64,000 nucleotides of DNA from an uncultured Kiloniellaceae bacterium (GCA_947493695.1 CANLSF010000003.1:62001-126000), one strand, 5' to 3'; shown: positions 1-64,000, counted from the stretch's first letter. Numbers and translations are program-made. Notes: generated from the sequence alone by a model not told the origin.

Positions 1-12
1 TATTTTGAGATC

Positions 13-1653
13 ATGGCCGAAATTTTCCTATTCGTTATGTTCGGGACGGCCTGTCTCTGCCTGATGGCAGGGTTTCCGGTTGCCTTTACGCTTTCCGGCG
101 TCTCACTCGCGGTCGCACTAGTCGCAAACGCCTACGGTGTATTCGACATGTCGCTGTTCGGCGCCCTGCCCTCACGGATCTATGGCAATGCCATGACCAA
201 CGAGGTGCTGATCGCGGTTCCGCTTTTCGTTCTGATGGGCGTCATGCTTGAACGCTCCAAGGTTGCCGAAGAACTGCTCGACACCATGGCGCAGCTCTTT
301 GGTTCGCTGCGGGGCGGTCTGGGCATCTCGGTCACCCTTGTCGGTGCACTGCTTGCCGCCTCGACCGGCATTGTCGGCGCTACCGTGGTCACGATGGGAC
401 TGCTGTCCCTGCCGACCATGCTGCGCCGGGGCTATAACCCGTCGCTCGCCTGCGGGTCGATCTGCGCATCCGGTACTCTGGGACAGATTATTCCGCCATC
501 TATCGTGCTGGTGATCCTGGGCGACCAGATCTCCAACGCTTACTCAGATGCACAACGGATTATCGGCAACTGGTCTCCGGATCCGGTTTCGGTCGGCGAT
601 CTCTTCGCGGGTGCGTTGATCCCGGGTCTGCTGCTGGTCGGTATGTACATTACCTACCAGCTTCTGATGGCCTTTTTCGTTCCGAGCTCATCGCCGCCGG
701 TGCCACGCGACGAAATCGTTGTCGGGGGCCCGTCCTTCGTTGCAAAGGTCATGCACGCACTGGTGCCACCCGTTGCTCTGATCATCGCCGTTCTGGGCTC
801 GATCCTCGCCGGTATTGCGACGCCGACCGAAGCCGCCGCGGTCGGCGCAATCGGAGCAACATTGCTGGCCGGCCTGCGGGTGCAGGAACTCGGGATGCTC
901 GACGATGTGCAGACCAGCGGCAACAGCCTGATCGGCAAAGCTCTGGATGACGGCACAAAACGCCCGATCATCGTCGCGGCCCTCTCACTGGTCATCATGC
1001 TCATCTTGCAGGGCTTCTTCGACTTGCGGGTTTCCCGCAATGAAATCGGGTCGGGCGACATGATCGGCATCGTGATTGCCGCCATCTGCTGTGTCGGACT
1101 CGGCTGGGGTCTACTTGTCAGCCTGGGACGTGTCTGGGCGACCAGCATCCTGACCCCGGTGATGCGGACCACCATGGAGATCTCTTCCATGGTCTTCGTG
1201 ATCCTGATCGGTGCGGCCGTTTTCTCTCTGGTCTTCCGGGGTCTGGGCGGTGACGACTATGTTCACGAATTCCTGGACAACATTCCAGGAGGTAAGGCTG
1301 GTCCTTACGCCATCCTGATCGTGATGCTGGTGATGTTCTTCCTGGGCTTCTTCCTGGACTTCATCGAGATCACCTTCGTTGTGGTCCCGATCGTGGCGCC
1401 AGTTCTGCTGCAGAGCGATATCAGCCCGGTTTGGCTGGGGGTCATGATGGCTATGAACCTCCAGACTTCGTTCCTGACGCCACCGTTCGGGTTTGCTCTC
1501 TTCTATTTGCGCGGGGTCGCGCCGGAGAGTGTAACGACGATGCACATCTACAAGGGTGTTGCGCCCTTTGTGGTCATCCAGATTATTGCCCTGCTGGTCC
1601 TGGCGCAGTTCCCTGAACTGGCCACATGGCTGCCAAAGGTTATTTTCGGATAG
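13..1653 (+). CDS. TRAP transporter large permease (DctM-type)
   Basis: Large membrane subunit of a tripartite ATP-independent periplasmic (TRAP) transporter, which imports a small organic acid or related solute using an ion gradient and a periplasmic binding protein. The 546-residue protein is almost entirely hydrophobic segments. It shows the DctM signature stretches near residues 10-25 (AGFPVAFTLSG) and near 155-170 (GQIIPPSIVLVILGD). It is longer than the usual ~430-residue DctM; the extra length lies around residues 200-400, as in the subgroup annotated for mannitol/chloroaromatic-type compounds. The gene starts 12 bases into the window, so the small permease and binding protein probably lie upstream. 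A terminator follows. The substrate cannot be told. Confidence 0.93.
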   Translation: MAEIFLFVMFGTACLCLMAGFPVAFTLSGVSLAVALVANAYGVFDMSLFGALPSRIYGNAMTNEVLIAVPLFVLMGVMLERSKVAEELLDTMAQLFGSLRGGLGISVTLVGALLAASTGIVGATVVTMGLLSLPTMLRRGYNPSLACGSICASGTLGQIIPPSIVLVILGDQISNAYSDAQRIIGNWSPDPVSVGDLFAGALIPGLLLVGMYITYQLLMAFFVPSSSPPVPRDEIVVGGPSFVAKVMHALVPPVALIIAVLGSILAGIATPTEAAAVGAIGATLLAGLRVQELGMLDDVQTSGNSLIGKALDDGTKRPIIVAALSLVIMLILQGFFDLRVSRNEIGSGDMIGIVIAAICCVGLGWGLLVSLGRVWATSILTPVMRTTMEISSMVFVILIGAAVFSLVFRGLGGDDYVHEFLDNIPGGKAGPYAILIVMLVMFFLGFFLDFIEITFVVVPIVAPVLLQSDISPVWLGVMMAMNLQTSFLTPPFGFALFYLRGVAPESVTTMHIYKGVAPFVVIQIIALLVLAQFPELATWLPKVIFG

Positions 1654-1674
1654 CGTCGGACAGAACTGACGAAG

Positions 1675-1709
1675 AAGGGCTGTAGGAGAAATCCTGCAGC
1701 CCTTTTTTT
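1675..1709 (+). terminator. Rho-independent terminator after the TRAP permease
   Basis: Stem AAGGGCTGTAGGA (1675-1687) pairs with TCCTGCAGCCCTT (1692-1704) with one G-T wobble and a GAAA loop. Seven T residues follow at 1703-1709. It lies 22 bases after the TRAP permease stop, so it should separate that transcript from the riboswitch gene downstream. Confidence 0.9.
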
Positions 1710-1854
1710 ATGGCTGCGTTCGACGCACAGAACTCTTTCACCGGCAACATGCCCTCCTCTGGCCGAACTTCATCTCCTCACGAAAATACGATCAAATCGT
1801 GTGAAAATTTTCTACGGGCGCTCTTGCGACTCCCGGCGGTTTCTTGCAATCTTT

Positions 1855-2045
1855 ACGAGATGGTTCTGCCAAGCTGAACGTGCGGCGGATCAAAAGGGAA
1901 CACGGTGAGGCGTACCCATCAGGGACCGAGACCGTGGCTGCCCCCGCAACTGTGAGCGGCGCGAGCAACATCCGGAGTGCCACTGGCCAGTGAGGCTGGG
2001 AAGGCGGATGAAGCAGTAAACCGCAAGCCAGGAGACCTGCCATCT
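1855..2045 (+). promoter_or_regulatory. Cobalamin (AdoCbl) riboswitch
   Basis: The leader of the CbiM-like gene carries the conserved blocks of a B12 riboswitch in the right order: an AAGGGAACACGGTG-type block near 1894-1907, GCTGCCCCCGCAACTGT at 1937-1953, GCCACTGG near 1979-1986, a CTGGGAAGGCGG-like block near 1996-2007, and the B12-box GCCAGGAGACCTGCC at 2027-2041. In this family AdoCbl binding represses expression, usually by blocking the ribosome site or causing termination. The predicted start codon is about 70 bases downstream. No clear T-tract terminator is seen between the box and the gene, so translational control is more likely (inference). Confidence 0.95.
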
Positions 2046-2111
2046 CTATCCATGCGCTTTTGCGCAAATCATAACTTTTTCTCGCACGGTGGGTGTGGAA
2101 AGGACGATCAC

Positions 2112-2795
2112 ATGCATATCGAACCCGGCGTCGTCGACGGCGCCAAGATTGTTTTGAGCTACGCCACGGCAACAGCGGCTTTTGGCCTGTTCGGTAAAAT
2201 GGCGTTAGATACAATTAAGAAAGATGGCGGCATTTCTGCCCTGGCAATGCGCAGCGTCATCACGACCGCCCTCGTCTTCTGCTTCTTTGAAATATTACCG
2301 CACTATCCCGTCGGCGTTTCGGAGGTGCACTTTATCCTGGGCTCGACGCTTTACTTGATGTTCGGCGCGGGACCGGCCGCCATCGGCCTGGCTGCAGGCT
2401 TATTGTTTCAGGGGTTGTTTCTTGCACCCTTCGATCTGCCGCAATACGGCCTCAACGTAACCACGCTGATCGTTCCCCTGTGGGGCCTGAGCCTCCTGGC
2501 AAAGCGGATCATTCCCGCCGACACAGCCTACGTCGACGTGAAGTATTCTCAGGCGCTCGCACTTTCCACGGCCTATCAGGGTGGTATCGTTGCATGGGTG
2601 GCGTTCTGGGCATTCTACGGCAGTGGATTTACAGCCGCGAACCTTGCCGCAGTCGGTTCTTTCGGTGCTGCCTACATGGCAGTCATCATCCTGGAGCCAC
2701 TGGCTGATCTTGCGGTTCTTGCCGTGGCCAAGTTCCTGGCTCCTTACGCCAAGAATCCTCTGCTGTATAACCGGCTCCACCACGCCGCCGGTTAA
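2112..2795 (+). CDS. CbiM-like energy-coupling-factor transporter S component (cobalt/cobalamin-related)
   Basis: A 227-residue membrane protein with about six hydrophobic segments, of the CbiM/NikM group of metal-uptake S components. The ATG at 2112 is chosen over the in-frame start at 1977, which lies inside the riboswitch. It has a GGAAAGGA ribosome site at about 2096-2103 and gives an N-terminus Met-His-Ile. In CbiM/NikM the N-terminal Met-His binds the metal. A further family-like block with a conserved His is PVGVSEVHFILG near residue 75. No CbiN, CbiQ or CbiO gene is adjacent, so it acts alone or with ECF parts encoded elsewhere. Control by a B12 riboswitch supports a role in cobalt supply for cobalamin; uptake of a B12 precursor is the alternative. 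Confidence 0.85.
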   Translation: MHIEPGVVDGAKIVLSYATATAAFGLFGKMALDTIKKDGGISALAMRSVITTALVFCFFEILPHYPVGVSEVHFILGSTLYLMFGAGPAAIGLAAGLLFQGLFLAPFDLPQYGLNVTTLIVPLWGLSLLAKRIIPADTAYVDVKYSQALALSTAYQGGIVAWVAFWAFYGSGFTAANLAAVGSFGAAYMAVIILEPLADLAVLAVAKFLAPYAKNPLLYNRLHHAAG

Positions 2796-2845
2796 TACAA
2801 GCGTCTCGCAGAGAAGCATCGGCATTGCTGGATGCAGGAAATAGA

Positions 2846-2877
2846 AAAGGGCCGCCGGATCTCTCCAGCGGCCCTTT
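2846..2877. terminator. Bidirectional terminator between the CbiM-like gene and bioY
   Basis: AAAGGGCCGC (2846-2855) pairs perfectly with GCGGCCCTTT (2868-2877), with a 12-base loop. Because each arm is flanked by A or T runs it can act on both strands. It sits between two convergent genes, 50 bases after the CbiM-like stop and 22 bases after the bioY stop. Confidence 0.85.
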
Positions 2878-2899
2878 GTCGTAACAGTCTTCAGATCGT

Positions 2900-3508
2900 T
2901 CAGCCGCGATTGAACCGCTTGATCAACTGCCACGCGGCGGGCAACACAGCAGCCGCGAGTGCTAATTTGGCAAGATCGCCGAACAGGAAGGGTGTCAGGC
3001 CCCATTCCAGGATTGGCTTGTCCCAACCGAAGAGCACACCGAGGTACAGCACTCCAGGAACATAGATCACGACATTGCCGATCAGCATCGCAAGAGCTGT
3101 CGTCAGAACCTTACGATCCCAACCGCGCTCTGCCAGCCAGCCGCAGGCCGCAGCCGCAAGCACGAACCCAAAGAGATATCCGCCGGTCGGACCCGCCATA
3201 TAGAGAAGGCCAATTCCCTTCTCGGGTGTTCCGGAAAACACCGGCAAACCAGCCGCGCCCTGCGCCAGATAGAACAGCACAGCAGCGGCACCCATCCGCC
3301 AACCCAGTGCCATACCCAAGCCTAGGACGGCGAAGGTCTGCATGGTCATCGGAACGGGGTAAAAGGGAACCTGCACCTTCGCAGCAACAGTCAGCAGAAC
3401 GCTGCCGGCGAACACCAGAAGAACGGCACGTGCCGCGCTCATTGCCTTGCTTCCCGATGGCCAAAGCGCCTCTGCGAGCGTTGCGTTTACAGTCTGAGCA
3501 GCCTGCAT
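2900..3508 (-). CDS. bioY: Biotin transporter BioY
   Basis: Integral membrane S component of the ECF biotin transporter, binding biotin in the inner membrane. The 202-residue protein matches BioY in length and shows the family blocks VPMTMQTFAVLGLGMALG and GPTGGYLFGF, with about six hydrophobic segments. The start is the ATG at 3508 because GAGGAAA sits seven bases upstream; an in-frame start at 3562 would add 18 residues with no good ribosome site. It follows parC on the same strand after about 100 bases. No EcfA or EcfT gene is nearby. Some BioY proteins work alone; others share an ECF module. Confidence 0.92.
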   Translation of the reverse strand: MQAAQTVNATLAEALWPSGSKAMSAARAVLLVFAGSVLLTVAAKVQVPFYPVPMTMQTFAVLGLGMALGWRMGAAAVLFYLAQGAAGLPVFSGTPEKGIGLLYMAGPTGGYLFGFVLAAAACGWLAERGWDRKVLTTALAMLIGNVVIYVPGVLYLGVLFGWDKPILEWGLTPFLFGDLAKLALAAAVLPAAWQLIKRFNRG

Positions 3509-3544
3509 TTCATTTTCCTCATTAATCATCCGAAACTGGATTAC

Positions 3545-3560
3545 GACTGCGACCGCAGTC
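3545..3560. promoter_or_regulatory. Short inverted repeat upstream of bioY
   Basis: GACTGCG (3545-3551) and CGCAGTC (3554-3560) form a 7-bp inverted repeat with a two-base centre, 37 bases upstream of the bioY start. Its size suits a dimeric repressor operator better than a terminator, because the loop is too tight and no T run follows. It does not match the BioR box (TTATCTATAA-like) known upstream of biotin genes in Alphaproteobacteria. Assignment as an operator is a guess. Confidence 0.25.
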
Positions 3561-3608
3561 AAGCATAGCCTCTTTTAAGCCTTTCGCTGCGTCACGAAAA
3601 CCGCTTTA

Positions 3609-5843
3609 TCAACCAAACTTGTTGGAGCGTGGAAAACCATTGGGCGGAAGACGACCGGAACCGGCACGATTGCCAAGCCAGGCGTCCAGAGTCGTCTCGG
3701 TGCGTTTCCGCCCTGAGCCGATAGACCAGGTCAGACCATCTGCCATGGTGAAGGTCTTCACATCGGCAAGACCGCCATCCTTATAGCGCTGCAGAATGAC
3801 GCCCCGTCCCCGACTGAGGTCCGGCACCTGTGCCAACGGGAAGACCAAAAGCTTCCGGTTTTCACCGATCACGGCAACCATGTCGCCTTCAGCCGGCGCG
3901 CAGATCGCAGCTTCAACGCCGGCGGAGAGATTCAGAACCTGCTTGCCCGCCTTGGTTTGCGCGACAACGTCCTTTTCCGCTACCTGGAATCCGCGCCCAT
4001 CTGCCGAAGCCACAATCAGCTTTCTCTCCGGGTCATGTACAAAGAGCCCGACAATATCCTGATCGTTCGGAAGATCGATCATCAGACGCAGAGGCTCACC
4101 GAATCCGCGACCGCCGGGCAGCTTGTCGCCACCGATTGTGTAAAACCGGCCGTTGGTTGCGAAGATCAGCAGTTTATCTGTGGTCTGGGCATGAACCGCA
4201 AAACGTCCCCGGTCGCCTTCCTTATGCTTCGCGTCTGAAACATCTTCCAGATGCCCCTTCATGGCGCGGATCCAGCCTTTGGACGAACAGAGCACCGTAA
4301 TCGGTTCGCGCTCGATCACGGCTTCCATAGGAATAACAACATCCGATGGCGGTGCGCCGATTTCTGTACGTCGCACGCCAAGTTCGGTCTTCGGTCCAAA
4401 GGCCTTTTTGATGTCCTGCACCTGACCGGAGATAACACTCCAGCGGCGCCCCTCGTCTTCCATCAGGCTCTTCAGGTCGACCTGTTCCTCAGACAGAGCG
4501 TCGTGCTCCTGCCGGATCGTAATTTCTTCGAGTTTGCGCAGGGAGCGCAGGCGCATGTTCAGGATCGCTTCCGCCTGAGCGTCGGTCAGATCCCAGCGCG
4601 CCATCATGACCGCTTTGGGCTCGTCCTCCTCACGGATGATCCGAATGACCTCATCGAGATTCAGATAGGCAATCAGATAGCCTTCAAGAACCTCAAGCCG
4701 TCGTGCGATCTTTTCGAGCCGGTGCTTCGTTCGCCGCTCAAGAACCACAAGACGATGATCCAGGAATGCCTGCAGGACTTCGCGCAGGTTCATCACCCGT
4801 GGTGTATTGTCCGCATCCAGGACGTTCATGTTCAACCCGGCCCGGGTCTCCAGGTCGGTCTGACGAAACAGGGATTCCATCAGAACCTGTGGATCGACGT
4901 TCCGGCTCTTAGGCTCCAGGATCAAACGGACTTCATCAGTCGACTCGTCCCGGACATCGCCGAGCATCGCCAGCTTGCGAACCGTAAGCAACTCCGCGAT
5001 CTTTTCGACCAGACGGGACTTCGCGACCTGGAACGGAATCTCGGTGACGACGATCTGATAGCCGCCGCCTTTCAGATTCTCCTGCTCCCAACGCGCGCGC
5101 ACCCGGAAAGACCCGCGTCCGGTGCTGTAAGCCTGCAGGATCGATGCACGGCTCTCGACCAACACACCACCTGTTGGGAAATCGGGTCCGGGGATGAAAT
5201 CGACAAGCTTCTCAAACCCGGCATTCGGAGTTTTGATCAGATAGATCAGCGCATCGCAGATTTCACCCACGTTATGGGGCGGTATCGATGTCGCCATACC
5301 GACTGCGATTCCCTGAGACCCGTTTGCGAGCAGGTTCGGAAAGTTGGCCGGCAGAACCACCGGCTCTTCCGACTCGCCATCATAGGTCGGCCGGAAGTCG
5401 ACAGTGTCCTCATCGATCCCCTCAAGCAGAGCTGTCGCCACAGCCGTCATCCGCGCTTCGGTGTAACGCATCGCGGCGGCATTATCGCCATCGATGTTCC
5501 CGAAGTTCCCCTGACCGTCGATCAAGGGGTAGCGCAGTGCGAATTCCTGAGCGAGACGCACCAGAGCATCATAGATCGACTGGTCGCCGTGCGGGTGAAA
5601 CTTGCCGATCACGTCGCCGACCACACGGGCCGATTTCTTGAAGCCGGAATTCGGATCCAGCTTCAACTGACGCATCGCATAAACGAGGCGCCGGTGAACC
5701 GGTTTCAAACCGTCGCGCACATCAGGCAACGACCGCGCCATGATGGTGGAAAGGGCATAACTCAGATAGCGGTCGGATAGTGCGTCAGTCAGACGAACGT
5801 CACGAATTTCGCCGCCGGCGGCAGGTACAACGGATTGACTCAT
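3609..5843 (-). CDS. parC: DNA topoisomerase IV subunit A
   Basis: Cleaves and rejoins both DNA strands to unlink sister chromosomes, with ParE. The 744-residue protein has the type IIA subunit A fold: N-terminal winged helix with the [16 protein letters not shown] block near residue 35, catalytic Tyr in [11 protein letters not shown] near residue 123, [17 protein letters not shown] near residue 175, a coiled-coil middle region, and a short C-terminal beta-pinwheel with weak GyrA-box-like repeats. The short C-terminal domain fits ParC rather than GyrA. GAGGAGAAT precedes the ATG. It closes the long minus-strand housekeeping run after recO; parE is not in the window. Confidence 0.96.
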
Positions 5844-5946
5844 ATTCTCCTCATCAGGCTACCAGATATAGTACCTGAGTGATGCCGTATGACAACCGAT
5901 TGCGCTCGATCCGATGTGATTTTTACAGGGCTGTTTGAGCCGCATT

Positions 5947-6687
5947 TCACTCCGTTCCGTTTTCCGGAGTCGGCAGGGGAAACAACGCGGCCAGGCGCTC
6001 ACGCGCCGGTGGTAGAGGCCGGTCTTGCAGGTGAAAAACCGAGCGCTCCAAAAAGTAGCTGGAGAGCTGCAATCCCTGAGCAACTTCCCCGGCGCCGCCG
6101 GCACCACGGCCAATCAGAAACGGTGGTAGAGGCAAAAGCCGATCACGGTAGGGTTCACCGGCCGCGAGCGAGACTGCGCGTCCCGTGCGCGGGCTTACGT
6201 ATGCTAATTGATCGTTGTCTCCCCCTGCTGCGCAGGCCGAAAGGTCCAGTCCGAATCCAAGATCGGCCAGCAACCCAAGCTCCCATCGCACATAGACTTC
6301 AGCCCAATGGTCGCCTTCCAGCGCCCCGAGCAAAGCCAGGAAACCGTGGAAACATGCCGGATGCGGTTCTCTCTCGGGCAGAGCACGTTCACAGATCGCC
6401 GCGGCGGCGGTTAGCGCCGTCAGACGCTTAGGACTGTCCAGCAGTCTGGCCGCATGGCTGGTTTCGAGTTCGCACTTGAAGGTCCCGAGATTGTCCGCCA
6501 AGCGCCCCGACCAGGTGACGATCAGTCTGTTGCCCGGCTGGTAAAGCGCCCGGGCTTTTCGGCTTTGCCCGCCTTGCACCAGACCGGCATGGCGGCCCCG
6601 ATCCGGCGTAAGCACATGAATGATAGCGGCAGTCTCGCCATGAGGACGCGCGGACAAGACAATGCCGTCGTCGCTCCACTCGATCAT
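5947..6687 (-). CDS. recO: DNA repair protein RecO
   Basis: RecO loads RecA at gaps with RecR (RecFOR pathway) by displacing SSB. The 246-residue protein starts with the typical N-terminal OB-fold sequence (MIEWSDDGIVLSARPHGE), followed by GLVQGG and the helical domain (CERALPEREPHP, WELGLLADLGFGLDLSAC). Length is normal for the family. It follows era by 36 bases on the same strand, the usual era-recO arrangement in Proteobacteria. Confidence 0.95.
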   Translation of the reverse strand: MIEWSDDGIVLSARPHGETAAIIHVLTPDRGRHAGLVQGGQSRKARALYQPGNRLIVTWSGRLADNLGTFKCELETSHAARLLDSPKRLTALTAAAAICERALPEREPHPACFHGFLALLGALEGDHWAEVYVRWELGLLADLGFGLDLSACAAGGDNDQLAYVSPRTGRAVSLAAGEPYRDRLLPLPPFLIGRGAGGAGEVAQGLQLSSYFLERSVFHLQDRPLPPARERLAALFPLPTPENGTE

Positions 6688-6723
6688 CCGGCAGTCCCGC
6701 GCCTGGGAGCCGTATTTCCGCAG

Positions 6724-7668
6724 TCAGGCATTAAACTCCAAACCCCATTCGCGGTACCGCTCCGGATCGTCGACCCAGCGCTCCCGAACTTTCACGAACA
6801 GGAAAAGATGGATTTTGCGTTCGGTCATGGCTTCCAGGTCGGCCTGGGCCTCCTCGCGGATACGGCGGATCATCTGGCCCTTTTTACCCAGGCAGATCGA
6901 TTTGTGCTGATCCCGCTGAACGTAGATCGTCTGCTCCAAGCGGGCGCTGCCATCCTTGAAATCTTCCCAGGTCTCGGTTTCGACCGTCAACGCGTAAGGC
7001 AGTTCCTGATGCAGATGAAGGAACAACTTCTCTCGGGTGACCTCTGCTGCAAGCAGCCGCATGGGCAGATCCGAGAGCTGGTCGTCGGGGAACAGCCAAG
7101 CACCGACCGGAACGGACTTCGCAAGATGCGCCATAAGATCCTTTACGCCATCGCCTTTGAGCGCGGAAATCATGAAAGTCTCATCGAAGATGCCTTCGGC
7201 GTCGAACATGGCGATGAGTTCGAGCAAGCGGTCTCGCTTGATGGTATCGATCTTGTTCAACACCAGTATCGCACGGCGATTGGTCTTCTTGAGACCATCG
7301 ATAATCATCCGGGTGTCTTTGCCCATACGCGAACGCGCAGCATCGTAGATCAGCACCACGCTGTCCGCGTCTCGTGCTCCGGCCCAGGCCGCGGCGACCA
7401 TGGCACGCTCCAACCGGCGTTCCGCAGCAAAGATACCGGGTGTATCGACCAGAACGATCTGGCTATCGCCTTCCATCGCGATACCCCGGATCCGGGCCCG
7501 CGTGGTTTGAACCTTGTGGGTCACGATCGAAATCTTCGCGCCGACAAGGCCGTTCAGCAGGGTCGATTTCCCTGCGTTCGGCGCTCCCAGCAAAGCCACA
7601 ACGCCGCAGCGATGCACACCTGGCGCTGTATCGCCTCCAGTATCGCCCTTCTCGCTATTTTCCGTCAT
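6724..7668 (-). CDS. era: GTPase Era
   Basis: Small essential GTPase that binds the 3' end of 16S rRNA and assists 30S subunit assembly. Visible motifs: P-loop GAPNAGKSTLLNG near residue 28, switch DTPGIF near 75, NKID near 142, and a C-terminal KH RNA-binding domain with EAQADLEAMTERKIHLFLFVKV-type sequence. At 314 residues it is normal length with a short extra N-terminus. Its start overlaps the rnc stop by 14 bases, so the two are translationally coupled; pairing of era with rnc and recO supports the call. Confidence 0.97.
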   Translation of the reverse strand: MTENSEKGDTGGDTAPGVHRCGVVALLGAPNAGKSTLLNGLVGAKISIVTHKVQTTRARIRGIAMEGDSQIVLVDTPGIFAAERRLERAMVAAAWAGARDADSVVLIYDAARSRMGKDTRMIIDGLKKTNRRAILVLNKIDTIKRDRLLELIAMFDAEGIFDETFMISALKGDGVKDLMAHLAKSVPVGAWLFPDDQLSDLPMRLLAAEVTREKLFLHLHQELPYALTVETETWEDFKDGSARLEQTIYVQRDQHKSICLGKKGQMIRRIREEAQADLEAMTERKIHLFLFVKVRERWVDDPERYREWGLEFNA

Positions 7669-8449
7669 CTTGGCCTCCGGCCTTTAGGCGTTTCAGTAAC
7701 GCCTGCGCCGCGTTCTGTTCAGAATTACGTTTCGAACGTCCCTGCCCCAGTTCTGGGGAATGACCTTCAACCGATACTTCAATCGAGAAAACCGGTTGAT
7801 GCGGCGGCCCTTCACGCGCGACTTCGCGATACTGGGGCAACGGCAATCCACGGGCTTGCGCCCATTCCTGCAGCCCGGTTTTCGCATCCTGAGGCGGTGT
7901 GCCTGCTGAATTGAGGTAAGGCTCCAACGCACTTTCGACAACCCGTCGGACAATCTCCAGGCCGCCGTCCAGATAAAGCGCCCCGATAACCGCTTCACAG
8001 GCATCCGCCAGGATTGCCGGATTCTGGCGTTCACCCGCCTCATCCTCGCCCTTGGCCAGCCTGAGGTAGCGATTGATTTCGAGATCCCCTGCCACATCGG
8101 CCAGGGTCTCCCGGCGTACCAGGGCTGTATGCCGACGGGCAAGTGCGCCTTCGCTCTCCTTAGGAAAACGGCGCAGCAGCATGTCGGCGACAATCAACCC
8201 AAGAACGCGATCCCCCAGGAACTCCAACCGCTCATAACTGTCGGCTGCGCCTGCTGTGCGTTTTGCCGCTGCACTGGGATGGGTAAGCGCACGTTTAAGA
8301 AGCGCTGGATCCTTGAAAACATACGCAAGGGTTTTTGCGAGTGCCTCAGGTGATTCGCCGCCACGATCAGCTTTGGACTCCTGCACCTGCTTATCGGCTT
8401 GAAGGTCTTTTTCGAGATCGTCAGTCACATGAAGATCAGTCGATGCCAT
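7655..8449 (-). CDS. rnc: Ribonuclease III
   Basis: Double-strand-specific endoribonuclease that processes rRNA precursors and some mRNAs. The protein of about 264 residues shows the RNase III signature ERLEFLGDRVLGLIVADML with the acidic catalytic residues, a second acidic block (ILADACEAVIGALYLDGG), and a C-terminal double-stranded RNA-binding domain ending in AAQALLKRLK. The ATG at 8449 is preferred over the upstream in-frame start at 8548, which would lie deep inside lepB. Even so it overlaps the lepB stop by 14 bases. It is followed by era with another 14-base overlap. Confidence 0.96.
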   Translation of the reverse strand: MASTDLHVTDDLEKDLQADKQVQESKADRGGESPEALAKTLAYVFKDPALLKRALTHPSAAAKRTAGAADSYERLEFLGDRVLGLIVADMLLRRFPKESEGALARRHTALVRRETLADVAGDLEINRYLRLAKGEDEAGERQNPAILADACEAVIGALYLDGGLEIVRRVVESALEPYLNSAGTPPQDAKTGLQEWAQARGLPLPQYREVAREGPPHQPVFSIEVSVEGHSPELGQGRSKRNSEQNAAQALLKRLKAGGQDDGK

Positions 8450-9239
8450 CACCGAGCCGTCCGAAGCGAATAGCCGTCGGCCATTTCCAGATCTCCCAGA
8501 ACCGCGCGGAGCCGTCGTGCGAGAAGAAAAGGAACTCGGCGCGACCAATCAGATTTTCTGCTGGAATTGGACCAATGGCGCGGCTGTCCTGACTGTTGTC
8601 ACGGTTATCGCCCATGCCGAAATAATGCCCGGCAGGAACCTTGTAAGCCCGTGTATTGTCGAAACGAAGGTTGTCACCGTACTCCCAGATCCGGTGCTGG
8701 CGTCCGTTCGGCAGGGTCTCAATGTATTCAACTGCCGTATCAGGCATGCCCAGGGCATTGCGGTCAGGCACATCCGCGACCTTTTCCCGCGTCACGGCCT
8801 CGCCGTTGATGTGAAGAATGCCGCCGATAACCTGGATGGTATCTCCAGGAAGACCAACAATGCGCTTGATGTAGTCGGTTTCGTCCTCGGGCGGCTTCTT
8901 GAAGACCGCCACGTCGCCGCGCTCCGGCTCGTCAAAAAGGATTCGACCTTCGAAAAGCTTGGGGCTGAACGGCAGGGAATAATGCGTGAAGCCGTAAGAG
9001 AACTTCGAAACAAAAAGATAATCCCCGACAAGCAAAGTCGGCTTCATCGAACCAGAGGGAATATTAAAGGGCTCGTAAGCGAAAGTTCGCACAACAAAGG
9101 CAATCAGAACGGCATAAACGACCGTCTTGATCGTCTCCATCGCCGCGCCCTCTTCATGTACCGCCTCTTGCTTGGACGCGCCATTCTCAGGAACCTGGCC
9201 GTCCGCATCCGGCCCCGAACTCTCTTGCTTTTTCGACAT
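8436..9239 (-). CDS. lepB: Signal peptidase I
   Basis: Membrane-bound protease that removes signal peptides from exported proteins. The 267-residue protein has an N-terminal hydrophobic segment near residues 37-55, then the catalytic Ser block NIPSGSMKPTLLVGDYLFVSK (Ser near residue 65), the catalytic Lys block ERGDVAVFKKP...DYIKRIVGLPGD, and box E MGDNRDNSQDSR. The active site faces the periplasm. It sits in the operon between acpS and rnc, the usual alphaproteobacterial position. Confidence 0.97.
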   Translation of the reverse strand: MSKKQESSGPDADGQVPENGASKQEAVHEEGAAMETIKTVVYAVLIAFVVRTFAYEPFNIPSGSMKPTLLVGDYLFVSKFSYGFTHYSLPFSPKLFEGRILFDEPERGDVAVFKKPPEDETDYIKRIVGLPGDTIQVIGGILHINGEAVTREKVADVPDRNALGMPDTAVEYIETLPNGRQHRIWEYGDNLRFDNTRAYKVPAGHYFGMGDNRDNSQDSRAIGPIPAENLIGRAEFLFFSHDGSARFWEIWKWPTAIRFGRLGDGID

Positions 9240-9354
9240 TCTCTAATCAGTTCCTTGGCTGTCCGCGTTCCGGGCGACCTCTGCTCGGTCGTCCCTTACG
9301 GCATAGCAAAAATGGCAGTACGCCGGATGTTTCGTCTCTTTACCGCCAGCGGCA

Positions 9355-9756
9355 TCAGGCCGGTACGGCGGAAATTATCACGATGGCCTGCGCCAGCGGG
9401 AAGTCGTCGGTTATAGTCAGATCGACCTGAACTGTCATCCCTTTGGGCGTTATTTCCTGCAACCTTTCGGCCGCACCTCCAGTCAGAATCATCGTCGGCT
9501 TGCCGGACGGCAGATTTGCGACCCCGAGATCGCGCCAGTGAACGCCCTTGCGCGGCACACCGGTCCCCAGAGCTTTCGCACAGGCTTCCTTGGCGGCAAA
9601 GCGCTTGGCATAGCTCGCGGCACGCAGCCTCCTGCGGTCTGATTTCTTCTGCTCAAGCTCGGTAAAAACGCGGTTGGTGAAGCGGTCACCAAAACGCTCG
9701 AGAGACTTTTCGATTCTGCGAATATCGATCAGGTCGTTGCCGATTCCCAAAATCAT
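9355..9756 (-). CDS. acpS: Holo-[acyl-carrier-protein] synthase
   Basis: Transfers 4'-phosphopantetheine from CoA to acyl carrier protein. The 133-residue protein shows the Mg-binding Asp in GIGNDLIDI near the N-terminus and the second motif [15 protein letters not shown] near residue 55, both typical of AcpS. The ATG at 9756 is preferred to an in-frame TTG one codon upstream because GAGGTG lies at suitable spacing. It is separated from lepB by 115 bases and from pdxJ by about 100 bases but is on the same strand in the same operon-like run. Confidence 0.95.
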
Positions 9757-9856
9757 CAATCACCTCAGCCCTTTAAAGTCTATTCGTTCGTCGGATCATT
9801 AAGAAAAGCTAATAAGCCCCGGGTCGCAGCACAAGAGCATGATTCGCGATGGTCGA

Positions 9857-10627
9857 TTACGCTGTGCGCGCGCCGCCTGCCTCGGCTCGTGCCTTATCCA
9901 TCAGGGCACGCATGCGTTTGATCGAGCTGTCCAGGCCTCCGAAAATCGCCTCACCGATCAGGAAATGCCCGATATTGAGTTCCCTGATCGTCGGTATGGC
10001 CGCCACATCGCCGACCGTATCAAAGGTCAGCCCATGACCAGCATGGCATTCGAGGCCCAGATCCTGCGCAATCCCGGCAGCTTCAACGATACGCGCCAAT
10101 TCGGCCGTCGTCTCGGCGCCATCGCCGTGTTCGATATAGCTCTCACAGTACGCGCCTGTGTGCAGTTCGATAACCGGCGCGCCGAGCGTGACCGCCGCTT
10201 CCAGCTGCGCGCCGTCGGGATCAATGAAGAGAGATACGCGGATACCCGCCTCGGACAATCGGGCGACAACCGGCCGCAGAGCCTCCAGGCCACCGGCGGC
10301 ATCCAGGCCGCCTTCCGTCGTGACCTCGGTCCGCTTTTCCGGCACCAGACAGGCTGCATGGGGTTTGTAGCGCAATGCGATGCCGATCATCTCTTCGGTT
10401 GCCGCCATCTCGAAGTTCAGCGGCAGGTCGATATCCCTGGTCAGGCGTTCGATATCGCCGTCGCTGATATGCCGGCGATCTTCACGCAGATGCGCGGTAA
10501 TACCGTCCGCGCCCGCCGCTGCAGCCAGGCGCGCCGCACGCACAGGATCGGGATGACGCCCGCCGCGGGCATTGCGGATCGTCGCTACGTGATCAATGTT
10601 CACCCCTAAACGCAGATAATCACTCAT
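9857..10627 (-). CDS. pdxJ: Pyridoxine 5'-phosphate synthase PdxJ
   Basis: Last step of the deoxyxylulose-phosphate-dependent vitamin B6 pathway: condenses 1-deoxyxylulose 5-phosphate with 3-amino-2-oxopropyl phosphate to pyridoxine 5'-phosphate. The 256-residue TIM barrel shows [17 protein letters not shown] at the N-terminus, [16 protein letters not shown] near residue 45, and the C-terminal phosphate-binding block [15 protein letters not shown]. Its start overlaps the stop of the DUF2062 gene by four bases (ATGA), so the two are co-translated. Confidence 0.97.
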
Positions 10628-11244
10628 CTTTTTGTCTCCGCCGCATGGTCGTAAGGCAGCGCAGCAGCGGTTGCTGAGAGTTTCCGCCGCTTTCGCTCCA
10701 TTTTCTTCTGTATCCGCCGCAGGCGCGCCGTCTGATAGCGGTCAACCATGCGGCGCAGCGGCCAGAAACACAAGAACCAAGCCAGGGTCGCAGTCGGGAC
10801 GGCCCCAATCACCATGGGCACGAAAAGCTGCCAGAAATTGTCGAAAATATGGGTGGGGTGCATCAAAAGGTAGGAAACGCTGAATTCCTCAGACACGCCC
10901 TCCGAACCGTTTCCACCCATGATCCAGATCCCCAGGCTATAGATCCAGGTCCAGATAAGGGGGAAAGTCCAGGGATTGCCGACGACGGTCCCGATGGCCG
11001 CAGCCATCATGTTTCCGCGCAAAACGAGTGCCAGTAAGGCGGCCAGAACGAAGTGAAATCCAAGAAACGGGGTAAAGGACACTGCCGCGCCGCTCGCGAA
11101 CCCGGCTGCAATGCGGTAAGGCGTGCCAGGCAGGCGTCTGAGCCTGTGGGCAACATAGGATCCCGCCCTGCGCCAGCCCTGCTTGGGCCAAATCAAGTGA
11201 GCCACGCGGCTCGCCCAGGGAAGTGGATTACGTCTTTGAAACAT
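10624..11244 (-). CDS. DUF2062 membrane protein
   Basis: A 206-residue inner-membrane protein of the DUF2062 family, function unknown. The typical DUF2062 sequence is visible: [20 protein letters not shown] near residue 40, a hydrophobic hairpin ([13 protein letters not shown]), and [17 protein letters not shown], followed by a second pair of hydrophobic segments and a basic, Arg/Lys-rich C-terminal tail. It lies between rsh and pdxJ and overlaps pdxJ by four bases. Its conserved place in this block suggests a housekeeping role in the envelope, but nothing in the sequence shows one. Confidence 0.88.
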
Positions 11245-11351
11245 CGTGCGCGCTTACACCCTGATTGGCGCGACCGCTCCCAGGCACCCGCGCCGCCTTC
11301 TACCCCCGCTCCCCTACGTGATCACGCCGTTCCCATAGATCAAGCCGCGGT

Positions 11352-13493
11352 TTATCCGCGTGCCCGATCAACCGAAATCACAACGGGCGTTGCCCGCAGG
11401 GCAGCAATTATATTGCTGAGATGCTTGACGTCCTGAACCTCAACGTCAATGAGCATCTCGAAAAAATCCATAGACCGATTAGTAATCTTAAGATTACTAA
11501 TATTGCCATAATTCTTGCCGATAATCGTCGAAAGTCCCCCCAGACTTCCGGGCTCATTTGCAACAACCAGGTGTAAGCGACCGGTGTGCCGATCGTCGTT
11601 ATCCTTGAAATCCCAGGAAACATCGACCCAGCGCTCAGGCGTCTCCTGAAAGGTCTCCAGTGTCTCACAATCAATCGTATGCACCGTAACGCCCTTTCCT
11701 GTCGTTACGATGCCGACGATACGGTCTCCCGGCAGCGGGTGACAGCAGTGGGCATAGTGCACGGCCATCCCGGGAATCAGGCCGGTGATCGGCACCGCGT
11801 TATCCGCGGGCTTCGTCGACTTCGGCTTGGTCCGGTTGCTTGGCACGACCAGCTGTGCCTTGCTGTCGTCTTTCGCACCCGGGAAGACTGCAACCAGCAC
11901 TTCGCGCCCGGTCAGATGCCCCTGGCCGACCCGGAAGTAGAGATCATCGAGCGCATCGCAGCGAAATTTTTTCAAAACGCCGGCGAGTGCCTTCTCGGTA
12001 AAATCGTAACCTTCCAGACGGAAGGCTTTTTGCAGGATTTGCATCCCCAGTTCGCCGTATTGGTCTTTTTCCTTCAGGCGTACGAAGCGGCGAATACAGG
12101 CCTTGGCCTTCCCGCTGACGACGAACTTTTCCCAATCAGGCGACGGGGTTTGTGCCTTGGACGTGATGATATCGACCTGATCGCCGTTTTTCAGAACGGT
12201 CCTCAGCTGAACCATCCGTCCGTTCACCTTGCCGCCGACACAGGTGTTTCCGATCTCGCTATGGACTGCATAGGCGAAATCCACCACGGTCGAGCCGTTC
12301 GGCAGCGCAATCAGATCGCCCTTGGGTGAGAAACAGAAGACCTGATCCTGGAACATCTCAAGCTTGGTGTGCTCCAGAAACTCCTCAGGATTGGAGGCAT
12401 GCTCCAGAATATCCAGGAGTTCGCGCAGCCAGCGGTATTGCCGCCCTTCACGATTATGCCCCTGTTTGTAAACCCAATGCGCCGCGACCCCGTATTCGGC
12501 GATTTCGTGCATTTCTTTGGTACGGATCTGAACTTCAATCCGGTGGCGCTCCGGGCCGATGATGCAGGTGTGAAGCGAGCTGTAACCATTGGGCTTTTGG
12601 GTCGAGATATAGTCCTTGAAGCGACCGGGAACGACCGGGTAGCTGCCGTGCAACACCCCCAGGGCCGCATAACAGTCGCCTATGTCATCGACCACAACCC
12701 TGAACGCCATGATATCCGACAACTGCTCGAAGGCGACATCCTTGCGCTGCATCTTTCGCCAGATCGAATGCGGCGTTTTCATACGGCCCGAGACCTGGGC
12801 GTCAATCGACTGCTCCGCGAGGTCGGCCTTCAACTTCTCGACAATCCTGACCGAAAGGTCGTCCCCCTGCCCTTTCAGGAACTCCAAACGCGCCAGGATT
12901 GACTGCCGGCCATCCGGGTTCAGTTCGGCGAAGGACAGGTCTTCCAGGTCATCCTTGAAGCGCTGCATCCCGATGCGTTCGGCCAGCGGCGCATAGATAT
13001 CCATGGTTTCGCGTGCGATCCGGCGGCGCTTGTCCGCAGACTTAACGAACCTCAGGGTCTGCATATTGTGCAGACGGTCCGCGAGCTTCACCAGGAGCAC
13101 ACGGATGTCCTCGGACATCGCCAGGACCAGTTTCCGAAAATTTTCAGCGTGTTTGGTCTGTTCGGACTGCAATTCCAGCCGCGTCAGCTTGGTGACGCCG
13201 TCGACCAGACGCTCGATATCCTTGCCGAAGACCCGCTCGACATCACTCAGTGTTGCCTCGGTATCCTCGACAACGTCATGAAGTAACGCCGTAATAATGG
13301 AAGCGTCATCGAGCTTCAGCTCGGTCAGAATGCCCGCAACTTCGATCGGATGTGAGAAGTAGGGATCGCCCGACTCGCGCTTCTGCGAGCCGTGATACTT
13401 CATCGCATAAACGTAGGCGCGGTTAAGGGCCTCCTCATCCACGTTTGGATCGTAGGCCTTAACCCGTTCTACAAGCTCAAATTGTCGGATCAT
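11352..13493 (-). CDS. rsh: Bifunctional (p)ppGpp synthetase/hydrolase (RelA/SpoT homologue)
   Basis: Makes and degrades the alarmone (p)ppGpp. The 713-residue protein has all domains in order: HD hydrolase with HPIEVAGIL and LLHDVVEDT near residues 46-76; synthetase with GRFKDYISTQKPNGYSSLH near residues 290-310 (the RFKD motif is typical of bifunctional enzymes); TGS domain near 385-445; and C-terminal ACT domain near 635-710. The intact HD motif supports hydrolase activity. It is the single long RSH expected in an alphaproteobacterium and lies downstream of rpoZ, as in spoT operons. Confidence 0.96.
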   Translation of the reverse strand: MIRQFELVERVKAYDPNVDEEALNRAYVYAMKYHGSQKRESGDPYFSHPIEVAGILTELKLDDASIITALLHDVVEDTEATLSDVERVFGKDIERLVDGVTKLTRLELQSEQTKHAENFRKLVLAMSEDIRVLLVKLADRLHNMQTLRFVKSADKRRRIARETMDIYAPLAERIGMQRFKDDLEDLSFAELNPDGRQSILARLEFLKGQGDDLSVRIVEKLKADLAEQSIDAQVSGRMKTPHSIWRKMQRKDVAFEQLSDIMAFRVVVDDIGDCYAALGVLHGSYPVVPGRFKDYISTQKPNGYSSLHTCIIGPERHRIEVQIRTKEMHEIAEYGVAAHWVYKQGHNREGRQYRWLRELLDILEHASNPEEFLEHTKLEMFQDQVFCFSPKGDLIALPNGSTVVDFAYAVHSEIGNTCVGGKVNGRMVQLRTVLKNGDQVDIITSKAQTPSPDWEKFVVSGKAKACIRRFVRLKEKDQYGELGMQILQKAFRLEGYDFTEKALAGVLKKFRCDALDDLYFRVGQGHLTGREVLVAVFPGAKDDSKAQLVVPSNRTKPKSTKPADNAVPITGLIPGMAVHYAHCCHPLPGDRIVGIVTTGKGVTVHTIDCETLETFQETPERWVDVSWDFKDNDDRHTGRLHLVVANEPGSLGGLSTIIGKNYGNISNLKITNRSMDFFEMLIDVEVQDVKHLSNIIAALRATPVVISVDRARG

Positions 13494-13646
13494 TCCGCGC
13501 CTGCTCTATCGTCCGGTATCTATCCTATCGGACAAATTCCCAAACAGGAATGACTAGCAGGCGCTCTACCTTGACCAGCTCCGTGAACCCGGGCGGTCTT
13601 CCTGATGGTGTGTCGTTCAAAGGCACCGATGCCGGTGTCCACCCAA

Positions 13647-14048
13647 TCAGGCGACTTCTGGACTGTCGTCGACTGCTGCATCTCCAGTCTCGGCTGCAAC
13701 CGGACCATCTGCCGTCTCAACTCCCAAAACGCCAGCAGCGACCAGTTCTTCGCCAGCGGCCTTGGCCATATCGACCATTGGCTCGTCGAACTCCGGCATA
13801 TCGTCTTCAGGCTCATCTGTCTCGATGTGCTTCTGAAGACCCTGGATCAGCTCTTCGCCCAGCGCGTCAACGCTGACGGTTTCCTCGGCGATCTCCCGCA
13901 GGGCAACGACCGGATTTTTGTCGTTGTCGCGCTCGACCGTCAGGCTTCCGCCGGACGAGATATCGCGAGCCCTTTGGCCGGCCAGCATCACCAGCTCGAA
14001 ACGATTAGGGATCTTTACAACGCAATCTTCAACGGTAACGCGCGCCAT
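13647..14048 (-). CDS. rpoZ: RNA polymerase omega subunit
   Basis: Small subunit that helps fold and assemble the beta-prime subunit and mediates part of the ppGpp response. The 133-residue protein starts [20 protein letters not shown], the family signature, followed by [12 protein letters not shown] and [11 protein letters not shown] near residues 25-60. The acidic C-terminal half is longer than in Escherichia coli (91 residues), as is common in Alphaproteobacteria. GGAGCTCC precedes the start. It is followed by rsh after about 150 bases on the same strand. Confidence 0.96.
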
Positions 14049-14202
14049 GAATTCGGAGCTCCGGTTATTCAGTTTATCATGTCAGGGACCTAAGGTCGCG
14101 GACTATAGGCATCTCAGCTTGGTTAGGCAAGCTGGTTTGTCAAGTATTTGGCGGCATTTACGCTTATTCCTGGAATCGTTTGATGCCGCTGGTTACCGCC
14201 GA

Positions 14203-14697
14203 TTATTCATCCAGTTCGGTAACCTGCCCCGGCGGTAGCTCGGATATCAGCTGCTGACCGGATATTCCGGTTACCGGATGGCACCAATCCGGCGCAATTT
14301 CGAGCAACGGCAGAACGACAAAAGCCCGCTCATGCAGGCGCGGATGTGGCAGGATCGGGACCTCTCCCTCGGCAGATACCAGGTTTCCATATGCCAGCAG
14401 GTCAAGGTCGATAACGCGCGCTTCGTTTCGAACCTTTCGTACACGACCGAATTTATTTTCGATTTCATGTAAGGCCTGGAGTAATTCTTTTGGCGGAAGC
14501 GCCGTATCCAGAGCAATCACGCCATTGGTGTACCAGGGTTGATCGGAAACCGGGACAGGCTCGCTCCGATACCATCGGGATCGCGATTCGATCTTAATCC
14601 CTTGATTTTCCATCTCTTCGAGCGCAGATTCACATGCAGTCCTTGGCAGTCCAAAGTCTGGAGTTGATAAGTTCGCACCTATTCCGATTAAGATCAC
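14203..14697 (-). CDS. folK: 2-amino-4-hydroxy-6-hydroxymethyldihydropteridine pyrophosphokinase
   Basis: Transfers pyrophosphate from ATP to 6-hydroxymethyl-7,8-dihydropterin in folate synthesis. The 164-residue protein has IGIGANLSTPDFG at the N-terminus, the HPPK signature ARVIDLDLLAYG near residue 90 with the Mg-binding Asp pair, and LPHPRLHERAFVVLPLLEIAP near residue 115. Length is normal. It is the first gene of the minus-strand run folK-rpoZ-rsh and faces the NYN gene across a 160-base divergent intergenic region that should hold both promoters. Confidence 0.95.
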   Translation of the reverse strand: MILIGIGANLSTPDFGLPRTACESALEEMENQGIKIESRSRWYRSEPVPVSDQPWYTNGVIALDTALPPKELLQALHEIENKFGRVRKVRNEARVIDLDLLAYGNLVSAEGEVPILPHPRLHERAFVVLPLLEIAPDWCHPVTGISGQQLISELPPGQVTELDE

Positions 14698-14858
14698 GAA
14701 ATCGCTATCCTGATTTTTGTCTCTTGCTGACGGGTCGATTTGTCCTAAGTATTACTCAAGATACGGACTTATGTTTTTGGCGTTCTAGAGCTAATTCAAT
14801 CTGTAGTCGATTTACATGCAAACAATTTTTTCGTTATCCCCAAGCGTAAGGAATTAAC

Positions 14859-15479
14859 ATGAATTTCTACCCCCAAGAGAAGGTAGCGTTATTCATTGAC
14901 GGCTCGAACCTTTACGCGACAGCCCGAGCTCTAGGTTTTGATATTGATTACAAGCGCTTGCAAGGCCTTTTTGCAAGTCAGTGCAATATGATCAGAGCCT
15001 TCTACTACACTGCACTCATCGAGGATCAGGAATACTCCCCGATCCGTCCGCTTGTCGACTGGCTCGACTACAATGGCTACACCATGGTCACCAAGCCGAC
15101 CAAGGAATTCACAGATGCCACCGGTCGCCGGAAAATCAAAGGGAACATGGACATTGAGTTGGCCATCGACGTTCTGGAAATGGCAGATCATCTGGATCAC
15201 ATCGTGCTCTTCTCCGGAGACGGAGACTTCAGGCGTTTGGTAGAAGCTGTTCAACGCAAAGGCGTACGGGTCACCGTCGTATCGACCGTCCGGTCACAAC
15301 CCTCGATGGTTGCCGATGAATTGCGCAGACAGGCAGATACGTTCCTGGACATCTACGATCTGCAGCCGAAGATCGAACGTCAGGGTGGTGGTGAAAACCG
15401 TCGCCCGACCAGCGAGCCTGACGGCGAAGAAGATGATTTCGAAGATTATGACGAAGTTTTCGAGGCAGAATCCGCCTGA
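14859..15479 (+). CDS. NYN domain protein (LabA/DUF88-type, PIN-like fold)
   Basis: A 206-residue protein with a NYN domain (residues 9-165), a PIN-like fold that usually binds or cuts RNA with a cluster of Asp residues. Those are visible in VALFIDGSNLYATARALG near residue 15, NMDIELAIDVLEMAD near 96 and VLFSGDGDFRRLVEAVQRKG near 115. The C-terminal 40 residues are strongly acidic and probably unstructured. AAGGA lies upstream of the ATG. LabA-like proteins are common in Alphaproteobacteria; the RNA target is unknown. The uracil-DNA glycosylase gene follows 14 bases downstream. Confidence 0.9.
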   Translation: MNFYPQEKVALFIDGSNLYATARALGFDIDYKRLQGLFASQCNMIRAFYYTALIEDQEYSPIRPLVDWLDYNGYTMVTKPTKEFTDATGRRKIKGNMDIELAIDVLEMADHLDHIVLFSGDGDFRRLVEAVQRKGVRVTVVSTVRSQPSMVADELRRQADTFLDIYDLQPKIERQGGGENRRPTSEPDGEEDDFEDYDEVFEAESA

Positions 15480-15493
15480 TTCCGGTTTCGTAA

Positions 15494-16141
15494 ATGTCAA
15501 TCATCGCTCCGGATGCCCCAGCATCTGACTGCCCGATCTGCCCGCGCCTGCAGGCATTTCGGCAGGCCAACCAGGAAAAGTTCCCAAGCTTTCACAATGC
15601 GCCGGTTCCGTCATTCGGACCAACAGACGCTCGCCTGCTTATCGTCGGCCTCGCTCCCGGGCTTAAGGGAGCGAATCAGACTGGTCGCCCCTTTACCGGT
15701 GATTACGCCGGAGACCTTCTGTACGCCACTCTGAAAAAGTTCGATTTCGCCAGCGGCAGCTATGACAAACGTCCGGACGACGGTCTTTCTCTTAAAGACT
15801 GCCGGATCACCAACGCCGTCCGCTGCGTCCCGCCTGAGAACAAGCCCACCACGCAGGAGAGTAAGGAATGCCTGTCGTTTCTGACCTCCGAACTGACAAC
15901 CCTTCCCCGCCTGAAGGTCATGGTGGCCCTGGGTGGCATTGCCCATGGCTCGGTTCTCAGCGCGCTCGGCCTGCGTAAGAGTCACTGCAAGTTTGCGCAC
16001 AATGCCGTGCACGCACTGCCCAACGGACTTGTGATGGTGGATAGCTACCATTGCTCGCGCTACAACACCAATACAGGGCGTCTGACGGAAGCGATGTTCG
16101 AAGATGTGTTCAAGACCGTGCGCGAGCAGATTGCGCTTTAG
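15494..16141 (+). CDS. Uracil-DNA glycosylase, family 5 (UdgB-type)
   Basis: Removes uracil and other deaminated bases from DNA. The 215-residue protein has motif A as GLAPGLKGANQTGRPFTGD (about residues 53-71), the family 5 form rather than GEAPG of family 4. Cys residues at 13 and 16 (CPIC) and two more near 110 and 125 fit the family's [4Fe-4S] cluster. The C-terminal motif is VDSYHCSRYNTNTG. The gene starts 14 bases after the NYN gene with only a weak ribosome site, so coupling to it is likely. It converges on smpB with a 22-base gap. Confidence 0.92.
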   Translation: MSIIAPDAPASDCPICPRLQAFRQANQEKFPSFHNAPVPSFGPTDARLLIVGLAPGLKGANQTGRPFTGDYAGDLLYATLKKFDFASGSYDKRPDDGLSLKDCRITNAVRCVPPENKPTTQESKECLSFLTSELTTLPRLKVMVALGGIAHGSVLSALGLRKSHCKFAHNAVHALPNGLVMVDSYHCSRYNTNTGRLTEAMFEDVFKTVREQIAL

Positions 16142-16163
16142 CACTCACCCTCTGGCGTAGTCT

Positions 16164-16631
16164 CTAGAGTGTCTTATTGCGCATGAGGCGGGCTTTATCG
16201 CGCTGCCAATCCCGGTTTTTCTCGGTATTCCGCTTGTCGACCTGCTTCTTACCGCGCGCAAGGCCGAGACCGACCTTCGCGATACCACGCTTGTTGAAGT
16301 AGAGAGTAACCGGCACCACAGTGTAGCCTTCGCGGTGCACCATACCGATCATCTTGGCCATTTCCTTGCGTTTAAGCAGGATCTTCCGTGGCCGTTTCGG
16401 TTCATGGTTGAACCGGTTCGCGGCGTCATAGGTCGGGATATGAGCATTGACGAGGAACATCTCGCCGTTCTCTTCGCTGGCATAGGATTCCAGGATCGAC
16501 GCACGCCCCTGACGCAAGGATTTAACCTCGCTACCGGTCAGAACCAAGCCCCCTTCAACGACATCTTCGATGAAGAAATCGTGCCGCGCACGCTTGTTCT
16601 GCGCGACGAGGTTATTTTCACTGGCTGCCAT
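16164..16631 (-). CDS. smpB: SsrA-binding protein SmpB
   Basis: Binds tmRNA (SsrA) and brings it to stalled ribosomes for trans-translation. The 155-residue protein has [20 protein letters not shown] at the N-terminus, the core [16 protein letters not shown], and the basic C-terminal tail [20 protein letters not shown] that enters the empty mRNA channel. Length is standard. GAGATCAG precedes the start. It lies about 50 bases downstream of dapA on the same strand, the common alphaproteobacterial pairing. The ssrA gene itself is not in the window. Confidence 0.97.
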
Positions 16632-16678
16632 ATCTGATCTCTATCAGGCGCTTAAGCGCACACCGATTACCTGCTCCG

Positions 16679-17566
16679 TCAGTTCAACAGACCGGCATGT
16701 ACCATTGCATCGCGCACAGCAACGCGACAGGTCTCGGATATCGAGATCATGGGAAGGCGCAAACGGTCTTCACAATGGCCCAATAGACTGAGAGCATACT
16801 TTGCACCACCCGGGCTCGGCTCCATGAACATGGCTTCATGCAACGGCATCAGACGCTGGTTGATTTCATCAACGCGATCGAAATCCCGGGCCTGCCAGGC
16901 ATTCTGAACCTGCGCGCAAAGCGCCGGTGCCACATTGGCGGTCACCGAAATACAGCCGTGGCCGCCCTGCGCCAGAAACGGCACTGCAGTGGCGTCCTCG
17001 CCAGAAAGCTGAGCGAAATCTTCGCCGATCACTCGGCGCGTCTGCGCCGGCCGCGCAAGATCAGCCGTGGCATCTTTGACACCGACGATGTTTGGAAGCT
17101 TGGCCAGACGGGCCATGGTCTCAACCGACATATCGACAATGCTGCGACCGGGAATGTTATAGATCACGATCGGAATTTCGACCGCATCATGAATGGCCTT
17201 GAAATGCTGGTACAGGCCTTCCTGACTGGGTTTGTTATAGTAGGGCGTCACCACCAATGCGGCATCGGCGCCGGACGCTTTTGCCCCTGATGTCAGTGCA
17301 ATCGCCTCCTCGGTCGAATTCGAACCGGTCCCGGCGATGACCGGCACTTTCCCATCCGCGACTTCGACACAAAGCTTGGTCACGCGCATATCTTCGTCGT
17401 GCGAGAGCGTCGGCGACTCACCAGTCGTACCGCACGGCACAACCCCATGGCTGCCCTCGTCGATCTGCCACTGAACGAAGTTCTGAAACGCCTTTTCATC
17501 CACCGAACCATTGGTGAACGGTGTAATCAGCGCCGGGAGTGAGCCCCTGAACATCGGGCCAGCCAT
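16679..17566 (-). CDS. dapA: 4-hydroxy-tetrahydrodipicolinate synthase
   Basis: Condenses pyruvate with aspartate semialdehyde in lysine/diaminopimelate synthesis. The 295-residue TIM barrel has [12 protein letters not shown] at the N-terminus, [13 protein letters not shown] near residue 45, [15 protein letters not shown] with the catalytic Tyr near 135, and the Schiff-base Lys in NIVGVKDAT near 160. The ATG at 17566 is preferred over an in-frame start at 17608 because it gives the standard family N-terminus and has GGGGAAAA upstream. It is divergent from the lytic transglycosylase gene, which also concerns the cell wall. Confidence 0.96.
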
Positions 17567-17896
17567 AATTTTTCCCCAGTAATCAAATATAAAGCGTCGT
17601 GTCTGCATACTTGCAACGCGCGAAGATACTCTCTCGCCGGAACCCCGGCAAGGGCGTCACGAAGCGCAGTGACCGGATCGTTCCTGATAGACGCAATCAT
17701 GAGCGCTCACCGGTCGCTATCTGTGTCATGAAAGCCTCATCACAATAGTTTCACGAACATCCTCCAGCGATCACTTTGGAATACAAAAGCGGGCTGCTAG
17801 TCTTACAGGTATGATCCTCTTCCAACGAGCAGACGACATCCGAACCCGGTCTCTGACGCGTTGAAAGATGGCCGCAGACCCCCACATGGAAAAGTC
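17567..17896. other. Divergent intergenic region between dapA and the lytic transglycosylase gene
   Basis: About 330 bases with no convincing gene, expected to carry the promoters of both divergent genes. A loose sigma-70-like pair (TTGGAA near 17776 and TAGTCT near 17798, 16-base spacing) faces the transglycosylase gene. An in-frame TTG at 17861 could extend that gene by 12 codons but lacks a ribosome site. Nothing else recognisable is present. Confidence 0.4.
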
Positions 17897-19993
17897 ATGC
17901 GTGTACTGTCGGCGTATTTTCTTCTGACCCTTTGCTTCGGAGCCACCCAGGGCTTCGGAACAGCCGGTGCGAGCGAGTCCAGCTATAAGGACCGCACGCA
18001 GACCGGCCTTAAGGTCTCTTCTCCTGCCCCTGCGCATGCACCTGTCGTCGTAGAAATCGAGCCGCTCAGTTCTGCAGATGAGGTTCGGTTTAAAAAGTTT
18101 TTCGCCGAGATCGATGCCGGACATATCTCCAAAGCCTGTGCCGGCCGCACGCAAATCTCGCACAGCATTGCACGGGAGCTGGCCACCTGGGTTTGCCTCG
18201 ACAAAGGCAGCAACCCCTCCTCCTTCGAAACTCATGTCGAATTTGCGTCCGGTCATTTGCATTGGCCGTGGCTGACACAACTGCGCAGAAAAACCGAAGC
18301 CAGGCTTACGTCGCAAACGGCTGACAAGGATATTCTCGCGTGGTTCGACAATCATGCTCCATTGACCGGCCGCGGTGCCGCGGCCTACGCAGGTGCCCTG
18401 AAGCGCGCCGGGCGCAACGCAGAACTTGAAGCTCTGGTGATTAAGGGCTGGGTAGAACTGGATTTTGGCCGGGTCGAAGCTAAAAACTTCCATCGGCGCT
18501 ATAAATCGCTGATCACACCGGAAATGCACCTCAGCCGTCTGGAACGTCTGCTCTGGAGCCGCAAGTACGCCTCAGCATCTCAGCAGGCACGACTTGTTCC
18601 GAACGATCAACGGCGACTGGCGGAAGCGCGGATTAAACTGGGCCGCAGAGCGGCGGGTGTCGACGCGGCCATCGGACGTGTCCCGGCACATTTAAAAGAA
18701 GACCCGGGCCTGTTGTACGAGCGCGCTCGCTGGCGCTGGCGAAAGGGACGCCGCCAGGGAGTCCTGGAGCTGATTGAACAGGCCGGCGCCGAAGCACCTC
18801 GTCCTGATCTCTGGTGGTCGATGCGCCATAACGTGGCGCGCAATGCCTTATCCAAGGGCGACGTTGAACAGGCCTATCGTATCAGCAGCGACCACGGCCT
18901 GAGCAGCGGTATCGGCTTTGCGCAAGGCGAATGGCTCGCCGGTTGGATTTCGCTCCGGTTTCTCAAGCAACCGCGTCGCGGGTACGAGCACTTTGCGCGA
19001 CTCTACTACGGTGTTAAATCGCCCATCAGCCAATCACGCGGCGCTTATTGGGCCGGTGAAGCCGCCCGGACCATGGGCAACGAAACCTGGAGCAAACGCT
19101 GGTACAAAATCGCTGCGGGCTTCCGCACGACCTTCTATGGGCAGCTTGCCGCCCATCGCCTTGGACGTCAGATCAGCCTGCCGATCAACCCGCATACGCC
19201 GCCGACCGAGATCCAACGTCGCGCATTCGAAAGTCAGGACCTGGTATCAATCGTCAAGCTTTTAGGGCTGGTCGACCAGCCCAGGTACCAGGATGCTTTC
19301 CTGAGTCGTCTTCGCCTCAACGCCAAGACACCCGCAGAATACATCCTGACCGCGGAGTTGGCGCGGCAACAGGAACGCCTGGGCAGCGCATTGAAGGTTG
19401 CCAAGGCAGCTCAATTCAACAGCGTTACCCTGCTTGAACATCTCTATCCTTCGATTGAGATCGGCGAAGCGGAACCGGAAACAGCTCTCACTTTGGCATT
19501 GATTCGCCAGGAGAGCGCGTTTGACGAACGCGCCAAGAGTCATGCCGGTGCCCGGGGCCTGATGCAACTCATGCCCGCAACAGCCAGGGAAGTCGCAGGC
19601 ACTCAACGCAAGAAATTTGATAGGGATCGTCTGACCAGCGATCCGGAGTATAATTTGTCCTTGGGTCAGGCCTATCTGAGACAGGTCCTCAAGCGCTTTG
19701 ACGGCTCCTACATTCTTGGACTTGCTGCCTACAACGCGGGTCCCCACCGGGCCAAAAGATGGATTCGCGAATACGGAGATCCAAGGGATCCGGGCATTGA
19801 TCCGATCGACTGGATCGAACAGATCCCCTTCGATGAAACTCGCAATTATGTGCAGCGAATTCTCGAGAGCCTCTCGGTCTACCGTCTGATGCTTGCTGAT
19901 GGGCATTCGGCACCATCCGCGGCGCCGCATTCGCACTCTAATCCCTTCGCATCCTGGGGCCATGAGGCCGCTGTAGCGCCCTGTTGCTTCTAA
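17897..19993 (+). CDS. Soluble lytic murein transglycosylase (Slt-type)
   Basis: Periplasmic enzyme that cleaves the MurNAc-GlcNAc bond of peptidoglycan with formation of an anhydro end. From the ATG at 17897 (GGAAAAG upstream) the protein is about 698 residues with a signal peptide (LSAYFLLTLCFGATQG, cleavage near 27). A long helical superhelix (U/L domains) spans about residues 40-500, and a C-terminal SLT catalytic domain lies near 510-660. Catalytic Glu is in LALIRQESAFDERAKS, followed by GARGLMQLMPATA and GLAAYNAGPHRAKRW. Domain order and length match Slt70. Confidence 0.94.
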   Translation: MRVLSAYFLLTLCFGATQGFGTAGASESSYKDRTQTGLKVSSPAPAHAPVVVEIEPLSSADEVRFKKFFAEIDAGHISKACAGRTQISHSIARELATWVCLDKGSNPSSFETHVEFASGHLHWPWLTQLRRKTEARLTSQTADKDILAWFDNHAPLTGRGAAAYAGALKRAGRNAELEALVIKGWVELDFGRVEAKNFHRRYKSLITPEMHLSRLERLLWSRKYASASQQARLVPNDQRRLAEARIKLGRRAAGVDAAIGRVPAHLKEDPGLLYERARWRWRKGRRQGVLELIEQAGAEAPRPDLWWSMRHNVARNALSKGDVEQAYRISSDHGLSSGIGFAQGEWLAGWISLRFLKQPRRGYEHFARLYYGVKSPISQSRGAYWAGEAARTMGNETWSKRWYKIAAGFRTTFYGQLAAHRLGRQISLPINPHTPPTEIQRRAFESQDLVSIVKLLGLVDQPRYQDAFLSRLRLNAKTPAEYILTAELARQQERLGSALKVAKAAQFNSVTLLEHLYPSIEIGEAEPETALTLALIRQESAFDERAKSHAGARGLMQLMPATAREVAGTQRKKFDRDRLTSDPEYNLSLGQAYLRQVLKRFDGSYILGLAAYNAGPHRAKRWIREYGDPRDPGIDPIDWIEQIPFDETRNYVQRILESLSVYRLMLADGHSAPSAAPHSHSNPFASWGHEAAVAPCCF

Positions 19994-20227
19994 CGGGCAG
20001 CGGCTCAATCGGATAGTTTTCGGCAGCTGCCCCTGGGGGCATCCCTAAAGCACTGCGCTTGCCTGCGATCACCATAGCTTTAACGTTCAGCATCTTTCAG
20101 CCCCGCCTTCTTTCGGCTAGCATTGCCGCCTGATCATCGAGAGCACGATAAATCGCGGCGGTATCCGTCATGATTCTAGATCGTCTCTTCCCAGGGCAAT
20201 CACTGCCCCGGATAAAAAGGAATGCAG

Positions 20228-20920
20228 ATGAGCCACCCAGATTTTGCCACGGCTGAGGCGTGCGTTTTCGACGCTTACGGTACCCTATTCAATGTTCACT
20301 CTGCGGTTGCCCGCGGCGGAGAAAGTCTGGGCGAGAAAGCCGACGACGTCTCCAACACCTGGCGCCAGAAGCAGCTCGAATACACCTGGCTCCGCAGCCT
20401 CATGGGGGCGCACGCCGATTTCTGGCAGGTCACATCGGATGGCCTCGACTATGCCCTCGAGGCGCATGGCGTGGACGACCGCGAACTCCATGCAAAGCTC
20501 ATGGACCTGTATCTTACCCTTGATGCCTACGGTGACGTTCAGCTCACCCTGCAGAAGTTGAAGAAAGCCGGTCTTAAGACCGCCATTCTCTCCAACGGAA
20601 CACCGAAAATGATCGATGCCGCGGTACAGTCAGCGGGCCTCGATGAGCTGTTCGATGAAAATCTCTCGATTGAGGATGTCGGCATTTATAAGCCCGACAA
20701 CCGGGTCTATCAGTTGGCTGTTGACCGGCTTTCCGTCGCGCCCAACAAAATCTGTTTCGTGTCCACCAATGCCTGGGACGCGGCAGGTGCCGCGCACTTT
20801 GGTTTCAATGTCGCGTGGTTGAACCGCTTCAACAAAATTCAGGAAGTTCTGCCCGGCAAACCCAAGGTGGTGATCAACACGCTTGTCGATCTCATGGAAC
20901 TGATGGGACTGGGCTTATGA
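20228..20920 (+). CDS. Haloacid dehalogenase, type II (HAD superfamily)
   Basis: Predicted (S)-2-haloacid dehalogenase, which replaces the halogen of 2-haloalkanoates by hydroxide using an Asp nucleophile. The 230-residue protein has the type II residues: DAYGTLFN near residue 13 (nucleophile Asp), an Arg in RQKQLEYTWLR, ILSNGTP near 118, Lys and Tyr in KPDNRVYQLA, and FVSTNAWDAAGA near 175. The start at 20228 is preferred to the ATG two codons earlier because AAGGA abuts that first ATG. Its stop overlaps the start of the PLP enzyme gene (ATGA). The true substrate may be a non-halogenated phosphate or ester; the family is broad. Confidence 0.85.
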   Translation: MSHPDFATAEACVFDAYGTLFNVHSAVARGGESLGEKADDVSNTWRQKQLEYTWLRSLMGAHADFWQVTSDGLDYALEAHGVDDRELHAKLMDLYLTLDAYGDVQLTLQKLKKAGLKTAILSNGTPKMIDAAVQSAGLDELFDENLSIEDVGIYKPDNRVYQLAVDRLSVAPNKICFVSTNAWDAAGAAHFGFNVAWLNRFNKIQEVLPGKPKVVINTLVDLMELMGLGL

Positions 20921-21915
20921 TCAGCGGAGGTCTCGCATCGTTCGATCCCCCTTCCTTCGCGGATGTTGAGCAGGCTGCGGAACGTCTCTCAGGGCGGGCC
21001 ATCCGTACGCCACTGCTCGAGAACGTTCAGCTAAACGAGATCTGTGGCGGCCGGGTCCTGATGAAGGCCGAGACCCTGCAGCGCACCGGTTCCTTCAAAT
21101 TCCGTGGTGCCTTCAATCTGCTCAGTCAGATTCCCGAGGATGATAAAGCTGCAGGGGTCGTGACCTGTTCTTCAGGAAACCATGCCCAGGGCGTGGCCTC
21201 AGCCGCTTCGATCCTCGGACTGAAAGCCATCGTTGTGATGCCCGAAGATGCGCCGCAGATCAAAATCGACAACACCAGGGGTTACGGCGCCGAAGTTGTC
21301 TTCTTTGATAGAAACAAGGAATCCCGGGAAGAAATCGTCGCTTCGATTTCGGCAGGCACCAATATGACCTTCGCCCCGCCGTACGATCATCCACACACCA
21401 TCGCCGGCCAGGGCACCTGCGGACTTGAAATCGCACAACAGGTCGATGAGCTTGGGGAAACCCTCGACAATATGCTGGTCTGCTGCGGCGGTGGCGGGCT
21501 GACGGCCGGTGTGGCGTTGGCTTTGGCCGAAAAGAGCCCCGGAACCAAGGTTTATGCGGTCGAACCGGCGGACTTTGACGACACTGCTCGCTCACTTGCG
21601 GCACAGCAGCGGGTCAGTAACGAGGCGGGACATCGCTCCATCTGCGATGCCATTCTGACGCCAACGCCCGGCGAGATCACATTCGAAATCAACCGCAAGC
21701 TCGTCACAGACGGCCTGCGCGTAACCGACAGCGAAGTCCGGGACGCTATGCGGTTTGCCTTCAACACCCTGAAAATGGTTGTCGAGCCTGGTGGCGCTGT
21801 GACTCTCGCAGCCGTGCTCAATGGTCGTGTCGACACCAAAGACAAGGTCACCGCCATAACTCTGTCGGGTGGAAATGTAGACCCGGCTGTTTTCGGCTCG
21901 GTCCTGAAAGGCTGA
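20917..21915 (+). CDS. Threonine/serine dehydratase-like PLP enzyme (fold type II)
   Basis: Predicted to deaminate a hydroxy amino acid (threonine, serine or 3-hydroxyaspartate) to a 2-oxo acid and ammonia, or to racemise serine. The 332-residue protein has the PLP Lys in RTGSFKFRGAFNLL near residue 60, SSGNHAQGVASAAS near 85, and the Gly loop CCGGGGLTAGVALA near 190. It lacks the C-terminal ACT domain of biosynthetic IlvA, so a catabolic or racemase-like role is more likely. It overlaps the HAD gene by four bases, and the PhyH gene begins five bases after its stop. Members of this group also include EutB of ectoine degradation, but no other eut gene is here. Confidence 0.82.
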   Translation: MISGGLASFDPPSFADVEQAAERLSGRAIRTPLLENVQLNEICGGRVLMKAETLQRTGSFKFRGAFNLLSQIPEDDKAAGVVTCSSGNHAQGVASAASILGLKAIVVMPEDAPQIKIDNTRGYGAEVVFFDRNKESREEIVASISAGTNMTFAPPYDHPHTIAGQGTCGLEIAQQVDELGETLDNMLVCCGGGGLTAGVALALAEKSPGTKVYAVEPADFDDTARSLAAQQRVSNEAGHRSICDAILTPTPGEITFEINRKLVTDGLRVTDSEVRDAMRFAFNTLKMVVEPGGAVTLAAVLNGRVDTKDKVTAITLSGGNVDPAVFGSVLKG

Positions 21916-21920
21916 GACTG

Positions 21921-22727
21921 ATGACCCTGGCCGCAGACCTGATCGGTGAGGAGCAAATCGCGGCCTATGCACGCGATGGCGCCGTGCATATCCCAGGCCT
22001 CTTCAGCGATTGGGTCGGCGTCATCGAGGAGGCAATCGACGAGAACATGCGTTCCCCCGGTGTCTATGCGGCGGAGAATGTCACCGATAAAGACAGCGGA
22101 CGCTTTTTCGACGACTACTGCAACTGGCAGCGCATTCCCGCGCTCAGGGACATCGTCGAGAACTCTCCCTGTGCAGAGGCGGCGGCGCGCATTATGGGCT
22201 CCCGGAGCGCCCAGTTCTTTCACGATCATATTCTGGTGAAAGAACCCGGAACCTCAAAGACGACGCCCTGGCATCAGGACGCGCCCTACTACTTCGTCGA
22301 TGGAACGCAAAGCGTGAGCTTCTGGATTCCCATTGACCCGGTTGAGGAGGCTTCGCTACGCCTGATCAAAGGATCGCACCTTTGGGAGAAAATGGTTCTG
22401 CCGGTCAAGTGGCTGGATAATGACGAGTTCTATTCAGAGAGTGCAGATTATCTGCCGGTGCCGGACCCCGACCGTGAACCGGATAAATTCGAAACGCTGG
22501 AGTGGCGGATGGCGCCCGGTGATGCGGTTCTCTTCGATTTCCGGACTGTGCATGGTGCCCGTGCCAATATGACAAACCGGCGACGGCGGGCGCTGTCATT
22601 GCGTTGGGTAGGCGAAGACGCGCGGTATGTAGAACGACCGGGGCGAACCTCGCCCCCCTTCCCTGATCACGGCATGACGGCAGGCCAGCGTTTGCGCGAG
22701 GACTGGTTCCCGATACTCTGGACGTAA
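21921..22727 (+). CDS. Phytanoyl-CoA dioxygenase (PhyH) family protein
   Basis: Predicted Fe(II)/2-oxoglutarate-dependent oxygenase acting on a small molecule in the cytoplasm. In the 268-residue protein the iron triad is visible: His and Asp in TPWHQDAPYYF near residue 115 and the distal His in FRTVHGARANMT near residue 205. The oxoglutarate-binding Arg probably lies in NRRRRALSLRW. The Asp of the HxD motif is kept, so it should hydroxylate rather than halogenate (SyrB2-type halogenases lose it). It is third in an operon with the HAD and PLP genes and is followed by a strong terminator. It does not show the EctD signature. Confidence 0.85.
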   Translation: MTLAADLIGEEQIAAYARDGAVHIPGLFSDWVGVIEEAIDENMRSPGVYAAENVTDKDSGRFFDDYCNWQRIPALRDIVENSPCAEAAARIMGSRSAQFFHDHILVKEPGTSKTTPWHQDAPYYFVDGTQSVSFWIPIDPVEEASLRLIKGSHLWEKMVLPVKWLDNDEFYSESADYLPVPDPDREPDKFETLEWRMAPGDAVLFDFRTVHGARANMTNRRRRALSLRWVGEDARYVERPGRTSPPFPDHGMTAGQRLREDWFPILWT

Positions 22728-22746
22728 TCTCGGTTACCCGGAAACA

Positions 22747-22788
22747 AGGAAACTGCGGCTTGGGCAAACCCCAAACCGCAGTTTCCTT
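22747..22788 (+). terminator. Terminator after the PhyH gene
   Basis: AAGGAAACTGCGG (22747-22759) pairs perfectly with CCGCAGTTTCCTT (22776-22788); an inner TTGGG/CCCAA pairing extends the stem. It is followed by a short T/A stretch and lies 20 bases after the stop of the third gene of the HAD-PLP-PhyH operon. It may also serve the bactofilin gene on the other strand, which ends at 22816. Confidence 0.85.
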
Positions 22789-22815
22789 TAATTCACTTAA
22801 GCCGCAGACCAGCGT

Positions 22816-23340
22816 TTACTGCTTGGTCGCGCTTCCGTTCGACTGGGCCGCTGCCGTGTTCTGCAAGTTGGCTGTGGCCGCAGCAGCGACGTTTGGCGAG
22901 GCGGATGTGGATGCGCCTTTGGCCGCTGCCGAGTAACCGATGGTTTTCTCGTCAAGGCGGCGAATGTTGCCTTCGATAAACGCGCCGGCATCGATCGCAA
23001 GCGTGCTGTGAGAGATATCGCCGGTGACGCGCGCGCTCTTGGCAAGTACGACGGAGGCTGCCTGAAGCTGGCCATTGATGCTGCCGCAAACCCGCACGGA
23101 ATCAGCAACCACCGATCCGCTGACCTGGGCTTTTTCACCGATCGTCAGAGTACGGCTGGAGATATCACCCTCAACAGTGCCGTCGACCTGTAGGTCGCCA
23201 CTGCTTGTCAGGTTCCCCACGATCGTCAGATCTGCGGAGATAATCGAAGGTACACCGCTATCCTGTGAAGATGCCGCCTGCTGGCCGGCCTCATTGGACT
23301 TGGTGCCCTCGGTACTGGACTTGTTGGATTTCGAAAACAT
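22816..23340 (-). CDS. Bactofilin (polymer-forming cytoskeletal protein)
   Basis: Bactofilins form nucleotide-free filaments on the inner membrane that position cell-wall enzymes. The 174-residue protein has a disordered Ser/Gln-rich N-terminus (residues 1-32), then a right-handed beta-helix core (about 33-135) with the repeating hydrophobic/Gly pattern SADLTIVGNLTSSGDLQVDG and VEGDISSRTLTIG, and an Ala/Thr-rich C-terminal tail. It lies directly downstream of an M23 endopeptidase gene on the same strand. Bactofilin-M23 pairs are known to cooperate in local peptidoglycan remodelling and cell shape, so the pairing supports both calls. Confidence 0.93.
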   Translation of the reverse strand: MFSKSNKSSTEGTKSNEAGQQAASSQDSGVPSIISADLTIVGNLTSSGDLQVDGTVEGDISSRTLTIGEKAQVSGSVVADSVRVCGSINGQLQAASVVLAKSARVTGDISHSTLAIDAGAFIEGNIRRLDEKTIGYSAAAKGASTSASPNVAAAATANLQNTAAAQSNGSATKQ

Positions 23341-23668
23341 CAGTCAGCCAACCCTATAATTCAGTTCGAAGTGAGGTAACGCGCGAACACTCTCGGCGCA
23401 GGCGGATTCTGCGCGCCTGTACCAGCCGAAATGCGGCGGGATACTAGCATGAATTCGAGCAACGTTAACCATTAAGATCTGGCCGGTCGCTCACCGCAAA
23501 ATCAACTGTCAGCGCATCACAAGGTGTTAACGGAAGTTACCATGAGAATGGTTAATGGAAAGCAAAGACACGACGATGACCTGAGCATTACGTTGTGTCG
23601 AAAAAGAGTCATAACGAAGCCAAGGCGTTACGATCAAACACACTGCCGCCAGCAGGCTCCGCCCAACC
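23341..23668. other. Intergenic region between the M23 peptidase and bactofilin genes
   Basis: 328 bases, fairly AT-rich in its upper half, between two minus-strand genes. It probably contains the bactofilin promoter. No conserved RNA, strong hairpin with T run, or coding potential was seen. Confidence 0.4.
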
Positions 23669-25375
23669 TTAACTCTTGAAAACGTGCTTGCCGGCCTGCA
23701 GGAACTTACGTGGATCGACCGCTTTGCGATTGAAAAGAACCTCGTAATGCACGTGCGGGCCTGTGCTGCGGCCGGAACTGCCCAAGAGACCGATTTTATC
23801 ACGATTGGCGACCGTATCGCCTTTGCGCACCATAATTTTGCGAAGATGGGCATAACGCGTACGAATGCCATTGCCGTGATCGATTTCGATAAAACGTCCG
23901 AAGCGGCCGCGCCAACCGGCGTAAACGACTTTGCCGGGCGCTGTCGAATAGACCGAAACACCGGACCGGGCCGAAAAGTCCAAGCCGTTGTGAACAGCTG
24001 TGCGACCGTTGATAGGGTCACGGCGTTTCCCGAAGGTGCTGGTGATCCGGTACTGATCGAGAGGAGGTGCAAGCGGCAGAATCGAAACCACTTCCTGCAG
24101 CGCCGCCCAGCGGTTCAACCGCACATCCAGCAAAGACATCGCCGAATCGTAGTCGCGGTCGCTTTCAGATTCATGCTCCCGGTCAGCCGGTACGAACGGC
24201 CCGCCCTGCCCGTTCAAGCCCTCTCCTGCGCCGGAAAGAAGATCGTCCAGGTTCAAGCCGGTCATCGCGACGGTACGTTCCATCGCTTCGATCCCGAGCT
24301 TGGTGCGCTCGGTCAGGCGGCGAACAACGATACTCTGCGCATCCTTGACCTGGCCCATTTCCTGGCGAAGCTCGACGATGTGATTTTTAAGCTGCCCGTT
24401 TTCTTCTGCAAAGCGCTGCGCCTTGTTTTCCATCTCGGCCAAGACGTCACGTGTTGACGCAAGCTCGGCGTTCAGAGATTCGCGTCGCTGGCCGTTTGCT
24501 GTCAGTCGCGTATTCAATGCCGCTATGCGTGCTTCCACCAGGGCCTGAGCCGCGAGATGATTCGCACGCGTCGCATTCGACTCTGCGACAGCACTGTCAA
24601 AAGCCTGACGCGAGGTTTCCAAATTCAATGACAGCTCAGCCAGGTCCGCTTCCAGCCCCTGCTTCTCGTCCAGAGTCGAAGCGAGCGTCGTCTGAACATC
24701 CTGCAGTTTGCGTCCCAAACGCTCACGTGCCTGGACAACCTCGCGCCTGCCGGCTTCGGTATTCTTCAAGGTGTCCTGAATTTCGGCGACCTGATTTTTT
24801 AGAGCTGAGTTTCGCCCAGCGATTTTCAGCAAATCGGATTCGAATTTCTGCAGCTTTTCGGTCAGGCCCTCGCGGGCAATGACGGCGCGCGCGCGCTCGG
24901 TGCTCGAGCTTTTCAGTTCTTCCTGAATTGCAGCCAGTTCGTTCGGCGCAACACTGGCGTTCCCCAATCGCGAAAGCAGCAGGTCCTGATTCTTCTCAAG
25001 CCCTTCAGTGATCTGGGCAAACTGCGTATGATATTCGGAGACTTCTGCGAGCAGCTCGAAGTAGGCGAGCTTTTGACGTTCGATCTCGGCGTCTTTCGCA
25101 GCCAACGCCATCTTCGTGTCGTGATTTTTTGAGTTGACCAGGCCACCCATAAAAATCGCGCCACTTGTCGAGACTCCGATCCAGGTCGCAACAGCGAGCA
25201 CACCGGCAGCAGCGGTTTTCTGCATGCGCGGTGACAATCGGATAAATTTGATTTTGTCATTCGACCGCAGGTGGATCTCACGCGGCACGAAGACCCGGTC
25301 GAGAAAAGCAGAAAAGCGGCCTTTCAATACCTTAGCGGGCACTCGTGTCTTCTCCCCTTCCATCTGTTCCGCCAT
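23669..25375 (-). CDS. M23 family metallopeptidase with coiled coil (bactofilin partner)
   Basis: Membrane-anchored Zn endopeptidase predicted to cut peptidoglycan cross-links. From the ATG at 25375 it has 568 residues: cytoplasmic N-terminus of about 50 residues, one transmembrane segment (AAAGVLAVATWIGVSTSGAIFMG, roughly 57-80), a long coiled coil (about 85-350), a linker with a Gly/Glu-rich stretch, and a C-terminal LytM domain. Zn ligands and catalytic residues are present: His462 and Asp466 (HNGLDFSA), His510 (RYAHL) and His541/His543 (GPHVHYEV). The enzyme should therefore be active. The short cytoplasmic tail is the likely contact with bactofilin, as reported for LmdC-type partners in other Alphaproteobacteria. 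Confidence 0.92.
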   Translation of the reverse strand: MAEQMEGEKTRVPAKVLKGRFSAFLDRVFVPREIHLRSNDKIKFIRLSPRMQKTAAAGVLAVATWIGVSTSGAIFMGGLVNSKNHDTKMALAAKDAEIERQKLAYFELLAEVSEYHTQFAQITEGLEKNQDLLLSRLGNASVAPNELAAIQEELKSSSTERARAVIAREGLTEKLQKFESDLLKIAGRNSALKNQVAEIQDTLKNTEAGRREVVQARERLGRKLQDVQTTLASTLDEKQGLEADLAELSLNLETSRQAFDSAVAESNATRANHLAAQALVEARIAALNTRLTANGQRRESLNAELASTRDVLAEMENKAQRFAEENGQLKNHIVELRQEMGQVKDAQSIVVRRLTERTKLGIEAMERTVAMTGLNLDDLLSGAGEGLNGQGGPFVPADREHESESDRDYDSAMSLLDVRLNRWAALQEVVSILPLAPPLDQYRITSTFGKRRDPINGRTAVHNGLDFSARSGVSVYSTAPGKVVYAGWRGRFGRFIEIDHGNGIRTRYAHLRKIMVRKGDTVANRDKIGLLGSSGRSTGPHVHYEVLFNRKAVDPRKFLQAGKHVFKS

Positions 25376-25863
25376 ATCAGTTCCCGCCTCTTGCTGAGGC
25401 TGGAGCGCTGGCAACAGACGCCAGGCCGCCATTATCGGAACCGTTGCGCGAATTGAATCGATCGCGCACTGACGAAATATCCCCCGGAGCCTTCGCGCAG
25501 TCCAGACGACTCGCGACGTCCCGTGACCGCTGCAAAAGCGCAGAATTTAAAGCGCGACGAAAATAACCAGCGCACATAATCAAGGCAAGCCCTTACTCTT
25601 TGTCACGCAGACCAGCTTTAGCCTGCATAAATTTGCTTATGGAGAATAAGGGGCATCCTTATAAAAAGATGTTAATGAACGGCGAACTTGAACCAAAGAC
25701 CATTGATTTTGCTCAAACCTTACGGGTTCCAGGCCTCTGCTCACGAGATTCTCGATACAACCTAATAGTGATTACTATTCTGGGTTGTCAACTATCTAGA
25801 TAAATTGCATTTGTTTGAAATAAATTTTCCCAGCCAAGCGCGTACTCGGAATGGTGCGTCTGA
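25376..25863. other. Intergenic region upstream of the M23 gene
   Basis: About 490 bases between the M23 peptidase start and the chemoreceptor remnant. The lower part probably holds the M23 promoter. The upper part is AT-rich with many stops in all frames. No gene, RNA family or mobile-element end could be recognised. The AT richness beside a broken gene fits a decayed or rearranged stretch, but this is inference. Confidence 0.35.
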
Positions 25864-26103
25864 ACGCAAAATCCCCTCACGGCAATAGAATCGATCGAGG
25901 CCAGTTTTGGCTCGGTCGCCGGTGCGGTAGAAGAGCAGTCCGCGTCAACACGGGAAATCTCCTCGAACATGCAGTCGGCATCTTCGGCAGTTGGTGACGT
26001 AAATTCCAGCCTCGATTCAATCGCCGCCGCCATCAGCGGCGCAAACAGCTTTGCGCAGGAGGGTACAGACCTCTATCGCAGTCTGCAAAATACGGCCGCC
26101 TAA
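25864..26103 (+). pseudogene. Remnant of a methyl-accepting chemotaxis protein (C-terminal end)
   Basis: The frame ending at the TAA at 26101-26103 reads the typical end of a chemoreceptor signalling domain: AIESIEASFGSVAGAVEEQ, then SASTREISSNMQSASSAV, then a weakly conserved tail ending in NTAA. The frame is closed by TGA at 25861, there is no start codon with a ribosome site, and nothing upstream resembles the rest of a receptor. About 79 codons of an expected 500 or more remain. This is a truncated gene end, probably from a deletion. An opposite-strand open frame covering the same bases is a shadow of it. Confidence 0.75.
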
Positions 26104-26234
26104 GCCTCCGCGAACGCTAGGTTGCACACTTCAGACGCCCATTCACCGACTTCGATTGCATGAGTTGCGGGCTCATAAATTTTAAATACCTTACCGTGTA
26201 GAATATCGGGCACTAAACGTAAGGACACGACCTG

Positions 26235-26828
26235 ATGTTCCCGGTTCCCTTTGACGATGCCCTGCGCCTGAAGTCGCTTGCGTCGTACAACATTCTGGAT
26301 ACTTCGCCCGAAGAGGCCTTTGATCGCCTGACCAGACTTGCATGCGGGCAGTTCGGGACTCCCATCGCATTGCTGTCGTTGGTTGACGGCAAACGGCAAT
26401 GGTTTAAGTCGCGCCAGGGATTCGATACGCCCGAGACTCCCAGAGACCTGGCCTTTTGCGGACACGCAATATTATCGGACGCCCCCCTCGTGGTTCTCGA
26501 CACAAAACGGGACGCGCGGTTTAGAGCCAATCCGCTGGTGTGTGTCAGTCCGGGTGTCCGCTTCTATGCGGGTGCTCCTTTGCTCACCTGCGAAGGATAC
26601 CGGCTCGGCAGCTTATGCATTATGGATTTTGAGCCACGTACGGATCTCCCATCCGAGGACATTGCCGAACTCCAGGATTTTGCACATACGGCTATGCAAA
26701 TGATCGAATTGCGCAAACCTGTCGAAAACATGCAAAACCATGGTCCTCGAAACAAGGTCACACAGAAGCAAAAACTCCGGCCTTCATTGATATCGAACGC
26801 AACGCCAAATCTCACGTCGTTGCACTAA
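26235..26828 (+). CDS. GAF domain protein
   Basis: A 197-residue cytoplasmic protein made of one GAF domain (about residues 10-160) and an apparently disordered tail. The block FDRLTRLACGQFGTPIALLSLVDGKRQWF is the form seen at the N-terminus of many GAF-GGDEF and GAF-kinase proteins, followed by FCGHAILSDAPLVVLDT and RFYAGAPLLTCEGYRLGSLC. No output domain follows, so it may bind a ligand and act on a partner, or be a shortened sensor protein. AAGGA lies upstream of the ATG. The tail after residue 165 is basic and unlike a domain. Its neighbours are a chemoreceptor remnant and a tRNA gene. Confidence 0.85.
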   Translation: MFPVPFDDALRLKSLASYNILDTSPEEAFDRLTRLACGQFGTPIALLSLVDGKRQWFKSRQGFDTPETPRDLAFCGHAILSDAPLVVLDTKRDARFRANPLVCVSPGVRFYAGAPLLTCEGYRLGSLCIMDFEPRTDLPSEDIAELQDFAHTAMQMIELRKPVENMQNHGPRNKVTQKQKLRPSLISNATPNLTSLH

Positions 26829-26953
26829 GCGCTCAATCAAGCTCTCGAGGATAAGGTTTTCTGAGGTGGAACAGCGGGCGTGGAGGCGCTCAAAAACGAG
26901 CTGACCTGCCATTTATTTCGGGTGTAGGAGCGTTCCGCTTTGCGAAACGCTTG

Positions 26954-27044
26954 TGGCGGAGAGAGAGGGATTCGAACCCTCGATACGCGATTAACGTATA
27001 CTCCCTTAGCAGGGGAGCGCCTTCAGCCACTCGGCCATCTCTCC
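26954..27044 (-). tRNA. tRNA-Ser (anticodon GCU)
   Basis: The minus strand reads GGAGAGATGGCCGAGTGGCT from 27044, the usual 5' end of a class II tRNA. The anticodon loop CTGCTAA gives anticodon GCT (serine, AGC/AGU codons). There is a long variable arm (GTATACGTTAATCGCGTAT), a T-loop GGGTTCGAATCCC, and an acceptor stem closing as CTCTCC-G with an encoded CCA (26956-26954). All stems pair. Confidence 0.97.
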
Positions 27045-27244
27045 GTTCGCGCGAAGCGGCTGAATATCTATGGTTTTTACGGGCCGATGTAAATCGAAAA
27101 ATCATGCTTTCCGAAGAACGGCGGGAAAGCTGATGATCTCCGACTCCAAGGCCTGACAGCTTCAACCCTATTCGAGGCATCGCGCAGTCAGCCCTGCCCG
27201 TCCCAAAATGAGGCAGCCCGCGCCTTCGGCGACCTATTCAATTA

Positions 27245-27955
27245 TCACAACAAGGTACCTGACAGGGCGGCAGTCAGTTCCGGACCCTCGTTGCGAACAT
27301 TACCGACGTCCGGCCCGACTCGCTGGGCCCTTAGCAACTGACTTGGATACTGACCGGCGACCCGGAGGGCGTCGCTCACATCGGCCGTCAACCAGGTCTC
27401 GTAATCCTCAGGCTGAAGGATGACCGGCATGCGCTTGTAGATGTCGGCCATCACCTCATTTGCATCGGTTGTCAGGATGGTAAAACTGTAAAAATCGACG
27501 ACTTCGCCTTTGAAAACCCCACGCCAGGCCGTCCAGAGCCCGGCCATGAAGAAGATGCGTCCGTCCTGCTCGTTGATCATCCACGGCCTGCCCTTGCCCT
27601 GCCATTCATAGAAAAACGCCGCAGGTATGAGGCAACGCTGCGATTTCAGCGGGCCACGGTAACTGGCCTTTTCCATCACCTCTTCCGACTTCGCGTTAAA
27701 AGTCGCAAACTTGAGCTCCTCGAGCGGCTTATGGAACCACTCCGGCACCAGGCCGAAGCGCGCCATCGCACAGCGCAGTTCGTGCAGGTCACTGAGCACC
27801 ACAGGCGCGAGTTGGGTCGGCGCGATGTTGTAACGCGGCTCCAGATCGAACGCCGGCGGCTCCAGATCGAACGCCGGCGGCGCCAGCCCGGTCAAGCCAA
27901 GGGCGTCAACAACCTCTTTCCAGGTCAGGCGCGCAATTCCGTAACGTCCACACAT
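27245..27955 (-). CDS. SRAP (SOS response-associated peptidase) family protein, YedK/HMCES type
   Basis: SRAP proteins form a covalent thiazolidine link to abasic sites in single-stranded DNA through Cys2 and shield them. The 236-residue protein starts MCGRYG, keeping Cys2. Asn43 (YNIAPTQ), Asn87 (FNAKSE) and Glu117 (AFFYEWQG) are also in place. At the position where the family normally has His (IHxRMP) it has Tyr173 (DIYKRMPVIL). It also carries a 7-residue duplication (PPAFDLE twice, residues 27-40) encoded by a 21-bp tandem repeat. A GTTC-N7-GTTC LexA-type box lies 40 bases upstream of the start, so SOS induction is likely. Confidence 0.92.
   Translation of the reverse strand: MCGRYGIARLTWKEVVDALGLTGLAPPAFDLEPPAFDLEPRYNIAPTQLAPVVLSDLHELRCAMARFGLVPEWFHKPLEELKFATFNAKSEEVMEKASYRGPLKSQRCLIPAAFFYEWQGKGRPWMINEQDGRIFFMAGLWTAWRGVFKGEVVDFYSFTILTTDANEVMADIYKRMPVILQPEDYETWLTADVSDALRVAGQYPSQLLRAQRVGPDVGNVRNEGPELTAALSGTLL
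27837..27878. repeat. 21-bp perfect tandem duplication inside the SRAP gene
   Basis: Two adjacent identical copies of a 21-base unit, GGCTCCAGATCGAACGCCGGC, at 27837-27857 and 27858-27878. They keep the reading frame and duplicate seven residues in a surface loop before the YNIAPTQ motif. Likely a recent slippage event. Confidence 0.95.
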
Positions 27956-27994
27956 GCGGACAGTCTACGTAAAAATTGGTAATAAATCCACATT

Positions 27995-28009
27995 GTTCTC
28001 TTTTTGTTC
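27995..28009. promoter_or_regulatory. LexA-type SOS box (GTTC-N7-GTTC)
   Basis: GTTC at 27995-27998 and GTTC at 28006-28009 are spaced by exactly seven bases (TCTTTTT). This is the direct-repeat LexA operator described for Alphaproteobacteria. It lies between the divergent SRAP gene (start 27955) and the small ORF at 28028, and is directly followed by a TATACT element (28011-28016) pointing at the small ORF. LexA binding here could repress both genes. Confidence 0.75.
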
Positions 28010-28027
28010 TTATACTAATGTCACCTC

Positions 28028-28222
28028 ATGTTCGATGAAATCTCCAGCAAAATCACCCAGGCGCTCAAGCGATCAAGGGTTCTCGTCAGAGTAAAAGGCC
28101 AGGATCCGGACACAGGATACCGGGTGGCAGCCAGATACGTGATTGAAGAGCTGGAGCGTTCCTATGAGATCCGCAGGAGGCATATTGTTACCGGACACAA
28201 GACTCCGGATAACAAGGGCTAG
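28028..28222 (+). CDS. Small unknown protein, possibly SOS-controlled
   Basis: A 64-residue, basic, soluble-looking protein not recognised as any family. It begins MFDEISSKITQALKRSRVLV, contains DTGYRVAARYVIEELERSYEI, and predicts mostly helix with one possible beta strand; there is no signal or membrane segment. It lacks a ribosome site. A TATACT -10 element ends 11 bases upstream, so the transcript would start about five bases before the ATG and be nearly leaderless. The adjacent LexA-type box suggests DNA-damage induction together with the SRAP gene. The coding call rests on the promoter context and codon pattern and is not certain. Confidence 0.5.
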   Translation: MFDEISSKITQALKRSRVLVRVKGQDPDTGYRVAARYVIEELERSYEIRRRHIVTGHKTPDNKG

Positions 28223-28309
28223 ATAGGCGGAAAGCTCGACGCCCCTCGCCCGAACCCGACCCGGAAAATCCTGGTCTACCGCATGCTGAGCGCGATCGTC
28301 GGTTCCTGG

Positions 28310-28735
28310 TTACGGAAGTTCGACCACGCGCCAGTAATGATCTATCAGCTTCATTGCCTCTGAAAAGCTGTTGGCAACGTTGGATTTCACGATATATCCG
28401 GCAACATGCTTTTCATAGGCCGACAGCCTATCGCGATCGTCTTTGGATGTGGTCAAAACGAAGACCACGGACGTACTGAGCTCCGGGTCACTGCGAAGTT
28501 CAGCCAAAAACTCGAGGCCGTTCATGCGCGGCATGTTGAGATCAAGCAAGATCAGAAAAGGGGCACTGACCTTTTCCCGGCCATTCTGTCCGCGAAGATG
28601 CTCCAGCGCCTCCCTGCCGTCTCGCGCAACAAGCAGAGGATTGCAGATTCGGAGCTCGCTGAGCGAACGTTCGATGGCTTTCACATCAACTTCATCATCC
28701 TCAACGAGGAGAAAAGTTACCGTTTTATCAGTCAT
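28310..28735 (-). CDS. Single-domain response regulator (Rcp1/CheY-like)
   Basis: A 141-residue stand-alone receiver domain with acidic pocket Glu12-Asp13-Asp14 (LLVEDDEVD), phospho-acceptor Asp65 (LILLDLNMPRMNG), Thr95 (FVLTTSK) and Lys117 (GYIVKSN). The LLVEDDEVD...DLNMPRMNGLEFL form is that of Rcp1-type regulators, which pair with phytochrome-like or PAS kinases carrying SHDLKAPLR H-boxes. No DNA-binding output is present, so it passes the signal to another protein. It is the next gene downstream of the sensor kinase on the same strand (217-base gap), which is its likely partner. Confidence 0.92.
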   Translation of the reverse strand: MTDKTVTFLLVEDDEVDVKAIERSLSELRICNPLLVARDGREALEHLRGQNGREKVSAPFLILLDLNMPRMNGLEFLAELRSDPELSTSVVFVLTTSKDDRDRLSAYEKHVAGYIVKSNVANSFSEAMKLIDHYWRVVELP

Positions 28736-28952
28736 GTTACAGTCACACTATCGGCACAAGACGGTTGGTCCGCCTGGAAATATTCAGGGATACAGCCTCG
28801 AAGTGTAACGCCAATTGTTTATTGTAAACAAGCTGGCGAACTAAATGAGCACGCAGGTTGAATCGCTTTACAACTTGAGAAGTGTAAAATTTTGCGCCGC
28901 CAAGGCGGAATAACGGCACCGTCAGGAGACAGCAGTTTCGGTCTCTTCTCAA

Positions 28953-31385
28953 CTAACCGGCCGCAACAGCTCTCTCGGTTTCGGCACTCACACGCAATTG
29001 CCATAACTTGGGCCAGGTGAAGTTGAAACGCGTACCGCGTCCGCTTGCAGGATCAGACACAATTTCAATGGAACAGTCGGCTACCTGGAGTTGCTTATTT
29101 ACGATCGCCAATCCCATACCGCTTCCTTCCACTTCGTCCCGGCCCTTAAGGGTCTGGAAGACGCCAAAGACACGTTCGTGAAACTCTGGCTCGATACCCG
29201 GTCCATCATCCTGCACAGAAAACGCATAACAGTCGTCCTGCTCCACAACCCCGACAGTGATCGTTCCCTCATTGAGGTCATGGTGCTTGATCGCGTTCGA
29301 CAGGAGATTCCGGAAGATCTGATGGAAAGGCGCCTTGGCTGTTACGAAACTCGGGAATTCGCCCTGCAGGATCAGCCTGAAATTCTTTCCCTGCATTACC
29401 AGATCAAATTCACTTTCAATGACCAGCCTGGCGTCGACGCCTCCGACCTTTTCATCCGACCGCCCGACGCGGGAGAACTTGAGCAAATCATCGAGCAATG
29501 CTTCCAGACGGGCGATCCGGCCCCGCAGAAGCGTCATGTTTTCTTTGCTCTCGTCATTCATCACCGCGCCCATATCGGCTTCGATCCAGGTGGCGAGATT
29601 ATCGATACCGCGCAACGGCGCCTTAAGATCGTGCGAGGCCACGTAGGCAAACTGAGCGAGTTCGGTGTTCGAGCGCTTGAGTTCCTCGGACTGCAGGGCC
29701 AACTTTGTTTCGGTCAATTTACGCTCTGTGATATCCGCAATGGAGCCCACCATCCGCACGGGATCCCCTACCTCATTCCGCGAAGCAAGGCCGTTTGCAT
29801 GGAACCAGAGGTATTCGCCCGACTTGTGGCGTAGGCGGTATTCCAAATCAAAAGGTGTCGCGTCATCAAAATGCGTCTGCACAACACGCGTCAGTTCATC
29901 GAGGTCATCAGGATGGATTAGGGACTTGAAAGAAGAGAAGCTCGCAGGAAGTTCCCCCACCTCATAGCCAAGCAGACGGTAAAAGTTCGGCGACCAGTAC
30001 TCTTCGTCCTCATTAATATTAATCCAGTCCCAAATCCCGACACTCGAACCCTCAGCCGCCAGAGCGAAGCGCTCTTCACTTTCTTTCAATGCAACAGTCT
30101 GACGCCGGAGCTCCATTTCCTGGTCGCGCAGTAGAATTGAGTTGTTGCGGAACACGCGAACGGCATTGGCAAGCGCGCCGAGCTCATCCTGGCCATGAAC
30201 ATGTATTCGCGATTCATGGTCGCCTCTAGCCAGATCAAGGGTCGCCGAGGTCAGAGTTTCGAGCCGCTTTACGATCTGCCGGCTCACAATAAAAACGATG
30301 ATCAGTGAAGACCCGACCAGGGCCATGGCAACAATAACGGTCAAAAGAATGCGGCTGGAGGAAATAGCGTCAGACGCAAACACCGCTTCCTCGGAAATTG
30401 CGTCTTCAGCCTGCTGCAAGAGAGCCGCGGCGCGCTGGTTGATGACTTCAGAAATCTCCACGATGTTTGCATGGAGACGATCGATTCTATCCTGCAGCCT
30501 CAACACCTCAGCGCTTGAAAGAAACACGCTCTCAGGTCCGGATACAGCAGAGGACAAGTCACGAAGGGAACCACCGATCTTTGTGCGTAGCTCTGTATCC
30601 TCCAAGCTCGACACCAGGCGAACCAGCGCACGCAGATCAAGATCGATCTCCGACTTCAATATACCCAGGCGATGCATATCGCGCTCGAACGAGCTCCGAT
30701 CAAGCTTGTGGGTAAGCGATTCAGCGCGAAACTGCAGTTCGATAAGTTGCTCGATACCTTCGATATCAGAACCGGTCACGCGATCAAAAAGCCCAAGGAA
30801 CTCTTCTGTTACCGCGTCCCCTTCATGCAGGGACTCCCTTAGCCGGTCGCTGTTCTCTATGAACTTGGAAGAGGACTCGATGACTATCGGCTTCACCGAC
30901 TCCAGTATCGCTTTTGCAGACGCATGCGCACGTTCGAGCTGCCTGCTCTGGCGCCTCTGTGCGCCGATGCGTTCTGCGACCTGTCTTTCCTGAGAAATTC
31001 GACTTGCCGACAATTGTGCAACCAGATCATCAAGGTGCCCGACAAGGCCGGTCGCCGTTCCGCTCTTCCTCAAGCGGCGAATCAGCGTAGGCAACTGAGT
31101 CAGCTGCGCCTCGATGCTGACGGTCTGATAGCTCAGCTCATTTTGAGAGGTGACCCCGGCGAGCGCAGAAGTCGAAGTGGTGAGTACAAAGGTTTGCTGC
31201 ACCAGTTGCTCAGCGACAATCATCGAAGGGACAGCCTGATCGACAATCCGCGTCTGTGCCTCTTCTATGACGCTGTAGCTGACGAAAGCAACGGCCGCGG
31301 CAGCGAAAGACAATCCCGAGACAGCATAAAATGCAATTCTCAAGCGCGCGCCAACACCCAGTCCTTTAACCCACTTTACAATCAT
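28953..31385 (-). CDS. Sensor histidine kinase with TorS-like periplasmic sensor, HAMP and PAS domains
   Basis: An 810-residue inner-membrane kinase. Order: TM1 about 17-39, a roughly 300-residue all-helical periplasmic domain (40-344), TM2 345-369, HAMP 370-422, PAS/PAC 433-555 (YRLLGYEVGELPASF...DITERK), HisKA with His585 (YVASHDLKAPLRGI), and HATPase with N box RNLLSNAIKHHD near 692, G1 DDGPGIE near 726 and G2 GSGMGLAIVNK near 754. The sensor start AVPSMIVAEQLVQQTFVLTT and the helical pattern resemble the TorS sensor, which binds a periplasmic binding protein. There is no receiver domain; the single-domain regulator downstream is the likely target. A solute-binding protein gene is divergent across 116 bases. 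Confidence 0.9.
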   Translation of the reverse strand: MIVKWVKGLGVGARLRIAFYAVSGLSFAAAAVAFVSYSVIEEAQTRIVDQAVPSMIVAEQLVQQTFVLTTSTSALAGVTSQNELSYQTVSIEAQLTQLPTLIRRLRKSGTATGLVGHLDDLVAQLSASRISQERQVAERIGAQRRQSRQLERAHASAKAILESVKPIVIESSSKFIENSDRLRESLHEGDAVTEEFLGLFDRVTGSDIEGIEQLIELQFRAESLTHKLDRSSFERDMHRLGILKSEIDLDLRALVRLVSSLEDTELRTKIGGSLRDLSSAVSGPESVFLSSAEVLRLQDRIDRLHANIVEISEVINQRAAALLQQAEDAISEEAVFASDAISSSRILLTVIVAMALVGSSLIIVFIVSRQIVKRLETLTSATLDLARGDHESRIHVHGQDELGALANAVRVFRNNSILLRDQEMELRRQTVALKESEERFALAAEGSSVGIWDWININEDEEYWSPNFYRLLGYEVGELPASFSSFKSLIHPDDLDELTRVVQTHFDDATPFDLEYRLRHKSGEYLWFHANGLASRNEVGDPVRMVGSIADITERKLTETKLALQSEELKRSNTELAQFAYVASHDLKAPLRGIDNLATWIEADMGAVMNDESKENMTLLRGRIARLEALLDDLLKFSRVGRSDEKVGGVDARLVIESEFDLVMQGKNFRLILQGEFPSFVTAKAPFHQIFRNLLSNAIKHHDLNEGTITVGVVEQDDCYAFSVQDDGPGIEPEFHERVFGVFQTLKGRDEVEGSGMGLAIVNKQLQVADCSIEIVSDPASGRGTRFNFTWPKLWQLRVSAETERAVAAG

Positions 31386-31501
31386 CGAATTCTTATCATC
31401 TGCTCTTTTTCGCGTCCTCCGAATTACAATAATAAACGTAACAACTCATAAATGCCTGATATACTATTATTTAAATTACTTAATGCATCGCGGGAAATAG
31501 C

Positions 31502-32989
31502 ATGGTCGGCAACTCTCCCTTTGGTGGCGTATCGCGTCGACAACTCCTGTACAGAGGTGCGGGAGCGGCATTGATCGGCGCCGGTTTCACGCTCCCAACC
31601 ACAAGCCTTTACGGCCAAACAGCACCGTTCTCACTTAACGGTCTCCACAGTGAAATCATGCAAAAGGTCAAATCGCTGGCCGCTCAGCGTGGGGTAGAGC
31701 TCTCAATTCTGCAACCTGAAGGTTCTTTGGGGAACATCAAACCTCTTGGCGATATTTTCTCAGAAGCGACAGGCGTTAAAATCAGTTACATCGAGGAGCC
31801 GGTCGACGACATCAATACGCAAATGATCATCGACAAGCTGTCCAACGCAGGCAGATTCGATCTCGCTTTGCCGGCGACCTTCGGGCTGCCCGATCTCATC
31901 GAGGCCGGTACTTTGCTTAACCTCGATGATCTTGCGGCACGCTATGCACCTGCTGACTTTCAGCGGGACGCTCTCTTCTCAATCGGCGACTACTACAAAG
32001 GCAGTCTCTACGGCTATCAAACCGACGGCGATACCTATCTGATGTTTTATAACCGAAGCTGGTTGGAGAACGCGGAGGAAAAGGAGCGCTTCGCAAACCT
32101 GCATGGGTATGAGCTGAAAGTCCCCGATACCTGGGCAGAGCTCGACACCATGATGGCTTTTTTCCATCGGCCGGATCAGAAGCGCTATGGCGGCGCCTTG
32201 TTTAGAAGCGCGAATTACGTCGCCTGGGAGTGGTGGACTCGATTTCACGCAAAAGGTTACTGGCCGTTTACAGAGGACATGGACCCGCAGATCAACAACG
32301 AAGCCGGAGAAGAAGCACTCGACGAACTGATCGCCGCTTCCAGACATCTCTACCCTGATGCCGCTACAAATGGTCTTTTCGACAACTGGAAGGCTTTCGC
32401 CGACGGTCAGATTTTCTGCAATATAGGCTGGGGCGGGACCCAAAAATTTCTGAACGGACCAGATTCGGCAATCCGCGGCAGACTTGCTTTCGGACCGACA
32501 CCCGGCGGCATCGTCGAGGGTGAACTCCTGCAGACGCCCTACTTCAACTGGGGCTGGAACTACACGGTTTCCAGCACGACGAAGGAACCCGAGATCGCCT
32601 ATCTCTTTGCGCTCTTCGCCTGCAGCCCCGAGATGTCAACGATCGCCGTGCAGCACCGTGAGGGCTACTTCGACCCCTTCCGCGAGGAGCACTACGACGA
32701 CCCCATGATCACCGAAGTCTACAGTGCCGAGTTTTTGGATGCTCATAAGGCCTCCATGCAGAAGAGTATTCCCGACCTCTACCTTCAGGGTCAGGGCGAG
32801 TACTTCGATGCCTTGCGGGAGAATATTATCAGAGCGTACAACGATGAAATCAGCTGTAAGGAAGCCCTGGACACCACAGCAAAGCAATGGCGTAAAACCA
32901 CGCGGCGCATGGGACGGCAGAGCCAAACCGAACAATGGAATTTTCTAAAGTCGCAGTATCCCGACGCGATTCGCGCGCGCCTGATCTAG
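31502..32989 (+). CDS. Tat-exported extracellular solute-binding protein (family 1-like), orphan
   Basis: A 495-residue periplasmic binding protein with a Tat signal (SRRQLLYRG, residues 11-19, then a hydrophobic stretch and a likely cleavage near residue 39). The mature part has the bilobal pattern of sugar/polyamine-type binding proteins: FSEATGVKISYIEEPVDD near 90, RFDLALPATFGLPDLIEAG near 120, YGYQTDGDTYLMFYNRSWL near 170, and WGWNYTVSSTTKEPEIAYLF near 345. No ABC permease or ATPase gene is in the neighbourhood. It is divergent from a sensor kinase with a TorS-like periplasmic domain, so a ligand-presenting role is plausible. Alternatively it serves a transporter encoded elsewhere. Confidence 0.85.
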   Translation: MVGNSPFGGVSRRQLLYRGAGAALIGAGFTLPTTSLYGQTAPFSLNGLHSEIMQKVKSLAAQRGVELSILQPEGSLGNIKPLGDIFSEATGVKISYIEEPVDDINTQMIIDKLSNAGRFDLALPATFGLPDLIEAGTLLNLDDLAARYAPADFQRDALFSIGDYYKGSLYGYQTDGDTYLMFYNRSWLENAEEKERFANLHGYELKVPDTWAELDTMMAFFHRPDQKRYGGALFRSANYVAWEWWTRFHAKGYWPFTEDMDPQINNEAGEEALDELIAASRHLYPDAATNGLFDNWKAFADGQIFCNIGWGGTQKFLNGPDSAIRGRLAFGPTPGGIVEGELLQTPYFNWGWNYTVSSTTKEPEIAYLFALFACSPEMSTIAVQHREGYFDPFREEHYDDPMITEVYSAEFLDAHKASMQKSIPDLYLQGQGEYFDALRENIIRAYNDEISCKEALDTTAKQWRKTTRRMGRQSQTEQWNFLKSQYPDAIRARLI

Positions 32990-33351
32990 GTTGAGCAGTT
33001 GAAGAGCGTCTTGGCGGGTTGAGGTGCGTTTCCCGCAGGTTCGAACACCTTCTGCCCCGCAAAGAGCCACCCCGCTCTACTTTCGACTATGCAGCTTCGA
33101 TCAACAGCGGCGCACGTTAAAAGCCGATATGGAAACGGCAGAGCGGCCCGGAACCAGCGTATCCGAGCCGCTCTGTTTTCCACTATCGCAACGAGATGCA
33201 ATAGCAGTGCATTTATTTTAACGCGTTCCTCGTGTCTGCCACTCAACGCAGATACACATGGTCTCCTAAATCAGGGCAAAACAGCCTGCCCTTTCATTCG
33301 GATCGCGTATGGTCAAAGCCGGCTCGCGGTTCGACCTGAACCGGATCGGCC
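32990..33351. other. Intergenic region between the solute-binding protein and porin genes
   Basis: About 360 bases between convergent genes. Apart from the hairpin with T run at 33139-33179, nothing recognisable is present; the short open frames here have no ribosome sites. Confidence 0.4.
33139..33179 (+). terminator. Terminator downstream of the solute-binding protein gene
   Basis: CAGAGCGGC (33139-33147) pairs with GCCGCTCTG (33167-33175), extended inside by CGGA/TCCG, and is followed by TTTT at 33176-33179. It lies about 150 bases after the solute-binding protein stop. Confidence 0.75.
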
Positions 33352-34458
33352 CTAGAAGCTCAGGACCAAACCTGTCACAACGCCCCAGCCTTCGTTGCTG
33401 CTGTCGGCGGCATCGCCGTCGTATTCAGTCGCAAAGATGGAACCGATGACATCGATGCCCGGACCAATGCCATAGCTGCCGGAAAGCATGACCGTGTCGT
33501 TCTCGTCATCGCCGTCCGTGCCGACCAGTCCCTCAACTTCGCCGTGGAAGTAAGACAAGCTGACCGCTGAGGCGTCCCAGGCATAGGAGACACCAATGTC
33601 GTAGCCCTCGCCGTCAAAAGACGTCGCAGTGTCGGTGCCAGCGCCGGCATTGCCCTCGGTGTGGGCATAGGAACCGCCGACCGTGAAGCCCGCATAGCCG
33701 ACATTGAAGCCAAGGCTGTAGCCCTCGGCATCGTCGTCGCCGCCGTTAGGCGCCGATGCTGTTAAAAAGCCGGCTGCCAGCGCAAGATCGACTTCACCGA
33801 GGGTCTCGACAAAGTTGATACCAACGGCAAATCCGTCTTCGTAGAGATCTTCCGCAGGCTGTGCGTTGTTGTCGCGCTCGAACTCGGGAATGTAGGAGAC
33901 ACCGACCTGAACACCTGAAAACCGCGGCGTGAAGTAGGTGACCTTGTTGGCTTTATCTTCCCCAAGGAACAGAAACGTCGACTCGAAAGCCGAATCCGCA
34001 TCGGAAGACGTGGTGTTTTCGATCCAGTCAGAAACATCGCCATCGTTCAGGCCGATACCGACATCAGGAGCTGCGTACTGCATAATTGCCGCAGCATTGT
34101 CCCGCGATCCGAACTCGCCCCGACCGAAGTCACCCTCGACATAAGCAAAGCTCTCGGCAATCTGAGATTCGTCATCCGTGTTACCGTTGAGAACCACTGC
34201 AGCACCGAAACTAATGCCGTTGTCCAGAGTCGTCTCGCCGCCGAACTCCACCTCGGTGTCGCTCTTTTGGTCGAAGTGATCCTGGGCAGTGTCGTTGTCG
34301 GCATAACCGAAGAACTGCTCCATATACCCGGAAAGACCGAGTTTGATAGGTTCTTCAGCCTGAGCGCCGGCCGCGCCCGTGAGCACGAGCGCAAATGCCG
34401 ATGCCGCAATCAGCGAAGCACGGCTGGACCCGCCCAGTAATTTATTTCGAAAACTCAA
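33352..34458 (-). CDS. Outer-membrane porin
   Basis: A 368-residue trimeric-porin-type beta barrel that lets small solutes cross the outer membrane. It has a signal peptide (SLIAASAFALVLTGAAGAQA, cleavage near residue 34), then KLGLSGYMEQFFGYAD and alternating amphipathic strands rich in Gly, Tyr and Asp, ending in the typical aromatic C-terminus (VVTGLVLSF, last residue Phe). The TTG at 34458 is chosen as start because GGAAAGGAACGAAG lies directly upstream and the length fits; an in-frame TTG at 34497 has no ribosome site. Several Asp-rich loops may bind cations. A 23-bp palindrome lies 113 bases upstream. Confidence 0.9.
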   Translation of the reverse strand: MSFRNKLLGGSSRASLIAASAFALVLTGAAGAQAEEPIKLGLSGYMEQFFGYADNDTAQDHFDQKSDTEVEFGGETTLDNGISFGAAVVLNGNTDDESQIAESFAYVEGDFGRGEFGSRDNAAAIMQYAAPDVGIGLNDGDVSDWIENTTSSDADSAFESTFLFLGEDKANKVTYFTPRFSGVQVGVSYIPEFERDNNAQPAEDLYEDGFAVGINFVETLGEVDLALAAGFLTASAPNGGDDDAEGYSLGFNVGYAGFTVGGSYAHTEGNAGAGTDTATSFDGEGYDIGVSYAWDASAVSLSYFHGEVEGLVGTDGDDENDTVMLSGSYGIGPGIDVIGSIFATEYDGDAADSSNEGWGVVTGLVLSF

Positions 34459-34570
34459 CTTCGTTCCTTTCCACAACTCGCCCGGTTGCGCCCCCAATTT
34501 TCAGAAACACGCACAAGGCATTCATCCAATGGCATGTCTTGGCATTGCCAAGGCGTGCAGCATTGATTTC

Positions 34571-34593
34571 GAAACGTAATGTTATTACATTTC
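34571..34593. promoter_or_regulatory. 23-bp quasi-palindrome in the porin promoter (Zur/Fur-family-like)
   Basis: GAAACGTAAT (34571-34580) and ATTACATTTC (34584-34593) are inverted copies with one mismatch, separated by GTT. Nine of eleven base pairs match. Size and GTAAT/ATTAC core resemble operators of Fur-family repressors, in particular Zur boxes with GAAATGTTAT/ATAACATTTC halves. It lies about 113 bases upstream of the porin start. Assignment to Zur is inference. Confidence 0.5.
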
Positions 34594-34637
34594 AATTGAT
34601 AAGACCATAGTTAACGATTTGCAATTTTGCAAGCGCG

Positions 34638-34654
34638 ACTCATTATCATTCTCG
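34638..34654. promoter_or_regulatory. Possible Fur-type iron box upstream of the porin
   Basis: The minus strand reads CGAGAATGATAATGAG, close to a Fur box made of GATAAT-type hexamers (GAGAAT then GATAAT). It is about 180 bases upstream of the porin start. The third hexamer matches poorly, so this is weak. Confidence 0.3.
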
Positions 34655-35182
34655 AACAAAATTGCAAGCTAATGATTAGCTGTCAAACAGGAATAACGCC
34701 TCGCTGTCTTGAAGTTCTGCGCAGGAGAAGCCGTTTGCACTTCCGTTCAGACCGCACTGCAGACCGCTTCATTTGAGGCGCTGGAGGACACAGGAGATGT
34801 TGTCGGGAACATCGACTGAAGACCGGGTTGTTCAGGGTCTGAGCGGGTCTCGGGATAAGGCTTGATCAACTGCCCTCTCCCGTCCCAGCGACTTTCATTA
34901 CAAGCTGCCAACCCGGTCGAATCAGTTAATCGAAAATTTATTTCAAATACTTAGCAGAAAAATATGTGATTAACCTTGAGAGTAAAGAGCTAAACCATCG
35001 CACTTTATAGCTAGACTGATTAATCCCCCTTAGAGCACGGATTTTGTTTGGAGAAACTCGATTGTGTTCACTCAATCTTAAGCACGTGCCGCCCAAAGTT
35101 CTTTCAGAGCACGATCGCTTTTAACCAAAGCCGTAAAGAGCGCAACTCGTTCTCTAACTATATGATTTAGGGGTTGTTTCTC

Positions 35183-35207
35183 CGTTTTCGCGCATACGGC
35201 GAAAACG
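35183..35207. repeat. 9-bp inverted repeat upstream of the 74-residue ORF
   Basis: CGTTTTCGC (35183-35191) and GCGAAAACG (35199-35207) are perfect inverted copies with a seven-base centre. It lies 40 bases upstream of the small gene start. It is not followed by a T run, so it may be an operator or a 5' leader hairpin rather than a terminator. Confidence 0.6.
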
Positions 35208-35246
35208 AAATAGACTTGAGACGGACTGCCGCATTAGGAGCATCAG

Positions 35247-35471
35247 ATGTCACTCTCACGGGGAACGGTCGAAACACTTATCGACCTGGTGGAAATCAAA
35301 TTGAGCTGCGTCGAGGTCTATGATCGTGACGACGCCAGAGAACTGGCCCGGCTCGAGCAAGGTAGGCGCGAGTTACTGGCGCTCGCCGGCAGGGAAAGCG
35401 AAGAGCCTGCTGAGATCGTCAAGATCTCCCGCGGCCCACGTGGACGCGCTCGCACGACGGTTACGCACTAA
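35247..35471 (+). CDS. Small unknown protein
   Basis: A 74-residue protein with no recognised family. Residues 1-55 form one long amphipathic helix pattern (GTVETLIDLVEIKLSCVEVY, then ARELARLEQGRRELLAL); the C-terminus is basic (RGPRGRARTTVTH). No signal or membrane segment is visible. AGGAG lies eight bases before the ATG, a good ribosome site, which supports a real gene. It has its own upstream region with an inverted repeat. It converges on the trans-sulfuration gene. Confidence 0.68.
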   Translation: MSLSRGTVETLIDLVEIKLSCVEVYDRDDARELARLEQGRRELLALAGRESEEPAEIVKISRGPRGRARTTVTH

Positions 35472-35527
35472 CTTCGGATCTGCTGATTCGCTCGTTGGAC
35501 GGGGCCGAATGAAGCGGATTGGCTCCG

Positions 35528-36673
35528 CTAGGCCAACGCCGCTTCGAGATCTGCGATCAAGTCGTCGATATCTTCGATGCCGACAGACAGGCGCAGCATA
35601 TCGTCCGGGATTGGGCTGTCCGGCCCTTCGACGGAAGCACGATGTTCGACGAGGCTCTCCACCCCACCGAGCGACGTTGCGCGTTGAAAACAGCGCAGGT
35701 TGGCGACACAGCGCAGAGCTGCATCACGACCGCCTTTGACTCTCAAAGACAACATACCACCGAAACCATTTTGCATCTGTGCCCGTGCGATTGCATGCCG
35801 GGGGTGGCTTTCCAGTCCCGGGTAAAGCACAGCATCGATCGCCTCGTGCCCCTCGAAGTGGCGGGCAATTGCCATCGCATTTTCGCAACAGCGCTCGACC
35901 CGCAAATAAAGCGTCCGCATGCCGCGCAACAGCAGCCAGGCTTCGAAGGTACCAAGGACGCCACCTATGTTGAGGCGGTTGCCCTTAATCTTCTGCCAGA
36001 AAGCATCTTCTTCTGCCGTGACCAAAGCACCTGCAAGGACGTCACTGTGTCCGTTCAGATACTTTGTCGCCGAATGGAATACGATATCTGCGCCGAGTGA
36101 AAGGGGCTGAGACAACACAGGGGTCACGACCGTCGAATCAACCACCACTTTTGCACCGGCGGCGTGCGCCACCTTAGCAACAGCGGCGATGTCGACAATA
36201 TCCCAGGTGGGATTGGCCGGTGTCTCAACCCAGACCAACTTGGTCTTGCCGGGTTGTATTGCCGCCTCGAAGGCACCTTCCCGGCTTGTGTCAACCAGAT
36301 CCAGACCGATGCCCCACTCAGCGCAAAAGGGGACCATCCAGGCGCGCAGGGTCCAATACATCACATCCTGGGCAACGATATGATCGCCGGGACGCAGAGC
36401 CTGAATCACAGCTGTCGCAGCCGCCATTCCAGACGCAAAGAGCATTGCATCCTTGCCGCCCTCCAGGCGCGCCAGCAGCCCCTCCGCATGTTCCGGAGTC
36501 GGCGCATGATCGCGGGCATAAATCCGTCCATCGACCAGGGGCTGGTAGTCCGCATCGCGCACGAAGGTTGTCGACGGCTGGATTGCCGGCACGACACCGC
36601 CTGTTGCAGGATCGATGCACTCGAGGGTTTGAGCGGCCAGGGTCGCGGGCCTGCGCGTATCTGAATCAGTCAT
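35528..36673 (-). CDS. Cys/Met metabolism PLP enzyme (trans-sulfuration family)
   Basis: PLP-dependent enzyme of the cystathionine gamma-synthase/beta-lyase/methionine gamma-lyase family. The 381-residue protein shows PAIQPSTTFVRDAD near the N-terminus, FASGMAAATAVIQAL near residue 80, WVETPANPTWDIVDI near 150, the PLP Lys in HSATKYLNGHSDVLAGA near 200, and TSLGGVESLVEHRAS near the C-terminus. Length is normal. A Tyr-rich active-site signature that would separate synthase from lyase cannot be read with certainty, so the exact reaction is left open. It stands alone, with no other sulfur gene adjacent. Confidence 0.9.
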   Translation of the reverse strand: MTDSDTRRPATLAAQTLECIDPATGGVVPAIQPSTTFVRDADYQPLVDGRIYARDHAPTPEHAEGLLARLEGGKDAMLFASGMAAATAVIQALRPGDHIVAQDVMYWTLRAWMVPFCAEWGIGLDLVDTSREGAFEAAIQPGKTKLVWVETPANPTWDIVDIAAVAKVAHAAGAKVVVDSTVVTPVLSQPLSLGADIVFHSATKYLNGHSDVLAGALVTAEEDAFWQKIKGNRLNIGGVLGTFEAWLLLRGMRTLYLRVERCCENAMAIARHFEGHEAIDAVLYPGLESHPRHAIARAQMQNGFGGMLSLRVKGGRDAALRCVANLRCFQRATSLGGVESLVEHRASVEGPDSPIPDDMLRLSVGIEDIDDLIADLEAALA

Positions 36674-36816
36674 AACGACTGGATAGCCTGCGGCGACCTA
36701 AAAAGCCACATCTCTGTGGATAGCCGGGAAAGGAAACTCAGAGCAGGGCCCCAACCTTCCTCCAGGCGTCTGGCTGGAAAACCCGACAGCTCTCCAGCCC
36801 GAAAGCTAACAGACTG

Positions 36817-38268
36817 TTAGTCCAGCTTCTTTTTGAGCAGTTGATTGACCATACCCGGGTTGGCTTTGCCTTGGGTCGCCTTCATAACCTGACCGACAAA
36901 CCAGCCGATCAACTTGACATTACCGCCCTGGTACTGCTCGACCTGTCCGGGGTTATCGGTGATCAGCTGATCGATCACGCCTTCAAGCGCACCGGTATCG
37001 CTGATTTGTTTCAACCCCTTTTCCTCGACGATTGCGCCAGCGTCCTTGCCGCTGTCCCACATGGCCTCGAAGACCTCTTTCGCGGTACGACCCGAAATGG
37101 TGCCGTCGGCAATCAGGTCGATCAAACCGCCCAGCTTCGTGGCATCGACCGGCGCATTGGTCAGATTGGCGCCGCTGGTCCTGTTGAGGGCGCCGAAGTA
37201 TTCGCCGATGACCCAATTTGCGGCAAGTTTTGGATCCCGGCCTTTTGCAATAGTCTCATAGAATGCAGCAGTCTCCTGGTCAGCGACCAGCACACCCGCA
37301 TCGTAGACAGGCAATCCGAATTCATCCATGAAGCGCTGCTTCTTGGCATCCGGCAGTTCGGGCAGATCCTTCTTGAGGGATTCTACCCAGTCCGCATCGA
37401 CATTCAACGGCAGTAGATCCGGATCAGGGAAATAGCGGTAATCGTGCGCTTCTTCCTTGCTGCGCATCGAACGGCTGGTGCCTTTGCTGGCATCGAACAG
37501 GCGAGTCTCCTGATCGATCGTGCCGCCCTCCTCCAGAATCGCAACCTGACGCCGCGCCTCCAGCTCGATGGATTGCTGCACAAAACGGATCGAGTTCACA
37601 TTCTTGGTCTCGGTCCGTGTCCCAAGAGGATCGCCGGGACGTCGCATGGAAAGATTGACGTCAGCGCGCATGGAGCCCTCGTCCATGTTGCCATCACACG
37701 TGCCCAGATAGCGCAGGATAGAGCGCAGCTTGCGCAGATATGCCCCGGCTTCCTCGGCAGACCGCATGTCCGGCTTGGAGACAATCTCCATCAGCGTCAC
37801 GCCGGAGCGGTTGAGATCGATATAGGACATGGTCGGATGCTGATCGTGCAGGCTCTTGCCCGCGTCCTGCTCCAGATGCAGCCGTTCGATCCCGACTTCA
37901 CGGGTCTTACCGTCTTCCAGGTCCAGGATAATGGTCCCCTCACCCACGATCGGATGCAGGAACTGTGAGATCTGGTAACCCTGCGGCAGATCGGCGTAGA
38001 AGTAGTTCTTCCGCTCGAACTCCGAGAAGAGGTTGATCTTGGCATTCAGACCCAGACCGGTCTTGATCGCCTGCTCCACGGCCATCTCATTAATGACCGG
38101 CAGCATGCCAGGCATAGCCGCATCAACCAGCGAAACCTGGCTGTTGGGCTCCGCGCCGAATGCGGTGGCGGCTCCTGAGAAGAGCTTTGAGTTGGCAATG
38201 ACCTGGGCATGGACTTCCAAGCCGATCACCATTTCCCACGGGCCCGTTTTACCTTCGATTATCGTCAT
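36817..38268 (-). CDS. gatB: Aspartyl/glutamyl-tRNA amidotransferase subunit B
   Basis: GatB activates misacylated Glu-tRNA(Gln) or Asp-tRNA(Asn) with ATP and positions it for amidation. The 483-residue protein starts with [20 protein letters not shown], followed by [16 protein letters not shown] near 95, the [17 protein letters not shown] block, and [16 protein letters not shown] near 275. The C-terminal YqeY-like tRNA-binding domain ends [16 protein letters not shown]. It lies downstream of gatA by 38 bases, completing gatCAB on the minus strand. Confidence 0.97.
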
Positions 38269-38306
38269 GACTGCACGTCTTTCTTCATTGCCTCAGGCCA
38301 AGCGGA

Positions 38307-39779
38307 TCAAGAAATGATCTGGGGTAAGGCATCAAACTCTGCTGCGGTTTCAAGCACCTCAGCAACCTTCATCAGTGTCCCTTCCTCGAAGGGTTGACCA
38401 AGCAGCTGAAGCCCCAGAGGCAAGCCATCGCCCGACAAACCGGCAGGGATCGAGACGCCCGGCAGGCCGGCGAGACTGGCCGGAACCGTGAAGACGTCGT
38501 TGAGATACATGGCGACAGGGTCGTCCATCTTGTCGCCCATACCGAAGGCCGCGCTTGGCGCCGTCGGGGTCAGCACCACATCGACCTTTTCATAGGCCGC
38601 CTTGAAGTCGTTCGCGATCAGGGTACGGATCCGGCGGGCTTTGTTGTAGTAGGCATCATAGTAACCCGCAGAGAGCACATAGGCCCCGATCAGGATCCGT
38701 CGTTTGACTTCCGCCCCGAAACCTTCACCCCGTGTCGCCTCGTACATCTCGTCCAGCGTATCGCCAGGCACACGTAGGCCGTAGCGCACACCGTCGTAGC
38801 GCGCCAGGTTCGAGGAGGCCTCCGCAGGTGCAATGATGTAATAGGTCGGCAGCGCATACTTTGTATGCGGCAAGCTGATGTCGACCATCTCTGCGCCGGC
38901 TGCCTTCAGCCATTCAATGCCCTGCTGCCAGACCGCATCGATTTCCGCAGGCGTGCCGTCAATACGGTACTCTTTGGGAATTCCGACCTTCAGCCCCCGG
39001 ATATCGCCGGTCATAGCGGCTTCATAGTCAGGCACAGGTGTATTGACGCTGGTCGAGTCCTTCGGATCGTGTCCAGCCATACCACGCAGCATAATCGCGG
39101 CATCCCGCACCGTCCTGGTCATCGGACCGGCCTGATCCAATGAGGATGCGAAGGCCACCGTGCCCCAGCGCGAGCAACGACCATATGTTGGCTTCATGCC
39201 GACGATGCCGCAGAAAGCCGCCGGTTGACGGATCGAGCCGCCGGTATCCGTACCGGTTGCGCCCATGGCACAGCGCGCCGCCACTGCCGCGGCGGAACCA
39301 CCGGACGACCCGCCAGGAACCAGGGGCTCGTTGCTTCCGCTACGCCGCCAGGGGTTTTCAACACCACCGTAGTAGCTGGTCATATTCGACGAGCCCATGG
39401 CGAATTCGTCCAGGTTTGTCTTGCCCAGCATGACCGCACCGGCGGACCAGAGATTGGCCGAAACCGTGGATTCATACTGTGGCTGGAACCCGTCCAGGAT
39501 ATGAGATCCCGCCGTGGTCAGGACGTCCTGCGTACAGAAGAGATCCTTGATCGCGAGTGGGATACCTTCGAGCACACCGGCATCGCCCTTGCGGCGACGC
39601 TCGTCCGAGACATCGGCGCCGCTGAGGGCCTGATCCGGTGTCTCGGTGATAAAGGCATTCAGCGAGCGGCAAACCTCGACGGCTTCAACGTGCGCCTGGG
39701 TCAGTTCGCGGGCGGAAAAATCACCCTTGGCCAGACCGTTCCGGGCCTCGGTCAGAGTCAGATGGGTCAGCTTGGACAT
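38307..39779 (-). CDS. gatA: Aspartyl/glutamyl-tRNA amidotransferase subunit A
   Basis: Amidase subunit that frees ammonia from glutamine for the transamidation reaction. The 490-residue protein has the amidase signature with catalytic Lys ([12 protein letters not shown] near residue 70), cis-Ser and nucleophile Ser in [16 protein letters not shown] near 150 and [15 protein letters not shown] near 172. The ATG at 39779 is chosen since it gives [14 protein letters not shown], the family N-terminus, and overlaps the gatC stop by one base (TAATG). A start at 39854 would lie well inside gatC. Confidence 0.97.
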
Positions 39780-40066
39780 TATTCGACCACCTTTGGAACG
39801 GCAAAAAAGCCGTGCGCGCCTTCCGGCGCATTCTTCAGAACCTTGTCGGCGCAATCACCGTCCGTCACAACGTCCTGGCGTTGCGGCAGGGTCATGGCCA
39901 CGACCGAGGTCATGGGCTCAACACCCTCGGTATCGAGCTCGGAAAGTTGCTCGACCCAGTTCAGGATTTCGGTCAGTTCGCCAGTCAGGGCTTCCTGCTG
40001 TTCCTCGGGTATGCGGATCCGCGCCAGTTTGGCGATCCGCGCGACGGTGTCCTTATCGACAGCCAT
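39779..40066 (-). CDS. gatC: Aspartyl/glutamyl-tRNA amidotransferase subunit C
   Basis: Small subunit that stabilises GatA in the GatCAB complex. The 95-residue protein starts [20 protein letters not shown] and has [20 protein letters not shown] in the middle and a C-terminal FFAVPKVVE, all typical. The ATG at 40066 is chosen for normal length; a much longer open frame from 40249 has no family similarity. First gene of gatCAB. Confidence 0.96.
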
Positions 40067-40415
40067 AACGGGTCCTGTTCTCGTTCTTTGGGAGATCCCG
40101 TCAAAGCCCGGCCGGGTTTGGCCGAACTCCGGGGCGGGATCGAAGCGCGCGGAAAATAGCACCGGTGTTTCGCCCCCGCAATGCCAAGGCTGCTCAAGGA
40201 CAATATTGGGGCTGGTGCGTCCGGCGGAGGCAGTGTAACTGAAGGCCAATTCAGCTCGTTGTTGACCCTTTTAATTCGATCAAAACGATGTCACACCACC
40301 CTGCCGCGGACCACCGCTACCCTGCTTCGGACAGACAGACCATCCTGTTTGCCAATGCTCCGTACCGGCGCAGCCTGTCGAACAAAAGCTAGTATTTTAC
40401 CGGATCCACCTATCA
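40067..40415. other. Divergent intergenic region between gatC and the acetyltransferase gene
   Basis: 349 bases between head-to-head genes, expected to hold both promoters. No RNA gene, strong repeat or further coding sequence was recognised. Confidence 0.4.
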
Positions 40416-40934
40416 ATGCGGATGAGAACAAAGCGTCTAGAGCTTGGCCCCGTCGCCATGGACGACAAGGATGATCTGGTGGAAATCCTCAACAATTGGG
40501 AGGTTTCCCAATGGCTTATCGCCCCTCCTTTTCCCTACAAGCAAAGAGATGCGATCGACTGGATCATCAAGGTTCGCAAAGATCACGAGAAGCTTTCCCC
40601 GGAACATTTCGGTATCTACCTGCGCGACGAGGGAAAGCTGATCGGGGCCGCATCAATCGACAGTCAGATAAAAGACAACACCTGGACCCTGGGTTACTTC
40701 CTGGGGCAACTCTACTGGGGCAAGGGTTACGTCTTCGAGGCCATCGAGCCGTTGATCACCTATGCCCGCGATCATCTCCACGTCAGGCGAATCGTGGCAA
40801 CGGTGGACCAGGAAAACCTCAGATCTACCCAGGTCCTGAAAAAACTAGGCTTCAAGTATGAAGAAGCCGAGGCAGGAAAATACCCGACCCGCAGGCAAGG
40901 TAATCTTGTGGATGCCTACTACATAGACCTGTAG
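40416..40934 (+). CDS. GNAT family N-acetyltransferase (RimJ/RimL-like)
   Basis: A 172-residue acetyl-CoA-dependent acetyltransferase. The fold is readable: TKRLELGPVAMDDKDDLVEI at the start, IYLRDEGKLIGAASID near residue 70, the core LGYFLGQLYWGKGYVFEAI near 95 (acetyl-CoA loop with Gly-Lys-Gly), and VATVDQENLRSTQVLKKLGF near 130. This is the RimJ/RimL branch, whose members acetylate ribosomal proteins, amino acids or antibiotics. The acceptor cannot be told. It converges on the RND permease gene. Confidence 0.9.
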   Translation: MRMRTKRLELGPVAMDDKDDLVEILNNWEVSQWLIAPPFPYKQRDAIDWIIKVRKDHEKLSPEHFGIYLRDEGKLIGAASIDSQIKDNTWTLGYFLGQLYWGKGYVFEAIEPLITYARDHLHVRRIVATVDQENLRSTQVLKKLGFKYEEAEAGKYPTRRQGNLVDAYYIDL

Positions 40935-40950
40935 CGTGTTCCTTCGTCCC

Positions 40951-40970
40951 AGGCTGAAACTCCTCAGCCT
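40951..40970. terminator. Weak hairpin between the acetyltransferase and RND genes
   Basis: AGGCTGA (40951-40957) and TCAGCCT (40964-40970) form a 7-bp stem with a six-base loop. The right arm includes the RND permease stop codon. Only a short T stretch follows, so terminator function is uncertain. Confidence 0.35.
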
Positions 40971-43900
40971 TCCGGTTGGTCTGAATAAGCCGGTTTTCCT
41001 ATGCCTTTGACGCGTTCTCTTACACTCTGGAACAGGTAGTAGAGGACTGGAATAAAGAAAATCCCGATTGCCGTGGCTGCAAACATACCGCCAAAGACGA
41101 CAAAGCCGACGGATACGCGGCTGGCTGCACCGGCACCTGTAGCGAAGATCAAGGGAAGCACACCCAAGATGAACGACAATGCCGTCATCATCACCGCCCG
41201 GAACCTCAAGCGGGCTGCCTGAACCGACGCCTCTTCGATACTCAGGCCCTGCTCCCGACGCTCCTTGGCAAACTCGACAATCAGAATGGCGCTCTTACTC
41301 GCCAAACCGATCAGCATCACAAGACCGATCTGGGCGTAAAGGTTGTTATCCAGGAATGGGAAAAGCATTAACGGCACCAACGCCCCGAAGGCGGCAATGA
41401 TCACGGAGGTAACCACGGAGAGAGGCACCGACCAGCTTTCATACTGCGCGACAAGAAAGAGGTACGCGAAAAGGAATGCCAGACCAAAGATGAATAGAAT
41501 CAGGCCGCCCGCTTCGAGTTCCTGCTGTGAGGTCCCTGTCCATTGGATGCCGTAGCCTTCGGGCAAGGCCTCCGCCGCAACCTCTTCAAGAGCGGTAATC
41601 GCATCGCCGGTACTGTAATTGCCACCACTGGAGCCTGTCAGAGAGGCCGATTGATAGAGATTGTAGCGGGTAATCGAGAGCGGCCCCAAGATCGGCTTCA
41701 ACTCCACAAGTGCACTGAGAGGAACCATTTCACCTGAAGAGTTCCTGACGTGGAGCTGATTTATATCGTCGATGGCATCCCGGTCGCGAGCCTCGGCCTG
41801 AATGATGACGCGATAAACTTTCCCAAAGAGATTGAAGTCATTGATATAGGACGAGCCCAAATTGGCTTGTAGCGTCGAAAAGATTTCGGCAATCGAAAGC
41901 CCCAGCGCCTCTGCCTTATCCCGATCCACCTCCAGGAAGAGTTGGGGAACATTGGCCGAGAAGGTGCTGAAGACATTCGAAAGTTCCGGCCTCTGGTTCG
42001 CACCGAACACAAGGCTTCGCATGGCAGCGGCCAGCTCCTGCGGGCTACGTCCTTGGAAATCCTGTAGCTGTGCCTCGATGTCGCCGCCTGTGCCAAGGCC
42101 GGCGATCGGTGGCAGCGGGAAGGCAAAAGCCTCGGCCTCAATCAGGCTCGCAAGACGCTGATTAATATTGCGCAGAATGGCGAACCAGCGCAGCTCCGGT
42201 TCGGTTCGTTCGTCCCACTCGCTGAGAATCGGAATAAGCAATGCGGAATTGGAAGCCGCGCCACCGAGGATACTGAATCCGCTAATGGCGATGACGTCGG
42301 TGACGCCGTCGACTTCCAGCAGCATCTCGGTTGCCTGATCGGCCACCAGCTCAGTGCGAGACAATGAGGCGCCGTCCGGAAGCTGGATGTTACCGAAAAA
42401 GACGCCCTTGTCCTCGAGGGGAATGAAGCCCGTCGGCACATTCTGGAACATAAAGAGAGTCGCCCCGACGAAAACCCCGAAGACCAGCATGGTCAAGGCC
42501 GTCACCCGGATCATGCGCGCAACCATCCAGGCGTAGCCATCCCGACTCTTATCAACCAGATTCGCAAAAAGACGCAGCGGTCCGCGCGGACTGCCCGACC
42601 CAGGCTTCAACAGAAGTGAACAGAGGGCGGGAGAAAGCGTCAGTGCATTGATCGAGGAAATCGAAACCGCAACACAGATAGTGACGGAGAATTGCTTGTA
42701 GAGTTCACCCGTAATGCCCGGCATGAAAGACACAGGCACAAAGACGGCCAGCAGCACCAGCGTGGTGGCCACGACGGGCCCCGTAACTTCCTTCATCGCC
42801 TGCCGGGTCGCGTCTCGCGCATTCTGCCCGGTCTCGGTCATGATGCGTTGGACATTCTCCACCACAACAATGCTGTCGTCGACCACAATGCCAATCGCAA
42901 GAATGATGGCAAAGAGTGTGATGGTGTTAGCGGAAAAACCGACCAGGAAGAGAACCGCAAAGGTGCCGATCAGAGAAACGGGAATTGCCAGAGTAGGGAT
43001 CAGGGTCGATCGCCAGTCCGCTAAAAACAGAAAGGTCACTGCCACGACCAATCCGAAGGTAATCATCAGGGTCTCTAAGACTTCTGCGACAGATGCCCTG
43101 ACCGCTTTGGTCGTATCATAAAGGATCCGATATTCCATATCCGGCGGGAAACGCTCCGCCATCCGGTCCAGTTCGGTATAGACCGTATCGGCAACGCCAA
43201 GCGCGTTCGCACCCGGCGACTGATAAACGGCAATAGAGGCCGCAGGCTTGTTGTTCAGTTTCGAAATGGCACCATAAGACTGCGAGCCGAGCTCGAGCCG
43301 CGCAACATCCTTCAGACGCACAATCGAACCGTCTTCGGCTGCGCGCACGATAATGTTCCCGAACTCCTCGACGCTGACGAGCCGCCCTTTCGCCTGGATC
43401 GAGTATTGGAATTGTGGTGCGCCGTCATAGGGAGGTGCGCCAAGCTGTCCGGCTGTGGCCTGGATATTCTGATTCTCGATTGCGGTCGAGATGTCCGTGG
43501 TGGTCAGCTGCAGAGATGAAAGGCGGTTCGGATCCAGCCAGACCCGCATGCCATAGTCCAGTGCTCCAAACTGGGAGACACTTCCCACACCATTCACACG
43601 CGCCAGCACATCCTCGATATTAATCGAGGCATAGTTGCTGAGAAACAGCGCATCGTGGGTATTGTTCGGGGAAACCAGATTGACGACCAGCAGCATGCTG
43701 GAAGACTGCTTCTTGGTCACCACACCTTGTCGGGTCACTTCGAGTGGCAACTGCGCATTTGCGACCGCGACCCGGTTCTGAACGTTAACCGCAGCAATGT
43801 CGGGATCTGTGCCAACCGCGAAGGTAACGGTCAACTCGTAACTACCGTCATTGGAACTGGTCGACGACATGTAAATCATGTCGTCCACGCCATTCACCTG

Positions 43901-44104
43901 TGCTTCGATCAGCGCCGCAACGGACTCCTGAACCACAGAAGCACTCGCCCCGGGATAACTTGTCGTAACCTTGACCTGGGGCGGCGTGATTTCCGGGTAT
44001 TCCGACACCGGGATGGAGTTTAACGCAAGGAAACCCGCGAGGGTCATGACAATGGAGATTACGAAGGCGAACTTCGGACGATCGATAAAAAACGCGGAAA
44101 ACAT
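40964..44104 (-). CDS. RND multidrug efflux permease (AcrB/MexB, HAE-1 type)
   Basis: Inner-membrane proton/drug antiporter of a tripartite efflux pump. At 1046 residues it matches AcrB length. It begins [20 protein letters not shown], has two large periplasmic loops (about 30-335 and 560-870) and twelve transmembrane segments. The proton-relay Asp pair is in [18 protein letters not shown] near residue 405, and the Lys-containing TM10 block is [20 protein letters not shown] near 925. The membrane-fusion protein gene lies directly upstream with an eight-base gap. No outer-membrane factor or regulator gene is adjacent, so a shared TolC is probably used. Confidence 0.96.
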
Positions 44105-44111
44105 ATGGTGC

Positions 44112-45242
44112 TTATCCCTGCCCGCCTTCGGTCACGGTGACCGGATTGACCAGCATCTCGGGCTGCACCTTCTGTAGGCCTTGCACGATCACCCGCTCAC
44201 CCTCGGTCAGGCCGTCGTTCACAATCCAATCCATTTCCGTCTGCTCTCCCATTGATACCCGTCGCACCTCGACCTTGTCGGCACGATCGACGATCAGCAC
44301 GAAGTAGCCCTTTTGGTCTTTCTGAACCGATGACTGAGGAATGACGACGGCGGATTGGGGAGTCTTTTGGCGCACAACGACGGTCACAAACTCACCGGGC
44401 AGCAGAAGACGTTCCGGATTTGGAAAGACAGCCCTAGCCGTGACCGTATCCGTGCTGCGGTTCACCGTCGAATCGAGATAGTCGAACTCACCGGGGTGGT
44501 CATAGAAACTCCCATCCGAGAGCTGAAGCGACGGCGCGACAACCGGGTTATCGAGATTTATGCCTTCGCGCCGTGCTTCGATCAGCTGTTTCTCGCTCAC
44601 CGCGATCGTGACGTAAATCGGATCGAGCGAGATCACTGTCGCCAGGGGCTCGCTGTTTGGATCTACGAAGTTGCCCACGCTGTATCGTGCGCGGCTGATC
44701 TTCCCTTTGATCGGGCTGATCACCTCTGTGTAGCTGAGATCCAGATTGGCCGCGCGCAGAGCGGCTTCGGCCTGCAAGACTGATGCACGGGCAGTTCCGC
44801 GTTCGGCACGGGAGGAATCGAGAGAAGCTTCGCTGGCCGTTCCACGCTTCACCAAAGTCTCTTTGCGGGCGAAATCCGCCTGAGCATTCTCCAGGGTTGC
44901 TTTGGCACCCGTCAGGTCTGCCTGTCGTTGTTGAACGGTAATCTCATAGGTGTCCCGCTCGATCTCGAAAAGCACGTCACCCGCCTTGATCTCAGTGCCT
45001 TCACGAAAATTTCGCTTCTCAAGGAAACCTGAAACCCGCGCCCTCAATTCAACGGTGTCGACAGCCTCGACCCGGCCCAGATAGGAAAACTTGGGTGTGA
45101 TGTCGCGGCGTTCGGCAGGGGCAACGATAACGCTGGGCGGTTGCGCTGACTCCTGGGCCGCGACCGGTCCCAGCGGGACAGCAAGGCCCGCCGCACCCAA
45201 AGCAACATAAAGGGACGTGATAACCAACGGTCTGGACTGCAT
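44112..45242 (-). CDS. RND efflux membrane fusion protein (AcrA/MexA-type)
   Basis: Periplasmic adaptor linking the RND permease to an outer-membrane channel. The 376-residue protein has an N-terminal signal or anchor segment ([20 protein letters not shown]), a beta-barrel/lipoyl part ([19 protein letters not shown] near 66), a helical hairpin (about 95-155, [19 protein letters not shown]), and the second lipoyl half ([20 protein letters not shown] near 170). No lipobox Cys is seen after the signal, so it may be anchored by an uncleaved helix. First gene of the two-gene pump operon. Confidence 0.94.
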
Positions 45243-45683
45243 AGCTATGCCTCAACTCACCTGCTGCTTTGCTCGCTCGCGACCTTCGCTGGCCCGAGAC
45301 TGCGTAGAGCGATCAATTTTCAAACGCCTGGCAACCAACACCAGAACGTCCTGTTTGTGGGTATCCTAACACTACGCAGCACGCGAAGTCGCCTGACAAT
45401 CCGTACCCAACCCCAACCACCTCTTGCCCAATCGGACGCACTACTTGTGGTTAAAACTCATTTCCACCGCGTGTCGCATTTAATCCAATTCGCCGACCAA
45501 ATCCCACCCGTTCCGGACTGCAGACACGTCCTCCGGCCGAGCTTTGAATACCCAAGTGCTAATAGACGGGACACGCGCTAATCGCGATCTTGTTATCTCG
45601 ATTGACTGGCGGGTGAAGCACGCTGCTCTTAGGTCCTGGGCAGCGGAAACCAGGCAACACAGCGCGTTTCAGGAGAAGAATTC
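45243..45683. other. Intergenic region upstream of the RND operon and the DUF547 gene
   Basis: 441 bases between divergent genes. A TetR- or MarR-type repressor gene is often found in this position, but none is present. No RNA, strong repeat or recognisable coding remnant was seen. AGGAGAAG at 45671-45678 is the ribosome site of the DUF547 gene. Confidence 0.4.
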
Positions 45684-46622
45684 ATGCGAACGCAGACCAG
45701 AGTGACAACTCTACCCAAAGCAACGAGCGTAGGCTTTCATCGTCTTGCGGTATTTGGGCTTATTTCAATTGCACTTCTCCTTGCGGCACAGTCAGTGCGG
45801 GCAGCCCCCTCCGCCGAGCTCTGGCAGCGCTGGAGCGCACATGATCCCGCCTCCACTGTTGTTTTACAGCACGATGCCTGGGACCAGTTCCTGACGCGCT
45901 ACGTCTCTGAACAGGCCGACGGCGTCAACCGGGTCGACTATGCAGGCGTCACCCGCGCGGACAAACGCAAGCTCGCAGACTACATCGATGCTCTGACGGC
46001 AACACGGGTCACCGGGTTAAACCGCGGCGAACAACAGGCTTACTGGGTAAACCTCTACAATGCCCTCACGGTCATTACGATCCTGGATGCTTTTCCCGTT
46101 GCCTCTATCCGCGACATCGATATCTCCCCCGGTATCTTCAGCGATGGCCCCTGGGGCAAGAAACTGGTGAAGATCGAAAACGAGGAAGTCAGCCTCGACG
46201 ACATCGAGCACCGCATTCTTCGTCCGATCTGGCGGGATCCACGCATCCACTACGCCGTCAACTGTGCATCAATCGGTTGCCCGAATCTGCGCACCGAGGC
46301 CATGACTGCGGCCAATACGGAAGACTACCTGAACGCTGGCGCTGTCGAGTACATCAATCACCGGCGCGGGGCCGAGATGGTGAGAGGCAAACTGGTCGTC
46401 TCCAGCATCTATGACTGGTTCGAAGATGACTTCGGCGGAAATGACGCCGGCGTCATTGCGCATCTGCGCCAATACGCCAAACCGGGGCTGAAGGCAGCAC
46501 TGGCGAATGTCAGCAAGGTCGATGATGACCGTTACGACTGGGACCTGAACGGTACAGTGGCCTTCACCAAAACGACAAAAAAACGAAAAGCCGCTCCCGC
46601 GTGGCGTAGTCGTGGCAGCTGA
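45684..46622 (+). CDS. DUF547 domain protein, exported
   Basis: A 312-residue protein with a signal peptide (FGLISIALLLAAQSVRAAP, cleavage near residue 42) and a DUF547 domain (about 85-240). Visible DUF547 features: YWVNLYNALTVITILDAFP near 116, the SLDDIEHRILRP block near 172, and the conserved HYAVNCASIGCPNL with two Cys near 195. The domain's function is unknown; the conserved Asn, His and Cys residues hint at an enzyme. AGGAGAAG precedes the ATG. Its stop overlaps the GTG of the downstream glycosyltransferase by 11 bases, so the two are co-expressed. Confidence 0.88.
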   Translation: MRTQTRVTTLPKATSVGFHRLAVFGLISIALLLAAQSVRAAPSAELWQRWSAHDPASTVVLQHDAWDQFLTRYVSEQADGVNRVDYAGVTRADKRKLADYIDALTATRVTGLNRGEQQAYWVNLYNALTVITILDAFPVASIRDIDISPGIFSDGPWGKKLVKIENEEVSLDDIEHRILRPIWRDPRIHYAVNCASIGCPNLRTEAMTAANTEDYLNAGAVEYINHRRGAEMVRGKLVVSSIYDWFEDDFGGNDAGVIAHLRQYAKPGLKAALANVSKVDDDRYDWDLNGTVAFTKTTKKRKAAPAWRSRGS

Positions 46623-48093
46623 CCGCTCTCCTATTCTCAGTCACCTTACGAGCAGGACCGCAGCCATCACCAGGGGGCTTTACGGTCTTGGTCTGGCTGT
46701 TTCTTCTTTACTCCTGCTTTTGCTCTCACATCACCCGGTCACCGTAAAGATTATCGGCATCCATCCCATTCTCTGGCTTGTCGGGATCGCTATGCTCGCA
46801 GGCGCACTTTACCTCGTGCTCTGCCGTAACATTATTCTGGGAAGCCTGAACGAACATGGCGTGAGCGGAAGCTTCACATGCCTTCTGCTGGTCGGACTTG
46901 TGATGCGCCTGCTTATGCTGCCGTCCACGCCGATGCTCGAAAACGACTATTTCCGTTACCTCTGGGATGGCGCCGTAACCGCGGCTGCTGAAAACCCTTA
47001 TGCGCATGCCCCACAGTCCATTGCGGAGGGCAACGCGCCCGATAGCTTGAAAAAGCTCGCCAACACGTCCGGCGGCTTGCTGGACCGGGTAAGCTATCCA
47101 ACGCTGAAATCCATATATCCCCCCGTTGCTCAGATCTCGTTCCTGCTGGCAAACTGGCTTGAGCCCTTCAGCCTAATGGCCTGGCGAACGGTCATCTTCG
47201 GTTTTGATCTGGTTTCGCTCGGTCTGCTGATTGCCGTCATGCGACACCTCGGGCGGCCGATGCTCTGGTCGGCGATTTACTGGTGCAATCCACTGCTGGT
47301 GAAGGAATTCTTCAATTCGGCACACATGGATGCGGGGCTTGTGCCCTTCTTGCTCGCCACCCTCCTCCTTGTCCTCAAAAGCCGACTGACCTGGGCAGGC
47401 GTGACACTGGCGCTCGCGAGCGGATGCAAAGTCTGGCCGGTCCTGTTGCTTCCGACCCTGGTCAGGCCTCTCATCCGGAACTGGCGGCAGGCGCTGCCGA
47501 CACTCCTCGTCTTCGCAGCAATCACGGGCCTCCTCGCGACGCCTCTTCTCTGGACAGGATTCACACAGGACTCCGGATTTGTCGCCTACTCCCAATCCTG
47601 GCAACGCAACGATGCTCTGTTCGGATTGGTTGCCTGGTTCTCCGACACCGCACTTGAGGCGCTAGCTCTCACGTCTCTTGACGGTGGTCGTATCGCACGC
47701 TTTGCCGTTGCGCTGGTGATCGCCTTTGCGGCAGTCGGTATCAACCTCAAAGACATCAGGGAACCGGTCGATGTCGCGCGGCGTTTTCTTTTCATCGCTG
47801 CCCTGCTCTTCCTGCTCAGCCCGACACAGTACCCCTGGTACTACAGCTGGATCTTACCGTTCCTGGCGATCCTGCCCTCCATGCCCCTGCTGCTGCTGAC
47901 CGCGCTGCTGCCGCTCTATTACCTGCGCTTCTATTTCGAAGTCTTTGACTTCGCCGCCACCGCAGAGACCCTGCTTGCCTGGCTGCAGTTCGGCCCGGTT
48001 CTCGCGTTACTGGCCTGGCAATGGATGAAAGACCGGCAAAGAGAGCCCCTATCCGGTCATCCCACCCCCCACGGAAAGCTTCCCGAAACATGA
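46612..48093 (+). CDS. GT-C type membrane glycosyltransferase (mannosyltransferase-like)
   Basis: A 493-residue protein with about 11-13 hydrophobic segments, of the GT-C superfamily that uses polyprenyl-phosphate sugars on the outer face of the inner membrane. The catalytic-loop signature DYFRYLWDGAVTAAAENPYA lies near residue 105, close to that of alpha-mannosyltransferases of the GT87/PIG-M kind. The GTG start overlaps the DUF547 stop by 11 bases, and the stop overlaps the next gene's ATG (ATGA). The sugar and acceptor are unknown. Confidence 0.82.
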   Translation: MAADRSPILSHLTSRTAAITRGLYGLGLAVSSLLLLLLSHHPVTVKIIGIHPILWLVGIAMLAGALYLVLCRNIILGSLNEHGVSGSFTCLLLVGLVMRLLMLPSTPMLENDYFRYLWDGAVTAAAENPYAHAPQSIAEGNAPDSLKKLANTSGGLLDRVSYPTLKSIYPPVAQISFLLANWLEPFSLMAWRTVIFGFDLVSLGLLIAVMRHLGRPMLWSAIYWCNPLLVKEFFNSAHMDAGLVPFLLATLLLVLKSRLTWAGVTLALASGCKVWPVLLLPTLVRPLIRNWRQALPTLLVFAAITGLLATPLLWTGFTQDSGFVAYSQSWQRNDALFGLVAWFSDTALEALALTSLDGGRIARFAVALVIAFAAVGINLKDIREPVDVARRFLFIAALLFLLSPTQYPWYYSWILPFLAILPSMPLLLLTALLPLYYLRFYFEVFDFAATAETLLAWLQFGPVLALLAWQWMKDRQREPLSGHPTPHGKLPET

Positions 48094-48791
48094 AACCTGT
48101 ACCTCATATCACCACGATTATTCCTGCGCTGAATGAAGAGGCATCAATCGGCAAGGTCATCGCCGCTATTCCAAATTGGGTGAACGAGATTATCGTGGTC
48201 GACAACGGCTCCAGTGACAATACCGCAGGGGTCGCAAAAGAGGCTGGTGCAACGGTGATTTCCGAACCCCGGCGCGGTTACGGCCAGGCCTGTCAGCGCG
48301 GACTGGCGCATGTCGAAGCATCTGATGTGATTGTCTTCCTGGATGCCGACTACAGCGATTACCCGGACGAAATGGATTTGCTGGTCGAGCCGATCCTCTC
48401 GGGTCAGGCCGACATGGTGGTCGGTTCACGCACCCTCCTCGGCAACCCGCGTGATTCCCTTACACCTCAGCAACGCGCGGGCAATCGCTTCGCCTGCGCA
48501 CTGATCCATCTGATCTGGCGCACCCGCTACACCGACCTCGGCCCCTTCCGCGCGATCAGCCGGTCTGCCCTTGAGCTGCTCGATCTGCGCGATCAGGATT
48601 TCGGCTGGACCGTTGAAATGCAGGTCAAGGCCTCTCAGCGAAAACTCTGCGTGCGTGAAGTGCCGGTTAGTTACCGCCGGCGCATCGGGCAATCGAAAAT
48701 TTCCGGCACGCTCAAGGGAACAGTCCTCGCAGGCACAAAAATCATCTACGTCATCCTGGCCGCCATGATCGGACAGCGTTTCGCACAGTAG
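48090..48791 (+). CDS. Glycosyltransferase family 2 (polyprenyl-phosphate hexose synthase-like)
   Basis: A 233-residue cytoplasmic GT-A fold protein. Motifs: TTIIPALNEEASIGKVIAAI at the start, IIVVDNGSSDNTAGVAKEAG near residue 38, and the metal-binding VIFLDADYSDYP near 90; the acceptor side shows GSRTLLGNPRDSL and DLGPFRAISRSAL. This is the branch related to dolichol-phosphate mannose synthases. A likely role is to make the polyprenyl-phosphate sugar used by the GT-C enzyme encoded just upstream, with which it overlaps by four bases. The ATG at 48090 is used; an in-frame start at 48021 would lie inside the GT-C gene. Confidence 0.88.
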   Translation: MKPVPHITTIIPALNEEASIGKVIAAIPNWVNEIIVVDNGSSDNTAGVAKEAGATVISEPRRGYGQACQRGLAHVEASDVIVFLDADYSDYPDEMDLLVEPILSGQADMVVGSRTLLGNPRDSLTPQQRAGNRFACALIHLIWRTRYTDLGPFRAISRSALELLDLRDQDFGWTVEMQVKASQRKLCVREVPVSYRRRIGQSKISGTLKGTVLAGTKIIYVILAAMIGQRFAQ

Positions 48792-48835
48792 TCCACCCTC
48801 TCGCAACGCTTCACAGGAATACAAAGCCAGCTTCC

Positions 48836-49741
48836 CTAAGGACCCGTATTTCTCATTGGACGAAGGACCTTCCATTCGAGCCGCACACCGAGCGTGGCGA
48901 TTGCAATCATCGCGACCCCAATCATCTGTGCAAGCGTAAGCAGGTGACCGTAGACAAGATAGTCCAACAAGATCGCGACCACCGGGTAGATGAAGGACAG
49001 AATGGCGATCAAAGCCATGGGAAGCTTTTGAAAGGCTGAGTACAGCAGCACATACTCGACGCCCGTATGCAGAACTCCCAGAGAGATCAGAAAGAACCAT
49101 TCTTGTCCGACGGGGCTTTGCGAAAACTCGACGAACGGCAGCACCAGAAACACGCCGACGCTCACCTGTATGAACGCGATGACCGCAGGTGGCACACCCC
49201 TCACCCACTTTGAGAAGACGATGGTGAAGGAGTAGAGCGTTGTCGCCAACAGCGTGAAGACAATCCCCCGGACATAGTCGCCCTGCATCGCTTCAGGAAC
49301 CCCGATTACACCGAGAAGACCGGCAAAGGCAAAGGCAGTCCAACTCAGCTTATGACGGTCAATGCGTTCGGAGAAGAACACAGCGCCCATCAGCAGAATG
49401 ATGAAAGGGTTCACGTGGTAAACGATCGTCACGATCGAGATTGATGTCAGGTTGAGTGCCTCAAACATCAACACCCAGTTATAAACCAGAAAAGTCCCGC
49501 CGAGGCAGATAAAGGCAAGGTTACGGGCCCGCCAATCGGTTTGCTGGAACAATCCCCTAAAGGAACAGTAAACACCCAGCGCAAGCGCACCAAAGAGACA
49601 TCGATAAAAAACGACCGTAAAGGGCGGCTGCGCGGATTCCACCGCGAAGACACCTATGCTGCCCGCAATCGCCATCGCAGCAGCCATCTCCACCACACCG
49701 CTACGGACGCTGCCTGAGCCGGTTTTGAAACTTGAATCCAT
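48836..49741 (-). CDS. EamA/DMT family transporter
   Basis: A 301-residue inner-membrane protein with ten hydrophobic segments arranged as two EamA repeats (about 12-140 and 155-290), of the drug/metabolite transporter superfamily. These usually export amino acids or small metabolites. Family-like blocks: PPFTVVFYRCLFGALALGVY near residue 40, and GVLHTGVEYVLLYSAFQKLP near 225. It is divergent from a LysR-type regulator gene, which probably controls it in response to the exported compound. Confidence 0.9.
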   Translation of the reverse strand: MDSSFKTGSGSVRSGVVEMAAAMAIAGSIGVFAVESAQPPFTVVFYRCLFGALALGVYCSFRGLFQQTDWRARNLAFICLGGTFLVYNWVLMFEALNLTSISIVTIVYHVNPFIILLMGAVFFSERIDRHKLSWTAFAFAGLLGVIGVPEAMQGDYVRGIVFTLLATTLYSFTIVFSKWVRGVPPAVIAFIQVSVGVFLVLPFVEFSQSPVGQEWFFLISLGVLHTGVEYVLLYSAFQKLPMALIAILSFIYPVVAILLDYLVYGHLLTLAQMIGVAMIAIATLGVRLEWKVLRPMRNTGP

Positions 49742-49755
49742 AGAAGCGCTGCTCC

Positions 49756-49793
49756 CAATCTGAAAATTCGAACAAGATTTGATTTTCAGATTG
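49756..49793. promoter_or_regulatory. 12-bp perfect inverted repeat in the eamA-lysR divergent promoter
   Basis: CAATCTGAAAAT (49756-49767) and ATTTTCAGATTG (49782-49793) are perfect inverted copies with a 14-base spacer. It lies just upstream of the EamA gene start (49741) and 65 bases from the LysR start (49858), the usual place for a LysR-type operator. It could also form a hairpin in the transporter mRNA leader. Confidence 0.6.
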
Positions 49794-49857
49794 CGGCAGG
49801 ATCAATTATCATAAAAACGAATATTAATGATATTAAAATCACCAATTGAGATTTTAA

Positions 49858-50724
49858 ATGAAACCGGATCTTGATATCGATCTACTGCGCGCCTTTTTGG
49901 CAGTGGCTGACAGCGCCAGTTTTACCGCAGCGTCGCAACGCCTTGGCCGGGTGCAGTCGGCCATAAGCGCACAGATTAAAAAGCTCGAGCAGGCCGTTGG
50001 AGCGGATGTTTTCAGTCGCGGACGTGGACGGAGCGTTTCCCTGACCGATTCAGGAGAAGCCCTCGCGGTCTATGCACGCCGCATGCTGGCGCTGAATGAG
50101 GAAGCTCTGGCGGCGGTCGGTCGGCGTACCATGCAGGGTCGCATCCGCCTGGGCACGACCGACACCTACGCGCAAAGCTACCTGCCCAGCGTCTTATCTC
50201 TCTTCACACAGGCCAACCCCGGCGTCGAACTGGAAGTGCTTTGCAAAAACAGTCGCGCGCTACTCACCGCTCTGGACCGAGACGCATTGGATCTGGCACT
50301 GATTACCCGACAAGATGATCGGAAGGACGGCGTACTGGTTCGGCGAGAGCCTCTCGCCTGGGCCGCCGCACGGAACTACCCGCTGCCGCAAGACGGTCCT
50401 CTGCCATTGGCGTTCATGCCGGAAGGCTGTGCTTTTCGTGCTGCCGCGCTTCCGGCACTAGATAAGGCGGGACGGAGTTGGCGGATCGCACTTCATAGCG
50501 AGGGACCTGCCGGCGTACGGGCAGCCGTGTCCGCTGGACTGGCGATTACAGTGTTGCCGAGGAGCACCCTGGGGCCTCTTCTCGTCTCGCTTGGGGAACA
50601 GCAGGGCTTTCCCGGGCTGCCCCCAATCGAAATCGCGGTACACCGCAATCCGAAATCTCAATCAGCAGCTGTCTTACAATTAACTGAAGACATTGCTGCG
50701 AGCCTCGGATTTTTAGCGACCTAG
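49858..50724 (+). CDS. LysR-type transcriptional regulator
   Basis: A 288-residue regulator. The N-terminal winged helix-turn-helix is clear (LRAFLAVADSASFTAASQRL, then VQSAISAQIKKLEQAVGADV), followed by a linker helix and a substrate-binding domain from about residue 90 (GRIRLGTTDTYAQSYLPSVL). It is divergent from the EamA transporter gene and probably acts on the large inverted repeat between them. Its stop is one base from the stop of the convergent DUF3291 gene. Confidence 0.93.
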   Translation: MKPDLDIDLLRAFLAVADSASFTAASQRLGRVQSAISAQIKKLEQAVGADVFSRGRGRSVSLTDSGEALAVYARRMLALNEEALAAVGRRTMQGRIRLGTTDTYAQSYLPSVLSLFTQANPGVELEVLCKNSRALLTALDRDALDLALITRQDDRKDGVLVRREPLAWAAARNYPLPQDGPLPLAFMPEGCAFRAAALPALDKAGRSWRIALHSEGPAGVRAAVSAGLAITVLPRSTLGPLLVSLGEQQGFPGLPPIEIAVHRNPKSQSAAVLQLTEDIAASLGFLAT

Positions 50725-50725
50725 T

Positions 50726-51187
50726 TTAAGCGCAGCGGGATTTCTGCCAGAGCTTCGCGGACCTCAGTTCGGCCCAGCCAAAAGCCTCATCACTGGGGCC
50801 ATGTGTTCTGAGATGTTCTAGTTTCGCCTTGGCCTCTGCCATATCGGGCAGATGATCTTCCTCGACCCACCACATGACGAATTGATGCTCGGTCATCTTG
50901 CCGAACCACTCATCACGGCGTTCGTAGAACTTGCGGTGCAGCGTTCCCCAGACGAAGCGCTCCAGATCTTCAGCGCTCTTCCAGACGGAGACATTAGCAA
51001 TGATCAGAGGGTCATCGAAGGCCTGGACGGAGGTAGCGTTGCCGCTGTCGTCCTGAAACCGCCAGATAAAGCCCGGCATGCGCTCCGCAAGGCCATTGAT
51101 CCGATCCAGATTGTCGGCAAAGTCAGCAATATCAGGGTGATCGATCGGCTGCGACAGGCGGCCGATATTCAGTTCTGCAAGATACAT
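50726..51187 (-). CDS. DUF3291 family protein
   Basis: A 153-residue cytoplasmic protein with the DUF3291 pattern: YLAELNIGRLSQPIDHPDIA at the start, INGLAERMPGFIWRF near residue 30, NVSVWKSAEDLERFVWGTLH near 68, and HQFVMWWVEEDHLPDMAEAK near 100. The fold is of the ferredoxin-like dimeric alpha-beta barrel type, similar to monooxygenase-like (ABM) proteins. No biochemical role is established to my knowledge. Expressed alone, convergent with the LysR gene. Confidence 0.85.
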   Translation of the reverse strand: MYLAELNIGRLSQPIDHPDIADFADNLDRINGLAERMPGFIWRFQDDSGNATSVQAFDDPLIIANVSVWKSAEDLERFVWGTLHRKFYERRDEWFGKMTEHQFVMWWVEEDHLPDMAEAKAKLEHLRTHGPSDEAFGWAELRSAKLWQKSRCA

Positions 51188-51356
51188 AGAATAGTCCCTC
51201 TCCCTTTTTTATCAGAGCACTAGCTATGCTCAACTCGAGGGGAATCTCAAGTCTGTTGTTGCCCGCCTTGCCCGCTCCCCCTGCGTTCTGTATGTCTTTT
51301 TAAGTCTCCAGCCCTTCAACCAAGCCACCTCTTCGCAGCTGTCGAAAGTCATAGCC

Positions 51357-51866
51357 TTGCCTCTTGTCGCATTCACCGATCTCGTTTCACAGGTTCCGAA
51401 GGGAATGCGCCTGCTTGGCCTTGACCCGGGGACCAAAACAATCGGTCTTGCGATATCAGACGGCGGCTTCATGGTCGCCTCCCCCATTGGCACGATCCGC
51501 CGCAGTAAATTCATGAAAGACGCCGAAGAACTTGCGGCGGTTTGCAAGGAACGGGATGTCGGCGGCCTGATCATGGGTTTACCGGTCAATATGGACGGCA
51601 CCGAAGGACCGCGCTGCCAGTCCGTGCGCCAGCTGGCGCAAAATCTGGTCGACAAGGCGGGTTTCACCCAGCCGATTGCCTTTTGGGACGAACGTCTCTC
51701 GACTTCGGCTGTGGAGCGTTTCCTGGTCGGAGAAGCTGACATGACGCGAAAACGCCGTGCGGACGTGGTCGATAAAATGGCCGCGGCTTACATTTTACAA
51801 GGCGCACTGGATGCGCTGGCGAATCAGACCGCAGATCCGACCCCCGAACTTCCCCCAACCCTGTGA
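51357..51866 (+). CDS. ruvX: Holliday junction resolvase-like RuvX/YqgF
   Basis: RNase H-fold nuclease of the YqgF family, required for 16S rRNA 5'-end maturation and proposed to resolve Holliday junctions. The 169-residue protein has the catalytic start MRLLGLDPGTKTIGLAISDG, GLIMGLPVNMDGTEGPRCQS near residue 65, WDERLSTSAVERFL near 115 and a final RRADVVDKMAAAYILQGALD. The TTG at 51357 adds 16 residues before the core, as is usual in Alphaproteobacteria; the ATG at 51405 is the alternative. AEC transporter gene follows 11 bases downstream. Confidence 0.93.
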   Translation: MPLVAFTDLVSQVPKGMRLLGLDPGTKTIGLAISDGGFMVASPIGTIRRSKFMKDAEELAAVCKERDVGGLIMGLPVNMDGTEGPRCQSVRQLAQNLVDKAGFTQPIAFWDERLSTSAVERFLVGEADMTRKRRADVVDKMAAAYILQGALDALANQTADPTPELPPTL

Positions 51867-51877
51867 AGCGATAGTCC

Positions 51878-52792
51878 ATGGGGTTCGTACTCGAAGCAAC
51901 GCTGCCGATCTTCCTGTTGATTGTGATCGGGTTTCTGCTGCGCTGGAGAGGTTTCATCGATCGCCCGGCCTGGGAAGCGGTCGAAAAACTGACCTACATG
52001 ATCCTGTTCCCGGCGCTTCTGATTCGGACGCTCGCGACAGCTGACTTCTCGGCAATGCAAGTGCTTCCGATCATCGCCGCTATCAATATTCCGCTCGTCC
52101 TTACCGCATTGATCCTGATGACCCTGGTGGCCCGCTTCATGAGCGACGGTCCCGCCCTGACCAGCATGCTCCAGGGCTTCATCAGACCGAACACCTATAT
52201 CGGACTGGCGGTTGCAGCCGGTCTTTTCGGCGAGCTGGGCTTTGCCACGGCCACCCTCGCCATCGCCGCCAGCGTGCCCCTCGTCAATCTGATCAGCGTC
52301 GTCGCGCTCAGCCGCTTTGGCAGCAACGGCTCCAGATCCTTCAAGGCCATGATACTGGCCATCGCAAAGAATCCGATCATTGTCGCTTGCGTTGTCGGGA
52401 TCCTCCTCAACATGAGCGGCACTGGCCTTCCCTCAATTTCGGATGGATTCCTGGAGATTCTCGGACGCGCTGCGCTGCCGCTTGGCCTGATCGCCGTGGG
52501 CGCCGGCCTTAAACTAAAGGGCGATGGCGGTTCTTTGGGAACACTGGTCGCGCCCGTGGTCGGCAAACTCCTGGTTCTGCCGGTCCTTACCGCGTTCACC
52601 TGCAGCCTCTTGGGTTTGAGCGGTGTGCCGGCCTATGTAGCGATCCTCTTCAACGCCCTGCCCGTCGCATCGTCATCCTTCATTTTGGCCCGTCAACTGG
52701 GTGGCGACGCCGATCTGATGGCAAGGATCATTACCATTCAAACCGCTGCGGCAATGATCACGTTGCCACTTCTGCTCGGCCTGCTGGTCTAA
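51878..52792 (+). CDS. AEC (auxin efflux carrier) family transporter
   Basis: A 304-residue inner-membrane protein with ten hydrophobic segments in two five-helix repeats. Family blocks: ATLPIFLLIVIGFLLRWRGF at the start, FIRPNTYIGLAVAAGLFGE near residue 100, and VAILFNALPVASSSFILARQ near 260 with LGGDADLMARIITIQTAA. AEC members move organic acids such as malate or malonate. Follows ruvX closely. Confidence 0.92.
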   Translation: MGFVLEATLPIFLLIVIGFLLRWRGFIDRPAWEAVEKLTYMILFPALLIRTLATADFSAMQVLPIIAAINIPLVLTALILMTLVARFMSDGPALTSMLQGFIRPNTYIGLAVAAGLFGELGFATATLAIAASVPLVNLISVVALSRFGSNGSRSFKAMILAIAKNPIIVACVVGILLNMSGTGLPSISDGFLEILGRAALPLGLIAVGAGLKLKGDGGSLGTLVAPVVGKLLVLPVLTAFTCSLLGLSGVPAYVAILFNALPVASSSFILARQLGGDADLMARIITIQTAAAMITLPLLLGLLV

Positions 52793-52852
52793 CGCCGCAA
52801 ATATATGCTTTAAGAAAGCAGCCGCCCCTCATTAAACGAGATACCAACACTC

Positions 52853-54097
52853 ATGACTGATACCTCCTCATCTCAAGTAGCGAGTGGACCGCTCTCCGGC
52901 CTTCGTGTTTTCGATTTGACCCGCATTCTCGCCGGTCCGACCTGTACACAGCTGCTCGGCGACCTCGGGGCAGATATCATCAAGATCGAGCGCCCCGGAC
53001 AAGGCGACGACACCCGAAAATGGGGCCCACCCTACATTAAGAACACTCAGGGCGAGGACACCAAGGAGAGCGCTTATTATCTCTCCTCCAACCGCAACAA
53101 GCGCTCGCTCGCCATCGATATCAGCAAGCCTGAAGGACAGACCCTCGCCAAGCGCCTGATCGCGCAGTCTGATATCCTTGTTGAGAACTACAAGGTCGGC
53201 GGACTGGCAAAGTACGGCCTTTCCTATGAAGACCTGAAAGAAGAGTTTCCCGGCCTGATCTTCTGCTCCATCACCGGCTTCGGCCAGACCGGTCCCTACG
53301 CACCGCGTGCCGGATACGACTATCTTGCCCAGGGTATCGGCGGCATCATGAGCCTGACCGGTGAAAGCGAAGGCGCGCCCATGAAAGTCGGGGTCGGCAT
53401 CGCCGATGTCATGTGCGGCATGTACGCCAGCTCGGCGATCCTGGCTGCACTTCATCACCGGACCAAAACCGGCGAAGGCCAGCACATCGATCTGGCACTT
53501 CTGGATACCCAGGTTTCCTGGCTGGTGAACGAAGGTCTGAATTATCTGACCTCAGGCAATGTGCCTAAACGGCTGGGCAACGAACACGCCAATATCGTGC
53601 CCTATAAGGTCATGCCCGCCGCCGATGGCTTTTTCATTCTCGCCGTGGGCAATGATCGCCAGTTCAAAAGCTTCTGCGACTATGCAGGCGCACCCGAACT
53701 GGCGGAAGATCCGCGTTTTATCACCAATTCCGACCGGGTCAAAAACCGCGAAGCGCTCTATGCGCTCTTGCCCGAAGTTACGAAACGCAAGACCCAGCAG
53801 GAATGGGTTGACGGCCTCGCCGGGATCCACGTGCCTTCGGGACCGGTGAACACGCTGGATCAGGTCTTCGAAGACCCTCAGGTTCAGGCGCGGGGCATGA
53901 AACTGACGATGCCTTATCCCGAAGCCCAAAGTGGCGAGCTCGACCTGATCGCAAATCCTATCAAGTACTCGGGCACCCCGGTCAGCTACCGGCGTCCCCC
54001 GCCAACTGCGGGACAGCATTCTGAGGAGGTCCTCCATGAACTGCTGGACCTGTCGGAGGATGACATCGCCGAGCTGCGCGACCAGGGCGTGATCTGA
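52853..54097 (+). CDS. Family III CoA-transferase (CaiB/BaiF)
   Basis: Moves CoA between carboxylic acids by a ping-pong mechanism on an active-site Asp. The 414-residue protein has LSGLRVFDLTRILAGPTCTQ at the start, DIIKIERPGQGDDTRKWGPP near residue 45, LSSNRNKRSLAIDISKPEGQ near 80, GFGQTGPYAPRAGYD near 140, and the catalytic Asp in DLALLDTQVSWLVNEG near 217. Substrates cannot be told; this branch includes succinyl-CoA:carboxylate transferases. It stands alone. Confidence 0.94.
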   Translation: MTDTSSSQVASGPLSGLRVFDLTRILAGPTCTQLLGDLGADIIKIERPGQGDDTRKWGPPYIKNTQGEDTKESAYYLSSNRNKRSLAIDISKPEGQTLAKRLIAQSDILVENYKVGGLAKYGLSYEDLKEEFPGLIFCSITGFGQTGPYAPRAGYDYLAQGIGGIMSLTGESEGAPMKVGVGIADVMCGMYASSAILAALHHRTKTGEGQHIDLALLDTQVSWLVNEGLNYLTSGNVPKRLGNEHANIVPYKVMPAADGFFILAVGNDRQFKSFCDYAGAPELAEDPRFITNSDRVKNREALYALLPEVTKRKTQQEWVDGLAGIHVPSGPVNTLDQVFEDPQVQARGMKLTMPYPEAQSGELDLIANPIKYSGTPVSYRRPPPTAGQHSEEVLHELLDLSEDDIAELRDQGVI

Positions 54098-54182
54098 TCG
54101 CGGTAACGCCGGGCGCGCAGGCAGCGGTGAAGGCTGTGGCAGAAACCAACCGTAAATGAAGGTGCCTGCCAGGCCGCCTCAG

Positions 54183-55004
54183 TTACCAGCGGTAACTGAG
54201 GCCGAGGAAAGCGCCAAGCTGGTTCTCGCTGCCTTCGTCGGCGACCAGCGGGCTATCAGCTGCATCGCCCAGGAGACGGCTGTATTGCACACCACCAAAA
54301 GCGCTGATGTTTTCGGTGATCCTGTATCCAAGGTCGATGCTGACACCGGCGTCCTTGAGACCGGAACCAGCATCATGCTGCGCGAAGCCGCGGGCCGATG
54401 ATCCTGACTGGGCCGCGGAAATCCCAAAGCTGTTGTCCATGTAATCGCCATTAGCCCAGGTCACGTAAGGCGTCACACCGAAATGTACCTGATCATCGAA
54501 GAATGTCCTTCCGTATTCCAGCTCAGCCGTCACTGTCATCCCATCGCGATCGCCTGTCAGATCCTGGGTGACTTCCAGCCCGGCCTCAACCAGACCGAAA
54601 TCATACCCGAGACGGCCCATCGCAACCGCACCGACATCGAGATCACCGAGTCCCTTGAGGGCTTCGTTGTCATCCTCGTCCCTTCCGCCGTCATAAAACA
54701 CGCCGAGATCGACCGTGAGGTTGTTTGCCTGATAGGGCGTCGCATAAATTCCAAGCCTGCCTTTTGTGGTGACAAGGACACGGTTGTTCCAGGAAACATC
54801 GACAATCGGAACCGCAGAAACCTCGTAGTCGTCGGAACCTTCGTAGTCTGGCCCGATCCCAGCCCCGGCCCCCAGTTCGAACGACCAACCGCTCTCAATT
54901 GACCATTCCGTGACGCTTTGAGCCGTGTCTTCCTCCTGAGCGTTCGCAGGAATCGAGCCTGAGGCCATGAGCATGACAGCAAGGGTCAGCCGTTGAAGCC
55001 GCAT
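54183..55004 (-). CDS. MipA/OmpV family outer-membrane protein
   Basis: A 273-residue predicted beta-barrel. Signal peptide LTLAVMLMASGSIPANAQEE; mature part begins SGWSFELGAGAGIGPDYEGS, the MipA/OmpV entry sequence, then alternating strands with GRLGYDFGLVEAG and a terminal ENQLGAFLGLSYRW with an aromatic last residue. MipA binds a lytic transglycosylase and PBP1B in Escherichia coli; OmpV relatives are less well understood. Divergent from pyrB. Confidence 0.92.
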   Translation of the reverse strand: MRLQRLTLAVMLMASGSIPANAQEEDTAQSVTEWSIESGWSFELGAGAGIGPDYEGSDDYEVSAVPIVDVSWNNRVLVTTKGRLGIYATPYQANNLTVDLGVFYDGGRDEDDNEALKGLGDLDVGAVAMGRLGYDFGLVEAGLEVTQDLTGDRDGMTVTAELEYGRTFFDDQVHFGVTPYVTWANGDYMDNSFGISAAQSGSSARGFAQHDAGSGLKDAGVSIDLGYRITENISAFGGVQYSRLLGDAADSPLVADEGSENQLGAFLGLSYRW

Positions 55005-55345
55005 AAATAAAATCCTTCTGTGATTCTGATCTGAAAAGCGCCTTAAAGAGCGGGCACAGGATCACCGGGCGATCGCCCGTCGGCGCGCGGATTGCGCGTG
55101 CAGATCCAATTAGAGGATTGCGGCTTTCAAAAAGCTGTCCGCTGCATGAAAGAAAATTTAGCTTCCAGGGAACATTTCCGGTCATGCTCGAGCAAAGCGC
55201 CCCCCTGAAATGACTCCTCGGGTGGAAATTCGAGCATTAAAACTCTGCTCTGATCACGTCTTGAAAAAGAACGATCAAGATAGTGACATTTCACCCCGTC
55301 TCACCCGTTGCACGAGCGACACGAGGGTGACATAGTCCCGCTTTA
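55005..55345. other. Divergent intergenic region between the MipA-like gene and pyrB
   Basis: 341 bases with both promoters expected. A weak inverted repeat TCACCC/GGGTGA (55301-55306 and 55325-55330) lies just before pyrB and could play a part in its control. No PyrR-type or other known leader element was recognised. Confidence 0.35.
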
Positions 55346-56347
55346 ATGACTGATATTCGACACACTGCGGACGACCTGGGTTTCGCACACCGCCATCTGC
55401 TCGGAATCGACGGGCTGACGGCGGAACAAATCTCTTTTCTTCTGGATCTTTCCGACAGCTACGTCGCGCTGAACCGCTCAGACGACAAGAAAACCTCGCT
55501 GCTGCGCGGACGGACCGTAATCAATCTCTTTTTCGAGAATTCGACACGCACACGAACGTCGTTCGAGCTGGCGGGTAAGCGTCTGGGGGCCGATGTAATT
55601 AACATGTCGGTCTCTTCCAGCTCGATCAAAAAGGGCGAGACCCTGATCGATACCGCCATGACCCTGAATGCCATGCATCCGGACGTGCTGATCGTGCGGC
55701 ACCCGGATTCCGGCGCGGTTAAGCTGCTCTCGGAAAAGGTCAATGGTGCGGTCATCAACGGCGGCGACGGCAGTCACGAACACCCGACCCAGGCTCTGTT
55801 GGACGCTCTGACCATTCGCCGCCGGCGCGGTAGTCTGCAGGGGCTGCGTGTTGCCATCTGCGGCGACATTCTGCACAGCCGGGTCGCGCGTTCGAACATT
55901 CAGCTGCTCGGCATTATGGGCGCGCATGTGCGCGTCATTGCACCGCCGACCCTTCTGCCGAACAATATCGAGCGCCTTGGCGTGGAAGCCTTTTTCGATA
56001 TGCGGGAAGGACTGAAGGACTGCGATATCGTTATGATGCTGCGACTGCAGACCGAGCGCATGCAAGGCAGCTTCGTTCCCTCGATTCGCGAGTACTTCCG
56101 CTTTTTCGGTCTGGACCGGGAAAAACTGCAGGCCGCCAAACCGGACGCGCTGATCATGCACCCGGGCCCCATGAACCGCGGCGTGGAGATAGACAGCGAA
56201 CTGGCAGACGATATCGATCGGTCCCTGATCCGCGATCAGGTTGAGATGGGGGTCGCCGTGCGCATGGCGTGCCTGGATGCACTGACCAGAACCCTCCGAT
56301 CCAACTCTGCAAAACGAGCCGCCACCCAGGTGGGAGGCCCAGCATGA
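55346..56347 (+). CDS. pyrB: Aspartate carbamoyltransferase, catalytic subunit
   Basis: Second step of pyrimidine synthesis: carbamoyl phosphate plus aspartate to carbamoyl aspartate. The 333-residue protein has the carbamoyl-phosphate loop [20 protein letters not shown] near residue 55, the [10 protein letters not shown] loop near 85, [13 protein letters not shown] near 145 and [12 protein letters not shown] near 270. The length, about 20 residues more than the E. coli enzyme, fits the class that assembles with a PyrC-like partner, as in Pseudomonas. Its stop overlaps the pyrC-like start (ATGA). Confidence 0.96.
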
Positions 56348-57684
56348 TTTCCGCAGGTATGAAACCCGTCAGCACGAAAAATCCCGGACGTGTCGCTTAT
56401 GTGAATGCGCGTCTGCTCGATCCCGCCACCGGACTGGACGAAACCGGCGGCCTCTTGACCGACGGCACTAAGATCGCCGACCTGGGCTCTCACCTCTTTA
56501 ATGATGGTCTGCCGGAAGACGCCCAGGTGGTCGATTGCGCGGGGCTTTGCCTCTCGCCCGGCCTGATCGACATGCGCGTGCAGCTGCGCGAGCCAGGTGC
56601 GGAACATAAGGAAACGATCGAGAGCGCCAGCCGGGCCGCAGCGCACGGGGGCATCACCTCCATGGTCGCGTTGCCCAACAGCGAGCCGGTGATTGACGAC
56701 GTTGCGATTCTGGAATTCATCGCCCGGCGTGCCCGCGAAGCCAAACTGGTCAAGGTCTATGCTTACGGTACGGTGACACGCGGTCTCAAAGGTCGGGAGC
56801 TCACTGAATTCGGGCTTCTGACCGAGTTTGGTGCCGTCGGCTTTACTGACGGCCTGACGGCTGTATCTGATTCCCAGGTCATGCGCAGGGCCCTGAGTTA
56901 CTCCCGAACCTTCAACCAGGTCATCATTCAGCACCCCGAGGACCCAGCGCTGGCGGGTGGCGCGATGAATGAAGGCGAAGTGGCAACCCGGCTTGGGCTA
57001 ACCGGCGTCCCGTCAGCCGCGGAAGTGATCATGGTCGAACGGGATCTCCGCCTGGTCGCACTGACCGGCGGCCGCTATCACGTGGCCAATGTCACAACCG
57101 CCGCCGCACTCGATGCTATCCGCAAGGCCAAGCAAAGTGGTTTGGACGTGACCTGCGACACGGCCCCGCACTACTTCACACTCAATGAAAATTCGGTTGG
57201 CGACTACCGCAGCTTTGCGAAAGTCTCACCGCCGCTGCGTGGCGAAGAAGACCGCAAGGCAGTTGAAGATGCCCTCGCAGACGGCACGATTGATGTTATC
57301 GCAAGCGATCACAGTCCACACGATCAGGACTCCAAACGCCTGCCCTTTGCGATTGCCGAACCAGGCATCGTCGGGCTCGAATCTCTGCTGCCGTTGTCAT
57401 TGCAGCTCTACCACAACAAACAGCTCAGTCTTCTGGACGTCCTCTCCAAGCTGACCTCGGGTCCTGCAGGTATATTGGGACTGAATGGCGGTAGCCTGAA
57501 AGCCGGTGCGCCCGCTGATCTGACCCTGTTCGACCTTAACAAACCCTGGCAGATCGATCCGGACAGTTTTCAGAGTAAATCAAAAAACTCCCCCTTTACC
57601 GACTACCCGGTGCAAGGGATGGTAAGACGTTGCATCGTTGACGGTCGTTGCATCTATGGCCCGGAAAACACACAGCAGATTTGA
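56344..57684 (+). CDS. Dihydroorotase-like protein lacking zinc ligands (PyrC'/PyrX type)
   Basis: A 446-residue amidohydrolase-fold homologue of class I dihydroorotase. The usual HxH zinc motif (DVHVHLREPG) is changed to [10 protein letters not shown], with Arg78 and Gln80 in place of the two His. A third ligand, the His before the (S/T)T block, is Asn249 (HVANVTT). QHPED near 200 and SDHSPH near 320 are retained. It should therefore not catalyse the reaction. In Pseudomonas an inactive PyrC' is needed for assembly of the PyrB holoenzyme, and the four-base overlap with pyrB here supports the same role. An active dihydroorotase would then be encoded elsewhere. Confidence 0.88.
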
Positions 57685-57700
57685 GGAAAGCTAGCACGTC

Positions 57701-58324
57701 ATGCCGGATCCGATTTCCTGGTCACACGCCGCCCCCTATCTGATGGCTGCCCTGTTCGGCGGTTACCTCCTTGGCTCAGTGCCTTTTGGTCTGGTGATCA
57801 CAAAGCTGGCCGGATTGGGCGATTTACGCTCGGTCGGTTCGGGTAATATCGGGGCGACCAACGTTTTGCGCACGGGCCGCAAAGACCTCGCCTTTGCCAC
57901 ACTCGTTCTGGATGGCGGGAAAGGGGCGGCTGCGGTTCTGATCGCAACGCTTTGGGGACCGGACATGGCCTTAATGGCGGGCTTTGGCGCCGTTGTCGGA
58001 CATCTCTTTCCGGTTTGGCTGAAGTTTAAAGGCGGTAAAGGCGTCGCTACCACTCTGGGGGCAATCGGCGCACTCGCCTGGCCGGTCGGCATTGCCTGCT
58101 GCATCGCCTGGCTGCTGGTCGCGGCGGTCTTTCGTTACTCGTCCCTCGCCGGGTTATTGTCGCTAGCGGCAGCTCCGGTTTTTTCCTGGTTTATCCTGGG
58201 TGATCTTCAGATGGTCGAGCTCACCGCCGCAATCGCCATATTGGTCTGGTATCGTCACAAGGAGAATATTGGCCGTCTACTTAAAGGCGAAGAATCCAAG
58301 ATTGGCCAGAAAAAGGCCGAATGA
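57701..58324 (+). CDS. plsY: Acyl-phosphate:glycerol-3-phosphate acyltransferase
   Basis: First step of phospholipid synthesis: moves the acyl group from acyl-phosphate to glycerol 3-phosphate in the inner membrane. The 207-residue protein has five or so hydrophobic segments and the PlsY motifs YLLGSVPFGLVITK, GSGNIGATNVLRTG near residue 45, and LKFKGGKGVATTLGAIGAL near 107. It follows the pyrC-like gene by 16 bases and precedes dprA, a gene order common in Alphaproteobacteria. Confidence 0.96.
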   Translation: MPDPISWSHAAPYLMAALFGGYLLGSVPFGLVITKLAGLGDLRSVGSGNIGATNVLRTGRKDLAFATLVLDGGKGAAAVLIATLWGPDMALMAGFGAVVGHLFPVWLKFKGGKGVATTLGAIGALAWPVGIACCIAWLLVAAVFRYSSLAGLLSLAAAPVFSWFILGDLQMVELTAAIAILVWYRHKENIGRLLKGEESKIGQKKAE

Positions 58325-58380
58325 CCTATAAGGCCGATTGCCGCCTTGACGCCGGACACATTTGCGACCCAAGGTAGCTC

Positions 58381-59532
58381 ATGTTCAATAGCCAACACCC
58401 TTCCCACGATGAGCACGAGATCATCGACAGTCTGCAGCTCAGCCGAAGCCGTTCCATTGGTCCTATCACCTTCAGGCAGTTGATTGCCCGCTTCGGATCC
58501 GCCGGCGCTGCGCTGACCGCGCTTCCCTCTCTACTTCGCAAAAGGAACCGTACAGCTAGCTTCTCCCTTCGGCCAAGGGACGAAGCCAAACAGGAACTCG
58601 ATGCAATTGTGAAGCTGGGTGCCTGGGTCATCCCTCTGCAGTCCCAAGCTTATCCGGAAGCCCTCGCGGCGACCGAGGATGCTCCTCCTATCCTTATCGG
58701 ACTGGGCGACCCTGAGCTTGTTACCCGCAGGAGCATTGCAGTGGTCGGGGCCCGCAACGCCTCTGCCAACGGCCGCCGGCTGGCGCGGCAGTTCGCCGCG
58801 GATCTTGGAACAGCAGGTTTGATTGTTACCTCCGGCCTTGCACGCGGGATCGATACAGCTGCCCATCAGGGTTCGCTTGAGACGGGCACCGTCGCGGTGG
58901 TCGCCGGCGGCCTCGATGTCGTCTATCCTTCCGAAAACCAGGGCCTCTTCGAAGCAATTGTGGAGCGAGGCGCCGCGCTGAGTGAAATGGCCCCGGGAAC
59001 ACGCCCTCAGGCAAGATACTTTCCGCGGCGCAACCGCATCGTATCAGGTCTCTCGCGCGGCACTCTGGTGGTCGAGGCCGCCCGCAACTCCGGCTCCCTC
59101 ATTACGGCCCGAATTGCCCTCGAACAAGGCCGGGAAGTCTTCGCGGTACCCGGTTCTCCGCTGGATCCCAGATCACAGGGCGGCAACGATCTCATCCGGA
59201 ATGGGGCGATTCTGACCGAATCCGCCGAAGATATCCTGTCGAACCTCGAAAGCAGTTTCCGCAAGCTGCCAATTACGAGGCAAGCTCTTGAGAAGTCTGC
59301 CTTTTGCACGCCGGCGAATGACGAAAGTGAAATTGCGGAAGCCCATGGCGACATCGTGTCATTGTTATCCGATACACCTGTTGCTGTTGACGAACTGATC
59401 AGGCAATGCCAATTGTCTCCCGCAGCCGTGTCTTCGGCGATCCTTGAGCTGGAACTCTCCGGCGCCGTTGATCGGCTTCCGGGGAATATGGTGGCGCTTA
59501 GATCGGGAGCTTCGGCTCGACCGGCGTTTTAA
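58381..59532 (+). CDS. dprA: DNA processing protein DprA
   Basis: Loads RecA on incoming single-stranded DNA during natural transformation. The 383-residue protein has an N-terminal helical region (SRSIGPITFRQLIARFGSAG), the Rossmann-like DprA core from about residue 80 (YPEALAATEDAPPILIGLGD, then IAVVGARNASANGRRLARQF and GLARGIDTAAHQGSL, and PRRNRIVSGLSRGTLVVEAA), and a C-terminal winged-helix domain (about 315-375). No other competence gene is in the window. Presence of dprA alone does not show transformability. Confidence 0.95.
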   Translation: MFNSQHPSHDEHEIIDSLQLSRSRSIGPITFRQLIARFGSAGAALTALPSLLRKRNRTASFSLRPRDEAKQELDAIVKLGAWVIPLQSQAYPEALAATEDAPPILIGLGDPELVTRRSIAVVGARNASANGRRLARQFAADLGTAGLIVTSGLARGIDTAAHQGSLETGTVAVVAGGLDVVYPSENQGLFEAIVERGAALSEMAPGTRPQARYFPRRNRIVSGLSRGTLVVEAARNSGSLITARIALEQGREVFAVPGSPLDPRSQGGNDLIRNGAILTESAEDILSNLESSFRKLPITRQALEKSAFCTPANDESEIAEAHGDIVSLLSDTPVAVDELIRQCQLSPAAVSSAILELELSGAVDRLPGNMVALRSGASARPAF

Positions 59533-59573
59533 TCGATTGTTTTGAATATTTAGATGCAGGTAAGTCACTCCGT

Positions 59574-62288
<2,715 letters not shown>

Positions 62289-62373
62289 ACAGGTCGACAT
62301 AGGCAATCTGTCGTTCCGATGACACTGCTCGGACTATCTGATCCGATCTAGCGACGCGTAAATCGAGACTCAC

Positions 62374-64000
62374 TTGGCAAGAATCAAACCCAAGGCGACA
62401 CCTTTCCCCTCCAAGGACGAGGTTCTCGCCTTTATCCGCGAAAGCCCGGTTCCCGTCGGCAAGCGCGAGATTGCGCGCGCCTTTCACATCAAGGGCAGCG
62501 AACGCATTCCCCTCAAGGCCATGCTGAAGGAGTTGGAACGCGAAGGTCACCTGGAGCTCAGGGAAAAGAAGAAAGTCATGCTACCGGGCCACCTCCCCTC
62601 TGTGCTGGTGATCGAAGTCGCAGATATCGATGAGGATGGTGAGCAGCTCGCGAAACCTGGCACCTGGGATCAGGACACTCCACCTCCGCGCATTTTCCTG
62701 GCGCCGGACAAACGCAGCCGCGCAGCCTTTACGGCCGGCGAACATATTCTTGCACGCTTGTCGCGGAACGAAGACGGCAGCTACGACGCACAGGTCATCC
62801 GTCGGATCGGTAAATCACCGGACCGGGTCCTTGGCATCTATCAGGTAGGACGTGAAGGCGGTCGCCTGCATCCGACCGACCGGCGGGCCAAGAACGATTT
62901 CATCATTCGTGCGGAAGACGCGCGTGGCGCGGTAAGCGGCGAACTGGTCGTGGCGACCGTAAAGTCGACCCGTCATCGCAGCTCTCAACGTGAGGCCCGG
63001 GTCCTGGAGCGCATCGGCGCCATCGATACGCCGCGCTCGCTCAGCCTGATCGCGCTCTACGAACATGACGTTCCCATGAATTTCTCCAGCGAAGCCCAGG
63101 ATGCCGCCAAGGCAGCTAAGGCAGCCGGTCTGGGATCACGAGAGGACCTGCGAGGACTGCCCCTCGTCACTATCGACGGATCTGATGCGCGGGACTTCGA
63201 TGACGCGGTCTGGGCCGAGACCGACGATGACAAGGAGAATCTCGGCGGCTGGCATCTGATGGTGGCCATCGCCGACGTCGCACATTATGTGACCGATGGC
63301 AGTGCTCTTGATCGAGACGCCTACAAGCGTGGCAACTCGACCTATCTGCCAAATCAGGTCGTACCCATGCTGCCTGAAGAGCTGTCCAATGGCTGGTGCT
63401 CGCTTAAGCCCGGCGTGGATCGGCCTTGCCTCGCTGTTCATATGTGGATCGATGCCGAAGGCAACCCGCTGCGGCATAAGTTCATCCGGGGTTTGATGCG
63501 CTCAGCCGCACGCCTGACCTATGAAGAGGTTCAGGCAGCAAGAGACGGCGAAACGACGGACATTGCCGGACAATTGAGCGATCTGGTCATCAAGCCCCTT
63601 TACGGTGCCTACGCCGCGCTCCTCGCCGCCCGCGAGGCCCGCGGCACGCTGGAGCTTGATCTGACGGAACGCCGCGTGGTGGTCGATGACGAGGGTCAGG
63701 TCACCGGTATCGTGCCGAGAGACAGGCTGGATAGCCATAAGCTGATCGAAGAGTTCATGATTGCCGCGAATGTCGCTGCAGCCGCGGAGCTGGAACGACT
63801 GCGGCGTCCCTGTATGTATCGGGTTCATGAGCAGCCAGATCCGGTCAAGATCGAAGCCCTTGCGGGTGTCCTGGCTTCCATGGATCTGCACCTTGCGCGT
63901 GGCCAGGTCATCAGACCCAAGGTCCTGACCCAGATCCTCGCAAAGGCAGAGAAGCGGCCCGAGAAGCCGATGATCAACGAGATGATCCTGCGCACCCAGA
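62374..64000 (+). CDS. rnr: Ribonuclease R (partial, runs past the window)
   Basis: 3'-5' exoribonuclease that degrades structured RNA. About 542 codons are visible. The likely start is TTG at 62374: an in-frame TAA lies at 62359 and there is no ATG before the conserved sequence MARIKPKATPFPSKDEVLAF. Domains: winged helix (residues 10-70), cold-shock domains (about 80-240), and the RNB catalytic domain from about 255 (VTIDGSDARDFDDAVWAE with the metal-binding Asp residues). The reading frame is open to base 64000. It follows topA, as in other Alphaproteobacteria. Confidence 0.94.
   Translation, partial: MARIKPKATPFPSKDEVLAFIRESPVPVGKREIARAFHIKGSERIPLKAMLKELEREGHLELREKKKVMLPGHLPSVLVIEVADIDEDGEQLAKPGTWDQDTPPPRIFLAPDKRSRAAFTAGEHILARLSRNEDGSYDAQVIRRIGKSPDRVLGIYQVGREGGRLHPTDRRAKNDFIIRAEDARGAVSGELVVATVKSTRHRSSQREARVLERIGAIDTPRSLSLIALYEHDVPMNFSSEAQDAAKAAKAAGLGSREDLRGLPLVTIDGSDARDFDDAVWAETDDDKENLGGWHLMVAIADVAHYVTDGSALDRDAYKRGNSTYLPNQVVPMLPEELSNGWCSLKPGVDRPCLAVHMWIDAEGNPLRHKFIRGLMRSAARLTYEEVQAARDGETTDIAGQLSDLVIKPLYGAYAALLAAREARGTLELDLTERRVVVDDEGQVTGIVPRDRLDSHKLIEEFMIAANVAAAAELERLRRPCMYRVHEQPDPVKIEALAGVLASMDLHLARGQVIRPKVLTQILAKAEKRPEKPMINEMILRTQ

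Follow-up and report, generated by a model that had tools for sequence, protein, structure and literature searches.

The 64,000-nucleotide stretch of DNA analyzed here (the window), from an uncultured Kiloniellaceae bacterium, a marine alphaproteobacterium, encodes an orphan MalE-type solute-binding protein (SBP), a histidine kinase with a TorS-type periplasmic sensor, and a single-domain response regulator. These three genes probably form an SBP-dependent receptor in which the MalE-type SBP has replaced TorT (probability about 0.8). In the proposed mechanism, the SBP, exported by Tat to the periplasm, would capture a small ligand and dock on the double four-helix bundle of the adjacent kinase. 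This contact would in turn change how far the Rcp1-type receiver is phosphorylated, by analogy with TorT and TorS. The SBP and kinase genes lie head-to-head, 116 bp apart, at the coordinates given by a previous sequence-only reading of the window, and the downstream single-domain regulator that this reading had expected to complete a three-gene module was also found, outside the interval that it had delimited (Table 1).

Table 1 Features of the proposed receptor module in the window.
Feature	Position	Strand	Basis
Single-domain response regulator, Rcp1/RcpA type, 141 aa, 217 bp downstream of the kinase gene	28310..28735	-	PF00072 (59 bits), PDB matches
Sensor histidine kinase, 810 aa: TM, TorS-type periplasmic domain, TM, HAMP, PAS, HisKA, HATPase	28953..31385	-	ORF, Pfam, TM calls
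Kinase HisKA and HATPase_c catalytic core, phytochrome-kinase-like	29007..29660	-	Pfam; PDB matches include bacteriophytochromes
Kinase PAS_3, residues 463-548	29742..29999	-	PF08447
Kinase HAMP, residues 367-415	30141..30287	-	PF00672
Kinase periplasmic sensor domain, residues 36-345, TorS-type double four-helix bundle (predicted)	30351..31280	-	PF21689, profile, AlphaFold, VIA
Divergent intergenic region common to the SBP and kinase genes, 116 bp	31386..31501	.	ORF coordinates
Orphan MalE-type (SBP_bac_8/SBP_bac_1) SBP, 495 aa, Tat-like signal	31502..32989	+	ORF call, Pfam, PDB profile, AlphaFold, fold neighbours

The SBP was matched above the Pfam cut-off by SBP_bac_8 (64.5 bits) and SBP_bac_1 (51.5 bits), which bears out its earlier description as a family 1-like binding protein with a Tat signal. 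The twin arginines of its Tat-like motif SRRQLL are residues 12-13, and export by the Tat pathway is predicted from this motif. The closest folds to its AlphaFold model (pLDDT 90.7) were MalE-type sugar binders, with Z scores of 40.3 for 5iai, 38.2 for MalE3, and 37.9 for SmoF. When a profile of the SBP family was searched against the PDB, the best rows were likewise sugar binders: the trehalose/maltose-binding protein 1eu8 was matched at 2e-14, a sorbitol binder was also found, and the sulfoquinovosyl-glycerol binder SmoF was matched weakly. By Pfam and fold, the SBP is thus of the MalE type (SBP_bac_1/SBP_bac_8). A polyamine ligand, as for NspS, was disfavoured because PotD appeared in the same search at only E 0.5. 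The suggestion that Tat export might point to a bound metal or cofactor was rejected, since the nearest folds are sugar binders and the twin-arginine motif occurs in nearly all relatives of the SBP, sensor-linked and ABC-operon members alike. On inspection, no ABC permease or ATPase genes were recognised in the gene calls of the window, as the sequence-only reading had noted, and by the measure of adjacent permease and ATPase genes the SBP does not class as a component of an ABC importer.

The periplasmic domain of the kinase was matched by PF21689 (TorS_sensor_domain) over residues 52-328, scoring 46.2 bits where the cut-off is 27. A sensor-family profile was built from 35 periplasmic domains of partner proteins and searched against PDB sequences; it matched E. 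coli TorS (3i9w, 1e-13) and TorS in the TorS-TorT complex (3o1h, 6e-7), and the first non-TorS match followed at 0.016. The AlphaFold model of the domain (residues about 36-345, mean pLDDT 92.6) was all-helical, in agreement with the helical region of about 300 residues described before. Foldseek placed six TorS chains at the top, and VIA gave Z scores of 23.4, 23.1, and 23.0 to TorS of TorS-TorT complexes (best match 3o1i, 270 residues, rmsd 3.0) against 16.7 for the best non-TorS structure, although helical bundles reach high values by chance alone. We nevertheless call the sensor TorS-type, because the sequence profile points the same way as the margin that separates TorS from the non-TorS structures. 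On its PF21689 score and its predicted double four-helix-bundle fold, the domain is assigned to the TorS sensor-domain family.

The likeness to TorS is confined to this domain, so that the earlier description of a TorS-like kinase holds for the sensor and not for the catalytic half, which is phytochrome-like. The kinase core and the receiver are most similar to the class formed by Rcp1/RcpA and phytochrome kinases, and the best PDB matches of the receiver were RcpA (1k68, 5e-24) and Rcp1 (1jlk/1i3c); unlike phytochrome kinases, the window kinase has a periplasmic sensor as its input. HAMP, PAS_3, and HATPase_c exceeded their Pfam cut-offs, and HisKA, with 26.4 bits, fell slightly below its cut-off of 26.9. 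The kinase motifs are intact, His585 of the H-box and the N/G-box residues lying in near-invariant columns among the 42 partners of related SBPs. The acidic and phosphoacceptor residues of the receiver are also kept in its sequence.

To place the module among its relatives, one genome per species was scanned, and 54 relatives were found. Gene calls around their SBP genes revealed two contexts, one linked to a sensor and the other an ABC operon. In the sensor context, the SBP adjoins a two-TM protein with a large periplasmic domain at 42 of the 43 testable loci of its clade, the 42 including the window; three further loci (L107, L113, and L115), cut by contig ends, were left out of this count. 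The sole testable locus lacking a partner, L106, is on a MAG contig with an SBP devoid of a signal peptide, and may be mis-assembled. HisKA and HATPase were present in 39 of the 42 partners. The pairing, whose divergent form the sequence-only reading had proposed to search for in Alphaproteobacteria, occurs there and extends to Gammaproteobacteria and Bdellovibrionota; the genes are mostly head-to-head, and in Bdellovibrionota they are codirectional and touching or overlapping. Recurrence at this frequency within a single SBP clade (42 of 43 testable loci) shows that the pairing is not due to chance. Conserved adjacency to a membrane sensor and the lack of a transporter of its own are the neighbourhood features of the SBP-dependent receptor class, and both were observed here.

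The partners themselves differ in several respects. PF21689 individually matched only 10 of the 42, and the shorter periplasmic domains of the Bdellovibrionota partners (about 205 aa) were undetected by the TorS-type profile, indicating that the sensor type varies. PAS_3 is found in 6 of the 42, being present in the genus group of the window and missing from most relatives, which are about 650 aa long.

In a tree with ABC-operon outgroups, the sensor-linked SBPs formed one clade (support 100/99). L107, L113, and L115 fell inside this clade and were labelled with it. The ABC group was basal and a single change of context sufficed, so that on this tree the sensor-linked clade arose once from SBPs of complete ABC operons. 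In these operons the SBP gene is accompanied by genes for two permeases and two ATPases (L088, L091, L094-L097, L099, and L121); L098 has the same context, its operon being cut off after the first permease. The sequence-only reading had held that homologues usually lying in complete ABC operons would speak against a receptor. Such homologues do exist, as the basal group, but the clade of the window SBP itself is sensor-linked. Sensor-linked and ABC-operon SBPs share 113 conserved columns, among them those of DGD (175-177), GWGG-QK (309-315), and YFNWGWNY (347-354). Few columns split the groups, examples being position 102, where Gly predominates in the ABC group and Asp in the sensor group, and position 239 (Phe and Tyr, respectively). 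The shared columns suggest that ligand binding was probably kept while the transporter was lost, and they fit a re-used SBP with an unchanged class of ligand. The SBP would accordingly be a descendant of an importer subunit with its ligand-binding core retained and its permeases and ATPases gone.

The existence of these relatives raises another explanation, in which the SBP still serves an ABC importer encoded elsewhere and the kinase-receiver pair only regulates SBP expression, with no contact between SBP and kinase. Homologues 57-60% identical to the SBP sit in complete ABC operons, divergent regulator-target pairs are common, and an SBP and a kinase encoded side by side may be functionally unlinked (PMC11113362). 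Indeed, in P. aeruginosa, AgtS did not bind PA0602 or AgtB, and AruS did not bind PA4985, despite adjacent genes (PMC11113362). However, when the permease of the ABC group was searched for in the window's own genome, the best match was just 33% identical. The receiver is without a DNA-binding domain, which makes simple activation of the SBP promoter by it impossible, and in one relative (L092) the partner is a GGDEF-EAL protein and no gene regulator. Moreover, the linkage persists in both divergent and same-direction arrangements. We therefore consider an unlinked importer unlikely. The intergenic region contained one sigma-70-like match (31438-31465, + strand) where 0.4 were expected by chance, which is no evidence of function.

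The kinase bundle might also sense the ligand directly, the SBP acting as an accessory scavenger or buffer of the same ligand; bundles with a related structure occur in chemoreceptors, for example in McpS, which is among the fold neighbours, and these bind their ligands directly. A pocket in the kinase would be expected to be conserved, whereas the median identity was 13% for the sensor domain and 49% for the SBP, and the closest fold is that of TorS, which acts through TorT. Direct sensing is accordingly judged quite improbable. Mirror-tree analysis gave r 0.73 between SBP and sensor distances (33 pairs) and r 0.74 between SBP and catalytic-domain distances; because the catalytic domain co-varies equally, the correlation was rejected as proof of SBP-sensor contact, and co-inheritance is not separated by it. 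That the neighbours are merely co-inherited with no common function is hardly credible all the same, given one tight clade in which the pair persists at nearly all testable loci, in two gene arrangements and in several bacterial classes.

The output varies among the relatives: a kinase with a receiver, a hybrid kinase, or a fusion of a TorS domain with HAMP and GGDEF-EAL, the last being the SBP partner at L092. At 30 of the 42 loci, a gene for a receiver is found in the vicinity of the sensor gene. In five relatives (L071, L085, L089, L090, and L133), a REC-GGDEF-EAL gene adjoins the receiver gene, and the products at L071, L089, L090, and L133 are 45-48% identical to that at L085. No c-di-GMP gene was linked to the module in the window; the genome encodes, at another place, a 71% identical relative of this REC-GGDEF-EAL protein with intact GGDEF and EAL motifs. 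GGDEF-EAL genes occur nearby at only 11 of the 42 loci, and part of these cases may be due to chance. In the branch of the window, the signal would probably pass to c-di-GMP through the REC-GGDEF-EAL protein encoded elsewhere, a likely but unproven output.

Several known systems resemble the module in part. As in TorT-TorS, the sensor is a TorS-type double four-helix bundle (Z 23), and the SBP gene adjoins the kinase gene divergently, as in the TorT-like/TorS pairs L046 and L048. TorT and the TorT-like proteins beside TorS-type kinases in relatives match Peripla_BP_1 and Peripla_BP_4, whereas the window SBP is a SBP_bac_8/1 protein with a Tat signal, which confirms the earlier claim that its family differs from that of TorT. 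TorS is a hybrid kinase and its partner TorR is DNA-binding; the window kinase is simple, with no Response_reg domain detected in it by Pfam search, and is paired with a lone Rcp1-type receiver. The NCBIfam equivalog for TorS proper, TIGR02956, scored 210 bits against a cut-off of 676.5, and a TMAO system was rejected on this score and on the family of the partner. LuxP and XylFII are type I SBPs. Together with TorT-TorS, LuxP-LuxQ and XylFII-LytS are precedents, the latter two being SBP-dependent histidine kinases (PMC6321045); the LuxQ sensor is a double PDC (PMC8534201), unlike the helical bundle of the window kinase. NspS-MbaA combines an orphan PotD/PotF-like SBP for polyamine sensing with a membrane receptor and a c-di-GMP output (PMC9993111). 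It is similar to the module in its orphan SBP resembling those of importers, in its membrane receptor, and, for L092, in its output, but the window SBP is nearest to sugar binders, and its partner is a kinase. Maltose-binding protein and PstS also serve their own importers, and the outputs of their receptors Tar and CtpL are chemotactic, two differences from the window module. Both are type II SBPs that stimulate helical periplasmic sensors (PMC6321045), and SBP-activated receptors are known for at least 13 SBP families including SBP_bac_8, according to the passage of PMC11113362 citing Matilla et al. 2021. With these precedents, the module is not a new kind of receptor.

When loci with TorS-type sensors were sampled more widely, some kinases adjoined TorT-like or RbsB-like proteins (L046, L048, L179, L180, and L184) and others LivJ-like Peripla_BP_6 proteins (L053, L193, and L195); many had no SBP alongside. 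Docking of SBPs may thus be a general role of the TorS bundle. We give an even chance to the broader idea that it is a platform for unrelated SBP families (TorT-, LivJ-, and MalE-like) with interchangeable outputs (kinase, hybrid kinase, or GGDEF-EAL), the window representing a MalE-like branch that arose once by capture of an importer SBP. If so, TorS-style indirect sensing would extend from type I SBPs to the large MalE-type group, and an importer SBP would have been re-used once as a receptor subunit that is now spread across proteobacterial classes and Bdellovibrionota. About 40 defined SBP-receptor pairs would then be available for interface mapping.

Judging from the fold and the operon context, a small polyol, a sugar, or a sugar-acid is the probable ligand. 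Encoded in the basal ABC operons are an HpsN-like dehydrogenase, which scored 433 bits as sulfopropanediol 3-dehydrogenase against 265 as histidinol dehydrogenase, a metallo-beta-lactamase-fold protein, a malic enzyme, and a conserved protein without a name. These neighbours point towards a small polyol, a hydroxy-acid, or a sulfonate as the ligand; a malic enzyme is out of keeping with the sulfopropanediol route. The search for the ligand would be tractable because the importer relatives remain next to catabolic genes. The window's own genome also has a separate HpsN-like gene, unlinked to the module.

At locus L069, a relative from the same genus held a second and divergent version of the solute-binding protein (SBP) and kinase pair, with identities of approximately 50% for the SBP and 28% for the kinase, and a REC-GGDEF-EAL-like gene adjoined this copy. 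LivJ-like Peripla_BP_6 proteins were observed next to other TorS-type kinases (loci L053, L193, and L195).

At loci where ABC operons carry SBP relatives (L088, L091, L094, L095-L097, L099, and L121), a conserved protein of 370-390 aa was always encoded 3' of the ABC genes, and it gave no match in Pfam or NCBIfam. Compared with sulfopropanediol 3-dehydrogenase and histidinol dehydrogenase, the HisD-family enzyme adjoining the operons of L094 and its relatives was nearer to the former; a relative of this enzyme was also encoded approximately 2 kb from the SBP at the sensor locus L112.

Immediately 3' of the SBP, an extra cytosolic kinase-like protein of approximately 250 aa was encoded at the Rhodobacterales loci L100, L101, L102, L103, L104, L110, L126, and L134, often with a 225-275 aa receiver protein close by. 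In the window, the receiver gene lies approximately 1.5 kb from the gene of a stand-alone GAF-domain protein, which is listed below with two RNA elements.

Coordinates of accompanying genes and RNA elements
Feature	Location	Strand	Support
Second SBP-kinase pair	L069:6194-12616
Conserved 370-390 aa protein	L094:15537-16694
HisD-family enzyme	L094:3662-4957
Relative of HisD-family enzyme	L112:13320-14627
Extra cytosolic kinase-like protein	L100:11526-12263
GAF-domain protein, 197 aa	window 26235-26828	+	domain match
tRNA gene	window 26957-27044	-	Rfam RF00005
Cobalamin riboswitch	window 1844-2058	+	128 bits
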